Origin: Nocardioides panzhihuensis
Lineage (GTDB): Bacteria > Actinomycetota > Actinomycetes > Propionibacteriales > Nocardioidaceae
Length of the DNA: 64,000 nt
Reading direction: 5' to 3'
Assembly: GCF_013408335.1 (NCBI RefSeq)
Contig: NZ_JACBZR010000001.1
Location: 4,007,501-4,071,500 of the forward strand
This document shows positions 1 to 64,000 of the stretch, piece after piece. The position numbers and the translations under genes are program-made. A model generated the notes under the pieces. The model ran no database searches. It was not told the origin of the DNA and worked only from the letters and a program-made list of their open reading frames with translations. Each line of letters begins with the position of its first letter. Within the stretch, counting starts at the first letter, position 1.

Positions 1-278
1 GGAGCGGTGCAAGCGTGCTCGAGGGAGACGTCATCGAGGCGGTCGCCGGCCTCAAGGCCGAAGGGTCCGGAACCATCGTCTCGCTCGGGAGCGGAGACCT
101 CGTCCGTCAGCTGATGAGCGCCGGGCTCGTCGACGAGCTGCGGCTGTTCGTGCACCCGTTGCTGCTCGGCACCGGCAAGCGACTCTTCGGTGAGCTGCCG
201 TCGCCGTGCTCGCTGCACCTTCAGGACGTCACGTCGACGAGCCTGGGCACGGTCGCGCTCACGTACGCCGTGAGCTAG
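1..278 (+). CDS. Dihydrofolate reductase-like (RibD C-terminal domain) protein, 5'-truncated
   Basis: Only the C-terminal part (about 92 residues) lies in the window; the reading frame is open from base 3 and ends at TAG 276-278. The peptide carries the end of the RibD_C/DHFR-like fold: a GTIVSLGSGDLVRQL segment matching the glycine-rich NADPH-binding loop, followed by LVDELRLFVHPLLLGTGKRLF, the typical hydrophobic strand and Gly-Thr-Gly-Lys turn of YwjB/YyaP-type proteins. Members are NADPH-dependent reductases of mostly unknown substrate, distinct from the essential FolA. The start and N-terminus are outside the window, so substrate and full length cannot be judged. Confidence 0.8.
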   Translation, partial: SGASVLEGDVIEAVAGLKAEGSGTIVSLGSGDLVRQLMSAGLVDELRLFVHPLLLGTGKRLFGELPSPCSLHLQDVTSTSLGTVALTYAVS

Positions 279-321
279 ACAGCGCGCAGGCGCAACACGC
301 GGCCGCTACCTGCGCGGTCAC

Positions 322-873
322 TCAGTCGATCTCGTCGTCGTCCTCATCGTCGTCCTCGGAGCCTGGCGGGGCCGGGAGCCTGGCCGCCGCAGACCAGCCG
401 GCCAGGTAGCCCTTGGCGCGCTCGGCCTGGGGGTAGCGGTCGACCCAGGCCCAGAAGGCGTCATTGTGCTTGGCCTCGAAGAGGTGGGCGAGCTCATGGA
501 CGAGCACGTAGTCGATGACCCAGGCCGGCATGCCGCGCAGCCGGTCGCTGAGCCGGATCGAGCGGTCGCCCGGGGTGCAGGAGCCCCAGCGGCTGTTCTG
601 GTTGTCGACCCAGCGCACGGAGTCCGGCTTGGCCAGACCGCCGAAGTACTGGTCGCTCAGGGCGACAGAGCGCCGCATCAGGTCGTCGTCGCTGGGCTTG
701 CGGCGCCGCTCGGCCTTCTCCAGCCGGGCGACCATCTGCTCGACCCACTCGGACTCCTCGCGCTGCGACATCGCGGCCGGGATCATCACGATGATGCGGT
801 CGCCGTCACGGTAGGCAGAGACCGTACGCCGACGCCGCTTGCTGCGCCGCACCTCGATCTCCGGGCCGTCCAT
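322..873 (-). CDS. YgjP-like M48-family metal-dependent hydrolase
   Basis: 183 residues with the YgjP/DUF45 signature: a basic N-terminus, the SRWGSCT motif at about residues 94-100, and the zinc-binding HELAH at 126-130 followed by a histidine in EAKHNDAFW (about 136). YgjP-type proteins are SprT-like zinc proteins thought to be proteases or hydrolases; the substrate is unknown. The last dozen residues are almost all acidic (a run of Asp/Glu), a tail often seen in actinobacterial members. The gene is followed by a small gap and then the convergent partial reductase gene, and the upstream PHP gene is on the same strand 11 bp away, so the two may be cotranscribed. Confidence 0.85.
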   Translation of the reverse strand: MDGPEIEVRRSKRRRRTVSAYRDGDRIIVMIPAAMSQREESEWVEQMVARLEKAERRRKPSDDDLMRRSVALSDQYFGGLAKPDSVRWVDNQNSRWGSCTPGDRSIRLSDRLRGMPAWVIDYVLVHELAHLFEAKHNDAFWAWVDRYPQAERAKGYLAGWSAAARLPAPPGSEDDDEDDDEID

Positions 874-884
874 AGGACCAGAAA

Positions 885-1937
885 CTACCTGTTCGCCCAG
901 GCCAGCAGGCGGTCACGCGGCCAGGTGTTGACGATCCGTTCCTCTTCGATACCCGCCGCTTCGGCTCGTTCGCAGCCCAGGACGAGGAAGTCGAGCTGCC
1001 CCGGAGCGTGTGCGTCCGAGTCGATCGAGAAGAGGCAGCCGATGTCGCGAGCGAGCTCGAGAAGCTTGGTCGGCGGGTCTCTCCGCTCGGGCCGCGAGTT
1101 GATCTCGACCGCGACCTGGTGCTCGGCGCACGCCTCGAAGACCTTGCGCGCGTCGAACTGACTACCCGGCCGGGTGCCGCGGTTTCCGGTGACCAATCGG
1201 CCGGTGCAGTGGCCGAGCACGTTCATCCGGGTCGTGGAGACCGCCGTGACCATGCGCCTGGTCATCTGCTCCTTCTCCATCTTGAGCTTGGAGTGGACGC
1301 TCGCGACCCGGAGCTCGAGCTTGTCGAGCATCTCGTCGGTCTGGTCGAGGCTGCCGTCGTCGAGGATGTCGACCTCGATCCCCTTCAGCAGGGTGAACCC
1401 GTGTCCGGCGAGATGGTCGTTGACCGCGTCGACCACGCCGAGCTGGCGCTCCAGGCGGGAGACGCTGAGACCGTTCGCGATGGTCAGGCGCGGGCTGTGG
1501 TCGGTGAGCACGAGGTAGTCATGGCCGAGCTCGATCGCGGTGAAGGCCATCTCCTCGATCGGCGACCCACCGTCGGACCAGTCTGAGTGACTGTGCAGGT
1601 CGCCCCGGATCCGGCTCCGCAGCCCGTCCCCTGCGCCATCGGTGGTCAGCGGCCCGCCGTGCGCCCCCTCGGTGTCCTGCAGCCGCTGCGGAACCTCGCC
1701 GCGCGCCGCCTCGGCGATGACCTTGGCCGTGCTCGCCCCGACACCGCTCAGCTCGGTCAGGGTGCCTTCGTCCGCCCGGCGGCGGATGTCGTCGTCGGAG
1801 AGGGAAAGGATCGCTGCCGCCGCGGCGCGGAAGGCCTTCACCTTGTAGGTGTCCTCGCGGCCGCGCTCGAGCAGGAACGCGATCCGACGCAGGGCCGCGA
1901 CGGGGGACAACGCCTCGCCTACCAAATCTTCCTCCAA
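885..1937 (-). CDS. PHP-domain protein with N-terminal helix-hairpin-helix (PolX-like PHP)
   Basis: 350 residues. Residues 10-85 resemble the HhH region of family X DNA polymerases (YKVKAFRAAA, then LTELSGVGASTAKVIAEAA). After a linker the PHP phosphoesterase domain begins with GDLHSHSDWSDGG at about 113-124, which supplies metal-binding His and Asp, and continues with TDHSPRL, EVDI and late DSDAH motifs. The polymerase domain of PolX is missing, so this is a stand-alone PHP protein, probably a metal-dependent phosphoesterase. The TTG start at 1935-1937 is preceded by GGAGGGG at a 7-nt spacing, which supports it. Confidence 0.8.
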   Translation of the reverse strand: MEEDLVGEALSPVAALRRIAFLLERGREDTYKVKAFRAAAAAILSLSDDDIRRRADEGTLTELSGVGASTAKVIAEAARGEVPQRLQDTEGAHGGPLTTDGAGDGLRSRIRGDLHSHSDWSDGGSPIEEMAFTAIELGHDYLVLTDHSPRLTIANGLSVSRLERQLGVVDAVNDHLAGHGFTLLKGIEVDILDDGSLDQTDEMLDKLELRVASVHSKLKMEKEQMTRRMVTAVSTTRMNVLGHCTGRLVTGNRGTRPGSQFDARKVFEACAEHQVAVEINSRPERRDPPTKLLELARDIGCLFSIDSDAHAPGQLDFLVLGCERAEAAGIEEERIVNTWPRDRLLAWANR

Positions 1938-2503
1938 CTATTTTCCCCTCCACAGCCGGTCGAGAATGCTTTTCGCAGGTCAAGGTCTTGATTCCACCAA
2001 ACATTCTCCACCCGCACACCATGGTTACTCACAGGAACGGACGTTTCATCCACCGGATGTCCCCAAGCAAAGCCGGGTTCTCCACATCTTGTCCACAAGG
2101 CTCGCGGAGTGGGACGTTGACGTGCTCCGCCATCCTCTTTAGGTTCGATGTCAGTGGGACCCCCGGCGCCGCCGGACGGCCTTCGCAAGGGGAAGGCGAA
2201 GGACGATCCAGGCACCGGGGGTCCCTCCACATTTCCGAGCGACCGATCTCCGCGACTCGATCTCCGCCACTCGGTCTCCGCGACGCACTTCTGCAATGCC
2301 GTCGCGAGCGCCTTCGATGCTCCCTCGAAAGCCCCGAATCCCCCGGTATCACGCCAACACGCCGAGACTCGCTCGATAGCCCGTGTTGCCGCCGCGAGCG
2401 TCGCGTGTCGTAGGGTCGAAGAGGCTCGCCACGGCGAGCCTCCGGCGGGCTTCCCTGACCACCCCGTCGCGACGACCAGTTACATAGAGGCAAGGAGGCC
2501 GTC
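1938..2503. other. Intergenic region without a confident gene
   Basis: About 566 bp between the divergent PHP and DUF5679 genes, holding their promoters. I see three imperfect 14-bp tandem units of the form GATCTCCGCGACTC at 2245-2286, an isolated DnaA-box-like TTGTCCACA at 2089-2097, and AAGGAGG just before the DUF5679 start. An ATG-initiated frame from 2148 runs through into DUF5679 but has no recognisable domain and low-complexity composition, so I do not call it. Confidence 0.5.
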
Positions 2504-2662
2504 ATGGCGGAGACCTGGAGCGGCGAGTTCTACTGCGTGAAGTGCAAGGAGAAGCGCGAGGCGACCGGTGAGATTCGGGTGAACGACAAGGGCACCAAGA
2601 TGGCCAAGGCCGTCTGCCCCGTCTGCAGCACCAACCTGAACCGCATCTTGGGCAAAGCCTGA
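2504..2662 (+). CDS. DUF5679 small zinc-ribbon protein
   Basis: 52 residues, ATG start with a strong CAAGGAGG ribosome binding site 6 nt upstream. The protein begins MAETWSGEFYCVKCKEKRE and has two CxxC pairs (CVKC at 11-14 and CPVC at 38-41), consistent with one structural zinc ribbon. DUF5679 proteins are short, highly conserved and nearly restricted to Actinobacteria; their role is unknown, although a link to nucleic-acid or translation functions is often inferred from the zinc ribbon. It is too short to appear in most ORF lists, but the start, RBS and cysteine spacing are clear. Confidence 0.88.
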   Translation: MAETWSGEFYCVKCKEKREATGEIRVNDKGTKMAKAVCPVCSTNLNRILGKA

Positions 2663-2748
2663 TCACTCAGTTCATCCTGAGCCCACGCGGCGGCGTCCCC
2701 GGCATGTCCGGCGGCGCCGCTGCCACGTTTTGCCGAAGCGTCACTCCC

Positions 2749-2786
2749 GTCGGCCGAAGCGTCACCCGAGTGCCAACTCGGCCGAC
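2749..2786. repeat. Inverted repeat downstream of DUF5679
   Basis: Arms GTCGGCCGA (2749-2757) and TCGGCCGAC (2778-2786) are perfect 9-bp complements separated by 20 bp. It lies between DUF5679 and the cyclodehydratase-like gene and may act as a weak terminator or processing hairpin. A DnaA-box-like TTATCCACA follows at 2807-2815 but is solitary. Confidence 0.4.
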
Positions 2787-2867
2787 GTACGTGACGTCTC
2801 GGCAGGTTATCCACAGGCTCTGTGGATTGGCGCTGCAAGAATTCTGAGCCGATGTGAGACTCCCGGT

Positions 2868-3638
2868 ATGAGCACGCGCTACCGGATTCGGCCGGGGTAT
2901 GTGGCCGTACGACGTGATGATTCCCGACTCCAGATCGGCATCGACCCGCCACGGCGGGCGATCGTGCAGGACGGCGTGGAGGTACGCCGCCTGCTGACCG
3001 ACCTCGCCGCCGGAAGGGCCGTCGAGCCTGACCACCTGCCGGGGCGGCACGCGATGCAGCAGCTCGGAAACGCCGGTCTGCTGGCCGACGCGGACGGCGA
3101 GGAGCCGCCGCCACGGGTCGGCTTCGACGGGCCGCCCGCGATGGTCTCGGCGGCTCGGGCACTGCTCGGACCGGCGCCGTCGCCGAGCGACCCGGGCATC
3201 GTCGTGCTTCTCTCCGAGGGACCGCTGGATCGCGAGCGCGCCGACGAGATGGTGCGTGGCGGACGGGCACACCTCGTCGTCGAGAGCGGCCCCGACACCT
3301 GGTCGGTGGGCCCGCTGGTCGTGCCCGGTGTCACCGCATGCCTGCGGTGCGTCGACGCAGCCCTCGCCGAAGAGGACGACAGGCGTGCAGTGGTCGTGAG
3401 CCAGCTCGTCGGCATCGAGGTGCCGAGCGATGCGCTGCTGCGGTCCCTAGCGCTCTCCTGGGCCGTACGCGACGCCCGCACCTACCTCGCCGGACGCACA
3501 CCGGCCTCGTGGTCGACGTCGGTGGTCCTCACCCGTGACGACGCGCCCACGATCCGACCGTGGCTTCGGCATCCCTACTGCGGCTGCGCCTGGGACCTGA
3601 TCGCCGCAGCGAGGACGGAGGACGGCGAACCGGCTTGA
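2868..3638 (+). CDS. Orphan TOMM cyclodehydratase-like (ThiF/E1-fold related) protein
   Basis: 256 residues from ATG 2868 (an in-frame codon at 2730 is further upstream, but the protein similarity starts with MSTRYRIRPGYVAVRRDD). The arrangement fits the leader-binding/docking half of TOMM cyclodehydratases: an N-terminal winged-helix-like segment with GVEVRRLLTDLAAG, then a degenerate E1-like core. Two cysteine pairs, CLRC around residue 158 and CGC in HPYCGCAWD near residue 240, resemble the structural zinc tetracysteine of that family. No YcaO, dehydrogenase or precursor peptide gene is nearby, so a role in azole-peptide synthesis is not supported. Conserved orphan copies in actinobacteria suggest a housekeeping role that I cannot name. 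Confidence 0.6.
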   Translation: MSTRYRIRPGYVAVRRDDSRLQIGIDPPRRAIVQDGVEVRRLLTDLAAGRAVEPDHLPGRHAMQQLGNAGLLADADGEEPPPRVGFDGPPAMVSAARALLGPAPSPSDPGIVVLLSEGPLDRERADEMVRGGRAHLVVESGPDTWSVGPLVVPGVTACLRCVDAALAEEDDRRAVVVSQLVGIEVPSDALLRSLALSWAVRDARTYLAGRTPASWSTSVVLTRDDAPTIRPWLRHPYCGCAWDLIAAARTEDGEPA

Positions 3639-3761
3639 CCGGACGCCGGGCCTCCGGCACCCTTGCGGACATGGTCACGAAGAGCGCGCTGCGACGACGA
3701 GGCTCGGGTCTCTGACCCCGCCTTCGCGTCAGCCTGCCCTCTTCACCTCCTAGGACCACTC

Positions 3762-5492
3762 GTGCACGAGCACACTCTCGCCCTGTCCGCACACCTGCAG
3801 GACGCTGTCCTCGCCTGCTTCGGTGACGCCTACGCCGGCATCGACCCCGAGCTGCGGCCGGCCACCCGGCCCGAGTTCGGCCACCTCCAGTCCAACCTCC
3901 CGCTGCGACTGGCCGGCCCGCTCGGCCTGCCGCCGCGGGACATCGGCGCCCGCCTCATCGACGCCGTCGACATCTCGACAAGCTCGATACATCGCCTGGG
4001 CGGGCTGGCCACCCTCGAGCTGGCCGGCGCCGGATTCATCAACCTCACCTGGTCCCCCGATGTCCTCGGCGCGGTCGTCCGGGACCTGCTCACCGACCCG
4101 CATCTGGGCGTATCCGCTCCCGAGAGCCCGAAGCGGGTCGTCGTGGACTACTCCTCCCCCAACGTCGCCAAGCAGATGCACGTCGGTCACCTACGTTCCA
4201 CGGTCATCGGCGACTCCCTGGCCCGGGTGCTGACCTGTGCCGGCCACGAGGTCATCCGGCAGAACCACCTCGGTGACTGGGGGACGCAGTTCGGCATGCT
4301 GGTCGAGGAGCTGCTCGGTGAGGGTCTCCGCGACCCGGAGGCGGTGGCCGGCCTGGACATGGCCGAGCTGCTCGCGCTCTACCAGCGGGCCAAGGCGCGC
4401 TTCGACGAGGATCCGGCTTTCGCCGGCTCCGCCAGGCGGCGGGTGGTGGCGCTGCAGTCCGGCCAACCGGCGACGCTCGCGCTGTGGCAGGCGCTGGTCG
4501 ATGCCTCGATGACGGAGTTCGACGCCGTCTACAGCCGGCTCGGCGTGCTCCTGACCGACGACGACTTCGACGGCGAGAGCCGCTACAACCCCCAGCTCCC
4601 CCGCGTCGTCGACGACCTCGACGCGTTGGGACTGTTGACCGAGTCGGCCGGCGCGCAGGTCGTCTACCCCGACGGCTTCACCGGCCGCGACGGCACGCCG
4701 CTGCCGCTGATCGTGCGGAAGGCCGACGGCGGGTTCGGCTACGCGGCCACCGACCTCGCCACGATCCGGCACCGCGTCGACGACCTGGCCGTCGACCGGG
4801 CCGTCTACGTCGTCGACCACCGGCAGAGCCAGCACTTCGAGATGGTCTTCGCCGTCGCCCGCGCCGCCGGCTGGCTGCCCGACTCGGTAGAGGTCCAGCA
4901 CATCGGCTTCGGGACCGTGCTGGGCCCCGACGGTCGGCCCTTCAAGACCCGCTCGGGCGAGACGGTGACCCTGACCGCGCTGCTGGACGCCGCCGAGGAG
5001 GCCGCCGCGGCCAGCTATGCCGGCCCCGATGTCGTACGCATGGTGGCCAACGCCGCAGTGAAGTACGCCGACCTCTCCAACCATCTCGCCCGCGACTACG
5101 TCTTCGACCTCGCCAGGATGTCGGCCACCACCGGTGAGACCGGCCCGTATCTGCAGTACGCCCACGCCCGGGTGTGCAGCATCCTCGGGCAGGCACCGCA
5201 GCAGACGTACGCCGCCGGCACCCCGCACCACCCGGCCGAGCAGCGGCTAGCGCTGGAGCTGGGCGGTTTCGCGCCGGTGGTCGCCAAGGTCGCCGACACC
5301 TTGGAGCCGCATCACCTGACTGCGTACCTCTATGGCCTGTCGACCGCGTTCACGGCGTTCTACGAGAGCTGCCCGGTGCTGAAGGCGGAGGGCGAGGTCA
5401 GGCAGACCCGGCTCGGGTTGTGCGAGGCGACCCGGCAGGTGCTGTCAGAGGGACTCAGGCTCCTCGGGATCGAGGCGCCGAGGCGGATGTGA
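3762..5492 (+). CDS. argS: Arginine--tRNA ligase (E. coli/eukaryote-type class I ArgRS)
   Basis: 576 residues from GTG 3762, chosen because TAGGA precedes it and the upstream in-frame codons encode no conserved sequence. The class I synthetase catalyses ATP-dependent charging of tRNA-Arg in the cytosol. It has the N-terminal Add1 domain (about 1-105), VVDYSSPNVAKQMHVGHLRS (the HIGH motif is HVGH, about residues 128-147), the FKTRSG loop replacing KMSK, and a C-terminal DALR anticodon-binding domain ending ARVCSILGQ through LGIEAPRR. The active-site context SSPNVAK-HVGHLRST is E. coli-like rather than the NPTGPIHIG form usual in actinobacteria, so this may be a second copy. Residues near 71-76 (DISTSS) coincide with a match to the window's GTCTCGAC repeat family. 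Confidence 0.93.
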   Translation: MHEHTLALSAHLQDAVLACFGDAYAGIDPELRPATRPEFGHLQSNLPLRLAGPLGLPPRDIGARLIDAVDISTSSIHRLGGLATLELAGAGFINLTWSPDVLGAVVRDLLTDPHLGVSAPESPKRVVVDYSSPNVAKQMHVGHLRSTVIGDSLARVLTCAGHEVIRQNHLGDWGTQFGMLVEELLGEGLRDPEAVAGLDMAELLALYQRAKARFDEDPAFAGSARRRVVALQSGQPATLALWQALVDASMTEFDAVYSRLGVLLTDDDFDGESRYNPQLPRVVDDLDALGLLTESAGAQVVYPDGFTGRDGTPLPLIVRKADGGFGYAATDLATIRHRVDDLAVDRAVYVVDHRQSQHFEMVFAVARAAGWLPDSVEVQHIGFGTVLGPDGRPFKTRSGETVTLTALLDAAEEAAAASYAGPDVVRMVANAAVKYADLSNHLARDYVFDLARMSATTGETGPYLQYAHARVCSILGQAPQQTYAAGTPHHPAEQRLALELGGFAPVVAKVADTLEPHHLTAYLYGLSTAFTAFYESCPVLKAEGEVRQTRLGLCEATRQVLSEGLRLLGIEAPRRM

Positions 5493-5496
5493 GCGG

Positions 5497-5530
5497 CTCC
5501 GACCGGTGGGCCTAGGCCCACCAGTCGGAG
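5497..5530. terminator. Bidirectional hairpin terminator between argS and a small convergent gene
   Basis: CTCCGAC-C-GGTGGGCC, two-base loop TA, then GGCCCACC-A-GTCGGAG: 15 pairs with one mismatch. It starts 4 bp after the argS stop and overlaps the last codons of the convergent zinc-finger gene, so it can end both transcripts. Confidence 0.65.
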
Positions 5531-5676
5531 TCGAGCTTGGCTTCCATGGAGCGCACGTGACGACGCGAGCAGGCCTCGCAGAACGACTTCGCACGCCCAC
5601 GCTCGACCGCGGTGGTCCATGCCAGGAGGCGGTTGGGGTCGGCCTCGTAGCATCCGCAGAAATCGCAGGTCTTCAT
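5512..5676 (-). CDS. Small zinc-finger protein (treble-clef-like), 54 aa
   Basis: ATG at 5674-5676 on the minus strand opens a 54-codon frame beginning MKTCDFCGCYEADPNRLLAW. Cysteines occur as CDFCGC near the start and CEAC at about residues 33-36, giving four well-placed thiols for a zinc site, and the C-terminus is rich in charged residues and ends DSDWWA. Size and cysteine layout are like many conserved actinobacterial hypothetical zinc proteins. No ribosome binding site stands out. The stop codon sits inside the argS terminator hairpin. Function unknown; I call it real because of the regular cysteine pairs and high-GC codon usage. Confidence 0.6.
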   Translation of the reverse strand: MKTCDFCGCYEADPNRLLAWTTAVERGRAKSFCEACSRRHVRSMEAKLDSDWWA

Positions 5677-5755
5677 GGCTCAACGATAGGTCGAGATCCT
5701 GCGGTTCGACGGACACAACACCGAAATTCTGCGTCTCCTGGATGTCAGAGCCGGG

Positions 5756-6238
5756 TTACCTGTGGGACGGCAGGACGCAAGCGGTGTCGAGGCCCAGGAC
5801 GTGGTTGAGCCGACCGAACGCCAGCCACGACCCCAGGCACATGCTCAGCTCGACGATCTCGGCGTCGGTGTAGTGGGCCGACATCCGGTCCCAGAAGGCC
5901 TGGTCGATGCCGTGGTGATCGTTCGCGTAGCGCTCCGCGAACTCGGCCGCGAGCCGGGTGCGGTCGTCGAAGGCGCCCGTCGTACGCCACTCCTCGACCG
6001 CCTCGGCGAACGACTCCTCGACCGTCTCGCCGTCTCGTTCGGTGCGCCAGTCGAGGCAGAAGACACATCCGTTGATCTGCGCGATCCGCAGCCGGGCGGC
6101 TTCGAACTCGCGAAGCCCGAGCGTGGTGTGCTCGTAGACCGCGAGCGAGAGGCCGGCGGCGGCCGAGCCGATGCCGGGGACCATCTCGCCCCAGACGTAC
6201 TCGATCGGGTCCCGTCCGTCGGGGACGTCGATGATCAT
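5756..6238 (-). CDS. Carboxymuconolactone decarboxylase / AhpD-like protein
   Basis: 160 residues starting MIIDVPDGRDPIEYVW. The AhpD core is visible as RLRIAQINGCVFCLDWRTE: the paired cysteines CVFC with a nearby acidic/His environment form the redox centre of alkylhydroperoxidase-like proteins. A second helix pair contains HYTDAEIVELSMCLGSWLAFGRLNHVLGLD. Such proteins reduce peroxides or act as small decarboxylases. Its ATG overlaps the stop codon of the upstream dehydrogenase by four bases (ATGA), so the two are translationally coupled in one operon transcribed away from cholesterol oxidase. The partnership suggests a role beside sterol or steroid metabolism, but that is inference. Confidence 0.8.
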   Translation of the reverse strand: MIIDVPDGRDPIEYVWGEMVPGIGSAAAGLSLAVYEHTTLGLREFEAARLRIAQINGCVFCLDWRTERDGETVEESFAEAVEEWRTTGAFDDRTRLAAEFAERYANDHHGIDQAFWDRMSAHYTDAEIVELSMCLGSWLAFGRLNHVLGLDTACVLPSHR

Positions 6239-7335
6239 GCGGTCACACCTTCCTGGGCGGTCTTGGCCGCACCGAGCCTGCCTGCCGCCGGACGCAGCGG
6301 CACGTCCAGCGCGTCGTAGAGACCGGGGTCTGCGTCGATGAGCCACTCGATCGCGCCGACGAGCCGGCCGACCGCGGTGGCGTTCCCGCCCGCCGCCCTG
6401 TTTCCGGTCTTGTCGGTCGCCTCGACCGTCACCTCGATCCGAGGGTCGCCCTCGATGATCACGCGGTGGGCGCCGTCGCCGTCGGGCGGCGTGGGCCAGT
6501 GCGGAGCACAGGAGGGGTGGATGCGGGTGACGTGCTCGACGACGATGAGCGGCTCGCCGTCGATGATGCCCTGGACCTCGAAGCGCACCGCGCCCTGAGT
6601 GCCCTTCTCGAAGTCTCCCATCGACGCGGTGGTCACGGTCTCGTCCAGCGGGAGTCGCTCGACGGTCTCTCGGACCTCGTCGAGCTCGACCTCGAGCGCC
6701 CTGGCTAGCAGCCGGACCTGGCCGCCCCACACCATGGTCGGCACCGTCGCGGCGAGCATCGGGGCGTCGTAGTCCATCGGCTGGCCCATGCCCACGAGGT
6801 AGCGGACCGAGTCGGGCTGGTCGTAGGTGGAGTAGTCGAAGATCTCCTGGCACCGGACGACGTCCACGGTGCTGCCCAGGCCGCTGACGAGCAGCGGCAG
6901 CACGTCGTTCGCCCACCCCGGGTCGACGCCCGAGACGAAGAGGGACCCGCCGCCCTCGGCGATCGCGGCCAGCACCGGCTCGCGCATCTCCGGCGGCGCG
7001 TTGCGCTGGTCGTAGAGCGCGTAGAGGGCCGGGGTGACGACCACCGCGCCGGTCCCGAGCGCTCGTACGATGTCGGCGAGCGCCTCGTCAGGACGGATGT
7101 CGCCGGATGCGGCGTACACCACCGCCTGCGGACGGGACGCGAGCACCGAGTCGATGTCGTCGGTCGCGGCGACACCGAGGTCACGGCCGAGCTCCCCGAG
7201 ATCACCCGCATCACGGCCGACCTTCCCAGGGTCGTGGACGAGGACGCTCGTCAGCTCGAGACCTGGGTGTGCGTCGATCGCCCGGATGGCGAGTCGACCG
7301 ATATTTCCTGTGCCCCAAACGCATGCGGTGACCAT
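6235..7335 (-). CDS. NAD(P)-dependent dehydrogenase of the DapB-like/amine dehydrogenase family
   Basis: 366 residues from ATG 7335, which has AAGGAG upstream; a longer frame to 7413 would run over the KstR-like operator. The N-terminus VTACVWGTGNIGRLAIRAID is a Rossmann GxGxxG nucleotide-binding site. The body resembles the dihydrodipicolinate reductase/2,4-diaminopentanoate dehydrogenase-like group, of which mycobacteria and nocardioforms have many uncharacterised copies. It is the first gene of a two-gene operon with the AhpD-like gene and is divergent from cholesterol oxidase across a shared 103-bp promoter region. The actual substrate is unknown; co-regulation with choA hints at a steroid-related oxidoreductase. 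Confidence 0.75.
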   Translation of the reverse strand: MVTACVWGTGNIGRLAIRAIDAHPGLELTSVLVHDPGKVGRDAGDLGELGRDLGVAATDDIDSVLASRPQAVVYAASGDIRPDEALADIVRALGTGAVVVTPALYALYDQRNAPPEMREPVLAAIAEGGGSLFVSGVDPGWANDVLPLLVSGLGSTVDVVRCQEIFDYSTYDQPDSVRYLVGMGQPMDYDAPMLAATVPTMVWGGQVRLLARALEVELDEVRETVERLPLDETVTTASMGDFEKGTQGAVRFEVQGIIDGEPLIVVEHVTRIHPSCAPHWPTPPDGDGAHRVIIEGDPRIEVTVEATDKTGNRAAGGNATAVGRLVGAIEWLIDADPGLYDALDVPLRPAAGRLGAAKTAQEGVTA

Positions 7336-7394
7336 GCGAGCTCCTTGTCGGTCTGCGTGAATGTTGCGAAACCCCTGACACCCCCACCGGCATA

Positions 7395-7410
7395 CTAGAA
7401 CATGTTCTAG
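7395..7410. promoter_or_regulatory. KstR-type operator in the choA divergent promoter
   Basis: CTAGAACATGTTCTAG is a perfect 16-bp palindrome. It contains TAGAACATGTTCTA, which fits the mycobacterial KstR consensus TnnAACnnGTTnnA. It lies 29 bp before the choA ATG and about 60 bp before the divergent dehydrogenase start, so one TetR-family KstR dimer pair could repress both directions until a steroid acyl-CoA inducer appears. No kstR gene is in the window. Confidence 0.75.
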
Positions 7411-7420
7411 CAATCAGTGA

Positions 7421-9082
<1,662 letters not shown>

Positions 9083-9104
9083 GCGAGCCGAGGCAAAATG
9101 TCTG

Positions 9105-9141
9105 GACCGGCCAGTCCGAGGGTTTCTCGGACTGGCCGGTC
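9105..9141 (+). terminator. Terminator hairpin after choA
   Basis: A perfect 16-bp stem (GACCGGCCAGTCCGAG with its complement at 9126-9141) and a 5-nt loop GGTTT begin 23 bp after the choA stop. The 3' side is only weakly T-rich, typical of actinobacterial L-shaped terminators. Confidence 0.75.
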
Positions 9142-9192
9142 ATCTTCCACACCCGCGATCAGAGGGGTGAGGTCCGGTGTCCCGTCGGGGAC

Positions 9193-9387
9193 TTACAGCG
9201 CGCGGGCAAGTGCCAGCTTCGCCTGGACGGCGGCTCGCTCGGCCTTTCGGCCCAGGCGAGCGGCCTTGACGAGGGCATGTCCTCGCCGCAGTTCACGCGC
9301 CTCTCCCAGGCGCGCGGACATTTGCGCGCGCGCCAGGTCTTCGTAAAGCAAGTTCATCTGAGTGCTCCGTACTCGGTTGGTGTTCAT
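9193..9387 (-). CDS. Small Arg/Ala-rich protein downstream of whiB7
   Basis: 64 codons, ATG with AGGAG about 10 nt upstream, TAA stop. The sequence MNTNRVRSTQMNLLYEDLAR, then alternating Glu/Arg/Ala helical segments, predicts one long amphipathic, basic helix (a possible coiled coil or RNA/DNA-binding helix) with no cysteine or membrane segment. It follows whiB7 on the same strand by about 108 bp and could share its transcript. I do not recognise a family. The downstream choA hairpin may terminate it from the other side. Confidence 0.5.
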   Translation of the reverse strand: MNTNRVRSTQMNLLYEDLARAQMSARLGEARELRRGHALVKAARLGRKAERAAVQAKLALARAL

Positions 9388-9495
9388 GTCTGTCGGTCTC
9401 CTGGCGGTCAGCGGGCTCCGAGGCCCGTAGTCGGTTCGATCATGTTCATGGTGTTGCCTTTCGTCGTTGAACGGCTTGCGTTGTTCGTCGTCTGC

Positions 9496-9795
9496 TCAGG
9501 CGGCGTCCTTGCGGGGCCGGCCACGGGGCCGCTTGCGGGGGATCACCTTCCCCTGCAGGAGCAGCTGGCCACCCCAGACGCCCCAAGGCTCACGCCGGTC
9601 GAGGGCGCTGGCGAGGCAGAGCGGCTGCACGGGGCAGGTCGCGCAGAGTGCCTTGGCGAACTCGACGTCGGCAGGAGACTCGGCGAACCACAGCTCCGGG
9701 TTGTTGACCCGGCAGGGCAGCTGGTCCTCGTCGTAGCGGTTGGCGCGGTCGTGGAGAACGCCGAGGGTGACCTCGGGCTCGAGAATGCTGGTCAT
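9496..9795 (-). CDS. whiB7: WhiB7-type iron-sulfur transcriptional regulator with AT-hook
   Basis: 99 residues from ATG 9795 with a strong AAAGGAGG ribosome site. Four cysteines for the [4Fe-4S] cluster are seen as LPCR near residue 27, then LCATCPVQPLC. The WhiB turn is EPWGVWGGQLL, and the C-terminus PRGRPRK is the AT-hook that distinguishes WhiB7. WhiB7 binds the primary sigma factor and activates intrinsic resistance genes after ribosome-targeting antibiotics. Position next to uvrD2 and mycoredoxin is the same as in M. tuberculosis. It has a long leader with an upstream ORF and an intrinsic terminator, so expression is probably controlled by attenuation and by WhiB7 itself. Confidence 0.93.
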   Translation of the reverse strand: MTSILEPEVTLGVLHDRANRYDEDQLPCRVNNPELWFAESPADVEFAKALCATCPVQPLCLASALDRREPWGVWGGQLLLQGKVIPRKRPRGRPRKDAA

Positions 9796-9840
9796 ATGTA
9801 CACCTCCTTTGTGACTGATCGCGGGTTTTGAGAAACAGAA

Positions 9841-9875
9841 AGGCCGCGGATCCCGGGTTTCGGGTTCCGCGGCCT
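9841..9875 (-). terminator. Intrinsic terminator (attenuator) in the whiB7 leader
   Basis: On the minus strand a 15-bp stem (AGGCCGCGGAACCCG pairing with its near-perfect partner, one mismatch) and a 5-nt loop are followed by TTCTGTTTCT, about 46 nt before the whiB7 start. An upstream copy of GCCTGGAG (complement of 9916-9923) can pair with CTCCAGGC (complement of 9872-9879), taking the foot of the terminator: a classic antiterminator alternative. Confidence 0.75.
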
Positions 9876-9899
9876 GGAGGCTGCTGTGACTACGTCGTT

Positions 9900-10112
9900 C
9901 TACGTAGTCGGACAGCTCCAGGCTCGAATCCCGTGGGACTTGACCTTGATGGCATCCGCCTGCGGGGACACGAGTCCCTCGAAGCGCATGCCGTAGCCAG
10001 CGCCCGCAAAGGCACCAGCAGCCGGGGTGGACAGCTCGGGGTGGCCGCACGCGGACATGGCGATGCCATTGATCGGCGTCTGGATCCCAGCCGTGTTGAT
10101 TGCGATCTTCAT
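9900..10112 (-). CDS. Upstream ORF (70 aa) in the whiB7 leader
   Basis: ATG 10112 is preceded by AAGGAGG at 8 nt, so translation is probable. The peptide begins MKIAINTAGIQTPINGIAMS and ends with IRAWSCPTT; I recognise no family. Its TAG (9900-9902) falls in the loop of an 8-bp hairpin (GACTACGT at 9888-9895 with ACGTAGTC at 9902-9909), and its final codons contain the antiterminator strand. A ribosome finishing this ORF would hide that strand and let the terminator form; a drug-stalled ribosome further upstream would expose it. This fits ribosome-mediated attenuation known for whiB7/wblC leaders. Whether the peptide has any function of its own is unknown. Confidence 0.6.
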   Translation of the reverse strand: MKIAINTAGIQTPINGIAMSACGHPELSTPAAGAFAGAGYGMRFEGLVSPQADAIKVKSHGIRAWSCPTT

Positions 10113-10177
10113 TGGGGCCACCTCCTTCGGGGCTGTCGGGCGCGCCTCAACGGCGCGCGGCTTTACTTGATGAAAGA

Positions 10178-10216
10178 ACAGTAACCGGCCGGACAGGTCG
10201 GCCGCAAACGATTAAA
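10178..10216 (-). promoter_or_regulatory. Candidate whiB7 promoter with AT-rich WhiB7 element
   Basis: Read on the minus strand: TTTAAT, then CGT, then a -35-like TTGCGG (10202-10207), an 18-bp spacer and a -10-like TACTGT (10178-10183). WhiB7-dependent promoters have an A/T-rich patch 3 bp upstream of the -35, as here. Assigned by eye; the start point is not mapped. Confidence 0.4.
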
Positions 10217-10250
10217 CCGGTTGATTTCGAGCAATTTTCGTGGAGCCTTT

Positions 10251-12320
10251 TCAGCTGTTCGCGGCGATCACATCAAGAACTTCCGAGCCGTACGTCTCCA
10301 CCTTGCTGCGGCCGATGCCGGCGATGCGCTGCAGATCCTGGAGCGTGCCCGGCTTCCGCTCGGCGATCTGCTCCAAGGTGGCGTCGGTGAAGATCACGAA
10401 CGCCGGCTTGCGGGCCGCCTCGGCGGTCTCCTTGCGCCACTGCTTCAGCCGCCCGTAGAGCTCCTCGTCGTAGGGCGCGTCGCAGCCCTCGTGGCGGCCC
10501 ATCCGCTTCTCGGCCGCTGAGCCGAGCGGTCCGCCGCAGGACTTGCACATCCGCGCCTTGCCGGACCCGGGGCGCCGCGCGGGTGCTGTCGCCCGCGCCG
10601 GACGCAGCGGGTCGAGGAACCGCGACGGCCTACGTCGCGCTGCCTGGCCCGGCTGACGGGCCAGCGCCCAGGAGAGGGTCAGGTCGACCCGGGCCCGGGT
10701 GAGCCCGACGTAGAGCAGCCGGCGCTCCTCCTCGATCTCGGCCGGGGTCGGCTCCTCGCCGCGGAGGATGAACGGCATCGTGCCGTCCTGGAGACCGACC
10801 AGGAACACCGAGTCCCACTCCAGCCCCTTGGCCGCGTGGAAGGTCGCCAGGGTCACTCCCGACGGCACCGGCGCGTGCTGCTCGGCCGCCCTGCGGTCGA
10901 GCTCGGCGACGAGACCGGCCATGTCACCGCCGGACGCGGCGAAGGTGCGCGCCTGGTCGATCAGCGCCTGCCAGGACTCCCAGCGGTCGCGGGTCTGTCC
11001 GCGGCCCTCGGGCGGCTCAGAGGTCCAGCCCATCCCGGCCAGGATGCCGTGGACCGACTCCAGCAGCTCGTCACCGAAGACGGCTCCCTGGCCGCTCCGC
11101 GCCGCACCCCGGATGCGGGTCACCGCCTCGCGGACCTCGGGCCGGTCGAAGAACCTCGCGGCGCCACGAAGGACATAGGGGATCCGGCGCGCGGTGAGAG
11201 CGTCCTCGTAGGCCTCCGACTGGGCGTTGATCCGGAACAGGATCGCCATCTCGTGGTAGGGCCTGCCGGCCTGGTGCAGGCGCAGGATCTCGGCGGCGAC
11301 GCCCTCGGCCTCAGCCACCTCGTCGGGCTGCTCGAGGTGCTCCACGGCAGGCCCAGCGTCGCGCTGGGCCTGCAGCTGGACACCGGCGCTCGGCGTACCC
11401 TCCAGGATCTTGTTGGCGGCCTTCACCACCTGCGGGGAGGAGCGGTAGTTGCGGACCAGCTCGACCGACGTGGTGCCGGTGTGCTTCTTCGGGAAGTCAC
11501 GCAGGTAGGCGGCGTCGGCGCCGGCGAAGGTGTAGATCGTCTGAGCCGGGTCGCCGACGACACAGATCTCGTTGCGCCCACCCAGCCAGAGGTCGAGCAG
11601 CGCCGACTGCAGCGGCGAGACGTCCTGGAACTCGTCGACGGTGAACCACTTGTACTGCCGCCTGACCTGCGCGGCGACCCGCTCGTCGTGCTCGAGGAGT
11701 CCGGCGGTCAAGAGCAGCACGTCCTCCATGTCCATGCGTGCCTGGGTGCGTTTCACGTCCTCGTACGCCGCGTAGATGTGCCCCACCATCGACGGGGTCA
11801 GCCCGCCGACCTCTCGGCCTCTCGTCTCGGCGGACTTCGGGTAGTCGTCGGGGTGGACGTTGGACACCTTCGACCACTCGATCTCCGAGGCCAGGTCACG
11901 CGCCTGGGCCTGGTCGACGTTGATCCGCTGGCGCTGGGCGGCGGCTCGGATGAGCGGGATCTTCGACTCGGTCAGGTTGGGCAGCTCGGTGCCGTAGACC
12001 TTGGGCCAGAAGAACCGCAGCTGGCGCAGGGCGGCGGAGTGGAAGGTGCGCGCCTGGACCGCACCGGCACCCATCGCGCGCAGTCGCTGCCGCATCTCCC
12101 CTGCGGCTCGGGTGGTGAAGGTGACCGCGAGGACCTCCTGGGGCGCGTAGAGCCCGGTCGCGACGCCGTAGGCGATCCGGTGGGTGATCGCCCTGGTCTT
12201 TCCGGTCCCCGCACCCGCCAGCACCCGGACCGGACCCCGTAGCGACTCGGCCACCTGGCGTTGCTCGGGGTCGAGCGCGGCGAGGAGGGACTCGGGGGTC
12301 GTGGGAGCGACAGGGTTCAT
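10251..12320 (-). CDS. uvrD2: UvrD2-type superfamily 1 DNA helicase with HRDC domain
   Basis: 689 residues from ATG 12320; other in-frame starts exist at 12359 and 12386, and an 18-bp tandem duplication around 12303-12338 blurs the choice. Motif I is VLAGAGTGKTRAITHR, followed by VDEFQDVSPLQSALLDLW (motif II), VRNYRSS (motif IV), and LEWDSVFLVGLQDG and LLYVGLTRAR (motifs V-VI). The C-terminus has the tetracysteine CKSCGG...HEGC and an HRDC domain ending GIGRSKVETYGSEVLDVIAA, both typical of mycobacterial UvrD2, a 3'-5' helicase-translocase. It lies upstream of whiB7 on the same strand and divergent from mycoredoxin, the same order as in M. tuberculosis. Confidence 0.92.
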   Translation of the reverse strand: MNPVAPTTPESLLAALDPEQRQVAESLRGPVRVLAGAGTGKTRAITHRIAYGVATGLYAPQEVLAVTFTTRAAGEMRQRLRAMGAGAVQARTFHSAALRQLRFFWPKVYGTELPNLTESKIPLIRAAAQRQRINVDQAQARDLASEIEWSKVSNVHPDDYPKSAETRGREVGGLTPSMVGHIYAAYEDVKRTQARMDMEDVLLLTAGLLEHDERVAAQVRRQYKWFTVDEFQDVSPLQSALLDLWLGGRNEICVVGDPAQTIYTFAGADAAYLRDFPKKHTGTTSVELVRNYRSSPQVVKAANKILEGTPSAGVQLQAQRDAGPAVEHLEQPDEVAEAEGVAAEILRLHQAGRPYHEMAILFRINAQSEAYEDALTARRIPYVLRGAARFFDRPEVREAVTRIRGAARSGQGAVFGDELLESVHGILAGMGWTSEPPEGRGQTRDRWESWQALIDQARTFAASGGDMAGLVAELDRRAAEQHAPVPSGVTLATFHAAKGLEWDSVFLVGLQDGTMPFILRGEEPTPAEIEEERRLLYVGLTRARVDLTLSWALARQPGQAARRRPSRFLDPLRPARATAPARRPGSGKARMCKSCGGPLGSAAEKRMGRHEGCDAPYDEELYGRLKQWRKETAEAARKPAFVIFTDATLEQIAERKPGTLQDLQRIAGIGRSKVETYGSEVLDVIAANS

Positions 12321-12436
12321 GGGAGCGACAGGGTTCAATTGGGAATGGCTCCTGGGCATGGGAACGTTGGGGCTTGTTGCCAACACTATGGGTCGGCACC
12401 GACAGACCGATGAGGACCCGTTTGATGAGGAGAGCC

Positions 12437-12682
12437 ATGAGCAGCTTCACGATGTACACCACCCCCTGGTGCGGATACTGCCAGCGGCTCAAGGGGCAGC
12501 TCGGCCGCGAGGACATCACCTTCGACGAGGTGGACATCGAGCAGGTCCCCGAGGCCGCCCAGATCGTCGAGAAGGTCAACGGCGGCAACCAGACCGTCCC
12601 CACCCTCGTCTACTCCGACGGCACCGCGATGACCAACCCGTCGATCGCTCAGATCAAGGCGAAGCTCGCCGAGCTGGCCTGA
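12437..12682 (+). CDS. mrx1: Mycoredoxin (glutaredoxin-like, CGYC)
   Basis: 81 residues, ATG with GAGGAG upstream (an earlier in-frame start lacks an RBS). The fold is glutaredoxin-like: FTMYTTPWCGYCQRLKGQ with the redox CGYC at about residues 10-13, the cis-Pro motif QTVPTLVY, and a C-terminal helix. Mycoredoxins reduce mycothiol mixed disulfides, replacing glutathione-glutaredoxin in actinobacteria. Its placement between uvrD2 and nudC matches Rv3198A, the Mrx1 locus. It is divergent from uvrD2 and convergent with nudC, with only 15 bp between stop codons. Confidence 0.9.
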   Translation: MSSFTMYTTPWCGYCQRLKGQLGREDITFDEVDIEQVPEAAQIVEKVNGGNQTVPTLVYSDGTAMTNPSIAQIKAKLAELA

Positions 12683-12697
12683 TCCTTCGGGTCTCGA

Positions 12698-13609
12698 TCA
12701 CCATGATCCGGGCAGCTCGCCGCCGTACCACGCCTCGACCAGCGACCGGCTGATCGAGATGCCGCTGGGCAGCTTGATCTCGCCGCTCTCGGCGACGGCG
12801 GCGAGCTCCGCGCGGGTGAACCAGCGCGCCTCCCGGATCTCATCCTGGTCGACCATGATGTCGGTCGACTCCGCCCGCCCGAAGAAGCCGAGCATCAGGC
12901 TGGCCGGCAGCGGCCAGGGCTGGTTGCCGAAGTAGTCGACCTGCCCGACGCGTACGCCGACCTCCTCGGCGACCTCGCGACGGACCGCATCCTCGAGCGA
13001 CTCCCCCGGCTCCACGAAGCCGGCGAGCGTGGAGAAGTTGGGCGCAGGCCAGCGGGTGTGGTTGCCGAGCAGGCAACGCTCCCCGTCCGACCCGGGCTCG
13101 CCGGTCGTCACCAGCATGATCACCGCCGGGTCGGTGCGCGGAAAGATCAGGTGTCCCTCGGCGCAGGCCAGCTCGTGACCGGCCGCGCGCGGCTCAAGGC
13201 TCCCACCACAGCGCGCGCAGAACCGGGTCGCCCGGTGCCACTCGGCCAGGCCGATCGCGTGCATCAGGAAGCTCGCCTCGGTCGTGTCGGCGAGCATCGC
13301 TGGGAAGAGCCCCCGCAGGTCCCGCCAAGTCTCGCCGGCCTCCTCACGACCGGTGAGCACCGCGAACCGGGCACCTTCGGGGGTGTCGCCGAGGAGCACC
13401 CGGATCCCGTCCGGAGAAGTAGCCGGCGTACGCCACCGCACTCGCGCCCCGTCCGCCGGCTCGACCCTGTTGCCGGCGACCACGAGGACTCTCGTGGTCT
13501 GCTCGGCCCAGGCCTTCTCGACCCAGCCGTCGTCGGCGCGCAGATGGCCGGAGCGGTCGTGAGGGTCCTGGGTGATTCGCAGATGGATGGGCAGCTTCGG
13601 GGAGTCCAC
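12698..13609 (-). CDS. nudC: NAD+ diphosphatase / RNA NAD-decapping Nudix hydrolase NudC
   Basis: 303 residues from GTG 13609; the frame is open further upstream but that would overlap the divergent membrane-protein gene. The N-terminal NUDIX-like region is followed by a zinc ribbon (FCARCGGSLEP, then CAEGHLIFPRTDP) and the Nudix box GFVEPGESLEDAVRREVAEE around 215-235. The NudC-specific NQPWPLPASLMLGF motif follows. NudC cleaves NADH/NAD+ to NMN(H) plus AMP and removes NAD caps from RNA in other bacteria. It is convergent with mycoredoxin and divergent from the GT-C-like membrane gene. Confidence 0.9.
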   Translation of the reverse strand: MDSPKLPIHLRITQDPHDRSGHLRADDGWVEKAWAEQTTRVLVVAGNRVEPADGARVRWRTPATSPDGIRVLLGDTPEGARFAVLTGREEAGETWRDLRGLFPAMLADTTEASFLMHAIGLAEWHRATRFCARCGGSLEPRAAGHELACAEGHLIFPRTDPAVIMLVTTGEPGSDGERCLLGNHTRWPAPNFSTLAGFVEPGESLEDAVRREVAEEVGVRVGQVDYFGNQPWPLPASLMLGFFGRAESTDIMVDQDEIREARWFTRAELAAVAESGEIKLPSGISISRSLVEAWYGGELPGSW

Positions 13610-13645
13610 CCGACAGAGCCTATGAGGTGGGTATATGTTCCGCGC

Positions 13646-15475
13646 GTGGATCGGTTCTGGCGCATCGCCGCTGTCGTCTCCGTCGTGGTCGCACTGGCGG
13701 TCAATGTCTACGTCGCCTGGGACTCCAGCCTCTCGTTCATGTACGACGAGATCGGCACGGTCATCCATGGACGGACCGTCCTCGGGCTCGACTCACCGCA
13801 GCTGAACACCCCCGGCTACTACCCCGGCTGGGGCGTCCTGCTGGCACCGCTGTGGCTGGTCACCTCGAACGTGTTCACGTTCTACAAGATGGCGATCGTC
13901 GTCGGCCTGGTGATCAGCATGCTGACCATCTGGCCGCTCGCCCGGGTCGCGGTGCGGCTCAGTGGGGTCACACCGGCGCAGGGCGTGGTCGCCGCCGCCA
14001 CCGTGATGGCCTTGCCGCCGCGAGCGATCCAGGCCGACTACATCCTCTCCGAGCGGCTGATCACGCTGCTCGTCGTCGTGGCGACCCTGGTCGCGTTCCG
14101 GCTCCACGCGAAGCCCACCTACCGCGGCGTACTCCTGCTCAGTCTGCTCGCCGGTCTCTCGCTCTTCTCCCACGCCCGGATGCAGGTCTTCGTCGCCGCG
14201 ATCGCGCTGTGGTTGATCTGCCTTCTCGTCCACAGCCTCCTGGTGCGCAAGCGACAGGTCGCCCTGATCGCCCTCGTCGGGCTCGTCGCCACGGGCCTGC
14301 TCGCCGTGGTCGCCAACAAGGCCGCGCTCTGGTTCCACGCGCAGCTCGTGCCGTGGAAGTTCATCCAGGCACAAGGCTTCGTCGACAAGGTCCTGGAGGC
14401 CAGCCCTCGGTTCTGGGTCAACACCTTCGCCGGCGAGGCCTGGACGCAGATGGTCGGCAGCCTCGGCGTCGTGATCATCGGTCTGGTGGTGGTGACCGCG
14501 ATGTTCTGGAAGGAGCTCCGTTCACGGCAGGTCGGCCCGGCCGGGTTCGTGCTGATCGCAGCTGGGTCGATGTACGTCCTCAGCTGCCTGAACTGGGGCA
14601 CCGAGTACTCGCTGTTCACCATGGAGTGGCGGCGTTTCGACTACTGGATCTACGGCCGCTACATCGACCCGGTCTTCGCGGTTCTCGTGCTGGCCGGGGT
14701 GTGCGCGGCGATCCAGGCCGTCCGCTCCCGGGTGGTGCTCGTCTGGACGTGGGTGATCGCCGCCGGGATCTCGATGGTGACCATCCTCGTCGTCGCCCCC
14801 GACGCTCCCACCTGGGCCTACACCACACCGGCCCACATCCCGGGTGCGATCCCGTTCTGGTGGGCGCTTCCGGACGGCCAGTTCCCGCAGCCCGGCCCGA
14901 TCCCGTCGTTCACCAACGACAACCGCTTCTGGCTGATCGCGACGCTGTGTGCCTTGGTGCCGCTGGCGATCTGGACGCTCCTTGCGGCCCTCTCTCGCCT
15001 GAGCCCACGGCTGAGCTCCTGTACGGGCGACCGGGCGCGCTCGGTGGTCGTGACCGCGCTCATCCTGGTGCTCGGCACCACCGCCTCCGCCGTCGCCGAT
15101 GTGGCCTCCGACGAGTTCCACGACCGCTTCGATCACGCCACCCCGGTCATCGACGACCTCCGCTCGATCCTCGCCGAGCATCCCGACGCGGTCGTCTCCT
15201 ACGACGACAACTGCCCCCGCAGGCCTCCTTCGATGAACTCCGAGCGCAACTGGCTGATGTGGTGGATGCTTCCCACCGTCGTCGAGAGGGAGTGGGAGTG
15301 GGGTGACGACATCGTCTTCTCCTGCCCGTCCGGCGAGCCGGCGTTCGTCACCGGGGCGGTGATGCTGCGTGAGCGTCCCTTCCCGCTGGCCACTGTCTGG
15401 ATCATGCCGGGGGATCTGCTCGACTCGTTGCGCGTGTCAGGCGAGCTTCCTGCTGTTGCTCGGACGGTTGAGTAG
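13646..15475 (+). CDS. Polytopic membrane protein, GT-C-like (glycosyltransferase-type) candidate
   Basis: About 609 residues from GTG 13646 (an ATG at 13622 in frame is the alternative). An N-terminal anchor (FWRIAAVVSVVVALAVNVYV) is followed by an acidic loop (YDEIGTVIHG) and roughly 10-12 further hydrophobic segments, then a C-terminal soluble part with YDDNCPRRPPSMNSERNW and cysteines. The N-terminal loop with Asp/Glu after TM1 is like GT-C polyprenyl-phosphate-dependent sugar transferases, but no family-specific motif is secure, so I call it only GT-C-like. The gene is followed by a long palindrome-rich gap. Confidence 0.55.
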   Translation: MDRFWRIAAVVSVVVALAVNVYVAWDSSLSFMYDEIGTVIHGRTVLGLDSPQLNTPGYYPGWGVLLAPLWLVTSNVFTFYKMAIVVGLVISMLTIWPLARVAVRLSGVTPAQGVVAAATVMALPPRAIQADYILSERLITLLVVVATLVAFRLHAKPTYRGVLLLSLLAGLSLFSHARMQVFVAAIALWLICLLVHSLLVRKRQVALIALVGLVATGLLAVVANKAALWFHAQLVPWKFIQAQGFVDKVLEASPRFWVNTFAGEAWTQMVGSLGVVIIGLVVVTAMFWKELRSRQVGPAGFVLIAAGSMYVLSCLNWGTEYSLFTMEWRRFDYWIYGRYIDPVFAVLVLAGVCAAIQAVRSRVVLVWTWVIAAGISMVTILVVAPDAPTWAYTTPAHIPGAIPFWWALPDGQFPQPGPIPSFTNDNRFWLIATLCALVPLAIWTLLAALSRLSPRLSSCTGDRARSVVVTALILVLGTTASAVADVASDEFHDRFDHATPVIDDLRSILAEHPDAVVSYDDNCPRRPPSMNSERNWLMWWMLPTVVEREWEWGDDIVFSCPSGEPAFVTGAVMLRERPFPLATVWIMPGDLLDSLRVSGELPAVARTVE

Positions 15476-15624
15476 TTCGGCTTCCTGACTCTGTTGCGTG
15501 GATCGGCCTGGCATTGGTTGGGGGCTGGTTTTTCGGGGTGATGGGGCCGCGGGAAGATCACCTACGCCAGGTAGCCGTTATGTCGCGACCCCAAAGAACC
15601 CGCTGACAGAAGGCGCACTCTTCT

Positions 15625-15648
15625 GGGCGAACGAATTTTCGTTCGCCC
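15625..15648. repeat. AT-centred perfect palindrome, copy 1
   Basis: GGGCGAACGAA, centre TT, TTCGTTCGCCC: 11-bp arms. Its core reappears in the reverse orientation at 15688-15705, so the two can also pair with each other. Centre AATTTT is unusual in this GC-rich sequence. Confidence 0.7.
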
Positions 15649-15687
15649 ATACGAGCCAAGTCCCAGCCGAGAACGCCCCCAGGCGCC

Positions 15688-15705
15688 CGAACGAAAATTC
15701 GTTCG
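15688..15705. repeat. AT-centred perfect palindrome, copy 2
   Basis: CGAACGAAAATTCGTTCG, 8-bp arms around AA, flanked by GCCC on the left and CCCC on the right. It is the reverse complement of the core of the 15625-15648 copy, 40 bp downstream. Confidence 0.7.
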
Positions 15706-15726
15706 CCCCCAGGGCATTGGCTCGCG

Positions 15727-15754
15727 CTGGTGAAAGAAAAGTTTCTTTCACCAG
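15727..15754. repeat. TGAAAGAAA palindrome, copy 1
   Basis: CTGGTGAAAGAAA, AG, TTTCTTTCACCAG: 13-bp perfect arms. The inner 20 bp (TGAAAGAAA-NN-TTTCTTTCA) recurs at 57805-57824. Both copies lie between convergent genes. Confidence 0.75.
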
Positions 15755-15860
15755 CCGACCAACCCACCAACCAGGAGCGACGGATCCGCCGCTCCCAAGC
15801 CCCCGCCCAACCCAAACCCCCGCGCCAAACCCCTGCCGCCGACCCGATAGCCAGCCAAAA

Positions 15861-15952
15861 TTCTCGGCGACGGCCGGTGTCAAGGATCGCCGCAGGCGAC
15901 CGGCGCCAGCCGGCGGCCGAAGGCCGTCCTTTACTCCGGACGCCGCCGAGAA
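15861..15952. repeat. Long imperfect inverted repeat (REP/BIME-like)
   Basis: The left arm begins TTCTCGGCGACGGCCGG and reads on to TCAAGGAT at 15886. The right arm, from GTCCTTTACTCCGG to CGCCGCCGAGAA at 15952, is its imperfect complement, with a small inner hairpin (GCCGGCG type) between them. Fold-back size is about 92 bp. It could be an interspersed repeat or a large terminator for adnB. Confidence 0.5.
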
Positions 15953-16026
15953 CACCCTCCCCGAAAGGGTCGGCGGCAAACCCCAACCACAAAACACAGC
16001 CCCTGACGCGCGCCGAAGAACCGGCG

Positions 16027-19000
16027 TCAGCCCCCACCCACGATCCTCTCCAACTTCTCCCGCCCAGGAAGACCGGAAGGCTCGACGAGCCGCCCAGAAC
16101 GCACGTAGTAGAAAGCCGCCCGAACCCGCGACAACGGCACCCCCATGAGCTCGGCCCACCCGAGCCGGTAGAGAGCCAGCTGAAGAGGGTCGGCGTTCTG
16201 GGTCTGGTTGGTCTTCCAGTCGATGATCAGGTACGTCCCATCGGGCTCCTGATAGACCGCGTCGATCCGGCCACGCACGACCTGACCTGCCAGGACGATC
16301 GCGAAGGCCGCCTCGACCCGGAACGGTGGCCGGTCGGCGAACGGACCCTTTTCGAAGGCGGCGATCACCTCCTCGAGACCGGACTCGTCCTCGATGCCGT
16401 GGTCGGCGCGACCAGGCAGGTCGTCGGGGTCGAAGAGGTCCTGCTGGCCGAAGCGGGCCTCGACCCAGGCGTGGAACCGGGTGCCGAAGCGGGCCTGGGA
16501 GGACGGCTTGCGGGGCATCGGACGGACCAGGTCGGCGGCGAAGCCGAGGGGATCGTCGCGCAGCTTGGACATGGCGGTGGCCGACAACGACGACGGCAGC
16601 GGAACGATCACCTCGGGGGCCCGCTCACGGGCCGCCTCGGCGAGCAGCCGCTCGATCTCCTCGTCCCACTGGTTCACGGTCTCGAGCAGGGTGAGATCGT
16701 CGAGCTCGTCCGGCCCGGGGCTGACCTCGCGGACCAACCTGGCCGCTTCCAGCCGGCGCTCCACCTCGGCCGTGTGGTGATTGATCGGCCAGGGCAGGTC
16801 GGGCTCCTGCGCGGCGTAGGGGCTCTCCTCCTCGCCTTTCACTACAACGTCCGCCCAGCGGTCGGGCTTGGCCCCCCACTGCAGCAGCGCCTCCCTGGTC
16901 TTCTCCACGTAGAGCGACGGGCCGCGGCCCTCCTTCAGGGAGGGCGACCAGCGCCAGCACGAGACGAACTGGACGTGGCGGGCTCGGGTCCAGGCGACGT
17001 ACGCCAGTCGGAGCTCCTCGACGCGCTCGTGCTCCTTGCGCTCGGCGAGAAGCTCGTCGATCGAGTCGGCGTCGTGGCCGTGGAGCTGCGGCAGATCGTC
17101 GCGGTCTCCGCGGAGCGCGGCGGGCATGACCGAGGGGACGGTCAGCCACGACGATCGCGTCTGGCCGGTGGGGAACTTCTTGTGGGTCACCCCGACCAGG
17201 AAGACGACGTCCCACTCCAAGCCCTTGGCGCGGTGGACGGTGAGCAGCTTGACCGAGTCGGCCTCCGACGGGGTGGCGACGTCGAGTCCCTGGCCGTATT
17301 CGTCCTCCGCCTCCAGGTAGGCCAGCAGCGCGGCCAGGGTGACCTGGCCGTCGAGACCTTCGAACTCGGCGACCGCCTGGACGAAGAGGTCGAGGTTGTC
17401 GCGCCGGGCAGAGGCCGCCGGGGAGACCGAGGCGGCCAGCTCGACGTCGATGCCGGTGACGTCGATGATCCGGCGGACCAGGTCGAGGAGCGGCTCGTTG
17501 ACCGCTCGGCGCAGCCCGCGGAGCTCATCGGCGAGCAGCTTGAAGCGCTCCCTGGCCTGCGGTGAGTAGTCGTAGTCGGAGGGGCCGCCGGGATCCTCCA
17601 GTGCATCGTTGAGCGAGGGGATCTCGGTGGGGTCGGTGCCTTGGACGGCCGCCTCCAGCTGCCGCTCGACATCGGCGAACTCCTCCGCGCCGCCGACGAC
17701 CCCGGCCAGGTCACGCGATCTGCGGCCGAGGATGGCGAGGTCACGGGGCCCGATCGCCCAGCGCGGGCCGGCGAGGAGGGTGAGCAGCGCGGAGTTGGCG
17801 GTGACGTCGTGGAGCAGCTCCATGGTGGCGACGACCTCGGCCACCTCGGGCAGTCGGAGCAGCCCCTTCAGACCGACGATCTCGACCGGGATCTCGCGAG
17901 CGGTGAGCGCGTCAAAGACCGCTGCCGCCTGCGAGTTGTCCCTGGTCAGCACGCCGATCTCCTTCCACTCCCCGACCGCCTCATGGGCCTCGATCACCTT
18001 GTCGGCGAGCCAGAGCAGCTCTTCGTCGTACGTCTCGTGGACATGCACCCGCACCTCACCGTCGCGCGCGCCCTCCGCAGCGACCAGCCGCTCCTTCTCG
18101 CGTCCCTCGTAGAGCTGGGCGGCCAGATGGTTGGCGGTGTCGAGGATGCGGGCGTCCGAGCGGCGGTTGACGGTCAGGGAGTACCCGGTGGTCGAGCTTG
18201 TCGAGACCCCCTTGGGAGGGAAGTCCCTGCCGAACTCGAGAATGTTGCTCACCGACGCACCCCGCCAGCCGTAGATCGCCTGGTTGGGGTCACCGACGGC
18301 GGTCACCGGATGCCCGTCGCCGAAGAGACGAGCGAGCATCTTGGCCTGGGCCACCGAGGTGTCCTGGTATTCGTCGAGCAGCACCACCTTGAACTTCCCA
18401 CGCTCGATCTCCGCGACCTCGGGGGTCTCCTCGGCCAGCCGGGCCGCGAGAGCGATCTGGTCGGAGAAGTCCATCAGCCCGAGCCGGTCCTTGAGGCGGC
18501 GGTAGCCGTCGACCAGATCGAGCAGCTCGTAGCGCTTGTCGATCGCGTCGATCGCCTTCTCGACCTTGTTCAGCTTCGTCTTGACCCGCTTCCCGTCGGC
18601 GAGCTGTGCCCTGAGATCAGCGACCTCGAGGGCGAACAACGCTCGCTCTTTGCGGTCGTAGGCACGCAGTGTGGCGGGTTCGACGAGGTGCTCGGACAGC
18701 TCGGAGTCGAGCGCGAGCAGCTGCTGGACGGCCAGCTTCGGGTAGTCGGTCAGCTTCTCCACCGGGTTGGTGTGCCGGGCCACGGCCCGAGCCGCGAGCT
18801 GGTAGCGGGTCGCATCGGCGATCAGCCGAGTGTCCGGCTCGTGCCCGATCCGCAGGCCGTGCTCGGAGAGCAGCCCGGAGGCGTAGGAGTGGTAGGTCGC
18901 CACCGTCGGCTCCGCGGGCTCCTCGCCCTCTTCCGACAGAGCCTCCCCGGGCCGCGGTGGACCTTCGCGTCGCTCGGGCCACAGTCCTGCCTTCTGCAGC

Positions 19001-19305
19001 GACTCCCGGATCCGGGTGGCCAGCTCGGCGGTCGCCTTCGTGGTGAAGGTCAGACCGAGCACCTCCCCGGGGAGCACGCGACCGGTGGCGACCAGCCAGA
19101 CGACTCGGGCGGCCATCACCGCGGTCTTGCCGGACCCGGCGCCGGCAATTACCACGGCGGGCTCCAGCGGAGCCGTGATCGCGCGGAACTGCTCCTCGCT
19201 GTAGAGCCAGTCGTGACCCATCAGCTTGGCGAGCTCTTCGGGGGTCTCGACCGTCATCACCGGGTTCATCTCGGGGTTCATCGCAGCGTTCATCTCTGGG
19301 TTCAC
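16027..19305 (-). CDS. adnB: AdnB subunit of the AdnAB ATP-dependent helicase-nuclease
   Basis: 1092 residues from GTG 19305, which overlaps the adnA stop by four bases (GTGA) and is preceded by the end of adnA. The UvrD-type motor is clear: motif I VVIAGAGSGKTAVMAARVVW, motif II VVLLDEYQDTSVAQAKML, motif IV LTVNRRSD, motif V-VI KGLEWDVVFLVGVTH and LAYVAWTRARHVQF. The C-terminal RecB-like nuclease shows RIDAVYQEPDGTYLIIDWKTNQT, the metal-binding Asp and the DWK motif. AdnAB resects double-strand breaks in mycobacteria in place of RecBCD. Short residues 367-373 (VSTSS) match the GTCTCGAC repeat, just before motif IV. The longer open frame upstream is adnA read in another frame. Confidence 0.92.
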   Translation of the reverse strand: MNPEMNAAMNPEMNPVMTVETPEELAKLMGHDWLYSEEQFRAITAPLEPAVVIAGAGSGKTAVMAARVVWLVATGRVLPGEVLGLTFTTKATAELATRIRESLQKAGLWPERREGPPRPGEALSEEGEEPAEPTVATYHSYASGLLSEHGLRIGHEPDTRLIADATRYQLAARAVARHTNPVEKLTDYPKLAVQQLLALDSELSEHLVEPATLRAYDRKERALFALEVADLRAQLADGKRVKTKLNKVEKAIDAIDKRYELLDLVDGYRRLKDRLGLMDFSDQIALAARLAEETPEVAEIERGKFKVVLLDEYQDTSVAQAKMLARLFGDGHPVTAVGDPNQAIYGWRGASVSNILEFGRDFPPKGVSTSSTTGYSLTVNRRSDARILDTANHLAAQLYEGREKERLVAAEGARDGEVRVHVHETYDEELLWLADKVIEAHEAVGEWKEIGVLTRDNSQAAAVFDALTAREIPVEIVGLKGLLRLPEVAEVVATMELLHDVTANSALLTLLAGPRWAIGPRDLAILGRRSRDLAGVVGGAEEFADVERQLEAAVQGTDPTEIPSLNDALEDPGGPSDYDYSPQARERFKLLADELRGLRRAVNEPLLDLVRRIIDVTGIDVELAASVSPAASARRDNLDLFVQAVAEFEGLDGQVTLAALLAYLEAEDEYGQGLDVATPSEADSVKLLTVHRAKGLEWDVVFLVGVTHKKFPTGQTRSSWLTVPSVMPAALRGDRDDLPQLHGHDADSIDELLAERKEHERVEELRLAYVAWTRARHVQFVSCWRWSPSLKEGRGPSLYVEKTREALLQWGAKPDRWADVVVKGEEESPYAAQEPDLPWPINHHTAEVERRLEAARLVREVSPGPDELDDLTLLETVNQWDEEIERLLAEAARERAPEVIVPLPSSLSATAMSKLRDDPLGFAADLVRPMPRKPSSQARFGTRFHAWVEARFGQQDLFDPDDLPGRADHGIEDESGLEEVIAAFEKGPFADRPPFRVEAAFAIVLAGQVVRGRIDAVYQEPDGTYLIIDWKTNQTQNADPLQLALYRLGWAELMGVPLSRVRAAFYYVRSGRLVEPSGLPGREKLERIVGGG
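18188..18208. repeat. GGTCGAGC/GTCTCGAC repeat copy inside adnB
   Basis: GTGGTCGAGCTTGTCGAGAC, a 20-bp copy of the repeat core, lies in frame in adnB (residues about 367-373, giving VSTSSTT). It sits between motif III and motif IV of the helicase. See the adnA copy for the full element. Confidence 0.6.
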
Positions 19306-22300
19306 GACAGCACCGACCCCGAGGTCTGCGCCGGGCAGAGCGCGACGAACTGACACCGGTCGCACTGCTTGCCCGGCCGTGCCACGAACTCCTCGGCCCG
19401 GACCGTCGCCACCGCCTTCTCCAGCTGGGTGATGATCTCGGGCGGCTCGGGTGCCTGCACCTGCACCTTCGGCAGCTCGCTCCCCGAACCCGCGGGATGG
19501 CGCAGCTGGATCAGCTCCGCTCCCCCGGAGGTCGCGTCCGGTGCCAGCGACGAGGCCGCGCCGTGCTCGACCGCCAGCTGGTAGAGGCCGAGCTGGCCGT
19601 GCTCCTTGACCTCCTGCGCGGTGGGCGGGTATTTCCCGGTCTTCAGGTCGACCACCACGATCCTTCCGCTCTCGTCGAGCTCCAACCGGTCCGCGTAGCC
19701 GTTGAGTCGCACCGTCTCCCCACTGGGAAGGGAGACCTTCGCGGTCAGCTGCTCCTCGAACCCGATCACGGTCCGCGCACCGGGGCGCCGGTGCCAGGTC
19801 AGGAATCGGGCCAGCACCTCGCGGACCGCCTCGCGCTCGCGGGCAGCCGACCAGGGCGTACGGAACTCGAGGCGGCCCCACACCTCGTCCACGAACGGCA
19901 TCAGGTCATCGACCGTGGCAGCGTCGAGGACGCCGCGGGCTAGCTGCTCGGCGATCGCGTGCACCACCTTGCCGAACCCCTGCGAGGAGGAGTCGGTGAC
20001 CGCACCGCCCGCCTCACGGGCCAGGAACCACTGCGCCGGGCAGGTCAGGATCGCCTCCAGCGCCGACGCGCTCAGCGTGATCGGACGGTCCTCGGGCCGG
20101 ACCGGAGCAGAGGCGTACGTCGGGGCCCGCAGCCCCCACCAGGTCGACGGGTCGGCGGCGAGCGCGATCCGCTTGCCGCGCACCTCGGTGGCGGCCAGCT
20201 TCTGCAGCCTTCTCGCGGCCGCCTCCCGCAGCGCGACCGGCTGAGCCGGATCTGCCGCGGTGCGGCGCAGCTCGGCGACCAGACCGGCCAGCGACAGCGG
20301 TCTCGTCGGCCGGCCGATCCGATGACGGATCTGGTCCTCGCGCAGGCCGAGCTCGTTGATGAACCGCGACGGCTGGTCACCGTCGTCGTCGGGCGACTTC
20401 ACCGCGGTCACTACCAGCCGGGACCGGGCTCGGGTGGCGGCGACGTAGAAGAGCCGGCGCTCCTCGGCGAGCATCGCCGAGCGGGTCAGTGGCGGCAGGC
20501 GCCCGCCGTGGCGACCGTCCGGCAGCGCCGGGGCGATCCGGTCGGGCCCGAGGAGCGAGTCGCGCCGGCGCAGGTCGGGCCAGGCGCCCTCCTGGACGTG
20601 AGCGACCACCACGAGACCCCACTCCAGCCCCTTGGAGCGATGGGCGGTGAGCAGCCGCACCGCCGAGCCCCGCACGCCCTTGTCGGCCAGGGTGTCGGCC
20701 GGGATCTCCTGGGCACGGAGCGTGGCCAGGAAGGTCTCCACCGAGGTGAACTCCTGCCGGCCCTCGATCTTGGCGGCGGTGTCGAACAGCGCCACGACCG
20801 CATCCAGGTCTCGATGGGCCAGCCGCGCCGCCGAGCCACCCGACTCGACCTGCGCCCGCAGCCGCTGCCCCCAATCGGCGCCCTCCCACAGGGTCCAGAG
20901 CACCTGCTCGGCGCCGGCACCGCCCGCCAGCACGCGGCGCGCCTCGGCGAGAAGGTCCGCAAGCCGGCGTACGCGCCCCAGCACCCGTTCCTCGCCCCCG
21001 CTGGTCGAGCCGCCCCCGCTGCTCGAGCCGCCCCCGCTGGTCGAGCCGGATTCGTGAGGTACGAACGAATCCGTGTCGAGACCAACACGGTCATCTGTCG
21101 CGCTCGATGGGATTGTGTTGGTCTCGACACCGGCTCGCTGGCGCTCGCCGGGCTCGACCAGCGGGAAGGCCTCGGGCTCGACCAGCGGCGAGGCAGCGGC
21201 CTCGACCAACGAGCCAGGATCGAGCACGGCGCGGCGTACGAGCTCGCTGGCAGACACGTCGAAAAACCTCGCCCTGAGCGTGCGAGTCAGCGCGCGGACG
21301 TCGGTCGCGTCGAGCCCGCCGAGCGGACCGGTGAGCAGCTCCTCGCAGCGCTCGGCGCGTACGTAGCGTTCATCGAGCTCCGACTCGACGGCGGCGTCGA
21401 CGACGATCCCGAGCGCGTCGAGGAGGACCGCGGCAGCCGGCTCGCGGACCAACGGGGTCTCGTCGGAGGCGACCTCGACCGGGACACCGGCTGCGGTCAG
21501 CGAACGGCGCAGCTGCGGGATCGAGGTGCGGCCCGAGCGCACCAGGACGGCCATGTCGGACCAGTCGATGCCGTCCTCGAGGTGAGCCCGGCGGAGCAGG
21601 TCGGCGATGTGCTCGGTCTCGGCCCGGTCGGTGTCGAAGGTGAGCACCTCGGCCCGTCCCGGGTCCTGGGCCAACGGGTGCGGGTTGCGGAAGGTGTCGT
21701 AGGCAGCGACCGGGATCGAGCCCCGCACCGAGATCCCTGCGGCGATCGACCGCGAGGTCCGCAGCAGCCGCGACCCGAACCGACGGGTCGTCCCCAGAGC
21801 CACCACCGGCGCATGCCGCCGTTCCCGGGTCGGGAACTGAGCCGGGAAGTCGAGGATCCCGTTGACGTCCGCGCCTCGGAAACCGTAGATGGACTGGTCC
21901 GGGTCGCCGACGACGATCAGGTCGCGGCCGTCGCCGGCCAGCGCCTGCAGCAGTGCGACCTGGCTCGGGTCGGTGTCTTGGTATTCGTCCACGAACACGC
22001 ACGTGAACTCGGCCCGGAGCTCGGCCGCATGCCGTTCGGCCTCGATCACCCCGCGCATGATCAGGTCGGGGTAGTCGATGGCCGACTGGGCGCCGAGCAC
22101 GTCGAGATACTGCTCCAGGAACCATCCGGCGGCGACGAACTCCTCGATCCCCTCGTCACGGCCGAGCGCCACCAGCTGGTCGGGATCGAGCCCGCGCTCG
22201 CGTGCCCGCGCGATCACGGTCTGCACCTCGCGCGCGAACCCGCGGGTGCCGACCGCCATCCGGAACCTCTCCGGCCATCGCACCGACTCCGGGTGCTCGG

Positions 22301-22709
22301 ACAGCAGCTCCTGCAGGACCACGTCGGCCTCGGGCGCGGAGAGCAGCGTCAGCGGCGCCGTGTAGAGCTCGGCCGGCGCATAGCGCCGCACCAGCCCGTA
22401 GGCGAAGGAGTGGAACGTCGAGGAGACCGCCCCCGAGAGGGTGCGCCCCAGCCGCGCCGTGACCCGGTCACGCAGCTGCTCGGCGGCCTTGCGGGAGAAG
22501 GTCAGCGCCAGCAGCTGGTCGGGCCGTACGCCGCGGTTCTCGATCCGGTCGACGACCGCCTCCACCAGCGTGGTCGTCTTGCCCGTCCCGGGCCCGGCCA
22601 GCACCAGGAGCGGCCCGCCGGGATGCTCCACCACCGAGCGCTGGTGCTCGTCGAGCACCGGCACGGCGGCTGCGCTCGGCGGCGGGGCTAGGCGGTAGGC
22701 GACACTCAC
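19302..22709 (-). CDS. adnA: AdnA subunit of the AdnAB ATP-dependent helicase-nuclease
   Basis: 1135 residues from GTG 22709 (MSVAYRLAPP). N-terminal motor with LLVLAGPGTGKTTTLVEAV, FVDEYQDTDPSQVALLQALA and FYVAATRARSRLVV. The C-terminal RecB-type nuclease has GYADRLELDESGRIVVVDLKTGKYP. Four cysteines, one in LTCPAQWF and three in QCDRCQFVALCP at the end, are arranged as in AddB/AdnA iron-sulfur staples. It pairs with AdnB downstream through a GTGA overlap. The striking oddity is residues about 517-570: a low-complexity Gly/Ser/Thr insert flanked by LVEP-type repeats that derives from a palindromic DNA repeat (21001-21161). The reading frame stays open through it, so the protein is likely still made. 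Confidence 0.92.
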   Translation of the reverse strand: MSVAYRLAPPPSAAAVPVLDEHQRSVVEHPGGPLLVLAGPGTGKTTTLVEAVVDRIENRGVRPDQLLALTFSRKAAEQLRDRVTARLGRTLSGAVSSTFHSFAYGLVRRYAPAELYTAPLTLLSAPEADVVLQELLSEHPESVRWPERFRMAVGTRGFAREVQTVIARARERGLDPDQLVALGRDEGIEEFVAAGWFLEQYLDVLGAQSAIDYPDLIMRGVIEAERHAAELRAEFTCVFVDEYQDTDPSQVALLQALAGDGRDLIVVGDPDQSIYGFRGADVNGILDFPAQFPTRERRHAPVVALGTTRRFGSRLLRTSRSIAAGISVRGSIPVAAYDTFRNPHPLAQDPGRAEVLTFDTDRAETEHIADLLRRAHLEDGIDWSDMAVLVRSGRTSIPQLRRSLTAAGVPVEVASDETPLVREPAAAVLLDALGIVVDAAVESELDERYVRAERCEELLTGPLGGLDATDVRALTRTLRARFFDVSASELVRRAVLDPGSLVEAAASPLVEPEAFPLVEPGERQRAGVETNTIPSSATDDRVGLDTDSFVPHESGSTSGGGSSSGGGSTSGGEERVLGRVRRLADLLAEARRVLAGGAGAEQVLWTLWEGADWGQRLRAQVESGGSAARLAHRDLDAVVALFDTAAKIEGRQEFTSVETFLATLRAQEIPADTLADKGVRGSAVRLLTAHRSKGLEWGLVVVAHVQEGAWPDLRRRDSLLGPDRIAPALPDGRHGGRLPPLTRSAMLAEERRLFYVAATRARSRLVVTAVKSPDDDGDQPSRFINELGLREDQIRHRIGRPTRPLSLAGLVAELRRTAADPAQPVALREAAARRLQKLAATEVRGKRIALAADPSTWWGLRAPTYASAPVRPEDRPITLSASALEAILTCPAQWFLAREAGGAVTDSSSQGFGKVVHAIAEQLARGVLDAATVDDLMPFVDEVWGRLEFRTPWSAAREREAVREVLARFLTWHRRPGARTVIGFEEQLTAKVSLPSGETVRLNGYADRLELDESGRIVVVDLKTGKYPPTAQEVKEHGQLGLYQLAVEHGAASSLAPDATSGGAELIQLRHPAGSGSELPKVQVQAPEPPEIITQLEKAVATVRAEEFVARPGKQCDRCQFVALCPAQTSGSVLS
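21001..21161. repeat. Full-length palindromic repeat inserted in frame in adnA
   Basis: Outer arms CTGGTCGAGC (21001-21010) and GCTCGACCAG (21152-21161) enclose 14-bp arms GTCGAGACCAACAC (21075-21088) and GTGTTGGTCTCGAC (21115-21128). The same nested plan occurs intergenically at 25261-25381. Extra CTGGTCGAGC copies stand next to it (21037 and about 21178-21210), encoding LVEP repeats in AdnA. A further 9-bp inverted repeat CGGATTCGT/ACGAATCCG lies inside. Confidence 0.85.
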
Positions 22710-22766
22710 GGGCCCTACCTAATCAGACGACACCGACAGTTTTCAGAGGCCCGTCGAGACGCCCGA

Positions 22767-23057
22767 TCAGACGTCGTGACCCAGCCGCATCCGAACCCCC
22801 ACGACGTCGTCGAGATCGATCCCCTCGGCACGCCGTACGACGGCTTTCAGCGGGAGCACGTAGGTGCCGTCCTTCGGAAACAGCGCGGTGGTGAAGGTGG
22901 TCGCACCGATGGTGGCGGTGACGGCGACCTGGCCCCAGTATTCCAGCCCACGGGCGTCCTCCTTGACGTCCTGGGCGCCCTCGACGGGCATGGGCACGTA
23001 GTAGAACGGGGCCGGACCGCGCCACTCGATGACGGCCCCTTCGAAGGTGTACTCCAC
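22767..23057 (-). CDS. DUF1905 domain protein
   Basis: 96 residues from GTG 23057. The sequence VEYTFEGAVIEWRGPAPFYYVPMP through QVAVTATIGATTFTTALFPK and VVRRAEGIDLDDVVGVRMRL matches the small DUF1905 beta-barrel, of unknown function, often near or fused to YdeI/OmdA-type domains. It starts only 5 bp after the stop of the upstream cupin gene, so the cupin, hemerythrin-like and DUF1905 genes form one operon. A longer frame to 23432 is not supported because it overlaps the cupin gene completely. Role unknown. Confidence 0.75.
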   Translation of the reverse strand: MEYTFEGAVIEWRGPAPFYYVPMPVEGAQDVKEDARGLEYWGQVAVTATIGATTFTTALFPKDGTYVLPLKAVVRRAEGIDLDDVVGVRMRLGHDV

Positions 23058-23062
23058 CGGGC

Positions 23063-23512
23063 CTACTCCCCAATCCCTGATTCTGAGGCGAGCTCGAAGT
23101 CGTCGAAGTCGAACCCCGGCGAGACCACGCAGGAGACGAGCGCGTCCTCGGCCGAGGGGACCGTACGCTGCCACACCCCCGCCGGTACTACAGCCTGCGG
23201 CACCTGGCCGGCGGCGACGTCCACCCCGACGTCGAGGGTCTCGCCCTCGACCGGGGCCTCGGCGGAGCCACCGAGCTGCAGGGACACCACACCGGTGTGT
23301 GCCAGCCAGATCTCGTCGGAGGTGACCCGGTGCCACGCGGACGACTCCCCGGCCAGGAGCCGGAAGTAGATCAGGGTCGCGGTCGGGCGAACCCGCCCGT
23401 CGTGGAGGGTGACGGTCTCGGCGGCAGCCCACGTCTGCCGGAACGAGCCGCCCTCAGGATGGGGCGCGAGGTCGAGTGCGGAGGTGATGGGGTCAACGGT
23501 CACCCGGCTCAT
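23063..23512 (-). CDS. Cupin (DUF985/Cupin_5) protein
   Basis: 149 residues from ATG 23512, overlapping the end of the upstream hemerythrin-like gene by 20 bp. The N-terminal PHPEGGSFRQTW, TLIYFRLLAGESSAWHRV and VPAGVWQRTVPS segments are the signature of the DUF985 cupin family, with the conserved Glu in PEGG, the Arg and His expected for the barrel pocket. These proteins are often annotated as sugar- or keto-sugar-like epimerases, but no activity is established. The operon with DUF1905 and the hemerythrin-like gene does not point to a pathway. Confidence 0.85.
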   Translation of the reverse strand: MSRVTVDPITSALDLAPHPEGGSFRQTWAAAETVTLHDGRVRPTATLIYFRLLAGESSAWHRVTSDEIWLAHTGVVSLQLGGSAEAPVEGETLDVGVDVAAGQVPQAVVPAGVWQRTVPSAEDALVSCVVSPGFDFDDFELASESGIGE

Positions 23513-24191
23513 TGTGCCGGGTCTCGTTGGCCGGATCGTCGGGGAAGCGCGGGTCGCCGAGCAGGTACTGCCAGAACAGGCCCGGCTTCTTGCGCGGCAG
23601 CGGCTTCGGACCGCCGACCGAACGGTTCTCGAGCGCGTCGCAGATCGCGTCGACGGGACGGGCCACGCGGCGTACGACCTTGCCGGGCAGGCCCGTGTGC
23701 CGGAGGCGAGGATGTGGACGGGAGGGAGCCCTGCGCTCGGCCGCCATGATCCGCTCGGCGACGAGCAGGAGCACGTCGTCGGAGGCCTCCTCCGCGAGGT
23801 GCGAGACCAGCTCGTCCTCCTTCTTCTGCTGAGCGTCGAGGGCCTTCTCGACCTCGCCCCACAGCGTCGGCCACGAGTGGGTGGTCTCCCAGGTGGAGCC
23901 GTACTCGTGCGCCTTCACGTGGAAGACCAGCACCTCCAGGTGCCGCGCGGCGGGGAGATAGTCATGGACCAGACCGACGCCGCCCTCGCAGTTGGCGGAG
24001 ACCGCGGGCAGCAGCACCTCGTCCACGGCGTGCAGGTGTCGAGACGTGCCGGCGTTGAACTGGTCGATCGGTGGACAGCCCCGACGGGTCTGCTCGGGCC
24101 TGGCGATGATGCTCCGAGCATGGGCCAGGCGCCCAGCGAGCTCTTCGTGCTTGCGGCGCAGCTCGTCCTGCAACACGGTCGTGGTGGCCAT
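23493..24191 (-). CDS. Hemerythrin-like HHE domain protein
   Basis: 232 residues from ATG 24191, preceded by GAGGTGAGG; the frame continues 21 codons further upstream without an RBS. Helical N-terminal two thirds contain HHE-type metal ligands: RHLHAVDEVLLPAV, HDYLPAARHLEVLVFHVKAHEYG, then KKEDELVSHLAEE. The C-terminal third is basic and proline-rich (KPLPRKKPGLFWQYLLGDPR) and has no obvious fold. HHE proteins bind a di-iron centre and sense or carry oxygen, or react with NO. The gene starts the three-gene operon with the cupin and DUF1905 genes. Assignment is by motif pattern and not by detailed similarity. Confidence 0.65.
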   Translation of the reverse strand: MATTTVLQDELRRKHEELAGRLAHARSIIARPEQTRRGCPPIDQFNAGTSRHLHAVDEVLLPAVSANCEGGVGLVHDYLPAARHLEVLVFHVKAHEYGSTWETTHSWPTLWGEVEKALDAQQKKEDELVSHLAEEASDDVLLLVAERIMAAERRAPSRPHPRLRHTGLPGKVVRRVARPVDAICDALENRSVGGPKPLPRKKPGLFWQYLLGDPRFPDDPANETRHNEPGDR

Positions 24192-24261
24192 CTGCCTCAC
24201 CTCGGCGGCTAGGGGTCCACCTTCCAGAATGCGCCTATTCTCGCCTCGACGCAACCGGCGA

Positions 24262-24927
24262 TCAGACGTCGGCCGGACGCTCGTTGTAGACCCCGGCCGC
24301 TTCCTGGCCGCTCAGCAGCGCGATCGCCGCCATCACCTCGTCGGTGATCACCCGGCGGGCCTTGCCCAGAGCTACGCCGTCGAAGCGGCCAGCCACCTGG
24401 ATCGGCTGCCCGAACGCGACAGCGACCTTCGCCAGGCGGGGCAGGTTCGATCCCACCGGCTGGAGCTCCGCGGTCCCGCGCAGGCCCACCGGCACCACGG
24501 GGACGCCGGCGGTCAGCGCCAGGTGGGCCACCCCCGTACGGCCGCGATAGAGCCGCCCGTCGCGGGAGCGGGTGCCCTCCGGATAGATCCCGAACGCCTC
24601 GCCCCTGCCGAGGACCTCCAGGGCCACCTCCAGCGAGCCGAGCGCCGCCTGCGGGTCGTCGCGGTCCACCGGCAGCATCCCGAGCCCCTCGAACCACGCC
24701 TTCTGCGCCGCACCCTTGAGACCGGTGCCGGTGAAGTAGTCGGACTTGGCCAGGAAGTGCACCGGCCGGGGCGAGACCGACGGGATCACGATCGAGTCGG
24801 CGAAGCTGAGGTGGTTGCTGGCCAGGATCACCCCGCCGGTACGTGGGACGTTCTCGGCCCCAGTCACCGTGGGTCGCCAGACGGCCCGGAGAAGGGGTGG
24901 CACGACGGCGTGGAGGACGCGATACAT
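24262..24927 (-). CDS. 1-acyl-sn-glycerol-3-phosphate acyltransferase (PlsC family)
   Basis: 221 residues starting MYRVLHAVVPPLLRAVW. Motif I is NHLSFADS (HX4D, catalytic His and Asp near residue 38), followed by FLAKSDYF, motif III FGIYPEGTRS and motif IV VPVVPVGL. These are the four landmarks of lysophosphatidic acid acyltransferases, which transfer a fatty acyl group to make phosphatidic acid on the inner membrane face. The ATG overlaps the stop of the upstream alkyltransferase-like gene by one base (TGATG), so the two are translationally coupled. Mycobacterial genomes hold several such paralogues; substrate chain length is unknown. Confidence 0.88.
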   Translation of the reverse strand: MYRVLHAVVPPLLRAVWRPTVTGAENVPRTGGVILASNHLSFADSIVIPSVSPRPVHFLAKSDYFTGTGLKGAAQKAWFEGLGMLPVDRDDPQAALGSLEVALEVLGRGEAFGIYPEGTRSRDGRLYRGRTGVAHLALTAGVPVVPVGLRGTAELQPVGSNLPRLAKVAVAFGQPIQVAGRFDGVALGKARRVITDEVMAAIALLSGQEAAGVYNERPADV

Positions 24928-25247
24928 CACACGCTCATCGTAGGTGGCAGCCACATCGCCGCGCGCAGGTCCACCGCCCCCGAGACACGACGCGGGGTGC
25001 CCTCCTCGAGATAGGCCTGTCTGGCCTCCTCGCCGTGGGAGGCGGGGAGCGAGCCGTCGGCCCGCACCACCCGCCACCACGGCATCCCGGCGCCCTCACG
25101 GGCCATCACCGAGCCGACCTGTCGCGGACCGCCCCCGAACTGGTCGAAGAGGGCGTCCGCGATCGCGCCGTAGGTCGTCACCTGCCCGCGCGGGATCTGC
25201 TCGACAAGACGCAGTACGGCCTCTACGTACGCCTCCCGGTCGGTCAT
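24927..25247 (-). CDS. Alkyltransferase-like protein (ATL, MGMT-fold, catalytically dead)
   Basis: 106 residues. The fold is that of O6-alkylguanine-DNA alkyltransferase: VEQIPRGQVTTYGAIADAL and GGGPRQVGSVMAREG, but the active-site PCHRV is replaced by PWWRVV, i.e. Cys to Trp. Such ATL proteins bind O6-alkylguanine without repair and recruit nucleotide excision repair. Length, lack of the N-terminal domain, and position near adnAB and moeZ match Rv3204. The gene overlaps plsC by one base. The full copy of the palindromic repeat begins 14 bp upstream of its start. Confidence 0.88.
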   Translation of the reverse strand: MTDREAYVEAVLRLVEQIPRGQVTTYGAIADALFDQFGGGPRQVGSVMAREGAGMPWWRVVRADGSLPASHGEEARQAYLEEGTPRRVSGAVDLRAAMWLPPTMSV

Positions 25248-25260
25248 ACCCCTACTTTCG

Positions 25261-25381
25261 CTGGTCGAGCCCCGCGAGCGCTAGCGAGCGGGAGCCGAGA
25301 CCAACACGATCCCATCGGCACTCGACAGGACCGTGTTGGTCTCGACACGCTCGGCCGCAGGCGGCCTCACGGCTCGACCAG
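25261..25381. repeat. Intergenic copy of the palindromic repeat
   Basis: CTGGTCGAGC (25261-25270) and GCTCGACCAG (25372-25381) are 10-bp outer arms; CGAGACCAACACG (25296-25308) and CGTGTTGGTCTCG (25332-25344) are 13-bp inner arms. Same nested plan and same core words as the in-frame copy in adnA. It lies between the ATL and protease genes and could fold into a large hairpin. Confidence 0.85.
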
Positions 25382-25389
25382 CAGTGTGC

Positions 25390-26259
25390 TCACAGGATGG
25401 GGCTGAACGGCTCGGTGCCGTTGACCAGACGCAGACCGGAGATGCCCGAGTTCGCCTGGGCGTACTTCAGCTCGAGGTCCATGTCACCGATGTTGTTGGA
25501 CGCCGGCAGCGGGAGCAGACCGAGCGTCGACAGGGTGCCGACGGCCTTGCCCTCGGCGTTCAGGAAGCCGGAGCCGGAGTCACCGGGGATGCCCGGGGTG
25601 AGGTTGTAGAGCGGGTGCGACCACCGGGTGCCGTTGACGCTGTCCCCGAGGGAGAGTCCGATCTTCGGCGAGAGCAGGTCGATGTCGGCGCGGATCGAGG
25701 AGTTGCCGTAGGAGTAGACCTTGTCGCCGGCCACGGTGCCGTCGGTGTCGATGCCCGTGGGACCGCCCCAGATCGGCACGGTCGGGTTGACCTTGCCCGC
25801 GTCGGCGGCATCCACCTTGACCAGCGCGAAGTCGTTGTAGGCGCAGGTGTCCGCGTCCTTGGTGCCCTGCTTCTTCATGGTCAGCCAGGAGGAGTACGCC
25901 AGCTTCCCCTTCCCCAGGACGGTGCCCTCGCTCAGCAGCGAACCGCCCTCGTTGAAGGTCACCGGCGTGCCCAGCGGGAGCGACTCCGCGGCGCAGCCGT
26001 TGGTGTCGGTGGCCTCACCGAGACCCGCGCAGTGAGCGGCGTAGCCGACGTAGACGTTCGCCGCGGAGTCGGCGAAGACGAAGTTGGCGGTGCACTGGGC
26101 ACCCTTGGTGTACATCTGCACGCCCGGGGTGATGGTGGCTGTGTCGGCCGGCGCCCAGGCCTGGGCGGGAGCCGGGATCAGCGCGGGGACGAAGGCGGCG
26201 GCGAGAGCGCCGGCGGCGATGGCTGCGGCGCGGCGGGTCGAACGGCGGATACGGAGCAT
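25390..26259 (-). CDS. Secreted trypsin/chymotrypsin-like serine protease
   Basis: 289 residues with a Sec signal (RRAAAIAAGALAAAFVPALIPAPAQAW, cleavage after AQA near residue 34). The S1 triad is visible: His in GYAAHCAG, Asp in YNDFALVKV, Ser in GIPGDSGSGFLN. Three cysteines near the His and in TCAYN may form a disulphide. The predicted product is extracellular; its substrate is unknown. It is monocistronic, the gene after it on this strand (sortase) being transcribed in the same direction but 60 bp upstream. The start codon ATG is followed by a typical positively charged n-region (MLRIRRSTRR). Confidence 0.88.
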   Translation of the reverse strand: MLRIRRSTRRAAAIAAGALAAAFVPALIPAPAQAWAPADTATITPGVQMYTKGAQCTANFVFADSAANVYVGYAAHCAGLGEATDTNGCAAESLPLGTPVTFNEGGSLLSEGTVLGKGKLAYSSWLTMKKQGTKDADTCAYNDFALVKVDAADAGKVNPTVPIWGGPTGIDTDGTVAGDKVYSYGNSSIRADIDLLSPKIGLSLGDSVNGTRWSHPLYNLTPGIPGDSGSGFLNAEGKAVGTLSTLGLLPLPASNNIGDMDLELKYAQANSGISGLRLVNGTEPFSPIL

Positions 26260-26319
26260 GTGGGGGCCTCGTTCTGTAGGTGATGTGACTCACAAGTAAC
26301 GACGCCTGGTGGCCGCGGG

Positions 26320-26982
26320 TTACGGCACCGCCACGACCACGGTGTTGCCCTGGAAGGATGTGCCGTCCCAGTCGTCGCACGTCACCACGACCAGCCTCGG
26401 CTTTCCATCGGGGTCGAAGAGCTTCGCGCTCCGCTTGGCGACCTCCTCCTTGGAGAGGTCCCGCACCGACCGGACGGTGTAGCTGAACTCGCCGTTCTTG
26501 GTCCGCACGACGATCTCGTCGCCCTCGTTCACCTCGCCCAGCCGGTCGAGGATGCCGCCTCCGTTGTGCAGGGTGTGGCCGACGATCAGCACCGAGCCAT
26601 CCTCGGCCCCGGGTTTGGCGCCGCCCTTCCACCAGCCCATGAGCGAGGCGTCCGCGGGCGGGGTGAGCGTGCCTTGCTCCATCGCCAGCGGCACCACGTC
26701 GGCGTGCACGTTGAGCGTGGGGATGGAGACGCCGCGTACCTTGCCCTTCTTCTTCGGCACCTCGGCCAGGGCCTCCGCCGGGATCGAGGAGGTGGTCCCC
26801 GGCGGGGTCGAGGTGCTCTTCTTCGCCTCGTCGATCCTGGTGTAGTAGTCGTAGGCGGCATAGCCGAGCACCGCGACCGCGACCACGAGGACGACGACGA
26901 AGATCTCCCCGATGAAGGTCCTCAGGCTCGGTTGGCGCCTGCGAGGACGGGGAGGCTCGTGGGGGTTGTAGCCATGGCTCAC
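26320..26982 (-). CDS. Sortase (class E/F-like)
   Basis: 220 residues from GTG 26982, overlapping the stop of the upstream anchored-protein gene by four bases. A basic proline-rich N-terminus is followed by one membrane segment (EIFVVVLVVAVAVLGYAAYDYY, about 29-50), a Ser/Thr/Pro linker and the sortase barrel. Catalytic His is in VLIVGHTLHNGGG and Cys in RLVVVTCDDWDG. The usual Arg near the end (YRDN in class F relatives) aligns best with FQGN, so Arg may be Gln here. Its partner is the small membrane-anchored protein immediately upstream. Sortases attach surface proteins to peptidoglycan; here a dedicated pair is likely. Confidence 0.8.
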   Translation of the reverse strand: MSHGYNPHEPPRPRRRQPSLRTFIGEIFVVVLVVAVAVLGYAAYDYYTRIDEAKKSTSTPPGTTSSIPAEALAEVPKKKGKVRGVSIPTLNVHADVVPLAMEQGTLTPPADASLMGWWKGGAKPGAEDGSVLIVGHTLHNGGGILDRLGEVNEGDEIVVRTKNGEFSYTVRSVRDLSKEEVAKRSAKLFDPDGKPRLVVVTCDDWDGTSFQGNTVVVAVP

Positions 26983-27269
26983 TCGGCCGAGCGTGCCACA
27001 GCCTCAGCCCGCCGTCGTCGGACGGCCAGCCCGACGCCCGCTCCCATCAGCAGCGCACCGACCCCGGCGAAGACATACGACGGAGGTACGCCGCGGGTCG
27101 GGTCCGCGACGTTCGACTCCAGCCGATCCGGGTCGATCGCCGAACCGACAGCCACTCCGGAGACGGGCTCCGGGGCCTGGTCGCTCGCGTTGGCAGGGGC
27201 TCCGAGAAACAGTCCGCCGGCCAGAGTGGCACCGGCGAGCGTCGCGCTGAGACGAGCGCGTGTGGACAA
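26979..27269 (-). CDS. Small secreted, C-terminally membrane-anchored protein beside sortase
   Basis: 96 residues from TTG 27269, which has GGAGG at 7 nt. An N-terminal signal peptide ends in GAPANA near residue 27. The middle, ASDQAPEPVSGVAVGSAIDP, is short and acidic, and the C-terminus has one hydrophobic span (PSYVFAGVGALLMGAGVGLA) followed by RRRRAE, the layout of a sortase substrate or a tail-anchored protein. There is no LPXTG; the nearest candidate before the span is TRGVPP. It overlaps the sortase start (GTGA). It may be the sortase substrate or a structural partner; the family is unrecognised. Confidence 0.65.
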   Translation of the reverse strand: MSTRARLSATLAGATLAGGLFLGAPANASDQAPEPVSGVAVGSAIDPDRLESNVADPTRGVPPSYVFAGVGALLMGAGVGLAVRRRRAEAVARSAE

Positions 27270-27357
27270 CGTCGATCCTCCGGGGTTCGTGCACTGGTGC
27301 AACTCCGCCCCCCGCAGCTGCGCGGCAAAACTATCGGGTACGCCCCGCACATAGAAA

Positions 27358-27390
27358 GCCAGCGGCGGCCCCAGAGGGGCCACCGCTGGC
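27358..27390 (-). terminator. Terminator hairpin after moeZ
   Basis: GCCAGCGG-C-GGCCCC, loop AGAG, GGGGCC-A-CCGCTGGC: about 14 pairs with one C-A mismatch. It stands 55 bp after the moeZ stop and is followed on the minus strand by TTTCTATG. Confidence 0.7.
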
Positions 27391-27444
27391 CAACAGTTCA
27401 GTAACCCGGTCCACAGGCCCGTCCGGACCCGCCGGGAGCGCCGA

Positions 27445-28659
27445 TCAGTACGACGGCTGGCTCGGGTCGATCTGGTTGACCCACGCCACCACGCCGCCGC
27501 CGACGTGGACCGCGTCCGCGTAGCCGGCGCCCTTGGCGATCGCGAGCACCTCGGCGCTGCGTACGCCGCTCTTGCAGTGGAACACCAGCGGCTTGGCACC
27601 GTCGCCGGTGAGCTCGGCGACCTGCGGGATCGCGTTGCCGTTGAGGAACTCGCCCTTGGGGATGAGGACGGCGCCGGGGATCTGGTTGATCTCGTACTCG
27701 TTCGGCTCACGCACGTCGACGAGCACGAAGTCGCGGCTGCTCTCCTCGCGCTCCTTGATCATCTCGGCGAGCTGGGTGACCGAGATCGTGGAACCGGCCG
27801 CGGCGTCTGCCGCCTCGGTCGAGAGCGCACCGCAGAACGCGTCGTAGTCGATCAGGTCGGTGACGGTCGGGTTCTCGCCGCAAAGCGCGCAGTTGGGGTC
27901 CTTGCGGACCTTCAGCTTGCGGTACTCCATCTCGAGTGCGTCGTAGATCATCAGCTTGCCGACGAGCGGCTCACCGATGCCGGTCAGCATCTTGATGGCC
28001 TCGTTGACCTGGATGGAGCCGATGGAGGCGCAGAGCACACCCAGCACGCCACCCTCGGCGCAGGAGGGAACCATGCCCGGGGGCGGGGGCTCCGGGTAGA
28101 GGCAGCGGTAGCAGGGCGCGTCCTCACCGATCGTCGGCGCGAAGACCGAGGCCTGGCCGTCGAAGCGGTAGATCGATCCCCAGACGTAGGGGATGCCCAG
28201 GAAGTAGGCGGCGTCGTTGACCATGTAGCGGGTCGCGAAGTTGTCGGTGCCGTCGACGATCAGGTCGTAGCCGGTGAAGATCTCGCGCACGTTGTCGTTG
28301 TCGAGGCGCACGTCGTGCAGCACGATGTCGACGTACGGGTTCACCTCCCGGATCGCCGCCGCGGCCGATTCGGCCTTCGGCTGGCCGACCGTCGACTGCT
28401 TGTGGATGATCTGGCGCTGCAGGTTGGACTCGTCGACCTCGTCGAACTCGACGATGCCGAGGGTGCCGACGCCGGCTGCGGCCAGGTAGAGCAGTGCGGG
28501 CGAGCCGAGACCGCCGGCACCGATGACCAGCACCTTGGCGTTCTTCAGGCGCTTCTGCCCGTCCATACCGACGTCGGGGATGATGAGGTGGCGGCTGTAG
28601 CGGCGCACCTCGTCGATCGTCAGCTCGTCAGCGGGCTCCACGAGCGGGGCTAGGGACAC
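27445..28659 (-). CDS. moeZ: Adenylyltransferase/sulfurtransferase MoeZ (ThiF + rhodanese)
   Basis: 404 residues from GTG 28659 with an AGGAG site. N-terminal E1-like domain: YSRHLIIPDVGMDGQKRL, LVIGAGGLGSPALLYLAAAG (ATP-binding glycine loop), and two CxxC pairs (PCYRC and NCALC) for zinc. The C-terminal rhodanese begins about residue 290 and has FHCKSGVRS with the active Cys. In actinobacteria MoeZ adenylates and sulphurates the C-terminal glycine of sulfur-carrier proteins (MoaD, CysO, ThiS-like). It occupies the moeB1/moeZ position of M. tuberculosis next to the TetR gene, which is transcribed divergently. Confidence 0.93.
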   Translation of the reverse strand: MSLAPLVEPADELTIDEVRRYSRHLIIPDVGMDGQKRLKNAKVLVIGAGGLGSPALLYLAAAGVGTLGIVEFDEVDESNLQRQIIHKQSTVGQPKAESAAAAIREVNPYVDIVLHDVRLDNDNVREIFTGYDLIVDGTDNFATRYMVNDAAYFLGIPYVWGSIYRFDGQASVFAPTIGEDAPCYRCLYPEPPPPGMVPSCAEGGVLGVLCASIGSIQVNEAIKMLTGIGEPLVGKLMIYDALEMEYRKLKVRKDPNCALCGENPTVTDLIDYDAFCGALSTEAADAAAGSTISVTQLAEMIKEREESSRDFVLVDVREPNEYEINQIPGAVLIPKGEFLNGNAIPQVAELTGDGAKPLVFHCKSGVRSAEVLAIAKGAGYADAVHVGGGVVAWVNQIDPSQPSY

Positions 28660-28786
28660 AACGGCTCCTCAGTTCGGACGTACGTATGCCTGCTTGAACA
28701 CCGCGGGCACATCTCCATGTTCCCTCATCCGTGGAGCAGCCGACGACGCGTCCCGCGATCCGAGTACCAGCGGGTAGGCTGCTCGG

Positions 28787-29419
28787 GTGACCACGCACCA
28801 ATCCGAGCTCGACCCCACTCGACCGCGAGGGGCGCGACTGCCCCGAACGGAGCGACGAGCCCAGCTCCTCGATTCCGCTCTCGAGGTCTTCGTCGCCTAC
28901 GGCTTCCACGCTGCCGCGATGGACGACATCGCCGAGAGGGCCGGGGTCTCCAAGCCCGTTCTCTACCAGCACTTCCCCGGCAAGCTCGACCTCTATCTCG
29001 CGCTGTTGGAGAAGTCCGCGAACGAGATCATCGATCGCACCCGGGAGGCGCTGGCTTCGACCGACGAGAACAAGGAGCGCGTGGCACGCACCGTCGAGGT
29101 CTTCTACGACTACGTGGCATCGGAGTCCGGTGCCTTCCGGCTCGTCTTCGAGTCCGACCTGACCAACGACCCCGCCGTGCGCGAGCAGGTCGACCGGGTC
29201 ACCAACGAGTGCGCCGAGGTGATCGCCGAGATCATCGCCGAGGACACCGGTTTCGCCCCCGCCGCCTCTCACCTCCTCGCGGTCGGCCTGGTCGGCCAGA
29301 TCCAGGTCAGCGCGCGCTACTGGCTCCACGACAACGGCAACCTGTCGCAGGCCGACGCGGCCCGCCTGGTCGCCGGGCTCTCCTGGCGCGGCATCGGCGG
29401 CTACCCGAAGACCGACTGA
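28787..29419 (+). CDS. TetR-family transcriptional regulator (FasR/Rv3208 position)
   Basis: 210 residues from GTG 28787. The N-terminal HTH reads RRAQLLDSALEVFVAYGF, then AAMDDIAERAGVSKPVLYQHFPGK at about 43-66, a standard TetR DNA-binding motif. The C-terminal ligand domain is all helical. It lies between moeZ and DUF3107, exactly where M. tuberculosis has Rv3208 (FasR, which activates fatty-acid synthase genes). Orthology is plausible, but FAS genes are not in the window and the binding site cannot be checked. Promoter of the divergent moeZ/tetR pair shows no obvious palindrome. Confidence 0.82.
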   Translation: MTTHQSELDPTRPRGARLPRTERRAQLLDSALEVFVAYGFHAAAMDDIAERAGVSKPVLYQHFPGKLDLYLALLEKSANEIIDRTREALASTDENKERVARTVEVFYDYVASESGAFRLVFESDLTNDPAVREQVDRVTNECAEVIAEIIAEDTGFAPAASHLLAVGLVGQIQVSARYWLHDNGNLSQADAARLVAGLSWRGIGGYPKTD

Positions 29420-29471
29420 GCGAGGTCAAGCGGCGAGACGACCCGAGCGAGGTCAAGCGGCGAGCTTGCTC
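29418..29471. repeat. Tandem 27-bp repeat after the TetR gene
   Basis: Two near-identical 27-bp units start at 29418 and 29445, each with GAGCGAGGTCAAGCGGCGAG. The first unit starts in the stop codon of the TetR gene. A related GACCGACTGAGCG follows near 29515. It lies in the 209-bp gap before DUF3107 and probably reflects local slippage or a degenerate repeat. Confidence 0.55.
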
Positions 29472-29628
29472 GTCCGCTTGCGCCGAGCGAGGGAGCGTCC
29501 GCGCGCAGCGCGGTGACCGACTGAGCGCTGTCGCCCGACATCGTTCGCCCACAGCGCAACGACGGGGTTCCTCACCTTCCGTGTGAGAGGATTCCGAAGC
29601 ATTGATCGACCCATCGCAAGGAGGACCC

Positions 29629-29865
29629 GTGGAGGTCAAGATCGGCGTCCAGCAGGCCGCCCGTGAGCTCGTCGTAGAGACCGAGGAGTCCAGCGAGTCG
29701 GTGGAGAAGCTCATCGCCGACGCCCTCGGCGGCGGTGCTGTGCTCGCATTGACCGACAGCAAGGGCCGCAAGGTCATCGTCCCGACCGACAAGCTCGCCT
29801 ACATCGAAATCGGCCCGGCCAAGGTCGGCAAGGTCGGGTTCGCGGGCTCAACCACTACGGGATGA
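29629..29865 (+). CDS. DUF3107 protein (Rv3208A/TB9.4-like)
   Basis: 78 residues from GTG 29629, chosen because AAGGAGG lies 4 nt upstream; an upstream ATG at 29602 would put the RBS inside the gene. The sequence VEVKIGVQQAARELVVETEES and KVIVPTDKLAYIEIGP is the DUF3107 signature, a small mixed alpha/beta protein common in actinobacteria and found beside the same TetR gene in mycobacteria. M. tuberculosis TB9.4 is immunogenic and of unknown function. It likely is a small cytosolic protein. No terminator is obvious before the glsB-like gene. Confidence 0.88.
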   Translation: MEVKIGVQQAARELVVETEESSESVEKLIADALGGGAVLALTDSKGRKVIVPTDKLAYIEIGPAKVGKVGFAGSTTTG

Positions 29866-29988
29866 CCCTGATTCCGGCGGCGAACTTCCGGTTTTGAGCC
29901 ATGTTGCCCGTGCATTCGGGTACCAACAGGTGCAGTATCGAGTGATCGGCGCATCCTTCGCGTCGCTTACAACCTGAAGGGATAGGGC

Positions 29989-30300
29989 ATGATCGGGACC
30001 ATCATCACCGTGCTTGTCGGTGGGGTCATCATCGGGCTCCTCGGCAAGTTCCTCGCCCCCGGCAGTCGGGACAACATTCCGTTCTGGCTCGTCGTCGTCT
30101 GCGGAATCGTCGGCATGCTCGTCGGTGGCTGGATCTACTACGCCATCTTCGGCGTGGCCGGCAACGTCGCGGGCAACCCGGACTACGACATGTGGAACAC
30201 GTCCAAGGGAATCGACTGGTGGCGTCACCTCTGGCAGGTCGTCGTCGCCGCCATCGCGGTCGTCGTGGCCGCAGGTGTCACCGGAAGGACCAAGGCCTGA
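29989..30300 (+). CDS. GlsB/YeaQ/YmgE-family membrane stress protein
   Basis: 103 residues from ATG 29989, AAGGGATAGGG upstream. Four hydrophobic segments including IITVLVGGVIIGLLGKFLAPG and IPFWLVVVCGIVGMLVGGW identify the transglycosylase-associated/GlsB family, whose members are small polytopic membrane proteins linked to general stress. There is a longer loop and a third/fourth helix with WWRHLWQVVVAAIAVVVAAG. It is followed by a strong terminator, and it is likely monocistronic. Confidence 0.85.
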   Translation: MIGTIITVLVGGVIIGLLGKFLAPGSRDNIPFWLVVVCGIVGMLVGGWIYYAIFGVAGNVAGNPDYDMWNTSKGIDWWRHLWQVVVAAIAVVVAAGVTGRTKA

Positions 30301-30320
30301 GCCTCATCCAGGTCATAGCG

Positions 30321-30352
30321 AAGCGGTCCCGCCCCTTGGGGTGGGACCGCTT
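30321..30352. terminator. Bidirectional terminator between glsB-like and C39 genes
   Basis: AAGCGGTCCC-G-CCCC, loop TT, GGGG-T-GGGACCGCTT: about 15 pairs including one G-U. It is shared by the convergent genes on each side. Confidence 0.85.
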
Positions 30353-30384
30353 CCGTCATCCGTGCTGCATGTGAGCCGAGCGCG

Positions 30385-31458
30385 TCACCAGTTCGGTTGC
30401 GCGGGCGGCTCCGGCGAAGCCACCTCCCGCGGCCGGACGACGTAGACGACGCGCCCGGAGCGGGCCCAGGCTCGATCGAGCTCGCCGATGTCGTACGTCG
30501 TCCGCACCTCGGCGTCGCTGGCGATCTTGTGGGAGGCAGGGTCGTGGACGATCGGATCGCCGTTGTCACCGAAGCCGACCAGCACCAGCAGATGGCCGTT
30601 GGTGACATACCCCGCGCCGGTCAGCTCGCCCTCCTGGTGCGAGACGGCGAGCACGAGCGGGATCCCCGCCTCGACGAACCGCGCGGCCTCGGCGAAGGAA
30701 CGCAGCCTGGTGACGTACGCGACCAGCCCACGCGCGCCCGCATAGGCGGTGTTGAAGGCCCAGTTGCCGGCACCGCCGAAGGACTCGTCGTAGACCTCCC
30801 GAACGGTGAACGGAACCTGCGGGTCGGGGGTCTCGTAGTCCACCCAGGACGTCTCTTCGACCGTCGGGCCGACGCCCCAGAAGTCGGCGATCATCGCCGT
30901 CGAGGCGGCACTGCACCAGGACTGGCCGCCACCGTCCCAGTGCGGATAGCGGTCACGATGGAGCTGCTGCGAATAGGCGGGTACGCCCCTCATCACCGTC
31001 CCGGGAGCCACCGGCCCCGCCCCGGGCGCCGAGTCCCGGGCGTTCGCCGAGACCACCGCTCCGAGCAGGCTGGCCCGCGGCAGCCTCCCAGCAGGACCGT
31101 GCAGGGTCAGCCGCAGCGAGAACGCCGTGAGCCTGCGCCCGTCCCGGCCCAGGATCGTGTCGTCGGCAGCGGCCGCGATCGCGTCGTCCTGGCCGGCGAC
31201 GGAGGTGGAGGTGAATGCCTGGTCCGAGGACCAGCGGGCCAGCATCAGCCAGCCGCTCCGCTCCCCCGACTCCGCAACCACCCGGGCCGCGACCTCCACC
31301 CACGTCCCGGGAGGTGTCACCACGTTCCAGGAGGCGATCAGCTCGCCGAAGGAGAACCCGGGGCTGACCTCGGGCGACGTCCACACACCGGTGGCATCGG
31401 GAGCGATCTGCTCTCCCTGCCAACCGGTCCAGAGGATCTCAGGGCTCTCAGTGTTCAA
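30385..31458 (-). CDS. C39-like papain-fold peptidase domain protein
   Basis: 357 residues, ATG 31458. An N-terminal beta-rich region (about 1-160) precedes the C39-like domain: QSWCSAASTAMIADFWG with catalytic Cys around residue 177, NGHLLVLVGF with His around 295 and VHDPAS with Asp following. No signal peptide is apparent, so the location is uncertain; many relatives are annotated peptidase C39 family. Its start overlaps the stop of the upstream ferritin-like gene by 11 bp, so the two are cotranscribed. Neither transporter nor bacteriocin genes are near, so a leader-peptidase role is unsupported. Confidence 0.75.
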   Translation of the reverse strand: MNTESPEILWTGWQGEQIAPDATGVWTSPEVSPGFSFGELIASWNVVTPPGTWVEVAARVVAESGERSGWLMLARWSSDQAFTSTSVAGQDDAIAAAADDTILGRDGRRLTAFSLRLTLHGPAGRLPRASLLGAVVSANARDSAPGAGPVAPGTVMRGVPAYSQQLHRDRYPHWDGGGQSWCSAASTAMIADFWGVGPTVEETSWVDYETPDPQVPFTVREVYDESFGGAGNWAFNTAYAGARGLVAYVTRLRSFAEAARFVEAGIPLVLAVSHQEGELTGAGYVTNGHLLVLVGFGDNGDPIVHDPASHKIASDAEVRTTYDIGELDRAWARSGRVVYVVRPREVASPEPPAQPNW

Positions 31459-32149
31459 GTCCGAGCTTGCCCATGCGCTCGATGTGACGCTGGGTGAGGC
31501 GGGTGAGCATCTCGCCGATCGAGCCGAGGTCGAGACCAGGAAGATGATCGCCGGTGATCAGCTCGCTGAGCCCCTCACGGGTGGCTGCCACCTGCTGCGC
31601 CTGGGTGAGGGCCTCACCCATGAGGCGACGACCCCACAGAGCCAGCCGTCCGCCGATGAGATGATCGGCCTCGATGCCGGCCCGGACCCGGTCCACGACG
31701 AAGTCGGCCCGTCCGGCGTCCTCGAGGGTGGTCACCACGAGCTTGTGGGTCTCCTCGTCGAGGAAACCGGCGATCTCACGGTAGAAGTCGTTGGCGAGCC
31801 CGTCACCGACGTACGCCTTGACCAGCGACTCCCACCAGTCCGCCGGACTCGTGTGGATGTGGAACTCGTCGAACCCCGCGCGCAGCGACTCCATCGCCGC
31901 GTAGGAGTCGGCGCCGAGCTCCTCCAGCCGGTCGAGCACCGGCTGGATCTTGGCGTGCTGGGCGGCCGCCATCGCAAGCAGAGCCGTCTTGTCCTCCAGC
32001 GACGGCGCCATCTTGGCGTCGTCGGTCAGCCGCTCGACGGCCGAGACCTCGCCATAGGCGACAGCTCCCAGCAGGTCGATGACAGCGGCCTTGTAGACGG
32101 GATCCTCGAAGGGATCCTGAGGACCCGTGAACTCTGACGATGCAACCAC
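31448..32149 (-). CDS. Ferritin-like fold protein (Rv3210c-like)
   Basis: 233 residues from GTG 32149. It is all-helical with ferritin-like ExxH patterns: GEVSAVERL, MAAAQHAKIQPVLDRLEEL, DEETHKLVVTTLED and IEADHLIGGRLALW, which can supply a di-iron site. Relatives are annotated ferritin-like fold or MiaE-like, but the activity is unknown. Gene order with the DEAD-box helicase on the other side (divergent) and DUF3107/TetR nearby is the same as at Rv3210c-Rv3211 in M. tuberculosis. Translation is probably coupled to the downstream C39-like gene. Confidence 0.78.
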   Translation of the reverse strand: MVASSEFTGPQDPFEDPVYKAAVIDLLGAVAYGEVSAVERLTDDAKMAPSLEDKTALLAMAAAQHAKIQPVLDRLEELGADSYAAMESLRAGFDEFHIHTSPADWWESLVKAYVGDGLANDFYREIAGFLDEETHKLVVTTLEDAGRADFVVDRVRAGIEADHLIGGRLALWGRRLMGEALTQAQQVAATREGLSELITGDHLPGLDLGSIGEMLTRLTQRHIERMGKLGLEH

Positions 32150-32323
32150 GGGAGAACCCTACCGATAGAATGGATTTTGACCGACCCAGCACCGCTGATA
32201 CTCAGCTCTGTATCGCGGCGGTCTGGATCCCGTATGTGCGCGGCGTGGCACTCGCTTGAGAAGCTCGAGACACCCGTGAGTCGCTCGCCGCATTCGATGA
32301 GACAAGCGAGTAGCGACGAAATC

Positions 32324-33784
32324 ATGACGACGTTCAAGGACCTCGGTGTTCACCCCGAGATCTGCGCTCCGCTCGAGCGCAAAGGCATCACTGTTCCCTT
32401 CGCCATCCAAGAGATGACGCTCTCGGTCGCCCTCCAGGGCACCGACCTGATCGGCCAGGCCCGCACCGGCTCCGGCAAGACGCTGGCCTTCGGCATCCCG
32501 GTCGTGCAGCGCAGCGTCTCTCCCAAGGACCCCGACTACATCGACCTGCCCCAGGGCAAGCCGCAGGCGCTGATCGTGGCCCCGACCCGCGAGCTGGCCA
32601 TGCAGGTCTCGGCCGAGATCTCGATGATCTCCGTGGACCGCGGTCTGCGCGTGCTGACCGTCTACGGCGGCGCGGGCTACGACCCCCAGCTCGACGCGCT
32701 GGAGAAGGGCGTCGACATCGTGGTCGGCACCCCGGGCCGCCTGATCGACCTGGCCAACCGCAAGGTCCTCGACCTCTCCCACGTGCACGCCCTCGTCCTC
32801 GACGAGGCCGACGAGATGCTCGACCTCGGGTTCCTTCCCGACGTGGAGAAGCTGGTCACCCTCACCCCGGAGACCCGCCAGACGCTGCTCTTCTCGGCCA
32901 CCATGCCGGGTGCGATCGTGGCGCTGGCCCGCTCCTACATGCGCCACCCGATGAACATCCGCGCCGAGTCCGCGAGCGAGCGCGAGACGGTGCCCGCCAC
33001 CGCACAGTTCGTCTACCAGGCCCACGACCTCGACAAGACCGAGATGATCGGTCGCCTGCTGCAGTGCGAGGACCACGACAAGATCGTCGTCTTCTCCCGC
33101 ACCAAGCGACAGGCTCAGCGGGTCGCCGACGACCTCGCCGAGCGCGGCTTCCCGGCCTCTCCTCTGCACGGGGACATGCAGCAGGCCGCCCGCGAGCGCG
33201 TGATGCAGAAGTTCCGTGACGGCAAGGTCGAGGTCCTGGTGGCCACCGACGTCGCCGCTCGTGGCATCGACGTCACCGGCGTCTCCCACGTGGTCAACTA
33301 CACCACCCCGGACGACGAGAAGACCTACGTCCACCGCATCGGCCGCACCGGCCGCGCCGGCGCCTCCGGCGTCGCGGTCACGTTCGTCGACTGGGCCGAC
33401 CTGCACAAGTGGAAGATGATCAACAAGGCTCTCGACCTTCCGTTCGACGAGCCGCAGGAGACCTACTCCTCCTCGGAGCACTTCCTCCACGACATGGGCA
33501 TCCCGAAGGGCACCAAGGGCCGGATCAAGGCTGCCGCGCCCGTCAAGCCCAAGGAGAAGGACTCCGAGAAGGACGGCGAGAAGCGTGAGCGCGCTCCGCG
33601 CAACCGCGACCGTCAGCGTACGCGCTCCCGCGGCGGCCAGGCCGTCGACAAGGCCGCTGCTCCGGCTGCCGCCGAGTCCGGCGAGTCTGCGACGAAGCCG
33701 GCCGACGGCGAGACCGAGGGCTCCGCGCCCCGGCGCCGCCGTCGCCGCCGCTCCTCGAGCAGCTCGGCGACGAAGACGGACTGA
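32324..33784 (+). CDS. DEAD-box ATP-dependent RNA helicase (RhlE-type)
   Basis: 486 residues from ATG 32324; the frame is open upstream but conserved sequence starts with TTFKDLGVHPEICAPL. Canonical motifs are present: Q motif FAIQEMT, I ARTGSGKT, Ia PTRELA, II VLDEADEML, III FSATMP, V ATDVAARGIDV, VI HRIGRTGRAG. The last 80 residues are Lys/Arg/Glu/Ala-rich with RRRRRRSSSSS, an RNA-binding tail. It matches the rhlE position (Rv3211). It probably remodels mRNA or ribosomal RNA structures, especially in cold. A perfect hairpin terminator with a T tract follows. Confidence 0.93.
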   Translation: MTTFKDLGVHPEICAPLERKGITVPFAIQEMTLSVALQGTDLIGQARTGSGKTLAFGIPVVQRSVSPKDPDYIDLPQGKPQALIVAPTRELAMQVSAEISMISVDRGLRVLTVYGGAGYDPQLDALEKGVDIVVGTPGRLIDLANRKVLDLSHVHALVLDEADEMLDLGFLPDVEKLVTLTPETRQTLLFSATMPGAIVALARSYMRHPMNIRAESASERETVPATAQFVYQAHDLDKTEMIGRLLQCEDHDKIVVFSRTKRQAQRVADDLAERGFPASPLHGDMQQAARERVMQKFRDGKVEVLVATDVAARGIDVTGVSHVVNYTTPDDEKTYVHRIGRTGRAGASGVAVTFVDWADLHKWKMINKALDLPFDEPQETYSSSEHFLHDMGIPKGTKGRIKAAAPVKPKEKDSEKDGEKRERAPRNRDRQRTRSRGGQAVDKAAAPAAAESGESATKPADGETEGSAPRRRRRRRSSSSSATKTD

Positions 33785-33826
33785 GCTCGCCGAGGCGGTT
33801 CCTTCGTCAAGGCATGCAGGTGAAGA

Positions 33827-33862
33827 AACACATCCCCAGCGGAGCTCCGCTGGGGATGTGTT
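33827..33862 (+). terminator. Strong terminator after the RNA helicase
   Basis: A perfect 36-bp palindrome (AACACATCCCCAGCGGAG and its reverse complement) ends in TTCTTT. The T tract follows on the plus strand, and the convergent Ldt gene ends at 33919. Confidence 0.9.
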
Positions 33863-33918
33863 CTTTCGGCTGCATACCCTTCGACAAGCTCAGGACATCG
33901 CCTTGACGAAGGACCGCG

Positions 33919-34590
33919 CTAGTCCGTGACGACCACCTTGGTGCCGAGCCGCGCGAAGCGCCACATCGCCTTCGCGTCCGGCTCCGCCTGGCGGATGCAC
34001 CCGTGCGACAGCGGGGTGCCGAGCTGGGCGCGGGACTGCACGCGCTTGCCCTTGTCGACCGGGATGTTGTGGAACCCGATCGCGGCGTTGGGGCCCTTGG
34101 TGAAGCGTACGAACCACTTCATCCTGCCCGAGTCGTTGATGCCCCTGGCGTGCTTGGAACGGGAGAAGACGCGGAAGGTGCCGGGCTTCAGATTGTCGTA
34201 GACGCTGCCCGAGACCGGATAGGTACGCAGCGGCCGATCGGCCGCGGAGACGATCCAGACCCGCTGACGGCTGATCGAGAAGACCGCCCGGCGTCCGTCG
34301 CCGGAGTCGGCCGGCAGCATCTTCTCCGCAGTGGCGATCCAGGCGGCGACGTGGCGCGTGGTGTCCCCCTCGCGCAGGGTGTCGGGCGGCAGGGCCGGAG
34401 CGCGAACCTCCTCGCCCGCGCCCATCTTCACACCGCCGGCGGTCATGCTGGGCCGACCGTCGGCCGGAGGCTCGGCGACCACCTCGATCCCGCCATACAG
34501 ACCGGCTGCGGTCAGCAAGGATGCGGCGAAGAGCATCTTGGCGCGCCTGAGAGGCCGAGGTCTCGTCCGATGCCGCCCGCCGCGGCTCAC
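33919..34590 (-). CDS. L,D-transpeptidase (YkuD family)
   Basis: About 223 residues from GTG 34590; TTG 34665 is an upstream alternative. A basic N-terminus and one hydrophobic span (RAKMLFAASLLTAAGLYGG) make it a membrane-anchored or exported protein. The catalytic domain has IGFHNIPVDKG and SHGCIRQ, i.e. the HX..SHGC motif with His and Cys of YkuD transpeptidases. It forms 3-3 cross-links in peptidoglycan or ties lipoproteins to it. Both ends of the gene are intergenic, with a repeat word CTTCGACAAGCTCAGG at about 33880. Confidence 0.88.
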   Translation of the reverse strand: MSRGGRHRTRPRPLRRAKMLFAASLLTAAGLYGGIEVVAEPPADGRPSMTAGGVKMGAGEEVRAPALPPDTLREGDTTRHVAAWIATAEKMLPADSGDGRRAVFSISRQRVWIVSAADRPLRTYPVSGSVYDNLKPGTFRVFSRSKHARGINDSGRMKWFVRFTKGPNAAIGFHNIPVDKGKRVQSRAQLGTPLSHGCIRQAEPDAKAMWRFARLGTKVVVTD

Positions 34591-34759
34591 TTCTCCACCG
34601 CGCGTCCGAGTACGCCTGCGAAATCCACGTCGAACATCATCCAAACTCCGGTGACCGCAAGTCAACTGTCACACGACAGACAGAAACCTCGGTTCCGCTG
34701 GTGGACGGCCGGTCTGACACCCGGGTCCCCCGCGCACCTCGTGGTGGCAGGATTGCCCC

Positions 34760-35524
34760 ATGTCGACACCCACCTCCCTGATCACCGGCGCGACCGCCGG
34801 CATCGGACTGGCCTTCGCCCAGCAGCTCGCCGCCCGCGGTCACGACCTCGTCCTCGTGGCCCGTGACGAGGAGCGTCTCAACGGCGTCGCGAAGGACCTG
34901 ACCGACGCTCACGGCATCGGCGTCGAGGTGCTCCGCGCCGACCTGATCGACAGCGCCGACCTGGCCCGGGTCGAGGCGCGCCTGGCCGACGCCGAGCATC
35001 CGGTCGACCTGCTGGTCAACAACGCCGGGCACGGCCTCAAGCACCGTTTCCTCGACAACACCGCCGACGAGGAGACCGCCATGGCGCAGGTGCTCGTCAT
35101 CGCGCCGCTGCGCCTGTCCCACGCCGCGCTGGGCGCCCAGGTGGCCCGCGGCCACGGCGGCATCATCAACGTCGGCTCCGTCGCCTCCTACCTCCCCCGC
35201 GGCACCTACTCGGCCGCCAAGGCGTGGATCAACTCCTTCACCGAGTGGGCCCACAACGAGTACGCCGGCAAGGGGATCAAGGTGATGGCCCTGTTGCCGG
35301 GCTTCACCAAGACCGAGTTCCACGAGCGCCTCGGCTCCGGCTACGACTCCGCCCCGGCGTGGATGTGGCTCGACGTCGACGACCTGGTCCGTGAGGCGCT
35401 CGAGGACTACGAGAGCGACAAGATCTTCTCGATCCCGAGCAAGCGCTACAAGGCCCTGGCCACCCTCGCGCGAGCGGTCCCGACCGGCGTGCTCCAGAAA
35501 TTCCAGTCCCTGGGCCGCAGGTAG
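34760..35524 (+). CDS. Short-chain dehydrogenase/reductase
   Basis: 254 residues, ATG 34760. The Rossmann TGATAGIGLAFAQQLAARGH (TGxxxGIG), NNAGHG, the catalytic Ser in VGSVASY, and Tyr-x-x-x-Lys (YSAAK) are all there. Its similarity is of the short, classical SDR class of the YdfG/DltE type, and substrate cannot be told. The C-terminus is extended with LVREALEDYESDKIFSIPSKRYKAL. It is convergent with the marC gene, 11 bp away, with no terminator between. Confidence 0.85.
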   Translation: MSTPTSLITGATAGIGLAFAQQLAARGHDLVLVARDEERLNGVAKDLTDAHGIGVEVLRADLIDSADLARVEARLADAEHPVDLLVNNAGHGLKHRFLDNTADEETAMAQVLVIAPLRLSHAALGAQVARGHGGIINVGSVASYLPRGTYSAAKAWINSFTEWAHNEYAGKGIKVMALLPGFTKTEFHERLGSGYDSAPAWMWLDVDDLVREALEDYESDKIFSIPSKRYKALATLARAVPTGVLQKFQSLGRR

Positions 35525-35535
35525 CCGAGCCGGTC

Positions 35536-36135
35536 TCAAGCGTTCGCGACGAAGGTCGTGACCGCGTCTGCGACCATCTGGACGGCGATCGCCGAGAGCA
35601 GCAGTCCGGCGATCCGGGTGATGAGCAGGACGCCGGACTCCTTGAGGACCTTCAGGATCGGGATGGAGAAGACCATCGCGACCAGTAGAGCGAGGTGGAC
35701 GACGATGAGTCCGAGGCCGAGCCCGAAGGCGGTCCCGACCGAGTCGACCTCTTGGGTGAAGACCATGGTCGCGACGATCGCGCCGGGGCCGGCCAGGAGC
35801 GGGGTGCCGAGCGGCACCAGGGCGACGTTGGCTCCGGCGGCGGCGACAGGGTCGTCGAAGTTGTCGGTGAGCAGCTCGAGGGCGACCAGCAGCAGGAGCA
35901 GGCCGCCGGCGCACTGCAGCGCCTCGAGGGAGATGTGCAGGAAGTGCAGGATCGCCTGTCCGAACAGCGCGAAGATCGTGATCACCAGGAACGAGACCGC
36001 GACCGCGAGCAGCGCCGCGCGGCGCTGCTTGGCCGGTGACTGCCCCGCGGTCAGCGACAAGAAGATCGGGATCGTGCCGACCGGGTCCATGATCACGAAG
36101 AGCGTCACGAACGTGGAGACGAAGATCTCGGTCAC
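35536..36135 (-). CDS. MarC-family integral membrane protein (UPF0056)
   Basis: 199 residues from GTG 36135, overlapping the upstream PHP stop by four bases. The start VTEIFVSTFVTLFVIMDPVGTIPIF and GANVALVPLGTPLLAGPGAI are the MarC/SnatA signature. Five to six transmembrane segments are predicted. MarC-like proteins were once linked to multidrug resistance and SnatA to amino-acid export; the actual cargo here is unknown. Tight GTGA overlap with the PHP gene indicates an operon. Confidence 0.88.
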   Translation of the reverse strand: MTEIFVSTFVTLFVIMDPVGTIPIFLSLTAGQSPAKQRRAALLAVAVSFLVITIFALFGQAILHFLHISLEALQCAGGLLLLLVALELLTDNFDDPVAAAGANVALVPLGTPLLAGPGAIVATMVFTQEVDSVGTAFGLGLGLIVVHLALLVAMVFSIPILKVLKESGVLLITRIAGLLLSAIAVQMVADAVTTFVANA

Positions 36136-37007
36136 CGTACGACCTCGGGAGTGACTCGTCCGGAGGCTGCCGAGGCGGCGGCGGCGCGCTCCAGGAGCCG
36201 CTCGTACTCGGCTGGTGCAGTGGTGTTCACTCCCAGATGGTGACCCACCTTCCCGGTGCCGTGGTAATCGCTGGAACCGGTCACCACGAGGTCGAGATTG
36301 CGGGCGATCACCCGCAGCTTCTCGCGCGTTTCCGGGGTGTGGTCCTGGTGGTCGACCTCCAGCCCGGACAGGCCCGTGTCGACCAGCGAGGAGATGGCCG
36401 CCTCGTCCGGCTGCTGGTGTCCGGAGCGCCCCCACGGATGGGCGATCACGGTCACTCCGCCGGCGGCGGCGACGGTGCGGATCATGGGCTCGAGCGGGGC
36501 GGCGTAGCGGCTGACGTTGGCAGGTTTCCCGGCCCCGAGGTAGCGGTTGAACGCCTCGTCGCGACTGTGCACGTATCCCTTGGCGACGAGCGCGTCGGCC
36601 AGGTGCGGGCGCCCAGAGGCGGCGGCATGACCGGAGACGGCCGCGACGTCCTCGAGCGACACCTCGATGCCGAGACGCGCCAGCCTGGCCAGCATCAGTG
36701 GCAGCCGTCCGTCGCGGCCCGCGAGAACACGGGCGAGCTCTGCGACCAGCGGCGGGTGGGTCCGGTCGGGCAGGTAGGCCAGCAGGTGCACGCTGTGGCC
36801 GAGGTGGTCGGTGCTGATCTCCATGCCCCGCACCAGCCCGATGCCCACGTCCGCGGCCGCCGCGGCCGCCTCGTCCCAGCTGCCGGCGGTGTCGTGGTCG
36901 GTGATCGCGACGACGTCGAGCCCAGCGGCCTTGGCCGCCTGGACCAGCTCGGTGGGCGAATCGGTCCCGTCACTCACCCGCGAGTGAGTATGGAGGTCGA
37001 TGCGCAC
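36132..37007 (-). CDS. PHP-domain phosphatase (RNase AM/nucleoside 3',5'-bisphosphatase-like)
   Basis: 291 residues from ATG 37007. The PHP metal-binding motifs are complete: MRIDLHTHSRVSDG, ITDHDT, GMEIS, HPWG near 195, and GSSDYHG near 250. This set matches YciV/Cv1693-type enzymes that remove 3' phosphate from nucleotide bisphosphates or trim RNA 5' ends. It is in an operon with marC downstream (GTGA overlap); the DUF6758 gene lies 9 bp upstream on the same strand, so three genes may share one transcript. Confidence 0.85.
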   Translation of the reverse strand: MRIDLHTHSRVSDGTDSPTELVQAAKAAGLDVVAITDHDTAGSWDEAAAAAADVGIGLVRGMEISTDHLGHSVHLLAYLPDRTHPPLVAELARVLAGRDGRLPLMLARLARLGIEVSLEDVAAVSGHAAASGRPHLADALVAKGYVHSRDEAFNRYLGAGKPANVSRYAAPLEPMIRTVAAAGGVTVIAHPWGRSGHQQPDEAAISSLVDTGLSGLEVDHQDHTPETREKLRVIARNLDLVVTGSSDYHGTGKVGHHLGVNTTAPAEYERLLERAAAASAASGRVTPEVVR

Positions 37008-37016
37008 TCGGCCATA

Positions 37017-37658
37017 CTAGTGGTCCCACCAGGAGCCGCTGGTCCCGCCGAAGGGCAGCTCGACCATCTGGATACCGAGATCGCCGACCTGGCGCAAGTG
37101 CCAGCCGTCCTGGAGCATCAGCATCGCCGTGGCCGGCCGGAAGACCAGCCACAGCCAGCGGCCTGCGGCCTCTCCGACCAGCACCGACCGCTCCCACTCC
37201 TCGGCCCCGTTGGTCCACTGGGTGATCGGCCACAGCGGGACCATCTGCCCGCCGACGCGGACCTTCGTGGTGGGCGGCCCGGCGCAGGCGTCGACACCGG
37301 GATCGGGGCCTTCCGTACGCGCGCACCGAGCGCCCAGCCCGACGCCGGCCTCCTCGGTGACGACGCTCAGCTCGAACGGCCCGTCGTCTGGGGTCACCCC
37401 GGTCCAGGTGAGCAGTGTCCCCGATCCCTTGGCCTCGTCGCCGACCACGGCGAGGTCGGCGATCGACCAACCCGTCTCGACCGGCCAGGGAACGTAGGTG
37501 GGCACCTCACCGGCCAGGGCCAGAACCTGCACCAGATCCTCGTAGGAGGCCTTGTCCGTACGCCACACCGGGGACACCACGCCGTGCTCGGGGCAGGACC
37601 GGCTGCCGCCGGCGCCGATGTTCGCCACCGGCGTCGCGCAGCGTGGACATCCAACCAC
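37017..37658 (-). CDS. DUF6758 protein
   Basis: 213 residues from GTG 37658, selected because GGGGTGG precedes it at 6 nt; GTG 37667 is an alternative. The N-terminus VGCPRCATPV and a later SCPEHG suggest a small zinc finger. It ends in EAAGRWLWLVFRP...LQDGWHLRQVGDLG, the pattern shared with Streptomyces DUF6758 proteins next to the same PHP and MarC genes. The function is unknown, probably cytosolic. A longer frame (to 37745) overlaps the sulfotransferase gene. Confidence 0.75.
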   Translation of the reverse strand: MVGCPRCATPVANIGAGGSRSCPEHGVVSPVWRTDKASYEDLVQVLALAGEVPTYVPWPVETGWSIADLAVVGDEAKGSGTLLTWTGVTPDDGPFELSVVTEEAGVGLGARCARTEGPDPGVDACAGPPTTKVRVGGQMVPLWPITQWTNGAEEWERSVLVGEAAGRWLWLVFRPATAMLMLQDGWHLRQVGDLGIQMVELPFGGTSGSWWDH

Positions 37659-37699
37659 TAAAGCCACCCCACAACGGTGACTCCTACTGCCAGGTTCGG

Positions 37700-38884
37700 T
37701 CAAGCGCGGGCCGTGTGTCTCGCGCGGGTGCGACGGACCGCCCACTCGACGAGGTCGGCGAGCGCCTCGACCGCTTCAGCGCACGCACGACCGGCAGGAG
37801 CGGCGGCGTCGGGCTCCCACTCCGGGACGGTCTCCGGCCCCCATCCTGGGCGCGGGTTGGTCTCCGCCCGGTGGACCAACCACGCCCGCAGCTCCACGTG
37901 GGTGGCCGCCGCCGCGGCCGCGGTACGGTCATCGGTGACCGCCGAGGGATCGGCGCCGTCGACCTCGACCGGGGTCAGGTCCGACCAGTCTCCGTGCAGG
38001 CTCACGCCCAGCCTCTGCACCCCCACGACCTGCTGGTTCGCGGCTCTCTCGACCCACGGCTCGACCCGCAGCCCGATCCGTTCGTCCTCGACGTCGAGAC
38101 CCGGCATCAGCCTCTTGGCGAGCACGTGCTTGCGCAGCCGGATGCCGGCCGGGAAGCTCAGCTCGCGCGCGTCGAGAGCCAGGTTGAGGCGGCGCAGCAG
38201 GTCCGTGCGTACGACGCCGAGCGAGGCGTTCTGGGGCCGCCGGGTCCTGACGTCCTCGAAGGAGAACCCGATCACCTCGCCGAACCGCTCCAGCAGGGCT
38301 CCGCCGGGCGCGTCCGGCCCCGGGACGGTCACGACATGCACGGGGCCGGCGACGCTCCACCGTCGAGCGATCCCGACCGCGTCCTGCTCGCTCCAGAACC
38401 GGCTGGAAGCGGTCAACCGGCCCGGGAAGAGCCGCCGCGGTCGTCTCGCCCTGGCCGCGGCGACGAAGTCGGACCAGGACCAGACCTCACCGTTCTGGAC
38501 GACCTCCTGCCACATCGCGGGCAGGTTGCGGTTGAGATCGCGTACGGACAGGACGATCTCGGGAGATGGCAGACTCGCGAGGAGCTTCTCCACGACATCG
38601 CCGCCGACTGGTGCGAGCAGCTCGGCGGAGATGACCGCCGTCCCGTGCCAGGCGTCGATCTCGTCGACGAGCCGCTGCCACGCGCCTTCGATCGAGCGGT
38701 CCCCGGCCAGCGACGTCTGAAGACCGCGCAGGTTCCAGGCGGCGTCCGCCTGGTCTCGCCACGTCCTGCCCGGGACGAGTATGCCCAGGTCGGTCAGGTG
38801 CTCTCGATGCGCGTAGAGCGCGTGCTGCAAGGACGTGGTGCCGGACTTCATCGCGCCGACATGGACGATCACACGACGTGCCAC
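37700..38884 (-). CDS. Sulfotransferase-like protein (paralogue 1)
   Basis: 394 residues from GTG 38884. The start RRVIVHVGAMKSGTTSLQHAL holds the PAPS 5'-phosphosulfate-binding loop (MKSGTT) of sulfotransferases. A later EIVLSVRDLNRNLPAMWQEV carries the Arg-rich 3'-phosphate-binding motif. It has no signal peptide or membrane span. A paralogue with the same start occurs at 42469-43620 (similar length and motifs, about 40-50% identity by eye). Sulfated acceptor unknown; a glycosyltransferase lies beside the paralogue, suggesting sulfated glycans or glycolipids. Confidence 0.75.
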   Translation of the reverse strand: MARRVIVHVGAMKSGTTSLQHALYAHREHLTDLGILVPGRTWRDQADAAWNLRGLQTSLAGDRSIEGAWQRLVDEIDAWHGTAVISAELLAPVGGDVVEKLLASLPSPEIVLSVRDLNRNLPAMWQEVVQNGEVWSWSDFVAAARARRPRRLFPGRLTASSRFWSEQDAVGIARRWSVAGPVHVVTVPGPDAPGGALLERFGEVIGFSFEDVRTRRPQNASLGVVRTDLLRRLNLALDARELSFPAGIRLRKHVLAKRLMPGLDVEDERIGLRVEPWVERAANQQVVGVQRLGVSLHGDWSDLTPVEVDGADPSAVTDDRTAAAAAATHVELRAWLVHRAETNPRPGWGPETVPEWEPDAAAPAGRACAEAVEALADLVEWAVRRTRARHTARA

Positions 38885-38979
38885 AGCTGCCCTCCTCGGG
38901 CGGCCGCGGGATGTTACGGCCGCTCAAAAAGGGGACCACATCAGCCCGCGCAACACCACCCGACCAGGCTATGGACGAG

Positions 38980-39534
38980 CTATGTATTCCAATGCTTCAC
39001 CACGGGTTGGTCGTGGTGGGTGTCGAGCATCGAGACGGTCGCGGTGTCCAGCCTGAAGAGCCGTCCCTCGCTCACCGGTAGGCCCAGCCACACCGCCGCC
39101 AACGCACACAGCGAGTGCCCGTGGGAGAAGACCAGGGTGTCGCCGTCGCGCTCGCGGGCAGCCGTGGCGACGCGAGCCAGCCGCTCCTGGACGGAGGCCG
39201 CGGGCTCTCCCCTGGGCGTGACCGAGGTCCACAGGCTCCAGCCGGGATCGGTCCGGTGGATCTCCGGGGTGGTGATGCCCTCGTAGTCGCCGTAGTCCCA
39301 CTCGACCAGGTCCTCGGTGACGGTGGCGTCGGGGAAGCCCGCGAGCTCAGCCGTACGCAGGGCCCGCTGTCGCGGCGAGGTCAGCACCGCGGCGTACGTC
39401 TGCTCCTTCAGCCTCGGCGCCAGCGCCAGGGCGCTCTCCTCACCTTCGGGCAGGAGAGGGAGGTCTGTGTGGGAGGTGTGCCGACCGTTGAGCGACCACT
39501 CGGTGGTGCCGTGCCTGACGAGGAAGAGGGCCAT
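38980..39534 (-). CDS. Histidine phosphatase family protein (Gpm2/Rv3214-like)
   Basis: 184 residues from ATG 39534. The phosphohistidine motif LVRHGTTEWS is at 5-14, then SPRQRALRTAEL with the second Arg, Glu in EWDYGDYEG near residue 87, and FSHGHSLC late. The residue pattern is that of the broad-specificity acid phosphatase Rv3214 rather than true phosphoglycerate mutase. It may also act as a sugar or nucleotide phosphatase. The gene is convergent with nothing close; the sulfotransferase gene lies downstream on the same strand. Confidence 0.88.
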   Translation of the reverse strand: MALFLVRHGTTEWSLNGRHTSHTDLPLLPEGEESALALAPRLKEQTYAAVLTSPRQRALRTAELAGFPDATVTEDLVEWDYGDYEGITTPEIHRTDPGWSLWTSVTPRGEPAASVQERLARVATAARERDGDTLVFSHGHSLCALAAVWLGLPVSEGRLFRLDTATVSMLDTHHDQPVVKHWNT

Positions 39535-39570
39535 GGCCCCATCAAACCAGCCCCGGACCAGACCAGCGGG

Positions 39571-40362
39571 TCACGCCCGGGTGATGAACCGGTTGACCTC
39601 GCGGGAGAGCACATTGGGCGCCAGATCTGCGGCGGTCGAGAGCAGCTTGGCCGGGAACCCGACCGCGGTGTGCACCTTCGGCAGCCGGAACAGCCCCGTG
39701 CGCGGCTGCGCCATCTCCCAGACCTGGTCGGCCACGTCCTCGACGGTGAGCCGGATGCCCAAGGTCTCGTGGGACGAGGCGACGTTGCCGTCCAGCAGCG
39801 CGGTCTTCACCCACAGCGGCCAGACCGCCTGCACCCGGATGCCCTCCTTGCGCCACTCCAGCTCCAGCGCCTCGGTGAGCCCGCGCACGGCGTACTTCGA
39901 CGCACTGTAGGAGGCGATCTCCGGCTGCCCGTAGATCGCGCTCGCGCTGCAGACGTTGATGACACCCGAGCCGGGGGTGGCCCGCAGGTAGGGGTAGGCC
40001 GTGTGGCAGCCGTTGATCACGCCGTTGACGTTGATCTCGATGGTCTGGTGGTGCTTGGCCAGGTCGACGTCGGCCAGGCGGCCGGCACGCAGGATGCCGG
40101 CGTTGTTGACCAGCAGGTCGAGACGGCCACCGGCGGCAGTGGCGAACTCCTCGATCGCCGCCTTCCAGGAGTCGGGGTCGGTGACGTCGAGCGCGCCGCC
40201 GATCGCGAGCTCGGTCCCCAGGCTCGCGGCGACGTCACGGGCCAGGTCGGCGTCGATGTCGTAGACACCGACGAACCAGCCCGACGCCGCGAACTTCTCG
40301 ACGATCGCCTTGCCGATGCCCTGTGCGGAACCGGAGACGAAGAGTGACTTCCTGTTGGCCAT
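39571..40362 (-). CDS. SDR-family oxidoreductase, operon with mch
   Basis: 263 residues from ATG 40362, AAGGAG at 6 nt. It has FVSGSAQGIGKAIVEKFAASG (TGxxxGIG variant), NNAGILR, the catalytic Ser in VCSASAIYG and YSASK. The SDR starts 10 bp after mch ends and so is cotranscribed with mesaconyl-CoA hydratase. It may be an acyl-CoA-type or keto-ester reductase, but no substrate is clear. The upstream mch operator would control it as well. Confidence 0.85.
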   Translation of the reverse strand: MANRKSLFVSGSAQGIGKAIVEKFAASGWFVGVYDIDADLARDVAASLGTELAIGGALDVTDPDSWKAAIEEFATAAGGRLDLLVNNAGILRAGRLADVDLAKHHQTIEINVNGVINGCHTAYPYLRATPGSGVINVCSASAIYGQPEIASYSASKYAVRGLTEALELEWRKEGIRVQAVWPLWVKTALLDGNVASSHETLGIRLTVEDVADQVWEMAQPRTGLFRLPKVHTAVGFPAKLLSTAADLAPNVLSREVNRFITRA

Positions 40363-40372
40363 GACGTGCTCC

Positions 40373-41455
40373 TTACGCCGGGATGAGCGTCCAGTAGTCG
40401 AGGTCGAGCAGCACCCCGGGCGCGTACTTGCCGTCCTCGCCACGCAGGGTCATCGACTCGTCGCGACCCTTGGTGGCTACCAGGCGCAGCCTCAGGGCGC
40501 CGACACCTGCGGCGTCGGTCTCCCCAGAATCAAGCACAGTGCGGTCGAGGACCTCGGACCAGGCGTAGACGGTGTCACCGGCGAAGGCCGGGGAGGTGTG
40601 GGCGCCGGCGTTGATCGCGGCGACGAGCTGAGCGTTGGCGAGACCGTTGAACGACAGCGCACGGGCCAGCGAGATGATGTGGCCGCCGTAGACGAGGTTG
40701 CGGCCGTCGGGCCGCGCCTCGACGTTGAAGTGCACCTTCGCGGTGTTCTGCCACAGACGGGTGGCCTGCTGGTGCTCGGAGGCGGTCAGGGTGACGCCGT
40801 CGACGTGGTCGATCTTCTCGCCGACCTCGTAGTCGGCGAGCCGGTGCGGCTCACCGGCGGCGGTGAAGTCGTAGGAGGAGAAGTCCAGGCCCTTGGGCAC
40901 GATCAGGTTCTTGGCGTCGACCGCCTTCGCCAGCTCCGGGATCACGGTCTCGGGCGCGGCGGTTCCCTCGGGGTCTGAACGCAGTGGCCCCGAGCCTGTC
41001 GAGACCCGCTTGTGCACCATCACCCAGCGCGCCCAGTCGATGACGACCTCGCCACGCTGGTTGGTGGCGGTGGAGCGTACGTAGACGACGCCGGACCTGC
41101 CGTTGGAGTTCTGCTTGAGACCGATGACCTCGGACCTCGTCGAGAGGGTGTCGCCCGGCACCACCGGCTGGTGGAAGCGGCACTCGGCGTAGCCGAGGTT
41201 GGCGACGGCGTTCAGGGATACGTCCGGGACGGTCTTGCCGAAGGCGATGTGGAAGCCGATCAGCTCCTCGACGGGGTGCTGCTCCAGCCCGACGGAGGCC
41301 GCGAACGCAGCGCTCGAGGGCAACGCGAAGCGAGTCGGGTAGAGCGAACCGTACGCAGCCCGGTCGCCCTCGGTCACCGTGCGCGGCGTGGCGTGCTCGA
41401 TGACCTGGCCGACCTGGAAGTCCTCGAAGAAGTTGCCGGGGTTCGTCTTGCTCAT
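40373..41455 (-). CDS. mch: Mesaconyl-CoA hydratase (MaoC-type, ethylmalonyl-CoA pathway)
   Basis: 360 residues. The start MSKTNPGNFFEDFQVGQVIEH, then TVPDVSLNAVANLGYAECRFH and, in the second hot-dog half, YGGHIISLARALSFNGLANA, match the Rhodobacter mesaconyl-CoA hydratase along the whole length. The enzyme adds water to mesaconyl-CoA to give beta-methylmalyl-CoA. Between the two halves, residues about 151-164 (VSTGSGPLRSDPEG) are missing in Rhodobacter and correspond to the GTCTCGAC palindromic repeat. mcd lies 3.7 kb upstream with a related palindrome. The gene heads an operon with the SDR. Confidence 0.9.
   Translation of the reverse strand: MSKTNPGNFFEDFQVGQVIEHATPRTVTEGDRAAYGSLYPTRFALPSSAAFAASVGLEQHPVEELIGFHIAFGKTVPDVSLNAVANLGYAECRFHQPVVPGDTLSTRSEVIGLKQNSNGRSGVVYVRSTATNQRGEVVIDWARWVMVHKRVSTGSGPLRSDPEGTAAPETVIPELAKAVDAKNLIVPKGLDFSSYDFTAAGEPHRLADYEVGEKIDHVDGVTLTASEHQQATRLWQNTAKVHFNVEARPDGRNLVYGGHIISLARALSFNGLANAQLVAAINAGAHTSPAFAGDTVYAWSEVLDRTVLDSGETDAAGVGALRLRLVATKGRDESMTLRGEDGKYAPGVLLDLDYWTLIPA
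40967..41006. repeat. Palindromic repeat copy inside mch
   Basis: Arms CTCGGGG (40967-40973) and CCCCGAG (40988-40994) are followed by CCTGTCGAGACC, the shared repeat core. In mch the frame reads through it as VSTGSGPLRSDPEG, precisely in the linker between the hot-dog halves. Confidence 0.7.
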
Positions 41456-41484
41456 CTGCGGCCTCTCGTCCGTGAGTCTGCGTG

Positions 41485-41502
41485 GATTACCGGACAGTAA
41501 CC
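41485..41502. promoter_or_regulatory. Candidate operator before mch (shared with mcd)
   Basis: GATTACCGGACAGTAACC lies in the 51-bp gap between the glycosyltransferase stop and the mch start. It matches GGTTACCAATCAGTAACC before mcd at 14 of 18 positions, same orientation relative to the gene. The inverted TTAC/GTAA halves suggest a TetR- or GntR-type operator. Confidence 0.6.
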
Positions 41503-41506
41503 TAGT

Positions 41507-42442
41507 TCAGACGATCCCATGGAGACGTTCCGGGATGCGTAGCAGCGGCTGGTTGCGGAGGTTGTCGATGTGGCCCGGACCGACGGCTCGGTGCACCCCG
41601 CCGTCCTCGCGGACCAGCTTGGCCGTCAGGACCGAGGTCGGGTCGAACACCTCGAGATCGGTGCCCACCGAGGCGGTCGCCTTGGTCAGCAGATCGGCGA
41701 GATCGTCGCCGGAACGTCCCCAGGAGCTGCCCTTCCCGCGGCCCACCGACTTGGCGAGCTGGTTGCGTCGGTCGGCCTGCCGTCGCAACAGGTCCACGTC
41801 GGCGAACTTCATGTGGAGCATGAACAGCCCCGCATCGGGAACGTACGGCGCCTCGATCCCATGGGAGGCGTTCGTCCAGGCTGCCGGCACCCGTTTGACC
41901 GACGGCTTGCACATCAACGGCGCGAACTGGGCGAACGCCCGCTGGCCGACGATCGGCTTGCCGCTGATCATCGGCCCCTCGACCGCGGTGTGGTGGACGA
42001 TGTTGAGGGCGAGGGGAGCGATCACCTGGTCGGGACGCCTGGACAGGTAGTCAGACAGGCCGGCGTACCTCGCCGGGTCGGGGACGAGGAACTCGTCGAC
42101 GTCGGTGAAGATGACCACGTCGTAGACGCCGAGCAGGCCGTGGGCCACCCCGCTGGCCAGGCCCATCCGGCCGGACTCGAAGCTGCCCTTGCGGAAGCCT
42201 GGCAGGCGCTGGACCGTGCATCCGAGGTCGTCGGTGGAACCGTCGGTCGAACCGTCGTCGAAGACGATCAGGTTCTCGTGACCCGCGGCTCGGCCGTAGT
42301 GGTCGACCCAGCGGGTGAGCATCTCGCCCTCGTCGCGGGCGATCGTGAGCACCGCGACCAGCGGCGGCGTAGCCGTGGCCGCGGTCTCGCGTGCCTCATC
42401 GGCGAGACTGCGCCGTCGGCGCAGGCTCCAACTGCTTGACAA
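41507..42442 (-). CDS. Glycosyltransferase family 2-type (GT-A) protein
   Basis: 311 residues from TTG 42442, which has GGGGGA just upstream, rather than from 42505. The GT-A core includes VAVLTIARDEGEMLTRWVDHY, the FDDGSTDGSTD nucleotide-binding stretch and DVDEF as the DXD metal site around residue 110. It is close to DUF23/GT92-like families, which carry cysteine and glyco-binding loops. There is no signal peptide or TM, so it is probably cytosolic. The gene lies between the sulfotransferase paralogue (27 bp upstream) and mch and may share an operon with the former. Confidence 0.78.
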   Translation of the reverse strand: MSSSWSLRRRRSLADEARETAATATPPLVAVLTIARDEGEMLTRWVDHYGRAAGHENLIVFDDGSTDGSTDDLGCTVQRLPGFRKGSFESGRMGLASGVAHGLLGVYDVVIFTDVDEFLVPDPARYAGLSDYLSRRPDQVIAPLALNIVHHTAVEGPMISGKPIVGQRAFAQFAPLMCKPSVKRVPAAWTNASHGIEAPYVPDAGLFMLHMKFADVDLLRRQADRRNQLAKSVGRGKGSSWGRSGDDLADLLTKATASVGTDLEVFDPTSVLTAKLVREDGGVHRAVGPGHIDNLRNQPLLRIPERLHGIV

Positions 42443-42468
42443 AGAATCCCCCGATTGTGAATGCGGCC

Positions 42469-43620
42469 CTACGTGCGGACCAGCTCCTCTCGCCGGACGG
42501 ACCACTCCACGAGGTCGGCCAGGGCGGAGACGGCGCGCGCCGGAGCCTTGCGGCCCTCCCCCGGGTCGACGGCTTCACCAGGGATGGTCGGGTCGGCGAG
42601 CTTCTTGTTGAGATCCGTACGCAGCGAAGCTGAGGTCGCCACGGCGGCGTCTCGGACCTGTTTGTCGGTGACCTTGCGCGGGTCGATCCCGCCTACGTCC
42701 ACAGGGGCCAGGTCGTCGAGATCCCCGTGGATGGTCGCGTCCAGACCGCGCAGCTCGGCTGCCTGGTCGCGAGTGAACGATTGTGTCCAGCGTGGCGCCT
42801 GGAGCCCGATGCGCGGGTCGTCGACCGTCAGCGCCGGCATGAGGCGCTTGCCGAGGGTGTGCTTGCGCAGACCCATGGCCGCCGGATAGGCCAGGCCGCG
42901 CTCCTTCAGCTCTGCGTTGAGCCCTCGCAGCACCTCGACGGTGGCGGCGCCGAGGGAGGTGTTCTTCGGCGGCGGGCTCTGCATCCCCTCCGGGTCGAAG
43001 CCCATCGCCGCACCGAAGCGCTCCAGCAGCAACGTCGCCGGGCTGCCCGGGGGCGGCACCGTGACCAGGTGGAGAGGCCCGGCCTGGCTCCAGCGCCTGG
43101 CGATGGCGACCATGTCCTGCTCGGACCAGAAACGTCTGCCGGGCTTGGTGTGGCGGCGTTCGGGCGAGCCGGGCCGGCTCCTGTTGACCGCGGTGAGGAA
43201 CTCGCCCCAGGTCCAGTCCATGCCGTTCTGGATGAGCTCCTGCCACATCGACGGGATCTGCCGGTTGATGTCACGCAGCGAGAGCACGATCTCGGGGGTC
43301 ACCCCGTCGAAGCTCGACGCCACCCGCTCGACCGTCTCCGGGCCGACCGGCGCGAGCAGCTCGACGGAGACCAACGCCGTCCCGTCCCACGCGTCGACCT
43401 CGGCGACCAGACGATCCCAGGCACCGGTGACCGGGTCGCCCTGGGGGTGCTTCCGGTGTCCCTTCACATCGAGAACGGCCTCGATCTGATGACGCCAGCG
43501 CGTGCCGGGGACCAGGAATCCACGCTCGGCGAGGCGGGCCTTGTTCTTGTACAAGGCACCCTGCAGATACGTCGTCCCGGACTTCATCGCCCCGACATGG
43601 AGCACTACGCGGCGCGCCAA
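42469..43620 (-). CDS. Sulfotransferase-like protein (paralogue 2)
   Basis: 383 residues from TTG 43620. RRVVLHVGAMKSGTTYLQGAL is the PAPS-binding loop; EIVLSLRDINRQIPSMWQEL repeats paralogue 1. The two proteins share domain order and length, so they arose by duplication; the present copies are 3.6 kb apart with mch, SDR, HP and GT genes between. The product is likely cytosolic and could act on the product of the adjacent glycosyltransferase. Substrate and cellular role are unknown. Confidence 0.75.
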   Translation of the reverse strand: MARRVVLHVGAMKSGTTYLQGALYKNKARLAERGFLVPGTRWRHQIEAVLDVKGHRKHPQGDPVTGAWDRLVAEVDAWDGTALVSVELLAPVGPETVERVASSFDGVTPEIVLSLRDINRQIPSMWQELIQNGMDWTWGEFLTAVNRSRPGSPERRHTKPGRRFWSEQDMVAIARRWSQAGPLHLVTVPPPGSPATLLLERFGAAMGFDPEGMQSPPPKNTSLGAATVEVLRGLNAELKERGLAYPAAMGLRKHTLGKRLMPALTVDDPRIGLQAPRWTQSFTRDQAAELRGLDATIHGDLDDLAPVDVGGIDPRKVTDKQVRDAAVATSASLRTDLNKKLADPTIPGEAVDPGEGRKAPARAVSALADLVEWSVRREELVRT

Positions 43621-43702
43621 TGTTCAATACCTCTCGACCAGACTGACCCATCGGGCCCAGCAGATCGGGCCCAGCAAATTTGGCTCAGTCTAGAGCCAGA
43701 TC

Positions 43703-43873
43703 TCAGGAGCCGCCGCCACCGGCCTTGCGGCGGTGCATCTTCGGCGCGCCACCGACGACCTCGGAGCCGTGTGCCTTCTCCTTGGTGCCGGCGCTCTCCG
43801 CGTGTGCGTGGTCGTGGTTGTTCTTCTTCTCCAGCGCTTCGCGCATCTTGGCTTTGAGATCGTCGTTGGCCAT
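43703..43873 (-). CDS. DUF5302 small protein
   Basis: 56 residues from ATG 43873, GGGGAGCG upstream. MANDDLKAKMREALEKK, a histidine-rich middle (NNHDHAHAE) and GGAPKMHRRKAGGGGS match DUF5302, a short disordered actinobacterial protein of unknown role. Its Lys/Glu/His composition would suit a metal- or nucleic-acid-linked role, but that is speculation. It is a short gene in an ordinary region, supported by its RBS, start and family resemblance. Confidence 0.8.
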   Translation of the reverse strand: MANDDLKAKMREALEKKNNHDHAHAESAGTKEKAHGSEVVGGAPKMHRRKAGGGGS

Positions 43874-43933
43874 CGCTCCCCCTACATGGGTTGCTGAGTC
43901 ATTGGTCGGGCAACGACCAACCTACGGCAACGA

Positions 43934-43962
43934 CCCTGCCGAGACCATCGGTTTCGGCAGGG
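43934..43962 (-). terminator. Terminator after mcd
   Basis: CCCTGCCGA and TCGGCAGGG form a 9-bp outer stem, extended by GACC-ATC-GGTT to about 13 pairs with one wobble. It starts 12 bp after the mcd stop. Confidence 0.65.
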
Positions 43963-43974
43963 CCGTCGACAGGG

Positions 43975-45168
43975 TCAGCTCTTGTAGTCCTTGAGAAGCG
44001 AACGGCCGATGATCATCTTCTGGATGTCGCTGGTGCCCTCGCCGATGAGCATGAACTTGACCTCGCGCATGATCCGCTCGATCTCGTACTCCTTGGAGTA
44101 GCCGTAGCCGCCGTGGATCCGGAAGGAGTCCTCGACGACCTCGTTGGCGTACTCCGAGGCGACCATCTTGGCCATGCCGGCCTCGACGTCCATCCGCTTG
44201 CCGGTGTCCTTCAGACGCGCGGCGCGGACCATCATGTTGTGGGAGGCCTCGACCTTGGTGCCCATCTCGGCGAGACGGAACAGGATGGCTTGGTGCTCGG
44301 CGATCTTCTTGCCGAAGGTCTGGCGCTGCTGGGAGTAGGCGATGCCGAGCTCGAAGCCACGGATCGCGAGGCCACAGGCGCGGGCGGCGACGTTGACCCG
44401 GCCGACCTCGACACCGTCCATCATCTGGAAGAAGCCCTTGCCGGGCGCCCCGCCGAGGATCTGGTCGGCCGAGATCTTGTGCCCCTCGAAGATCATCTCG
44501 GTCGTGTCGATGCCCTTATAGCCCATCTTGTCGATCTTGCCGGGCACCGTGACGCCCTGGGCGGTCTCGCCGAAGCCCGGGGTCTTCTCCACCAGGAAGG
44601 TGGTCATGTTCTTGTAGACGCTCTCGGCGCCCTCGTCGGTCTTGGTCAGGACCGCGACCAGCGTGGAGGAGCCACCGTTGGTCAGCCACATCTTCTGACC
44701 GGTGATCTCATACGACCCGTCGGCCTGCTTGGTCGCCTTGGTCGACACCGCGGACACGTCCGAGCCCAGACCCGGCTCGGACATCGAGAACGCGCCGCGT
44801 ACCTCACCGGTCGCCATCTTCGGCAGGTACTTCTGCTTCTGCTCCTCGGTGCCGTGCTGCATCAGCATGTAGGCCACGATGAAGTGGGTGTTGATCACAC
44901 CCGAGACCGACATCCAGCCGCGCGCGATCTCCTCGACGCACAGCGCGTACGTCAGCAGCGACTCACCCAGCCCGCCGTACTCCTCCGGGATCATCAGACC
45001 GAAGATGCCCAGCTCCTTGAGCCCCTCCACGATGTCGGTCGGGTACTCGTCGGCGTGCTCCAGCTCCTGGGCCACCGGGATGACCTTCTCGTCCACGAAC
45101 TGGCGGACGGTCTTCAGGATCTCTTCCTGAATGTCGGTGAGACCCTCGGTCTCGGCAAGGCGACCCAT
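43975..45168 (-). CDS. mcd: Acyl-CoA dehydrogenase, (2S)-methylsuccinyl-CoA dehydrogenase-like
   Basis: 397 residues, ATG 45168. The FAD-linked acyl-CoA dehydrogenase signature includes FSMSEPGLGSD, RIHGGYGYSKEYEIERI and the catalytic-base region VKFMLIGEGTSDIQKMI. The residues GLMIPEEYGGLGESLLTYAL and RGWMSVSGVINTHF are those of the Streptomyces ccr-meaA-mch cluster enzyme, so an oxidising role on methylsuccinyl-CoA is likely, although Mcd of Rhodobacter is longer (about 550 aa). Electron acceptor would be ETF. It has its own palindrome upstream, shared with mch. Confidence 0.8.
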   Translation of the reverse strand: MGRLAETEGLTDIQEEILKTVRQFVDEKVIPVAQELEHADEYPTDIVEGLKELGIFGLMIPEEYGGLGESLLTYALCVEEIARGWMSVSGVINTHFIVAYMLMQHGTEEQKQKYLPKMATGEVRGAFSMSEPGLGSDVSAVSTKATKQADGSYEITGQKMWLTNGGSSTLVAVLTKTDEGAESVYKNMTTFLVEKTPGFGETAQGVTVPGKIDKMGYKGIDTTEMIFEGHKISADQILGGAPGKGFFQMMDGVEVGRVNVAARACGLAIRGFELGIAYSQQRQTFGKKIAEHQAILFRLAEMGTKVEASHNMMVRAARLKDTGKRMDVEAGMAKMVASEYANEVVEDSFRIHGGYGYSKEYEIERIMREVKFMLIGEGTSDIQKMIIGRSLLKDYKS

Positions 45169-45242
45169 GCTTCACTCCTAAACTCGGTGGTCGGGCCACA
45201 ACGTTTCAGACCCGTCGAGACCACGCTGACGTCACTGCGGCA

Positions 45243-45260
45243 GGTTACCAATCAGTAACC
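45243..45260. promoter_or_regulatory. Candidate operator before mcd (shared with mch)
   Basis: GGTTACCAATCAGTAACC has perfect 6-bp arms (GGTTAC/GTAACC) around CAATCA, 75 bp before the mcd start. A closely similar site lies before mch, consistent with one regulator for the ethylmalonyl-CoA genes. Confidence 0.65.
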
Positions 45261-45303
45261 GTCAGCGACAGGTGACACCCGCCACACCGTGATCCTACGA
45301 CGC

Positions 45304-46701
45304 TCAGCTCCGCCGTCCGACAGCTGAGAAGACCGGCGCGAGCATCTTGTCGTACGACGCCTTGCTGACGCTCACGTAGCCCGATCGCTTCCCGGTGCCG
45401 GCCAAGCCCGACATCTGGGTGCTGGAGCTGAAGGCGAGGGTCGGGGTGGCGCCGGTCCGGCTGACCAGCAGGACGGTCGCTCGCAGGCCGGCGCGGCCAT
45501 AGCCGCGCGGACGCGGCACCGCCCAGGTGTCCTCGTTGACGTCCTTGCCGAGGACCCGCTGCAGCGATCGCATCTCCGCGGTCGTGGCCTTCTCCGCGGT
45601 GACGACCCGGACCCGCACGCCGCGCGTCTCCGCCCGTTTCAGCGCCCGGACGACCCTGCCGTTGGTCAGGGTACGGGTGGCCAGGTGCACGACGTGACCG
45701 CGCTTGGCGCTGTTGATGGCCTTCAGCACCGTACGCAGCACGCTCTGCTCCTCGGCGACGCTCATCCCCGGGTCGGTGACCACGACACCCGGCCCGAACC
45801 TGACCCGGGCGGAGCTCGCCGTCGAGGTGACCGGCAGCGGCGAGAAGTCGACGCTGACCGCGTTGTGGTCCGACTCGAGCCCGAAGGCGCGCTGGTTGCC
45901 CGTAGCGAAGCGCGCGGTCCCGCGGGCGAGCACGTAGTCGATCGTCGACGCCCGACCGTGCGTGACCGGCGCCTGCTGCGTGACGTCGTAGGTCGGGACC
46001 AGGTGCTTGGCGGCGAAGATGTCGCGCGGGTAGCGCGAGCCGTCGTACTGCACGTTCAGGTCACCGCCGACCATCACCGGCCCGCGTCCGGCCAACGCCT
46101 TGACGAGCACGTTCAGCGCGCGGGCGGAGGGACGGACCAGGTCGCCGTAGTACTTGGACTTGGGCGCGAAGTGCACCGCGACCAAGGAGACGTTCCGGCC
46201 GGTCGCCCGGTTCTCGAGGGTGACCCAGTTGGCGTACCTGACCCCCCAGTGCAGCCGCTGGTCGGCGGGCTTGCCGCGCTTGTTGCTGATCTGGTGGATG
46301 CCTTTAGAGGTCGCGGCCCATCTGTCGTTGTCCCAGGCCACCGCCGTCGCGGACCGGTAGGGGTCGCCGCCCTTGCGCCACACGCGGTAGCGCCCCGGCT
46401 CGAGATCCGCGGTCCGCCGACCGTTCACCTCGTTGTAGGTGACGAAGTCGGGCGCGGTTCCGACGATCTCGCGGACGTCCTTCTTGAACCTCGCCGTCCC
46501 CATGCTCGCCCTGAGGTTCGCCTGGACCATCCGATAGCGCGGCGGCGAGTAGGCGACGGCCTGCAGGTCCGTCTCGGACGGGACCGGCGAGTCGTGCACG
46601 GCGACGAGCGCCCCGCCGAGGAGACCGATGACGAGACCCGTGGAGAGCAGGGCCTTGGCCGCCCGACCTCCGCGAGACCTGGCTCGAGGTTGTGTACGCA
46701 T
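45304..46701 (-). CDS. Secreted endonuclease/exonuclease/phosphatase (EEP) fold protein with PLD-like tail
   Basis: 465 residues from ATG 46701. A signal peptide (AAKALLSTGLVIGLLGGALVAVHDS) exports it. The EEP domain shows the key residues VQANLRASMGT, NEVNGRRT, GGDLNVQYD, IDYVLARG and LESDHNAVSVDFS. After residue 300 a second domain (VTDPGMSVAEEQSVLRTVLKAI, then ATRTLTNGRVVRALKRAE) resembles half of a phospholipase D fold but lacks a clear HKD. Likely an extracellular nuclease or phosphodiesterase. The divergent mgtE-like gene is 190 bp away. Confidence 0.7.
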   Translation of the reverse strand: MRTQPRARSRGGRAAKALLSTGLVIGLLGGALVAVHDSPVPSETDLQAVAYSPPRYRMVQANLRASMGTARFKKDVREIVGTAPDFVTYNEVNGRRTADLEPGRYRVWRKGGDPYRSATAVAWDNDRWAATSKGIHQISNKRGKPADQRLHWGVRYANWVTLENRATGRNVSLVAVHFAPKSKYYGDLVRPSARALNVLVKALAGRGPVMVGGDLNVQYDGSRYPRDIFAAKHLVPTYDVTQQAPVTHGRASTIDYVLARGTARFATGNQRAFGLESDHNAVSVDFSPLPVTSTASSARVRFGPGVVVTDPGMSVAEEQSVLRTVLKAINSAKRGHVVHLATRTLTNGRVVRALKRAETRGVRVRVVTAEKATTAEMRSLQRVLGKDVNEDTWAVPRPRGYGRAGLRATVLLVSRTGATPTLAFSSSTQMSGLAGTGKRSGYVSVSKASYDKMLAPVFSAVGRRS

Positions 46702-46891
46702 CCGTCCGGGCCCCTCTCCCAACAGTGGTGACCGATCACACTGGTCACTTGGAAAACTTTTGTAACACAGGCCTCAGCCAGATCCCGGGTCCCGTTCCGG
46801 AGCGAGTTCGGATAGATCATCGAATTCACCTCCCGCGCCACCGGCTGAGCGTCGAAGCGATCGGCTGGGGCTGATGTCATAACGTGGGCCC

Positions 46892-48220
46892 GTGAGCAAC
46901 TCGCCCAACCGCGTCTACGCGGCACGCCTGGTCGGCCTTCCGATCTTCGACCCGCTCGGCGAGCAGGTCGGCAAGGTGCGAGATCTCGTGGTCACGGTCC
47001 GGACCGACGCTCGGCAGCCGCGCGTGCTGGGCCTGGTCGTCGAGGTCTTCGGGCGTAGGCGCATCTTCGTGCCGATGACCCGGGTGACCAGCGTCGACTC
47101 CGGGCAGGTCTACACGACCGGCCTGCTCAACATGCGCCGTTTCCAGCCGCGCTCGACCGAGACTCTGGTGATCGGCCAGATGTTCGACCGGCAGGTCACG
47201 ATCCGCTCCACCGGGGTGACCGGCACGGTCTACGACGTCGGCATGGAGCAGGCGCGCAACCGAGACTGGCTGCTCTCCCGGGTCGCCGTGCAGGAGCCGT
47301 CCAAGGGGCTTCGCCGCCGCGGCCAGACCCACGTGGTCGAGTGGGACGACGTCGAGGGACTGGCCCGCCGCTCCCCCACCCAGGCCGCGACCCACCTGGT
47401 CCAGGCGATCCACGAGATGCGTCCGGCCGACGCCGCGACGATGATCCACGAGCTCCCGCCGGAGCGCCAGCGGCAGGTCGTCGCCGCGCTGGACGACGAG
47501 CGCCTCGCCGAGGTGCTCGAGGAGCTCCCCGAGGACGACCAGGTCGCCATCGTGCGGGCCCTCGACTCCGAGCGTGCCGCCGACGTGCTCGAGGAGATGT
47601 CACCCGACGACGCCGCCGACCTCATCGCCGAGCTTCCCGAGGAGACCGCCACCCTGCTGCTCGACCTGATGCGGCCCGAGGATGCCAAGGACGTCCTCCG
47701 GCTGATGTCCTACGAGGAGGACACGGCCGGCTCGATGATGACCCCGGAGCCGGTCATCGTCGGGCCCGACGCGACCATCGCCGACGCGCTCGCCCTGGTC
47801 CGCAACCCCGACCTCACCCCGGCCCAGGCCGCTCTGGTCTACGTCTGCCGTCCCCCGCTGGAGACACCGACGGGCAAGTTCCTCGGGATCGCCCACATCC
47901 AGCGACTGCTGCGCGAGCCACCCTCGACGCTCGTCGCGGGCGCGCTAGACGACTCGCTGGAGCCGCTACGTCCCGAGGACAGCACCGAGCAGGTCGCGGC
48001 CCACCTTGCGACGTACAACCTGGTCGCCGCCCCTGTCGTCGACGAGAACGGTCACCTCGCCGGCGCGGTGACCGTCGACGACCTGCTCGACCACCTGCTT
48101 CCGGAGAACTGGCGCGAGAACCTCGCCCGCCAGGAGTCCGCGACCGAGCCTCGACCCGACACCCGGCCCGACACCCGTCCGAACAAGGTGATCACCTCCG
48201 AGATGGTGCGCCGTGGCTGA
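46892..48220 (+). CDS. PRC-barrel + MgtE N-terminal + CBS-pair protein (Rv1232c-like)
   Basis: 442 residues from GTG 46892. Domains in order: PRC barrel-like (about 8-130, VYAARLVGLPIFDPLGEQVG), the MgtE intracellular N domain with superhelical repeats such as RPADAATMIHELPPERQRQVV and EEMSPDDAADLIAEL (about 150-275), and a CBS pair (VGPDATIADALALVRNP, and PVVDENGHLAGAVTVDDLLDHLL). It has no MgtE membrane part, so it is a soluble Mg2+ or nucleotide sensor. The last bases overlap the DUF1003 start, and the order matches Rv1232c-Rv1233c. Confidence 0.88.
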   Translation: MSNSPNRVYAARLVGLPIFDPLGEQVGKVRDLVVTVRTDARQPRVLGLVVEVFGRRRIFVPMTRVTSVDSGQVYTTGLLNMRRFQPRSTETLVIGQMFDRQVTIRSTGVTGTVYDVGMEQARNRDWLLSRVAVQEPSKGLRRRGQTHVVEWDDVEGLARRSPTQAATHLVQAIHEMRPADAATMIHELPPERQRQVVAALDDERLAEVLEELPEDDQVAIVRALDSERAADVLEEMSPDDAADLIAELPEETATLLLDLMRPEDAKDVLRLMSYEEDTAGSMMTPEPVIVGPDATIADALALVRNPDLTPAQAALVYVCRPPLETPTGKFLGIAHIQRLLREPPSTLVAGALDDSLEPLRPEDSTEQVAAHLATYNLVAAPVVDENGHLAGAVTVDDLLDHLLPENWRENLARQESATEPRPDTRPDTRPNKVITSEMVRRG

Positions 48221-48728
48221 CACCCGCACCGCTCGCGGCCGCCTCGACACCCCGCGCGAGCTGCGCCGCCCCCTCGTCAAGCGGCCCACCCTCCGGGCCG
48301 ACGCGTTCGGCTCATTCGCCGAGGCCTTCGCCCGTTACATGGGCACCGCCAGGTTCATCGCCTGGATGACGATCATCGTGCTCATCTGGGTCGCCTGGAA
48401 CACGCTGGCGCCGACCGAGTGGCGCTTCGACACCTTCCCGTTCATCTTCCTGACCCTCGCGCTGAGCCTGCAGGCCTCGTACGCCGCCCCGCTGATCCTG
48501 CTCGCGCAGAACCGCCAGGAAGACCGTGACCGCGCGATCAACGAGCAGGACCGCCGCATCGCCACCCAGTCGAAGGCCGACATGGAGTTCCTCGCCCGCG
48601 AGACCGCCTCCCTCCGGATGGCCCTCGGCGAGGTCGCCACCCGCGACTACCTCCGCTCCGAGCTCCGCCTGCTCCTGGAGGAGCTGGAAGAGCGCGACCG
48701 GCTCCGGGACGACCAATCGCCTGAGTGA
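48213..48728 (+). CDS. DUF1003 membrane protein
   Basis: 171 residues from GTG 48213, overlapping the CBS gene by 8 bp. It has FGSFAEAFARYMGTARFIAWMTIIVLIW and AAPLILLAQNRQEDRDR, the core of DUF1003, with two transmembrane spans (about 47-68 and 80-100) and a coiled-coil C-terminus rich in Arg and Glu. It is typically paired with the MgtE/CBS protein and may be a regulatory membrane partner. Function unknown; not a transporter by itself as far as can be seen. Confidence 0.85.
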   Translation: MADTRTARGRLDTPRELRRPLVKRPTLRADAFGSFAEAFARYMGTARFIAWMTIIVLIWVAWNTLAPTEWRFDTFPFIFLTLALSLQASYAAPLILLAQNRQEDRDRAINEQDRRIATQSKADMEFLARETASLRMALGEVATRDYLRSELRLLLEELEERDRLRDDQSPE

Positions 48729-48756
48729 CCTCAGACGCGGTCGATGACTGTCGGCG

Positions 48757-50349
48757 TCATCGGGACTGATCGGGGCTCGGTGTGGCCAGGGTGGCTGCGT
48801 ACGTCTTGGGGCAGGTGCCGCCCGAGCAGCTGCGGTACTTCGCCTCGAGCGTCTTCAGCTGGGCCACGACCTTGGCGTAGCGCGGGTCTCGGGCCAGGTT
48901 GCGGGTCTCGTACGGATCGACGGCGCGGTCGTAGAGGACGGGCACACCGGTCGCGGTGACGGTGATATAGGTGTAGCGCCCGTAGCGGATACCGCGATAC
49001 TTGCTGGCGGTGCCACCCTCGGTCGGCCAGGCGGCGACCGGGATCGGCCGGTGGAGCGTCTTGCCCGCCTTCACGCTCGAGGCGAGCACGCGGGTGATGT
49101 CGACACCGTCCTGGGCCCGCCCCGGCGTCGCCCGCCCGAGCGCGGCGACCGTGGTGGCGATGTCCGGGTTGCCGACCGCGGAGCCGACCTTCTTGTTCCT
49201 CGGGATCCCGGGGCCGACAATGATCAGCGGGATCCGCGAGGCCTGCGAGGACTCCCACAGCTTCCCCAGGCGGTTGTGATGGCCGGTGGTGTAGCCGTTG
49301 TCTCCGGAGAAGATGATGACGGTACGCCGGTACTGCCCGCTGCTCTTCAGATGCGCCACCGTCTTGGCGACCGCCCGGTCGACCGACTGCGCCGCCTCGA
49401 TCCGCTGCTGGTAGACGTAGCGCATGACCCGCTTCTGGGCTGCCGTGTAGGGCTTCCCGGCCGTGACCTGGCCCGGTCCGGCGTAGAACATGTCCGGAGT
49501 CCTGGGCAGCTCGAGGCCGCGGAAGCGTCCCTTGTCCGCGGCCATCGGCCTGGTGTTCTCCAGCCACAGCGAGGGCCGGCCGGGATAACGCCTCTTCGGG
49601 TCGCTGGCCTCGACCGGGCCACCCGCATGCGGCGCCACGTAGTTGACCCACAGGAGCCATGGCTTCCTGCCACCGACGTTGGTCCCGGCCCTCTTGATCA
49701 TCTTGACCGAGCGGTTCTGCAGCGCGACCGAGCTGTAGAGTCCAGGGCTCTGGACGTTGCCGTTGTTGTTGAACTTCGGGCTCAGCAGGTTGTAGGTCGA
49801 CATGTCGATCGTCGCCTGCCAGTCGTCCCAGCCCGGCTCGCCACCCGAGCTGCGCTCGGGACCCTTGCCGTAGCCGTTGAGATACTTCCCGAGGAACATC
49901 GTCCGGTAGCCGGCCCTGTCCATCCAGACCGGAAGCGTGTTCCGACGCCCCTTGAAACTTTTGTAGCCGCCGTTGGTCCCCGAGATCGACCAGTTCTTGT
50001 GGTTGTGGGCGTACTTGCCGGTCAGCAGGCTCGCCCGCGCCGGCACGCACAACGGCGTCGGCGCCACCGCGTCGGTGAACGTCGTCCCCTGCTGGACCAG
50101 CAGCCTCTGCACGTGGGGCATGTGCTTGATGTCGGTGGCCGCGAGGTCGTCGACGTTGATCATCAGCACGCTCGGCCGCCCCGACTCCAACCGACCCGGC
50201 AGCGACGCCGCCTCCGCCATGGAGGTCGGCCCGCACAGGACGGCGACGGTGCTCGCCACCGCCACCGTGGCGATCGAGTTCCGGCTCCGCCGGAGCACCC
50301 GGCTCAGGGCGCTGCCGGCAAGAGGGGCAGGGCGGGAGGACGGGCTCAT
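48757..50349 (-). CDS. Secreted sulfatase (formylglycine type)
   Basis: 530 residues from ATG 50349; the frame is open upstream to 50451. A signal peptide (RRSRNSIATVAVASTVAVLCGP, then SMAEAAS) exports it. The sulfatase signature VLMINVDDLAATDI binds metal and PLCVPARASLLTGKYAHN contains CxPxR, the formylglycine conversion site. FLGKYLNGYGKG and IIFSGDNGYTTGHH are further landmarks. It hydrolyses sulfate esters, perhaps of sulfated glycans; a SUMF/FGE gene needed for activation is not in the window. It stands alone and is divergent from mrp. Confidence 0.88.
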   Translation of the reverse strand: MSPSSRPAPLAGSALSRVLRRSRNSIATVAVASTVAVLCGPTSMAEAASLPGRLESGRPSVLMINVDDLAATDIKHMPHVQRLLVQQGTTFTDAVAPTPLCVPARASLLTGKYAHNHKNWSISGTNGGYKSFKGRRNTLPVWMDRAGYRTMFLGKYLNGYGKGPERSSGGEPGWDDWQATIDMSTYNLLSPKFNNNGNVQSPGLYSSVALQNRSVKMIKRAGTNVGGRKPWLLWVNYVAPHAGGPVEASDPKRRYPGRPSLWLENTRPMAADKGRFRGLELPRTPDMFYAGPGQVTAGKPYTAAQKRVMRYVYQQRIEAAQSVDRAVAKTVAHLKSSGQYRRTVIIFSGDNGYTTGHHNRLGKLWESSQASRIPLIIVGPGIPRNKKVGSAVGNPDIATTVAALGRATPGRAQDGVDITRVLASSVKAGKTLHRPIPVAAWPTEGGTASKYRGIRYGRYTYITVTATGVPVLYDRAVDPYETRNLARDPRYAKVVAQLKTLEAKYRSCSGGTCPKTYAATLATPSPDQSR

Positions 50350-50550
50350 GAGACGAGACAAGCGGAGACTCCCGGCAGTACGGCCGCCTCCGCGGCCCAG
50401 AACGAAGCAGGAGGAATTTATTGCCCGCGTCGGTATCGGACAATAGCCCATCCGGGCCCCCTGACGAATGGTCCCGATCCGAGCGGTCCCGCGCTTCCAC
50501 GGATTGGTCGATGCAGGGGTCTTTCAGCGTACGACGTAGGCTTCTTTCTT

Positions 50551-51696
50551 GTGAGTAGCCCGCTTCTCGACCGCGTCAACGCAGCCCTGGCGACCGTGCA
50601 GGACCCGGAGATCAAACGTCCCATCACCGAGCTGGGGATGGTCGACTCCGTATCGATCGACGACGCAGGCGTCGTCAGCGTCAAGGTGCTGCTGACCGTC
50701 GCCGGCTGCCCGCTCAAGGACACGATCAACCGCGACACCACCGCAGCGCTGGAGAAGGTCGACGGGATCACCGGCGTCGACCTCGAGCTCGGCGTGATGA
50801 CCAACGAGCAGCGCACCGAGATGCGCAACGGGCTCACCGGCGGACAGGCGCAGCGGGAGATCCCGTTCGCCCAGCCGGGATCGCTGACCAAGGTCTTCGC
50901 GATCGCCTCGGGCAAGGGCGGTGTCGGCAAGTCGTCGGTCACGGTCAACCTGGCCGTCGCGCTGGCCCAGCAGGGGCTCAAGGTCGGCATCGTCGACGCC
51001 GACATCTACGGCCACTCCGTGCCCGCCATGTTGGGCGTGGCCGACTCCCGGCCCACCCAGGTCGACGACCTGATCATGCCGGTCCCGACCGCCTCGGGCG
51101 TCTCGGTGATCTCGATCGGGATGCTCAAGCCGCGTCGCGACCAGGTCGTCGCCTGGCGTGGACCGATGCTCGACCGGGCCCTGGTCCAGATGCTCTCCGA
51201 CGTCTACTGGGGCGACCTCGACGCGCTCCTGCTCGACCTTCCTCCCGGCACCGGCGACGTGGCGATCTCGCTGGGCCAGCACCTGCCCAACGCCGAGATC
51301 CTCGTGGTCACCACTCCGCAGGAGGCCGCCGCAGAGGTGGCCGAGCGGGCCGGCACGATGGCCGAGATGATGCACCAGCGTGTCGTCGGCGTCGTGGAGA
51401 ACATGTCCTGGCTCGTCCTGCCCGACGGCTCCCGGATGGAGGTCTTCGGCTCCGGCGGCGGCCAGCGGGTCGCCGACACCCTCTCCCAGCGGTTCGGCTC
51501 GAAGGTGCCGCTGCTCGCCCAGATCCCGCTGGAGCAGACCCTGCGCGAGGCAGGCGACGCCGGGAAGCCGATCGTCGAGTCCGACCCGACGGCTGAGTCG
51601 GCCAAGGTGCTGGCCGAGATCGCGCGGACGATCTCGGGCCGCGGGCGCGGGCTCGCGGGCATGCAATTGGGCCTCACTCCCACCTCCAAGCTCTGA
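50551..51696 (+). CDS. mrp: Mrp/NBP35-family Fe-S cluster carrier ATPase
   Basis: 381 residues from GTG 50551. An N-terminal MIP18/DUF59 domain (about 5-85, with CPLKDTI) is followed by the deviant Walker A SGKGGVGKSSVTVNLA, then DIYGHSVPAML and LDLPPGTGDVAI. It assembles or carries Fe-S clusters for target proteins. The two-Cys CXXC of many eukaryotic homologues is absent. A TAGGCT hexamer ends 8 bp before the GTG and there is no ribosome site, suggesting a leaderless transcript. tatB follows 18 bp downstream, as in mycobacteria (Rv1229c and neighbours). Confidence 0.92.
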   Translation: MSSPLLDRVNAALATVQDPEIKRPITELGMVDSVSIDDAGVVSVKVLLTVAGCPLKDTINRDTTAALEKVDGITGVDLELGVMTNEQRTEMRNGLTGGQAQREIPFAQPGSLTKVFAIASGKGGVGKSSVTVNLAVALAQQGLKVGIVDADIYGHSVPAMLGVADSRPTQVDDLIMPVPTASGVSVISIGMLKPRRDQVVAWRGPMLDRALVQMLSDVYWGDLDALLLDLPPGTGDVAISLGQHLPNAEILVVTTPQEAAAEVAERAGTMAEMMHQRVVGVVENMSWLVLPDGSRMEVFGSGGGQRVADTLSQRFGSKVPLLAQIPLEQTLREAGDAGKPIVESDPTAESAKVLAEIARTISGRGRGLAGMQLGLTPTSKL

Positions 51697-51714
51697 GCCT
51701 GTAGGTTCACCTCC

Positions 51715-52044
51715 GTGTTCGGCATCGGCTTCGCGGAGCTTGCCGTCATCGTCGTGATCGCCATCCTGGTCTTCGGGCCGGACAAGATCCCCGAGATGGC
51801 ACGGCAGATCGCCCGCCTCCTCCACCAGGTACGCAACCTGGCCAACAATGCGCGCGACGACCTGCGCGGGGAGCTCGGACCCGCCTACCAGGACCTCGAG
51901 CTGCGTGACCTCGACCCCCGTCGCATCGTCAGCAAGCAGATCCAGGAAGCCCTCGCCGAGATCGAGCAGGAGGAGGCCGTCGCCAAGGCGCCCAAGCCCC
52001 TGCTGGCCGGCGAGAAGCCGCCCTACGACGACCAGGCGACCTAG
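51715..52044 (+). CDS. tatB: Twin-arginine translocase subunit TatB
   Basis: 109 residues from GTG 51715. The start MFGIGFAELAVIVVIAILVFGPDKIPE combines the single N-terminal membrane segment with the amphipathic helix; the tail is acidic and rich in Ala and Pro. TatB receives twin-arginine signals such as the one on cholesterol oxidase in this window and passes them to TatA. tatA/tatC are not in the window. The gene is cotranscribed with mrp. Its charged C-terminal half has Lys/Asp/Glu stretches as in actinobacterial TatB. Confidence 0.9.
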   Translation: MFGIGFAELAVIVVIAILVFGPDKIPEMARQIARLLHQVRNLANNARDDLRGELGPAYQDLELRDLDPRRIVSKQIQEALAEIEQEEAVAKAPKPLLAGEKPPYDDQAT

Positions 52045-52179
52045 CGGTCCACTGGATCCGCTGAGGACCGGTCACTTCCGTTTCCTTTCGTCACAGTAGA
52101 ACCATTTTGTTACCCGTCGGTTTAGAACCGAACAATTCGGGTATGAGGGGTTCGACTGCGTAGAAAGGAGTTGGCGCCC

Positions 52180-52749
52180 ATGAGCGCTCTACGATCTCGG
52201 GACCCCGATCCGCCCGCGGAACCGAATCCGCAACGCCTCACCGAGGTGCCCTTGGCCGATGTCCAGGGGATGCTCGCCTTCGACCTCCAGCCCCGCCTGG
52301 ACCCACCGCACCCGTGCGACGACGATGCCGACAACGAGTCCGGGGACGCCTCCGTGGACGGCGACATCCCGCCTCCGGTCCCGATCGTCCCGGCCAACGG
52401 CCATCTCCGCGGCTGGATCCCGCAGTTCGCCCAGAAGGCCGCCGAGGTCGTCGGCGGCGACCGTCCGGCCAGCCAGCTGGTCCGCTGGACCACCAAGGAC
52501 GTCCACGCCGAGCTGAGATACCGCGCGAGCCTCACCGCGCGCTCAGGAGCGTACGAGCCTGGTACCGGCCCCAACCAGCCGGTCCGTCCTCGCGTCCACC
52601 GCTGCCACGTCTACGAGGTCTCCGACGACATCGTCGAGGCCACCGTCACGATCCGCTTCGGCGCGGGTCTGCGCGCTCTCGCCATCCGCTTCGAGCGCAA
52701 CGGCGAGAGCTGGATCTGCACGGTGCTCAACTTCGGGAGCTACGACTAG
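52180..52749 (+). CDS. Rv3235-family (DUF6459) protein
   Basis: 189 residues from ATG 52180, AAAGGAG at 9 nt. The first 80 residues are disordered and rich in Pro and Asp; the conserved C-terminal half has VHAELRYRASLTA, CHVYEVSDDIVEATVTIRFGAG and LAIRFERNGESWICTVLNFG, the Rv3235-type fold. These proteins sit beside secA in actinobacteria; their role is unknown, possibly nucleic-acid or envelope linked. It is convergent with secA across a strong bidirectional terminator. The promoter gap (52045-52179) has an inverted CGGTT-TAG-AACCG. Confidence 0.8.
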   Translation: MSALRSRDPDPPAEPNPQRLTEVPLADVQGMLAFDLQPRLDPPHPCDDDADNESGDASVDGDIPPPVPIVPANGHLRGWIPQFAQKAAEVVGGDRPASQLVRWTTKDVHAELRYRASLTARSGAYEPGTGPNQPVRPRVHRCHVYEVSDDIVEATVTIRFGAGLRALAIRFERNGESWICTVLNFGSYD

Positions 52750-52753
52750 AAAA

Positions 52754-52791
52754 CCGCCGAGTCGGCGCGTCATGACGCGCCGACTCGGCGG
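52754..52791. terminator. Bidirectional terminator between Rv3235-like gene and secA
   Basis: A perfect palindrome with 19-bp arms (CCGCCGAGTCGGCGCGTCA and complement) and almost no loop, 4 bp after the Rv3235-like stop and 14 bp before the secA stop; serves both convergent transcripts. Confidence 0.9.
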
Positions 52792-52805
52792 GTGCTGTGG
52801 CTATC

Positions 52806-55709
<2,904 letters not shown>

Positions 55710-55775
55710 GGTGGCGGGCTCCTACTAGCGGCAGACAGATAGCACGCTCACTCTACCCACCTGCCGGTCGCCGGC

Positions 55776-56987
55776 TCACACCAACGGCGCAAGGAGAGGT
55801 GTCAGGTCGCCCTTCGGCTCGACGTGGACAGCGCCCAGGCCCAGCCAGCCGGCGAGTCGCTCGAGCTCGGCGGCCAGCTCGATCGCCGTCTCCACCGGCG
55901 CGCCGTGCTCCGCGTACGCGCCCTTGACCTGGAGTACTCCGTTCTTGCGATCGGCCTTCAGATCGACGCGGCCGACGATGTGCTCGCCGAGAAGGAACGG
56001 CAGCACGTAGTAGCCGTGGATCCGCTTCGCCGCCGGGGTGTAGATCTCGATGCGGTAGAAGAAGTCGAAGTACGCCTCGGCGCGCTCCCGCTCCCACACG
56101 ACCGGGTCGAACGGACTCAGCAGAGTCCTCGCCGTGATCAGGCGCGGGAGCCTGGCGGCGGTGTGGAGGTAGGACTGTCTGCGTACGCCCTGGACCTGGA
56201 CCCGCTCCACCTCGCCGGTGTCGATCAGGGTGTCGAGTGCTCGGGTCGTGTCCGCCACCGGCATCCGGTAGTAGTCGGCGATGTCCCTGGCGGTGCCGAC
56301 TCCGTGGGAGCGGACGGCGCGGCGGACGAGCTCGAGCTGGGCCTCCTCGCGGGTCGGCGTCGGCACATCGAGGTAGACCTTCGGGATGACCCGTTCGGGC
56401 AGGTCGTAGGCGACCTCGAACTGGTCGTTCCGCCCGGCGATGGCGAGCTCGCCGAACATGTAGAGGATGTCGAGGGTCTTGCGGGAGTCGGACCAGTTCC
56501 AGCCCCAGTGGTCCTTGCTCTGCGGGCCGGCGTCGTCGAGCGACCTGGCCGCCTCACGGGCGGTGAGCGCTCCCTGCTCGGCCACCAGCGCCAGCACCTT
56601 CTCCTTCATCCCGTCCGGCACGCTCCCCCACCACTTCGACCCCTTGGTCGCGCGGTAGTCGTCCATCCGCCACTGCATGTGCGGCCAGAGCTCGACCGGC
56701 ATGAACGCCTGCACGTGAGCCCAGTACTCCACCATCCGACGGTCCCGCCGGCCACTGCTGGCGCGATGCAGGAGCCCGGTGTCGTACGCCCCCATCCGGC
56801 TGTAGAGCGGCATGTAGTGCGCGCGCTGCAGGACGTTGACCGAGTCGACCTGGAGGACCCCCGTGCGCTCCAGCGTGCGCTGGAAGGTGCGCATCGTGGG
56901 CGTCGTGTGGGGCTTGTCGGCGAACCCCTGTGCCGCCAGCGCGATCCGGCGGGCCTGGGAGCGGCTGAGTGTCTGGGAGCTGGGCAC
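55776..56987 (-). CDS. Winged-helix DNA glycosylase, AlkZ/YcaQ family
   Basis: 403 residues from GTG 56987. N-terminal SRSQARRIALAAQGF and the catalytic QxD (VLQVDSVNVLQR) mark AlkZ/YcaQ, which unhooks interstrand DNA cross-links. HYMPLYSRMGAYD, the winged-helix segments (VAEQGALTAREAARSL) and LLSPFDPVVWERERAEAYF follow. The family also includes dedicated self-resistance glycosylases, but no antibiotic gene cluster is present. It is divergent from the nucleotidyltransferase with a palindrome in between. The predicted substrate is a DNA cross-link or bulky N-alkyl lesion. Confidence 0.8.
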   Translation of the reverse strand: MPSSQTLSRSQARRIALAAQGFADKPHTTPTMRTFQRTLERTGVLQVDSVNVLQRAHYMPLYSRMGAYDTGLLHRASSGRRDRRMVEYWAHVQAFMPVELWPHMQWRMDDYRATKGSKWWGSVPDGMKEKVLALVAEQGALTAREAARSLDDAGPQSKDHWGWNWSDSRKTLDILYMFGELAIAGRNDQFEVAYDLPERVIPKVYLDVPTPTREEAQLELVRRAVRSHGVGTARDIADYYRMPVADTTRALDTLIDTGEVERVQVQGVRRQSYLHTAARLPRLITARTLLSPFDPVVWERERAEAYFDFFYRIEIYTPAAKRIHGYYVLPFLLGEHIVGRVDLKADRKNGVLQVKGAYAEHGAPVETAIELAAELERLAGWLGLGAVHVEPKGDLTPLLAPLV

Positions 56988-57000
56988 GAGTCCGACTCTA

Positions 57001-57037
57001 GAGCCGGTTCCGGACAAGTCTCGTCCGGAACCGGCTC
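57001..57037. repeat. 15-bp inverted repeat in the divergent promoter region
   Basis: GAGCCGGTTCCGGAC (57001-57015), 7-bp loop AAGTCTC, then the perfect complement to 57037. It lies between the AlkZ-like start and the nucleotidyltransferase start (33 bp before the latter), so it is an operator candidate rather than a terminator. Confidence 0.65.
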
Positions 57038-57069
57038 CCACCCGCACCCTGATGCGCGACGCTGGAGGC

Positions 57070-57807
57070 ATGTCGACATCAGCTGACGGCCCCGCCTCGA
57101 CGGGGCACGAGATCGTCGCGGCGCTTGCCGACCGCCTCGAGAAGCTGCCATGGGTGATCGGCCTGTACGTAGCGGGATCGCTCGCCACCCACGACTACGT
57201 CGCCGGCGTGAGCGACCTGGACCTGGTCGCGCTCACTGACCGACAGCCGGACGCCGACCTGATCTCGGCCATCCACAGTGAACTCGATGCCGGTGTCGCG
57301 GCGGGCGCCGACCTCGGTTGTGCCTATGTCGCCGCCGCCCGGCTAGGCGAGCACGAGGCCGCGCACCCGACCTGGACCCACGGCCGGCTGGTACATCGAC
57401 CGCTGACCACGATCCCCCGCGTCGAGCTGGCGGTCCACGGCCTGACCGTGTTCGGCGAAGGCGTGCGGACGGCGTTCCCACCGGTCACCGAGGCGGACGT
57501 CCGCAAAGCCGCGCGCAGCGAGGTATGCGGCTATTGGGCGACGGCGGTCAGGCACCCTGCCTGGTGGGTCCTCGAGCCCGAGATCGCCGAGCTGAGCCTG
57601 ACCGCGATGGCCCGAGGCCGTCACGCGGTCGACCAGGGCCGGCTGCTCACCAAGACGGCAGCGATCGAGAAGGCCGACGCGCCGGCCTGGCTCCGTGACC
57701 GGCTCCGCGCGCGGCGCCGGGGTGACCCGGCGCCGCTGCCCCGCCTGCGTACGGCCTGGATCGCCTGGAACGATGCCCGCCGGACGGTCGAAGCGCTCGG
57801 CCGATGA
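57070..57807 (+). CDS. Nucleotidyltransferase-fold protein (aminoglycoside adenylyltransferase-like)
   Basis: 245 residues from ATG 57070. GLYVAGSLATHDYVAGVSDLDLVAL is the GS...DxD nucleotidyltransferase motif at about 38-60. The C-terminal helical half has RGRHAVDQGRLLTKTAAIEKA, like DUF4111/ANT proteins. It could modify an aminoglycoside or another small molecule; no activity is certain. The purine-rich GGAGG stands only one base before the ATG, a poor spacing, so a leaderless or alternative start is possible. It ends 15 bp before the convergent hemerythrin gene, with a palindrome overlapping both stops. Confidence 0.68.
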   Translation: MSTSADGPASTGHEIVAALADRLEKLPWVIGLYVAGSLATHDYVAGVSDLDLVALTDRQPDADLISAIHSELDAGVAAGADLGCAYVAAARLGEHEAAHPTWTHGRLVHRPLTTIPRVELAVHGLTVFGEGVRTAFPPVTEADVRKAARSEVCGYWATAVRHPAWWVLEPEIAELSLTAMARGRHAVDQGRLLTKTAAIEKADAPAWLRDRLRARRRGDPAPLPRLRTAWIAWNDARRTVEALGR

Positions 57808-57824
57808 AAGAAACATTTCTTTCA
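57805..57824. repeat. TGAAAGAAA palindrome, copy 2
   Basis: TGAAAGAAACATTTCTTTCA: 9-bp perfect arms and centre CA. The TGA overlaps the nucleotidyltransferase stop and the other end overlaps the hemerythrin stop (TGA on the minus strand). The same core occurs at 15731-15750. Confidence 0.75.
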
Positions 57825-58292
57825 CAGCGGCCCGAAGACCTCGCCGACTTCCGCGTCGAGCGTCAAGGTGTCGAGCACGCTCAGTAGCTTGCGCTCCTCG
57901 TAGCGGAAGTGGGACTCCATGATCGCGGAGATGCCCTCGAGGTGCTTCCCGAGGTCCTCGGGGGTGGCGGCCTGGTCGACGGCGGCCTGGAGGCCGCCGA
58001 GGAGATAGCCGATCATCGAGTGATCCTGCTCGAGGTAGCGAATCGTCTCGCGCAGCTCGGGATGGGCGCGGTCGATCGCCGGGAAGAGCTCTCGGTCCTC
58101 ACCCTCGTGATGGCCGGTCAGGGCCTCGCAGAACCCATGACAGAACAGCAGCAGGTCACGGGCCGCGGGTTCGGCAGGGTCTCCCGCGTCGATGGCCTTC
58201 TGCGTCACTCGCAGTGCCTTGCGCAGCCGGTCATGGACCCGCCGCATCTCATCTGCCCAGGCGATCAGCCTGGTCTTCTCGCCCTCAGTCAC
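57822..58292 (-). CDS. Hemerythrin-domain protein
   Basis: 156 residues from GTG 58292. HHE residues: MRRVHDRLRKAL, CHGFCEALTGHHEGEDRELFPAID, QDHSMIGYLL and SHFRYEERKLL, a complete four-helix di-iron pattern with histidines and glutamates at the expected positions. It likely senses oxygen or NO or protects iron enzymes; no regulator is adjacent. The gene is monocistronic. The gene ends within the TGAAAGAAA palindrome. Confidence 0.85.
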   Translation of the reverse strand: MTEGEKTRLIAWADEMRRVHDRLRKALRVTQKAIDAGDPAEPAARDLLLFCHGFCEALTGHHEGEDRELFPAIDRAHPELRETIRYLEQDHSMIGYLLGGLQAAVDQAATPEDLGKHLEGISAIMESHFRYEERKLLSVLDTLTLDAEVGEVFGPL

Positions 58293-58391
58293 GTGAGGGC
58301 GAAGGGGACGACAACATCAGTCGTGCTCCTTCGTGTCCGGCGCCTCCATGCCTGACACGGTCTGTCACCGGCACGCGACGCTGGCGTCAGC

Positions 58392-58453
58392 CTAGGGCAT
58401 GTCTGCCCGAAACGCCGCTCGCGGCCGCCGTGTCTTCACCAGACATGCCCTAG
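58392..58453. repeat. 62-bp inverted-repeat element (MITE-like)
   Basis: CTAGGGCATGTCTG (58392-58405) and CAGACATGCCCTAG (58440-58453) are perfect 14-bp inverted termini around CCCGAAACGCCGCTCGCG and following bases. It lies between the hemerythrin and response-regulator genes, ending 14 bp from the latter's stop. It looks like an interspersed repeat and could end the regulator transcript. Confidence 0.75.
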
Positions 58454-58467
58454 CGCTCAGCCCCGGC

Positions 58468-59148
58468 TCAGTCGACGTTGAGGAGCTTCTGACGCACGGC
58501 GTACATGACCGCCTCCATGCGGGAGTGGGCCTGGAGCTTCTCCAGGATGTTGCGGACGTGGTTCTTGACCGTGTTCTCGGAGATGAACAGCCGCTTGGCG
58601 ATCTCGCGGTTGTTGAGCCCCTTGGCGACCAGGCCGAGGACCTCGAGCTCGCGGTCGGTGAGCTTGGGACCGGGGACCGGGGAGCGGTCAGGCTTCGACA
58701 TCTGCTTGAACTCCTCCATCAGCTTGACCGCCATGGAGGGACTGATCAGCGACTGCCCGTCGGCGACGACCCGGATCGCCTGGGCGACCTGGTCGATCGA
58801 GGAGTCCTTGAGGAGGTAGCCCATCGCGCCGGCCTTCACCGCGTCGTAGAGGTCGGCCTCCTCGTCCGAGACCGTCAGCATGATGATGTGGGCCGAGGGG
58901 ACGGCGTCCTTGATGGCGACGCAGGCCTCCAGGCCGGTCTGCTTCGGCATGCGTACGTCGAGCAGCACGACGTCCGGAGCGGAAGCCGCGGCGCGCTCGG
59001 TGCCCTCGATGCCGTTGGTCGCCTCACCGATGACCTCGATGCCGGGCTCGCTCGCCAGCAGCGCGACCAGTCCCCTTCGAAAGAGTTCCTGGTCGTCGAC
59101 AACCAGGACGCGGACCGGCTCACGATCGGCACCAGATGTAGATGACAC
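58468..59148 (-). CDS. NarL/FixJ-type response regulator
   Basis: 226 residues from GTG 59148 (longer frame to 59205 has no conserved sequence). The receiver domain has VLVVDDQELFRRGL, LDVRMPKQTGLEA (phospho-Asp) and TVSDEEADLYDA...GYLLKDSS; the C-terminal LuxR HTH is LTDRELEVLGLVAKGLNNREIAKRLFISENTVKNHVRNILEKL. No histidine kinase is next to it, so it is an orphan regulator here. In Streptomyces a related regulator sits at the same place beside hpf and secA. Target genes are unknown. Confidence 0.9.
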   Translation of the reverse strand: MSSTSGADREPVRVLVVDDQELFRRGLVALLASEPGIEVIGEATNGIEGTERAAASAPDVVLLDVRMPKQTGLEACVAIKDAVPSAHIIMLTVSDEEADLYDAVKAGAMGYLLKDSSIDQVAQAIRVVADGQSLISPSMAVKLMEEFKQMSKPDRSPVPGPKLTDRELEVLGLVAKGLNNREIAKRLFISENTVKNHVRNILEKLQAHSRMEAVMYAVRQKLLNVD

Positions 59149-59188
59149 GAATGCATCATGGCATGTATCCCAAGATGACAAAGAGAAT

Positions 59189-59229
59189 GGCCGGGACTGA
59201 TCCATCTGAGGGATGGAAAAGTCCCGGCC
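59189..59229 (-). terminator. Terminator after hpf
   Basis: GGCCGGGACT (59189-59198) and AGTCCCGGCC (59220-59229) form a 10-bp stem with inner CCATC/GATGG pairs; on the minus strand the sequence after it is ATTCTCTTTG. It ends hpf transcription before the response-regulator gene. Confidence 0.75.
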
Positions 59230-59245
59230 GACGTGCTTGGCCTCG

Positions 59246-59266
59246 GTGGTCGAGCCTGTCGAGACC
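59246..59266. repeat. GGTCGAGC/GTCTCGAC repeat core beside hpf
   Basis: GTGGTCGAGCCTGTCGAGACC directly abuts the hpf stop codon (59267-59269). Same word as in adnB and mch. Here it is intergenic and may form part of the hpf terminator region. Confidence 0.7.
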
Positions 59267-59908
59267 TCAGACGAGGTCTGCGCGGTTGAGCGCGATCACC
59301 CCGTAGTCGTACCCCCTCCGGCGGTAGACGACCGACGGCCTCGTCGAGTCCTTGTCGATGTAGAGGTAGAAGTCGTGTCCGACCAGCTCCATCTCGTAGA
59401 GCGCCTGGTCGAGCGTCATCGGCTCCGCGGTGTGCGACTTCTCGCGGACCACCAGCGGCCCCTCCCCCGTCACCGTGATCGGACCGACCTGGTGCTCGCG
59501 GACGGTGTCGTCCTCGAGCTGCTCCGAGTCGTTCACCGAGCCCAGGCCATCGGGCTCGATGCCCGCCAGCGCCTGGCCGACCGACACCGGCGTACGGCGT
59601 CCGCGGTGGACTCTGCGGCGGTCGGCGGCACGGCGCATCTGAGATGCCATCTTGTCGACAGCCAGGTCCAGCGCCCCCATCTTGTCCTCGGCACACGCCT
59701 CGGCCCGGATGACCGGACCCTTCGAGTGAGCGGTGAGCTCGACGTGTACGGCGCCCTTGTGCTGGCGCGGGTTGGGCTCGTTGTCGACCTCCACGTTGAT
59801 CCTGATGATGCGGTGGTCGTGCTTCTCGAGCTTCGCGAGCTTCTCGGCTACGTGAGCGCGATAGCGGTCTGAGACCTCAGCGTTGCGGGCCGTGACGACA
59901 ACTTCCAT
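59267..59908 (-). CDS. hpf: Long-type ribosome hibernation-promoting factor
   Basis: 213 residues from ATG 59908. The N-terminal HPF/RaiA domain starts MEVVVTARNAEVSDRYRAHV and contains HSKGPVIRAEACAEDKMGALDLAVDKMASQMRR; the C-terminal dimerisation domain has KPMTL-type EPMTLDQALYEMELVGHDFYLYID and VYRRRGYDYGVIAL. Long HPF makes 100S hibernating ribosomes in stationary phase. Its place between comFC and the response regulator is as in Streptomyces and mycobacteria. Promoter sequence lies in the 390-bp gap upstream. Confidence 0.94.
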   Translation of the reverse strand: MEVVVTARNAEVSDRYRAHVAEKLAKLEKHDHRIIRINVEVDNEPNPRQHKGAVHVELTAHSKGPVIRAEACAEDKMGALDLAVDKMASQMRRAADRRRVHRGRRTPVSVGQALAGIEPDGLGSVNDSEQLEDDTVREHQVGPITVTGEGPLVVREKSHTAEPMTLDQALYEMELVGHDFYLYIDKDSTRPSVVYRRRGYDYGVIALNRADLV

Positions 59909-60299
59909 GGGTACCTCCCGGTGTTTCGGGGTTGGCGGATTCCCGGACGATCAGCGCATGTGACCGCCGGGGTACGGAGCCCGCCTGGCCGACCTGGTCT
60001 TCGACCCCACAATCGCCTGCTGAGGCTTAGCAGCTTGGTGCCACTCCACCTTCTCCTTGCCGGTTCCCGTATCTGACAGGAGGGCAAGGGCAGGACTCAT
60101 CTCTAAGCCGCACCGTGATCCCCTTGCCCCAAAATCTGGGTGCAGAGGGTTACGTGGACCGTTTCGCCTGCGACTGGCATCGGCTTGCCGCTCGGATGCC
60201 CGCGATGCGGACTTCTCTGCGACGCAACCACGGACCCAGGCGGACTCCATGTAGTGACGGTAGTTCGCCGATGTGTCCCACGAAAGCCCTTCAACAGAA
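59909..60299. other. Intergenic region upstream of hpf
   Basis: About 390 bp on the minus strand between comFC and hpf. It should contain the hpf promoter. I see an imperfect CTGCT...AGCAG inverted repeat (60018-60034) and GGGTACC-type sequence before the start, but no gene and no clear -35/-10 pair. Confidence 0.45.
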
Positions 60300-61025
60300 T
60301 TACATGACGGTTTCCTGCATTTGAACGCGAGACCGACGCTGGGTGGCCGCCACGGTCGTGATCGCTCTCACGCCGAGCCCGACCGATTCCAGCGCTCGTT
60401 GCGCCTCTCGCGCGGTCGCACCGGTGGTGATCACGTCGTCGCAGACGATGAACGTCGCCCGCGGGGTCGTTCTGGCGAGTGTCCGGATGCCGGACGCCGG
60501 GCAGGTGATCGAGCCCTCCAGGTTGGCCTGTCGCTGCCGCGAGTCGAGACCGGCCTGGTCCACGACGCCGGGTCTGGTGCGGAGCAGCCGGTGATGCCGT
60601 ACGCCGAGGCCGTGCCTCCGCAGCACGACGGCTGCTCCGCGCGTGATCGTCGCGGTGCTGTCGAGGCCGCGCTCGCGCACGGAGGCGCGCCGGGAGGGGA
60701 CCGGGACGAGGATCGTCGGGCCGGCGCCGGTCGCCGCCATCGCCTCGAGGACGGAGAGGGCCAGCAGACCGGACAGGGCCCCGCGGAGCCCGAGGAGCTG
60801 ATGCTCCTTGAGACCGATGACCAGCTCCTTGAGAGTGCCGTCGTAGGGCCCTGCCGCGAAGACGGGGGCCAGGCCCGGCGGCGCCGGGGTGGGCGGGCTC
60901 AGCCGAGCGCCGTCCGGGAGGCCGGCGCGACAGTCGTGGCACAGCAACCTGCCCGGTCGCCGGCAGCCGACACAGCGGCCGCCGACGACCAGGTCGTGCC
61001 AGGCGTCGGCGAGACGGTTGCTCAT
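60300..61025 (-). CDS. comFC: ComF-family phosphoribosyltransferase-like protein
   Basis: 241 residues from ATG 61025. An N-terminal zinc ribbon (RCVGCRRPGRLLCHDC) precedes a type I phosphoribosyltransferase fold with VPVPSRRASVRERGLD and the PRPP-binding FIVCDDVITTGATAREA near residue 205. ComFC is needed for DNA uptake in competent bacteria; in non-competent actinobacteria its role is unclear. The gene lies between hpf and lpqB on the same strand, the conserved actinobacterial order. Confidence 0.88.
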   Translation of the reverse strand: MSNRLADAWHDLVVGGRCVGCRRPGRLLCHDCRAGLPDGARLSPPTPAPPGLAPVFAAGPYDGTLKELVIGLKEHQLLGLRGALSGLLALSVLEAMAATGAGPTILVPVPSRRASVRERGLDSTATITRGAAVVLRRHGLGVRHHRLLRTRPGVVDQAGLDSRQRQANLEGSITCPASGIRTLARTTPRATFIVCDDVITTGATAREAQRALESVGLGVRAITTVAATQRRSRVQMQETVM

Positions 61026-61105
61026 GACCGTCAGTCGACCAGGGTCACCGGGCGCGGGCAACCAGATGCAGTGATCCTGTGGAGAAGACTGTGGATAACT
61101 CGCCG

Positions 61106-62824
61106 TCAGCCTTGGTAGGTGACGTCGGAGAGGTCGGAGGGCAGCGCCAGATCGAACCTGTCGAGGGGGTCCAGCAACGTCCAGCCCGAGATCGCGTAGA
61201 GGCGGGCCGAGGCCACCGGGGAGCCGACGACACCGGTGACCCGGTCGCTGAGGGTGTAGCGCTCGCCGCTGGGCGCCCCGTCGAGGGAGACCGACTGGAA
61301 GAGCGCGGTCGAGCCGATCTTCTGGACCGCGACGATGGTGGTCGGCGAGGTCCAGGCGATGTCGGTGATCTGCATCGTCGCCGCATCCGGGTGCGGCAGC
61401 ATGATGGCGGAGGTCGCGGTCGTGATCTCGCCCTTCGGGCTGGCCCGCAGGCGACTGACCACGATTCGGTCCGAGAACTCCCCCTCGATCACCGCGACGA
61501 AACGGGTGCCGTCACGGGAGACCAGGAACCGGGTGACGTTCTCGCCCGTCACGCCGGGTACGGCGACGCGGACGACGCGGCCCCCGGCGACGTACATCAC
61601 CCGGGCGCCGGTCGAGTCCTTGTCGACCAGCCACAGCCGCTCGGCGAGATCCCACGAGGGCCGCAGCAGCCGGGTGCCGTCCACCGGCGCGTCGAAGAGC
61701 CTGCCGTCGCTGGCCAGCTCACCGACGACGACGCCGGTGCGGTCGGCGGTGATCGCCGCGGCGGTCGAGCCGTTGGCGTCGACGGCGACGTCGGTCACGC
61801 CGTGAGACTCCGCCCAGTCGCCGAGCACCGGCACCCACGGCTCGCCGTTCTCGCCCGTGCTGGTCACCAGCGCGCCCCCGCGCAGCGCGAAGAGGTCAAC
61901 CCTCGCCGAGGTGCCGTTGGGGTCGTAGCCGCCGCCGTTGTCGACGCTGAACGTCTCGCCGTATCCGGGCAGCACCACCGGCTCGCCGTCGATCGTGAGC
62001 CGGATGCGCTCCACGCTGGTGTCCTGGCGCAGGGTCCAGGCCAGCTGAGCACCCATGAGCTGGAGGTCGTCGGAGCTCTGCTCGCCCAGGTCACCGGCGA
62101 GGTCGACCTCGGCCACCCCGTCGCGTACGTCCACGGAGCGGGGCCCCTCCGCCGTGGCCGGGAGGGCGCTGCGGATCACCCCATGCGCCTCCTCCCCCGG
62201 GCCGCTCAGCAGGCTGGAGACGAGGGTGGTGGCGTAGGAGGTGCCCTTGGGGGCGAAGATCGGCTCCGGCACCAGGGCGCGCCCGGTGGGTTCGACGTAG
62301 TAGAGGTTGCTGCGGGCGAAGTGGGTGAGGAACCAGTCCTCCTCGACCACCAGCGCGTCCGGTGCCGAGCTGATCCGCCACTCGCCCTCGGCGCGAGTCA
62401 GCTCGAAGTCGAGGATCGCCTGCGAGGCGGCCAGCCCACCGCGCCACACGCCGCGCTCGTCGAGCCAGCCGGCGTCCTCCAGCTCCACCGAGACTCGCGG
62501 TGAGGAGCCGACGTGACTCCCGAGCTCGCCGTAGACCAGCGTGCGGGCGGCGGGCGCCCAGTCCGTCGCCGCGCCCTTGGTGAGGTATCGGCGGGCATAG
62601 GCGGTGCTCATCGGGGTGGCCTTCATGGCGTCGAGGAAGCCGTCGACGATCTCGCCCGGGGACGCCCCTGCCCGCGGAGCTCCGGGGTTGTACGGGATGA
62701 GCTCCTCCTGCGCGGCCGGTGCGGCCAGCTCGACTCGCTGGACCGGGCCGGAGTCCGGCACGCTCGAGCACGCCGACACGAGCAGCGCGACCGCTGCCAG
62801 GGCTGCGGCGAACACGGGTCTCAC
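61106..62824 (-). CDS. lpqB: MtrAB-associated lipoprotein LpqB
   Basis: 572 residues from GTG 62824. The signal FAAALAAVALLVSACSSV ends in a lipobox (LVSAC, Cys near residue 19), so the protein is a lipoprotein. GerMN-type segments (VDVRDGVAEVDLAGDL) are followed by a C-terminal beta-propeller region. LpqB binds the MtrB sensor and tunes MtrA signalling in mycobacteria and corynebacteria. Its start overlaps the mtrB stop by four bases (GTGA), giving coupled translation. All of it lies in the window. Confidence 0.93.
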   Translation of the reverse strand: MRPVFAAALAAVALLVSACSSVPDSGPVQRVELAAPAAQEELIPYNPGAPRAGASPGEIVDGFLDAMKATPMSTAYARRYLTKGAATDWAPAARTLVYGELGSHVGSSPRVSVELEDAGWLDERGVWRGGLAASQAILDFELTRAEGEWRISSAPDALVVEEDWFLTHFARSNLYYVEPTGRALVPEPIFAPKGTSYATTLVSSLLSGPGEEAHGVIRSALPATAEGPRSVDVRDGVAEVDLAGDLGEQSSDDLQLMGAQLAWTLRQDTSVERIRLTIDGEPVVLPGYGETFSVDNGGGYDPNGTSARVDLFALRGGALVTSTGENGEPWVPVLGDWAESHGVTDVAVDANGSTAAAITADRTGVVVGELASDGRLFDAPVDGTRLLRPSWDLAERLWLVDKDSTGARVMYVAGGRVVRVAVPGVTGENVTRFLVSRDGTRFVAVIEGEFSDRIVVSRLRASPKGEITTATSAIMLPHPDAATMQITDIAWTSPTTIVAVQKIGSTALFQSVSLDGAPSGERYTLSDRVTGVVGSPVASARLYAISGWTLLDPLDRFDLALPSDLSDVTYQG

Positions 62825-64000
62825 GACGCCTCCAGGGTGTCACGGGCGTCAGCCGGGACCAGCGGGAGCGGACTGTGCCGCAGCGCCGCGCCGGCGTGGC
62901 GGGGAAGCGTGAGCCGGAACTGCGCCCCCTGGTTCGGACGGCCCCAGGCCTGCAGCCAGCCGCCGTGGAGATGGGCGTCCTCGAGCGAGATCGACAGGCC
63001 CAGGCCGGTGCCGCCGCTGGAGCGGTCGCGGGCCGGGTCGGCGCGCCAGAACCGGTTGAAGACCAGGGCGGTCTCCCCCGGGGCGAGCCCGACACCGTGG
63101 TCGCGCACCGTCAGCGCGGCGGCGTGCTCGTCGCTGTCGACCCGGATGGTGACGGTCTGGCCGACGAGAGCGTGGTCGGTGGCGTTGGCCACCAGGTTGC
63201 GTACGATCCGCTCGACCCGGCGATGATCGACCTGGGCCGTGCACGGATGGTCCGGAGCGACGATCTTCAGCTCGATGTCGCGCTTCTCGGCGAGCGGCGT
63301 GTAGGCCTCGACGACCGCCCGGCTGAGCGCGGTCAGGTCGGTGTCGTAGAGATCGAGCACCGCCGCTCCGGCGTCGAAGCGACTGATCTCGAGCAGATCG
63401 CTCAGGAGCGTCTCGAACCGGTCGAGCTCGGTCTGCAGCAGCTCGGCCGCACGGGCCGTCGGGGCGTCGAAGGAGTCTCTGGCCTCGTAGAGGACGTCGC
63501 TGGCCATGCGGACCGTGGTGAGCGGCGTACGCAGCTCGTGGGAGACGTCTGAGCTGAACCGTCGCTGGACGCGGGAGAGGTGCTCGAGCTGCCGGATCTG
63601 ATTCTGCAGGCCGCTGGCCATCTGGTTGAACGAGATCGCCAGGCCGGTGAGGTCGTCCGCGCCGCGGACGACCATCCGCTCCTCGAGGCGGCCGGCGGCG
63701 AGCCGCTCGGCCGTCCTACGGGCGATCCGGATGGGTGTGACGACATGACGGGTCACGGTCCAGCTGCCGACGCCGATCAGCAGGATCAGGATCGCACCGG
63801 CGGCCAGAAGCCCCCGGGTGATGATCGCGAGCGTCTCCTGCTCCTGGTCCATCGGGAAGAGGAAGTAGATGTTGTAGGTGTCGTCGTGCAGCTCGATCTG
63901 GGACCCGATCACGATGCCCGGGGTGGCGGAGGTGCGCTCGCCGTCATCGAAGGAGACCCGGGTATAGGTCCAGGCAGGCTCGGCGCGGATCGCCTGGAAC
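62821..64000 (-). CDS. mtrB: Sensor histidine kinase MtrB, 5'-truncated by the window edge
   Basis: About 393 residues of the C-terminal part are present; the reading frame is open to base 64000 and beyond. In order: end of the extracellular sensor domain, second membrane span (LAIITRGLLAAGAILILLIGVGSW), HAMP (RRTAERLAAGRLEERMVV), dimerisation helix with FSSDVSHELRTPLTTVRM (phospho-His) and the HATPase with NLVANATDHAL, RDHGVGLAPG and GGTGLGLSISLEDAH. MtrB with MtrA controls cell division and envelope genes; mtrA should lie just beyond the window. Overlap with lpqB is GTGA. Confidence 0.94.
   Translation of the reverse strand, partial: FQAIRAEPAWTYTRVSFDDGERTSATPGIVIGSQIELHDDTYNIYFLFPMDQEQETLAIITRGLLAAGAILILLIGVGSWTVTRHVVTPIRIARRTAERLAAGRLEERMVVRGADDLTGLAISFNQMASGLQNQIRQLEHLSRVQRRFSSDVSHELRTPLTTVRMASDVLYEARDSFDAPTARAAELLQTELDRFETLLSDLLEISRFDAGAAVLDLYDTDLTALSRAVVEAYTPLAEKRDIELKIVAPDHPCTAQVDHRRVERIVRNLVANATDHALVGQTVTIRVDSDEHAAALTVRDHGVGLAPGETALVFNRFWRADPARDRSSGGTGLGLSISLEDAHLHGGWLQAWGRPNQGAQFRLTLPRHAGAALRHSPLPLVPADARDTLEAS

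Follow-up and report, generated by a model that had tools for sequence, protein, structure and literature searches.

A modular palindromic repeat family with in-frame copies inside genes of Nocardioides panzhihuensis

The adnA locus

The window analysed here, a stretch of 64,000 nucleotides (64 kb) from Nocardioides panzhihuensis, contains the gene adnA with a palindromic element inside its reading frame, together with further copies of the same repeat:

19302-22709, minus strand: adnA, intact open reading frame of 1135 amino acids; Pfam domains UvrD-type helicase N (residues 19-293), UvrD_C (633-771) and PDDEXK nuclease (878-1126)
21001-21036: two additional 18-bp tandem repeats of the outer arm, coding on the minus strand for some of the Gly/Ser/Thr stretch
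21037-21161, no strand assigned: full palindromic element in adnA
21037-21047, partner at 21151-21161: outer arm CTGGTCGAGCC
21048-21072: left hairpin module
21073-21088 and 21115-21130: inner arms GTGTCGAGACCAACAC and GTGTTGGTCTCGACAC
21089-21114: spacer
21131-21150: right hairpin module
21162-21205, limits approximate: degenerate outer-arm copies, the LVE/LVEP stretch in minus-strand coding
25261-25382: intergenic full element with other hairpin modules
18190-18208 (wider limits 18185-18213), minus strand: short form GGTCGAGCTTGTCGAGACC in adnB, in frame, encoding VSTSST in the loop FPPKGVSTSSTTGYSLTVNRRS
59248-59266: short form, overlapped by open reading frames of 220-333 amino acids

AdnA possesses both UvrD helicase domains, N and C, and a PD-(D/E)XK nuclease domain, and lies adjacent to a second UvrD-like gene (adnB); its top solved relatives are 7sjr_A and 6ppj_A, and the helicase-nuclease pair is presumably AdnAB. 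The insert lies within residues 498-572, between the UvrD-type helicase N and UvrD_C domains, and reads as a linker-like peptide, GRAASASERVETNTV...VGLDTPPPSGSGGSTSG. The frame is open across the element, as the original prediction for this locus had held. The in-frame low-complexity stretch that it placed at residues 517-570 is present but longer, as residues 498-572 differ from an insert-free relative (75 residues against 11). In the AlphaFold model of AdnA, a poor one (mean 60.5, 16 sequences), residues 503-571 form one unstructured stretch between two helices with pLDDT of about 24-38. In 7sjr_A, the best-scoring solved relative, the stretch between two aligned segments measures 31 residues, against 98 in AdnA.

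The nested palindromic arms proposed for adnA are real, and so is their recurrence at 25261. The CTGGTCGAGC at 21001, which had been taken for the outer arm, opens a series of three 18-bp tandem copies, whose number varies between species; the outer arm beside the hairpin is the one at 21037-21047. Tandem 18- and 24-bp copies are found on both flanks of the palindrome. Both outer arms of the adnA copy, and its right inner arm, return in the intergenic copy, where the left inner arm has changed (GAGCCGAGACCAACAC). The two copies have unlike hairpin segments between their outer and inner arms, and therefore the recurrence concerns the arms and not the whole 161 bp. Both window palindromes fold strongly (adnA copy: z = -6.5, with 0 of 200 shuffles as good). 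A search of the 64-kb window against Rfam at the gathering threshold gave a raiA RNA motif as sole match (59980-60244, minus strand, 135 bits) and none for the palindrome. The window also contains, at 15822-15977, a copy of a palindromic stretch of about 155 bp that is likewise found near the ends of DUF222-HNH repeat units.

A dispersed, modular repeat family

The original prediction depended on the repeat recurring elsewhere in the genome, and the exact inner arm GTGTTGGTCTCGAC occurs 129 times (62 + 67) in the 6.3-Mb N. panzhihuensis genome, against 0 in the reversed control. Complete palindromes with exact arms and a permitted spacer of 3-26 bases number 30 genome-wide, with spacers of 11 to 26 bp (control 0). 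The adnA palindrome is thus a member of a dispersed repeat family, beyond chance. Arms were grouped into 73 clusters, covering 100 of the 129 arm places: 46 are single half units, 22 are head-to-head, 4 tail-to-tail and 1 direct. BIMEs consist of REP palindromes, single or as inverted pairs, and the 73 clusters show this pattern of a high-copy, short imperfect palindrome. The outer arms form terminal inverted repeats, as in MITEs.

In 1.64 Mb of sequence, a single rule fits the copies: a half unit of about 50 bp consists of GTGTTGGTCTCGACAC, a hairpin module and GGCTCGACCAGC. With relaxed arms, 53 half units are found (reversed control 0). At least four types of hairpin module occur, themselves inverted repeats; examples are CCTCCGCCTAGCGGCTCCGG, CTCGCTGGCGCTCG, CTCGGCCGCAGGCGGCCTC and GGATTCGTTCGTACCTCACGAATCC. 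The full element, about 125 bp long, is a head-to-head pair of half units separated by a spacer, usually of 25-26 bp. Half units end in GTGTTGGTC / GACCAGC, with no GTAG/CGTC tag visible by eye. The short form, GGTCTCGACANGCTCGACC, has no module and is a REP-like imperfect palindrome. Genic and other copies were compared in two features. The inner length is 54 nt in all four genic full elements and in 9 of the 18 remaining ones, with 53, 43 and 39 as the other values, an association that is suggestive only. Among single half units, 6 of 7 genic ones are open in all six frames vs 4 of 39 others; the commonest module, however, carries CTAG and is frequent upstream of DUF222 genes.

The AdnA insert might instead be an ordinary low-complexity linker expansion, produced by slippage in a GC-rich minisatellite, with its likeness to other sites due to convergence. 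In its favour are the tandem copies flanking the adnA palindrome and the addition of eight-residue GSTSGATG repeats to ThiD of N. panzhihuensis only. However, the 14-16-bp arms of the core are common to dozens of unlinked sites with none in the reversed control, the same core lies in unrelated genes and between genes, and the palindromic order of modules is left unexplained. Slippage would account for the flanking growth only, and as an origin of the insert it is highly improbable.

Copies inside other genes

According to a codon-usage test, 12 of the 73 clusters are genic and in frame, in 11 unrelated protein genes; the calls come from a home-made, threshold-dependent codon score, a stricter first version of which gave 4 of 36 N. 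panzhihuensis clusters as genic and missed AdnA. The genes, with names that we take from Pfam matches and general knowledge, are CobN, CobB-CobC (two copies), CobL, CobI-CobJ, a Fer2/FAD/NAD-FCD-SDR fusion, AdnA, FbiC, ThiO, ThiD, an MFS transporter and CoxG. A further copy, in a Mg-chelatase-like protein, was found by motif search. Pfam domains stand on both sides of the insert, or before it, in AdnA, CobL, CobI-CobJ, the FCD/SDR fusion, FbiC, both CobB-CobC sites and CoxG, the placement in FbiC and CobI-CobJ leaving aside the position of the second stretch of a repeated domain. Because 4 of the 12 genic copies fall within one Pfam domain (CobN, ThiO, ThiD and MFS), location between domains is a tendency. 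Among the short forms in 1.64 Mb, 9 of 30 are genic and in frame; some of these, such as those encoding GLDELD, may be chance codon strings.

The cobalamin region at around 3.61-3.64 Mb (G000:C1 3606000-3645000) is a hot spot, with six coding insertions in five genes, and the corresponding region of genome G001 has copies at corresponding places. The thiamine genes thiO and thiD, close to each other (L180, 3288-4373 and 6044-7066) contain one in-frame copy each.

The remaining 61 of the 73 clusters were not called genic by the codon-usage test, and the copy at 999057, in an intergenic locus, starts about 10 bp past a stop codon. These locations, with the strong folding of both window copies, would suit a palindrome kept as DNA or RNA (a terminator, attenuator or processing site), its coding being a by-product. 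Yet a terminator inside genes would be harmful, modules and spacers are variable, and in-gene lengths are codon multiples. Moreover, at least two of the 61 are in-frame C-terminal extensions, which are found at 365193 and 3612939 and probably at 1072002. Such a role is considered unlikely.

Filled and empty alleles

AdnA shares best-segment identities of 92-96% with homologs from N. albus, N. luteus (two strains), N. turkmenicus, Nocardioides sp. YR527 and MAG-46, and for this reason N. panzhihuensis belongs with the N. albus/luteus group. The possibility that most AdnA orthologues share the insert is contradicted by the alignment: the insert is found in 9 of 45 informative rows (7 genomes, all of the N. 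albus/luteus group) and is absent in 36, including N. luteus JCM 3358. Rows L002/L112 and L004/L114 were each counted as the same genome; L027 and L129 (score below cut) and L025 and L125 (region missing) were left out. AdnA of N. luteus JCM 3358 (L117), with about 94% protein identity, reads VLDHTLLDEEEAADEERVLG at this position, with no insert. A tree built on 5368 ungapped columns from the adnA surroundings and including two outgroups places this strain as the first branch (support 0.99), and all seven other clade members carry the insert. The adnA insert is best read as one gain after the split of N. luteus JCM 3358, for which a single gain would be enough. The seven insert alleles exceed the empty allele by 192, 150, 108, 144, 129, 114 and 171 nt, all multiples of three. 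At the level of the reading frame this comparison supports the proposal that the element adds peptide to AdnA, except that some of the additional residues stem from the outer arm having grown locally in tandem.

Orthologous copies differ in their modules. The right module in adnA is GGATTCG... in G001, N. luteus BAFB, YR527, N. panzhihuensis and MAG-46, and CCTCCGCC... in N. turkmenicus and N. albus; the left modules vary between alleles too, and the distribution of modules is discordant with the tree. At the intergenic 999057 locus, modules likewise differ between N. panzhihuensis, YR527 and N. turkmenicus. Because modules at orthologous adnA and 999057 copies differ, we infer exchange between copies. 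At the 999057 place, N. albus (L280) has other repeats (GGTCGGCCGAGACGTC-like motifs) instead of the palindrome.

Filled and empty sites are also found elsewhere. FbiC, ThiD and CobL were compared in a set that N. luteus JCM 3358 stands outside, and rows without an anchor match (FbiC, G008 and G010; CobL, N. turkmenicus and several outgroups; ThiD, three outgroups) were left out. Among the seven clade genomes compared for FbiC, the full element is found in N. panzhihuensis, MAG-46 and N. albus, the site is empty (APAVLHAEG) in N. turkmenicus, YR527 and G001, and in N. luteus BAFB this linker contains, in frame, the short form GGTGGTCTCGACAAGCTCGACCACC. ThiD is filled by a full element in N. 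panzhihuensis and MAG-46, holds a remnant in N. albus and 15 extra bases in G001, and is empty in BAFB, YR527 and N. turkmenicus. CobL is filled in N. panzhihuensis, MAG-46 and N. albus, with a doubled half unit in G001, and is empty in BAFB and YR527; the N. turkmenicus site, with two matches 9 bases apart and no stop, is probably empty. Because CobL is filled in G001 and the albus subgroup and not in BAFB or YR527, its pattern would require loss, transfer or a second insertion.

In the window, the 25261 site has the full element in N. panzhihuensis and MAG-46, a short palindrome of about 45 bp in N. albus and N. luteus JCM 3358, and no palindrome in BAFB, YR527, N. turkmenicus and G001. In the AdnB loop, N. 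panzhihuensis has the short form (FPPKGVSTSSTTGYSL), MAG-46 a version that differs by a base change, and N. luteus JCM 3358 one that has grown in tandem; five other clade genomes are FPTKDGRRPSYSL-like. For AdnB and FbiC, either the same loop or linker would have been hit more than once, or a lost state would be hidden. The claim that the repeat moves or spreads into genes thus holds for insertion in the past, by the comparison of filled and empty sites; no mobilising enzyme was found.

Distribution and earlier descriptions

The long-form arm is present in 50 of 118 genus genomes, with 6-199 copies in 8 genomes and 0-3 in the other 110. The short form has a patchy distribution in 66 of 118, with up to 148 copies (control 0). 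Neither a blastn search of phage and plasmid records with the intergenic copy as query nor an exact-pattern search of viral contigs gave a match.

Five arm and short-form strings were absent from a full-text search of mostly open-access papers, and among the matches listed for Nocardioides or actinobacteria with repeats no description of this family was found. The available text of PMC3733652 contains 0 occurrences of words starting with nocardio or actinobact. The original prediction had raised the possibility of an undescribed family; as a kind of element, however, it is known, since palindromes within coding sequence and REPs inside genes, repair genes included, have been published (PMC2229807, PMC3733652).

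Search for a mover

No Y1/RAYT transposase (PF01797) was found in any of 118 genus genomes, a search whose control was positive in 5 of 14 known genomes, and RAYT/IS200-type mobilisation was rejected on this ground. Target-site duplications are not visible at AdnA, FbiC, ThiD, CobL, AdnB or 25261, sites whose empty alleles have diverged, apparently with replacement of some target bases. A hairpin at the target site finds no support as a general rule: among 14 empty alleles of five genes, arms of at least 7 bp occur in two AdnB alleles only and none of at least 4 in the AdnA allele. The AdnB arms, 9 and 7 bp, were reached by 0.4% and 2.5% of 4000 random windows, the target windows having been chosen after the fact.

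The sole candidate met, outside any systematic search, for an autonomous parent with the same ends is the DUF222-HNH unit, which we take to be the REP13E12 or 13E12 repeat. The palindromes might be non-autonomous ends moved by such elements in the role of RAYT. In 1.64 Mb, 9 of 12 DUF222-HNH open reading frames have a half unit 227-390 bp upstream (L037, L039, L043, L050, L051, L065, L083, L099 and L104). The remaining three include a second fragment of a gene already counted and one frame with a half unit farther upstream, beyond a reading frame judged transposase-like by eye. Repeat homology between these loci starts near the half unit, and several of the genes are preceded by CTGGTCGAG/GTCGAGACC motif arrays. 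Against this, GGTCTCGAC is absent on both strands from 1.1 kb around and above each start at 16 DUF222 loci of eleven other genus genomes, two of these loci coming from genomes rich in the long form. DUF222 is present in 117 of 118 genomes (at most 17 candidates scored per genome), but the long element in few, and hitchhiking with a duplicated gene explains the association. Mobilisation by DUF222-HNH elements is quite improbable, more so than a DNA or RNA role.

Proposed origin and spread

The palindromes are very probably a dispersed, selfish or near-neutral family of the BIME/RPE type that inserts in frame in linkers and loops. Its basic unit would be the short REP-like imperfect palindrome; the short form appears to be the older and the long form to have grown from it. 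Within the N. albus/luteus group, one of several hairpin modules would occupy the palindrome's loop, giving the half unit, and a head-to-head pair of half units around a spacer would give the full element. Copies would then reach new sites, mostly intergenic, by an enzyme or recombination route other than RAYT. Where a copy lands in a linker or surface loop with the frame kept, it would be tolerated and translated as a Gly/Ser/Thr/Pro-rich insert, while frame-breaking insertions would be lost; judging from sequence, the insert peptide is presumably made, and tolerated through its flexibility. Later on, the outer arm may grow in tandem, internal stretches may be lost and modules may be exchanged, the frame being kept in every gene allele compared; modules would move by conversion between copies via the shared arms. 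Dispersion, filled and empty sites, frame conservation and module differences between orthologous copies are the observed parts of this scheme.

A bolder reading, to which we give somewhat less than even weight, is of a modular coding palindrome that spreads without a REP-associated transposase and rewrites protein linkers. It would combine the module swaps between orthologous copies at AdnA and 999057, renewed hits on one linker in separate lineages (AdnB and FbiC), and element-derived linkers in much of one cofactor pathway (CobN, CobB-CobC, CobL, CobI-CobJ and the Mg-chelatase).

Comparison with known systems

RPEs are the best-known coding palindromes, and intragenic REPs occur in other bacteria; the present case is in free-living, cultivable actinobacteria. 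Its insertions are dated, named sister strains carry the empty alleles, and its forms run from short palindrome to full element, which makes testable the entry of a palindrome into an enzyme gene, the effect of a linker on the enzyme and a mover without RAYT.

As the original prediction proposed, the family resembles the Rickettsia palindromic elements, with in-frame copies in unrelated conserved genes. According to the available text of PMC2229807 and PMC10969869, RPEs are palindromes of about 100-150 bp, partly intergenic and partly in frame in unrelated conserved genes of Rickettsia, with a recurrent peptide, and other MITEs are fused to open reading frames. The likeness is one of behaviour, and architecture and host differ: the Nocardioides host is a free-living, high-GC actinobacterium, the element is modular with two half units and exchangeable hairpins, and its peptide is a Gly/Ser/Thr/Pro linker. 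REPs are also short imperfect palindromes, mostly intergenic, with some in open reading frames; intragenic GTAG/CGTC REPs are reported, many of them in DNA-repair genes (PMC3733652). Unlike REPs and BIMEs, the Nocardioides unit ends lack the GTAG/CGTC tag (by eye), the 118 genus genomes have no Y1/RAYT gene, and hairpins in the loop can replace one another. Bacterial MITEs (Correia/NEMIS, ERIC, RUP) are likewise small non-autonomous inverted-repeat elements, some of them fused in frame to genes (PMC2229807, available text), whereas for the Nocardioides family no target-site duplication was visible at the diverged sites compared and no parent transposon was found. The 13E12 (DUF222-HNH) genes are repeated in N. 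panzhihuensis, most of those examined with an upstream half unit, but this association is absent at the 16 DUF222 loci of other genus genomes. Palindromes in coding sequence and REPs within genes are already known, and the Nocardioides family is a further variety of them, with apparent module swapping between orthologous copies and no RAYT in 118 genomes.
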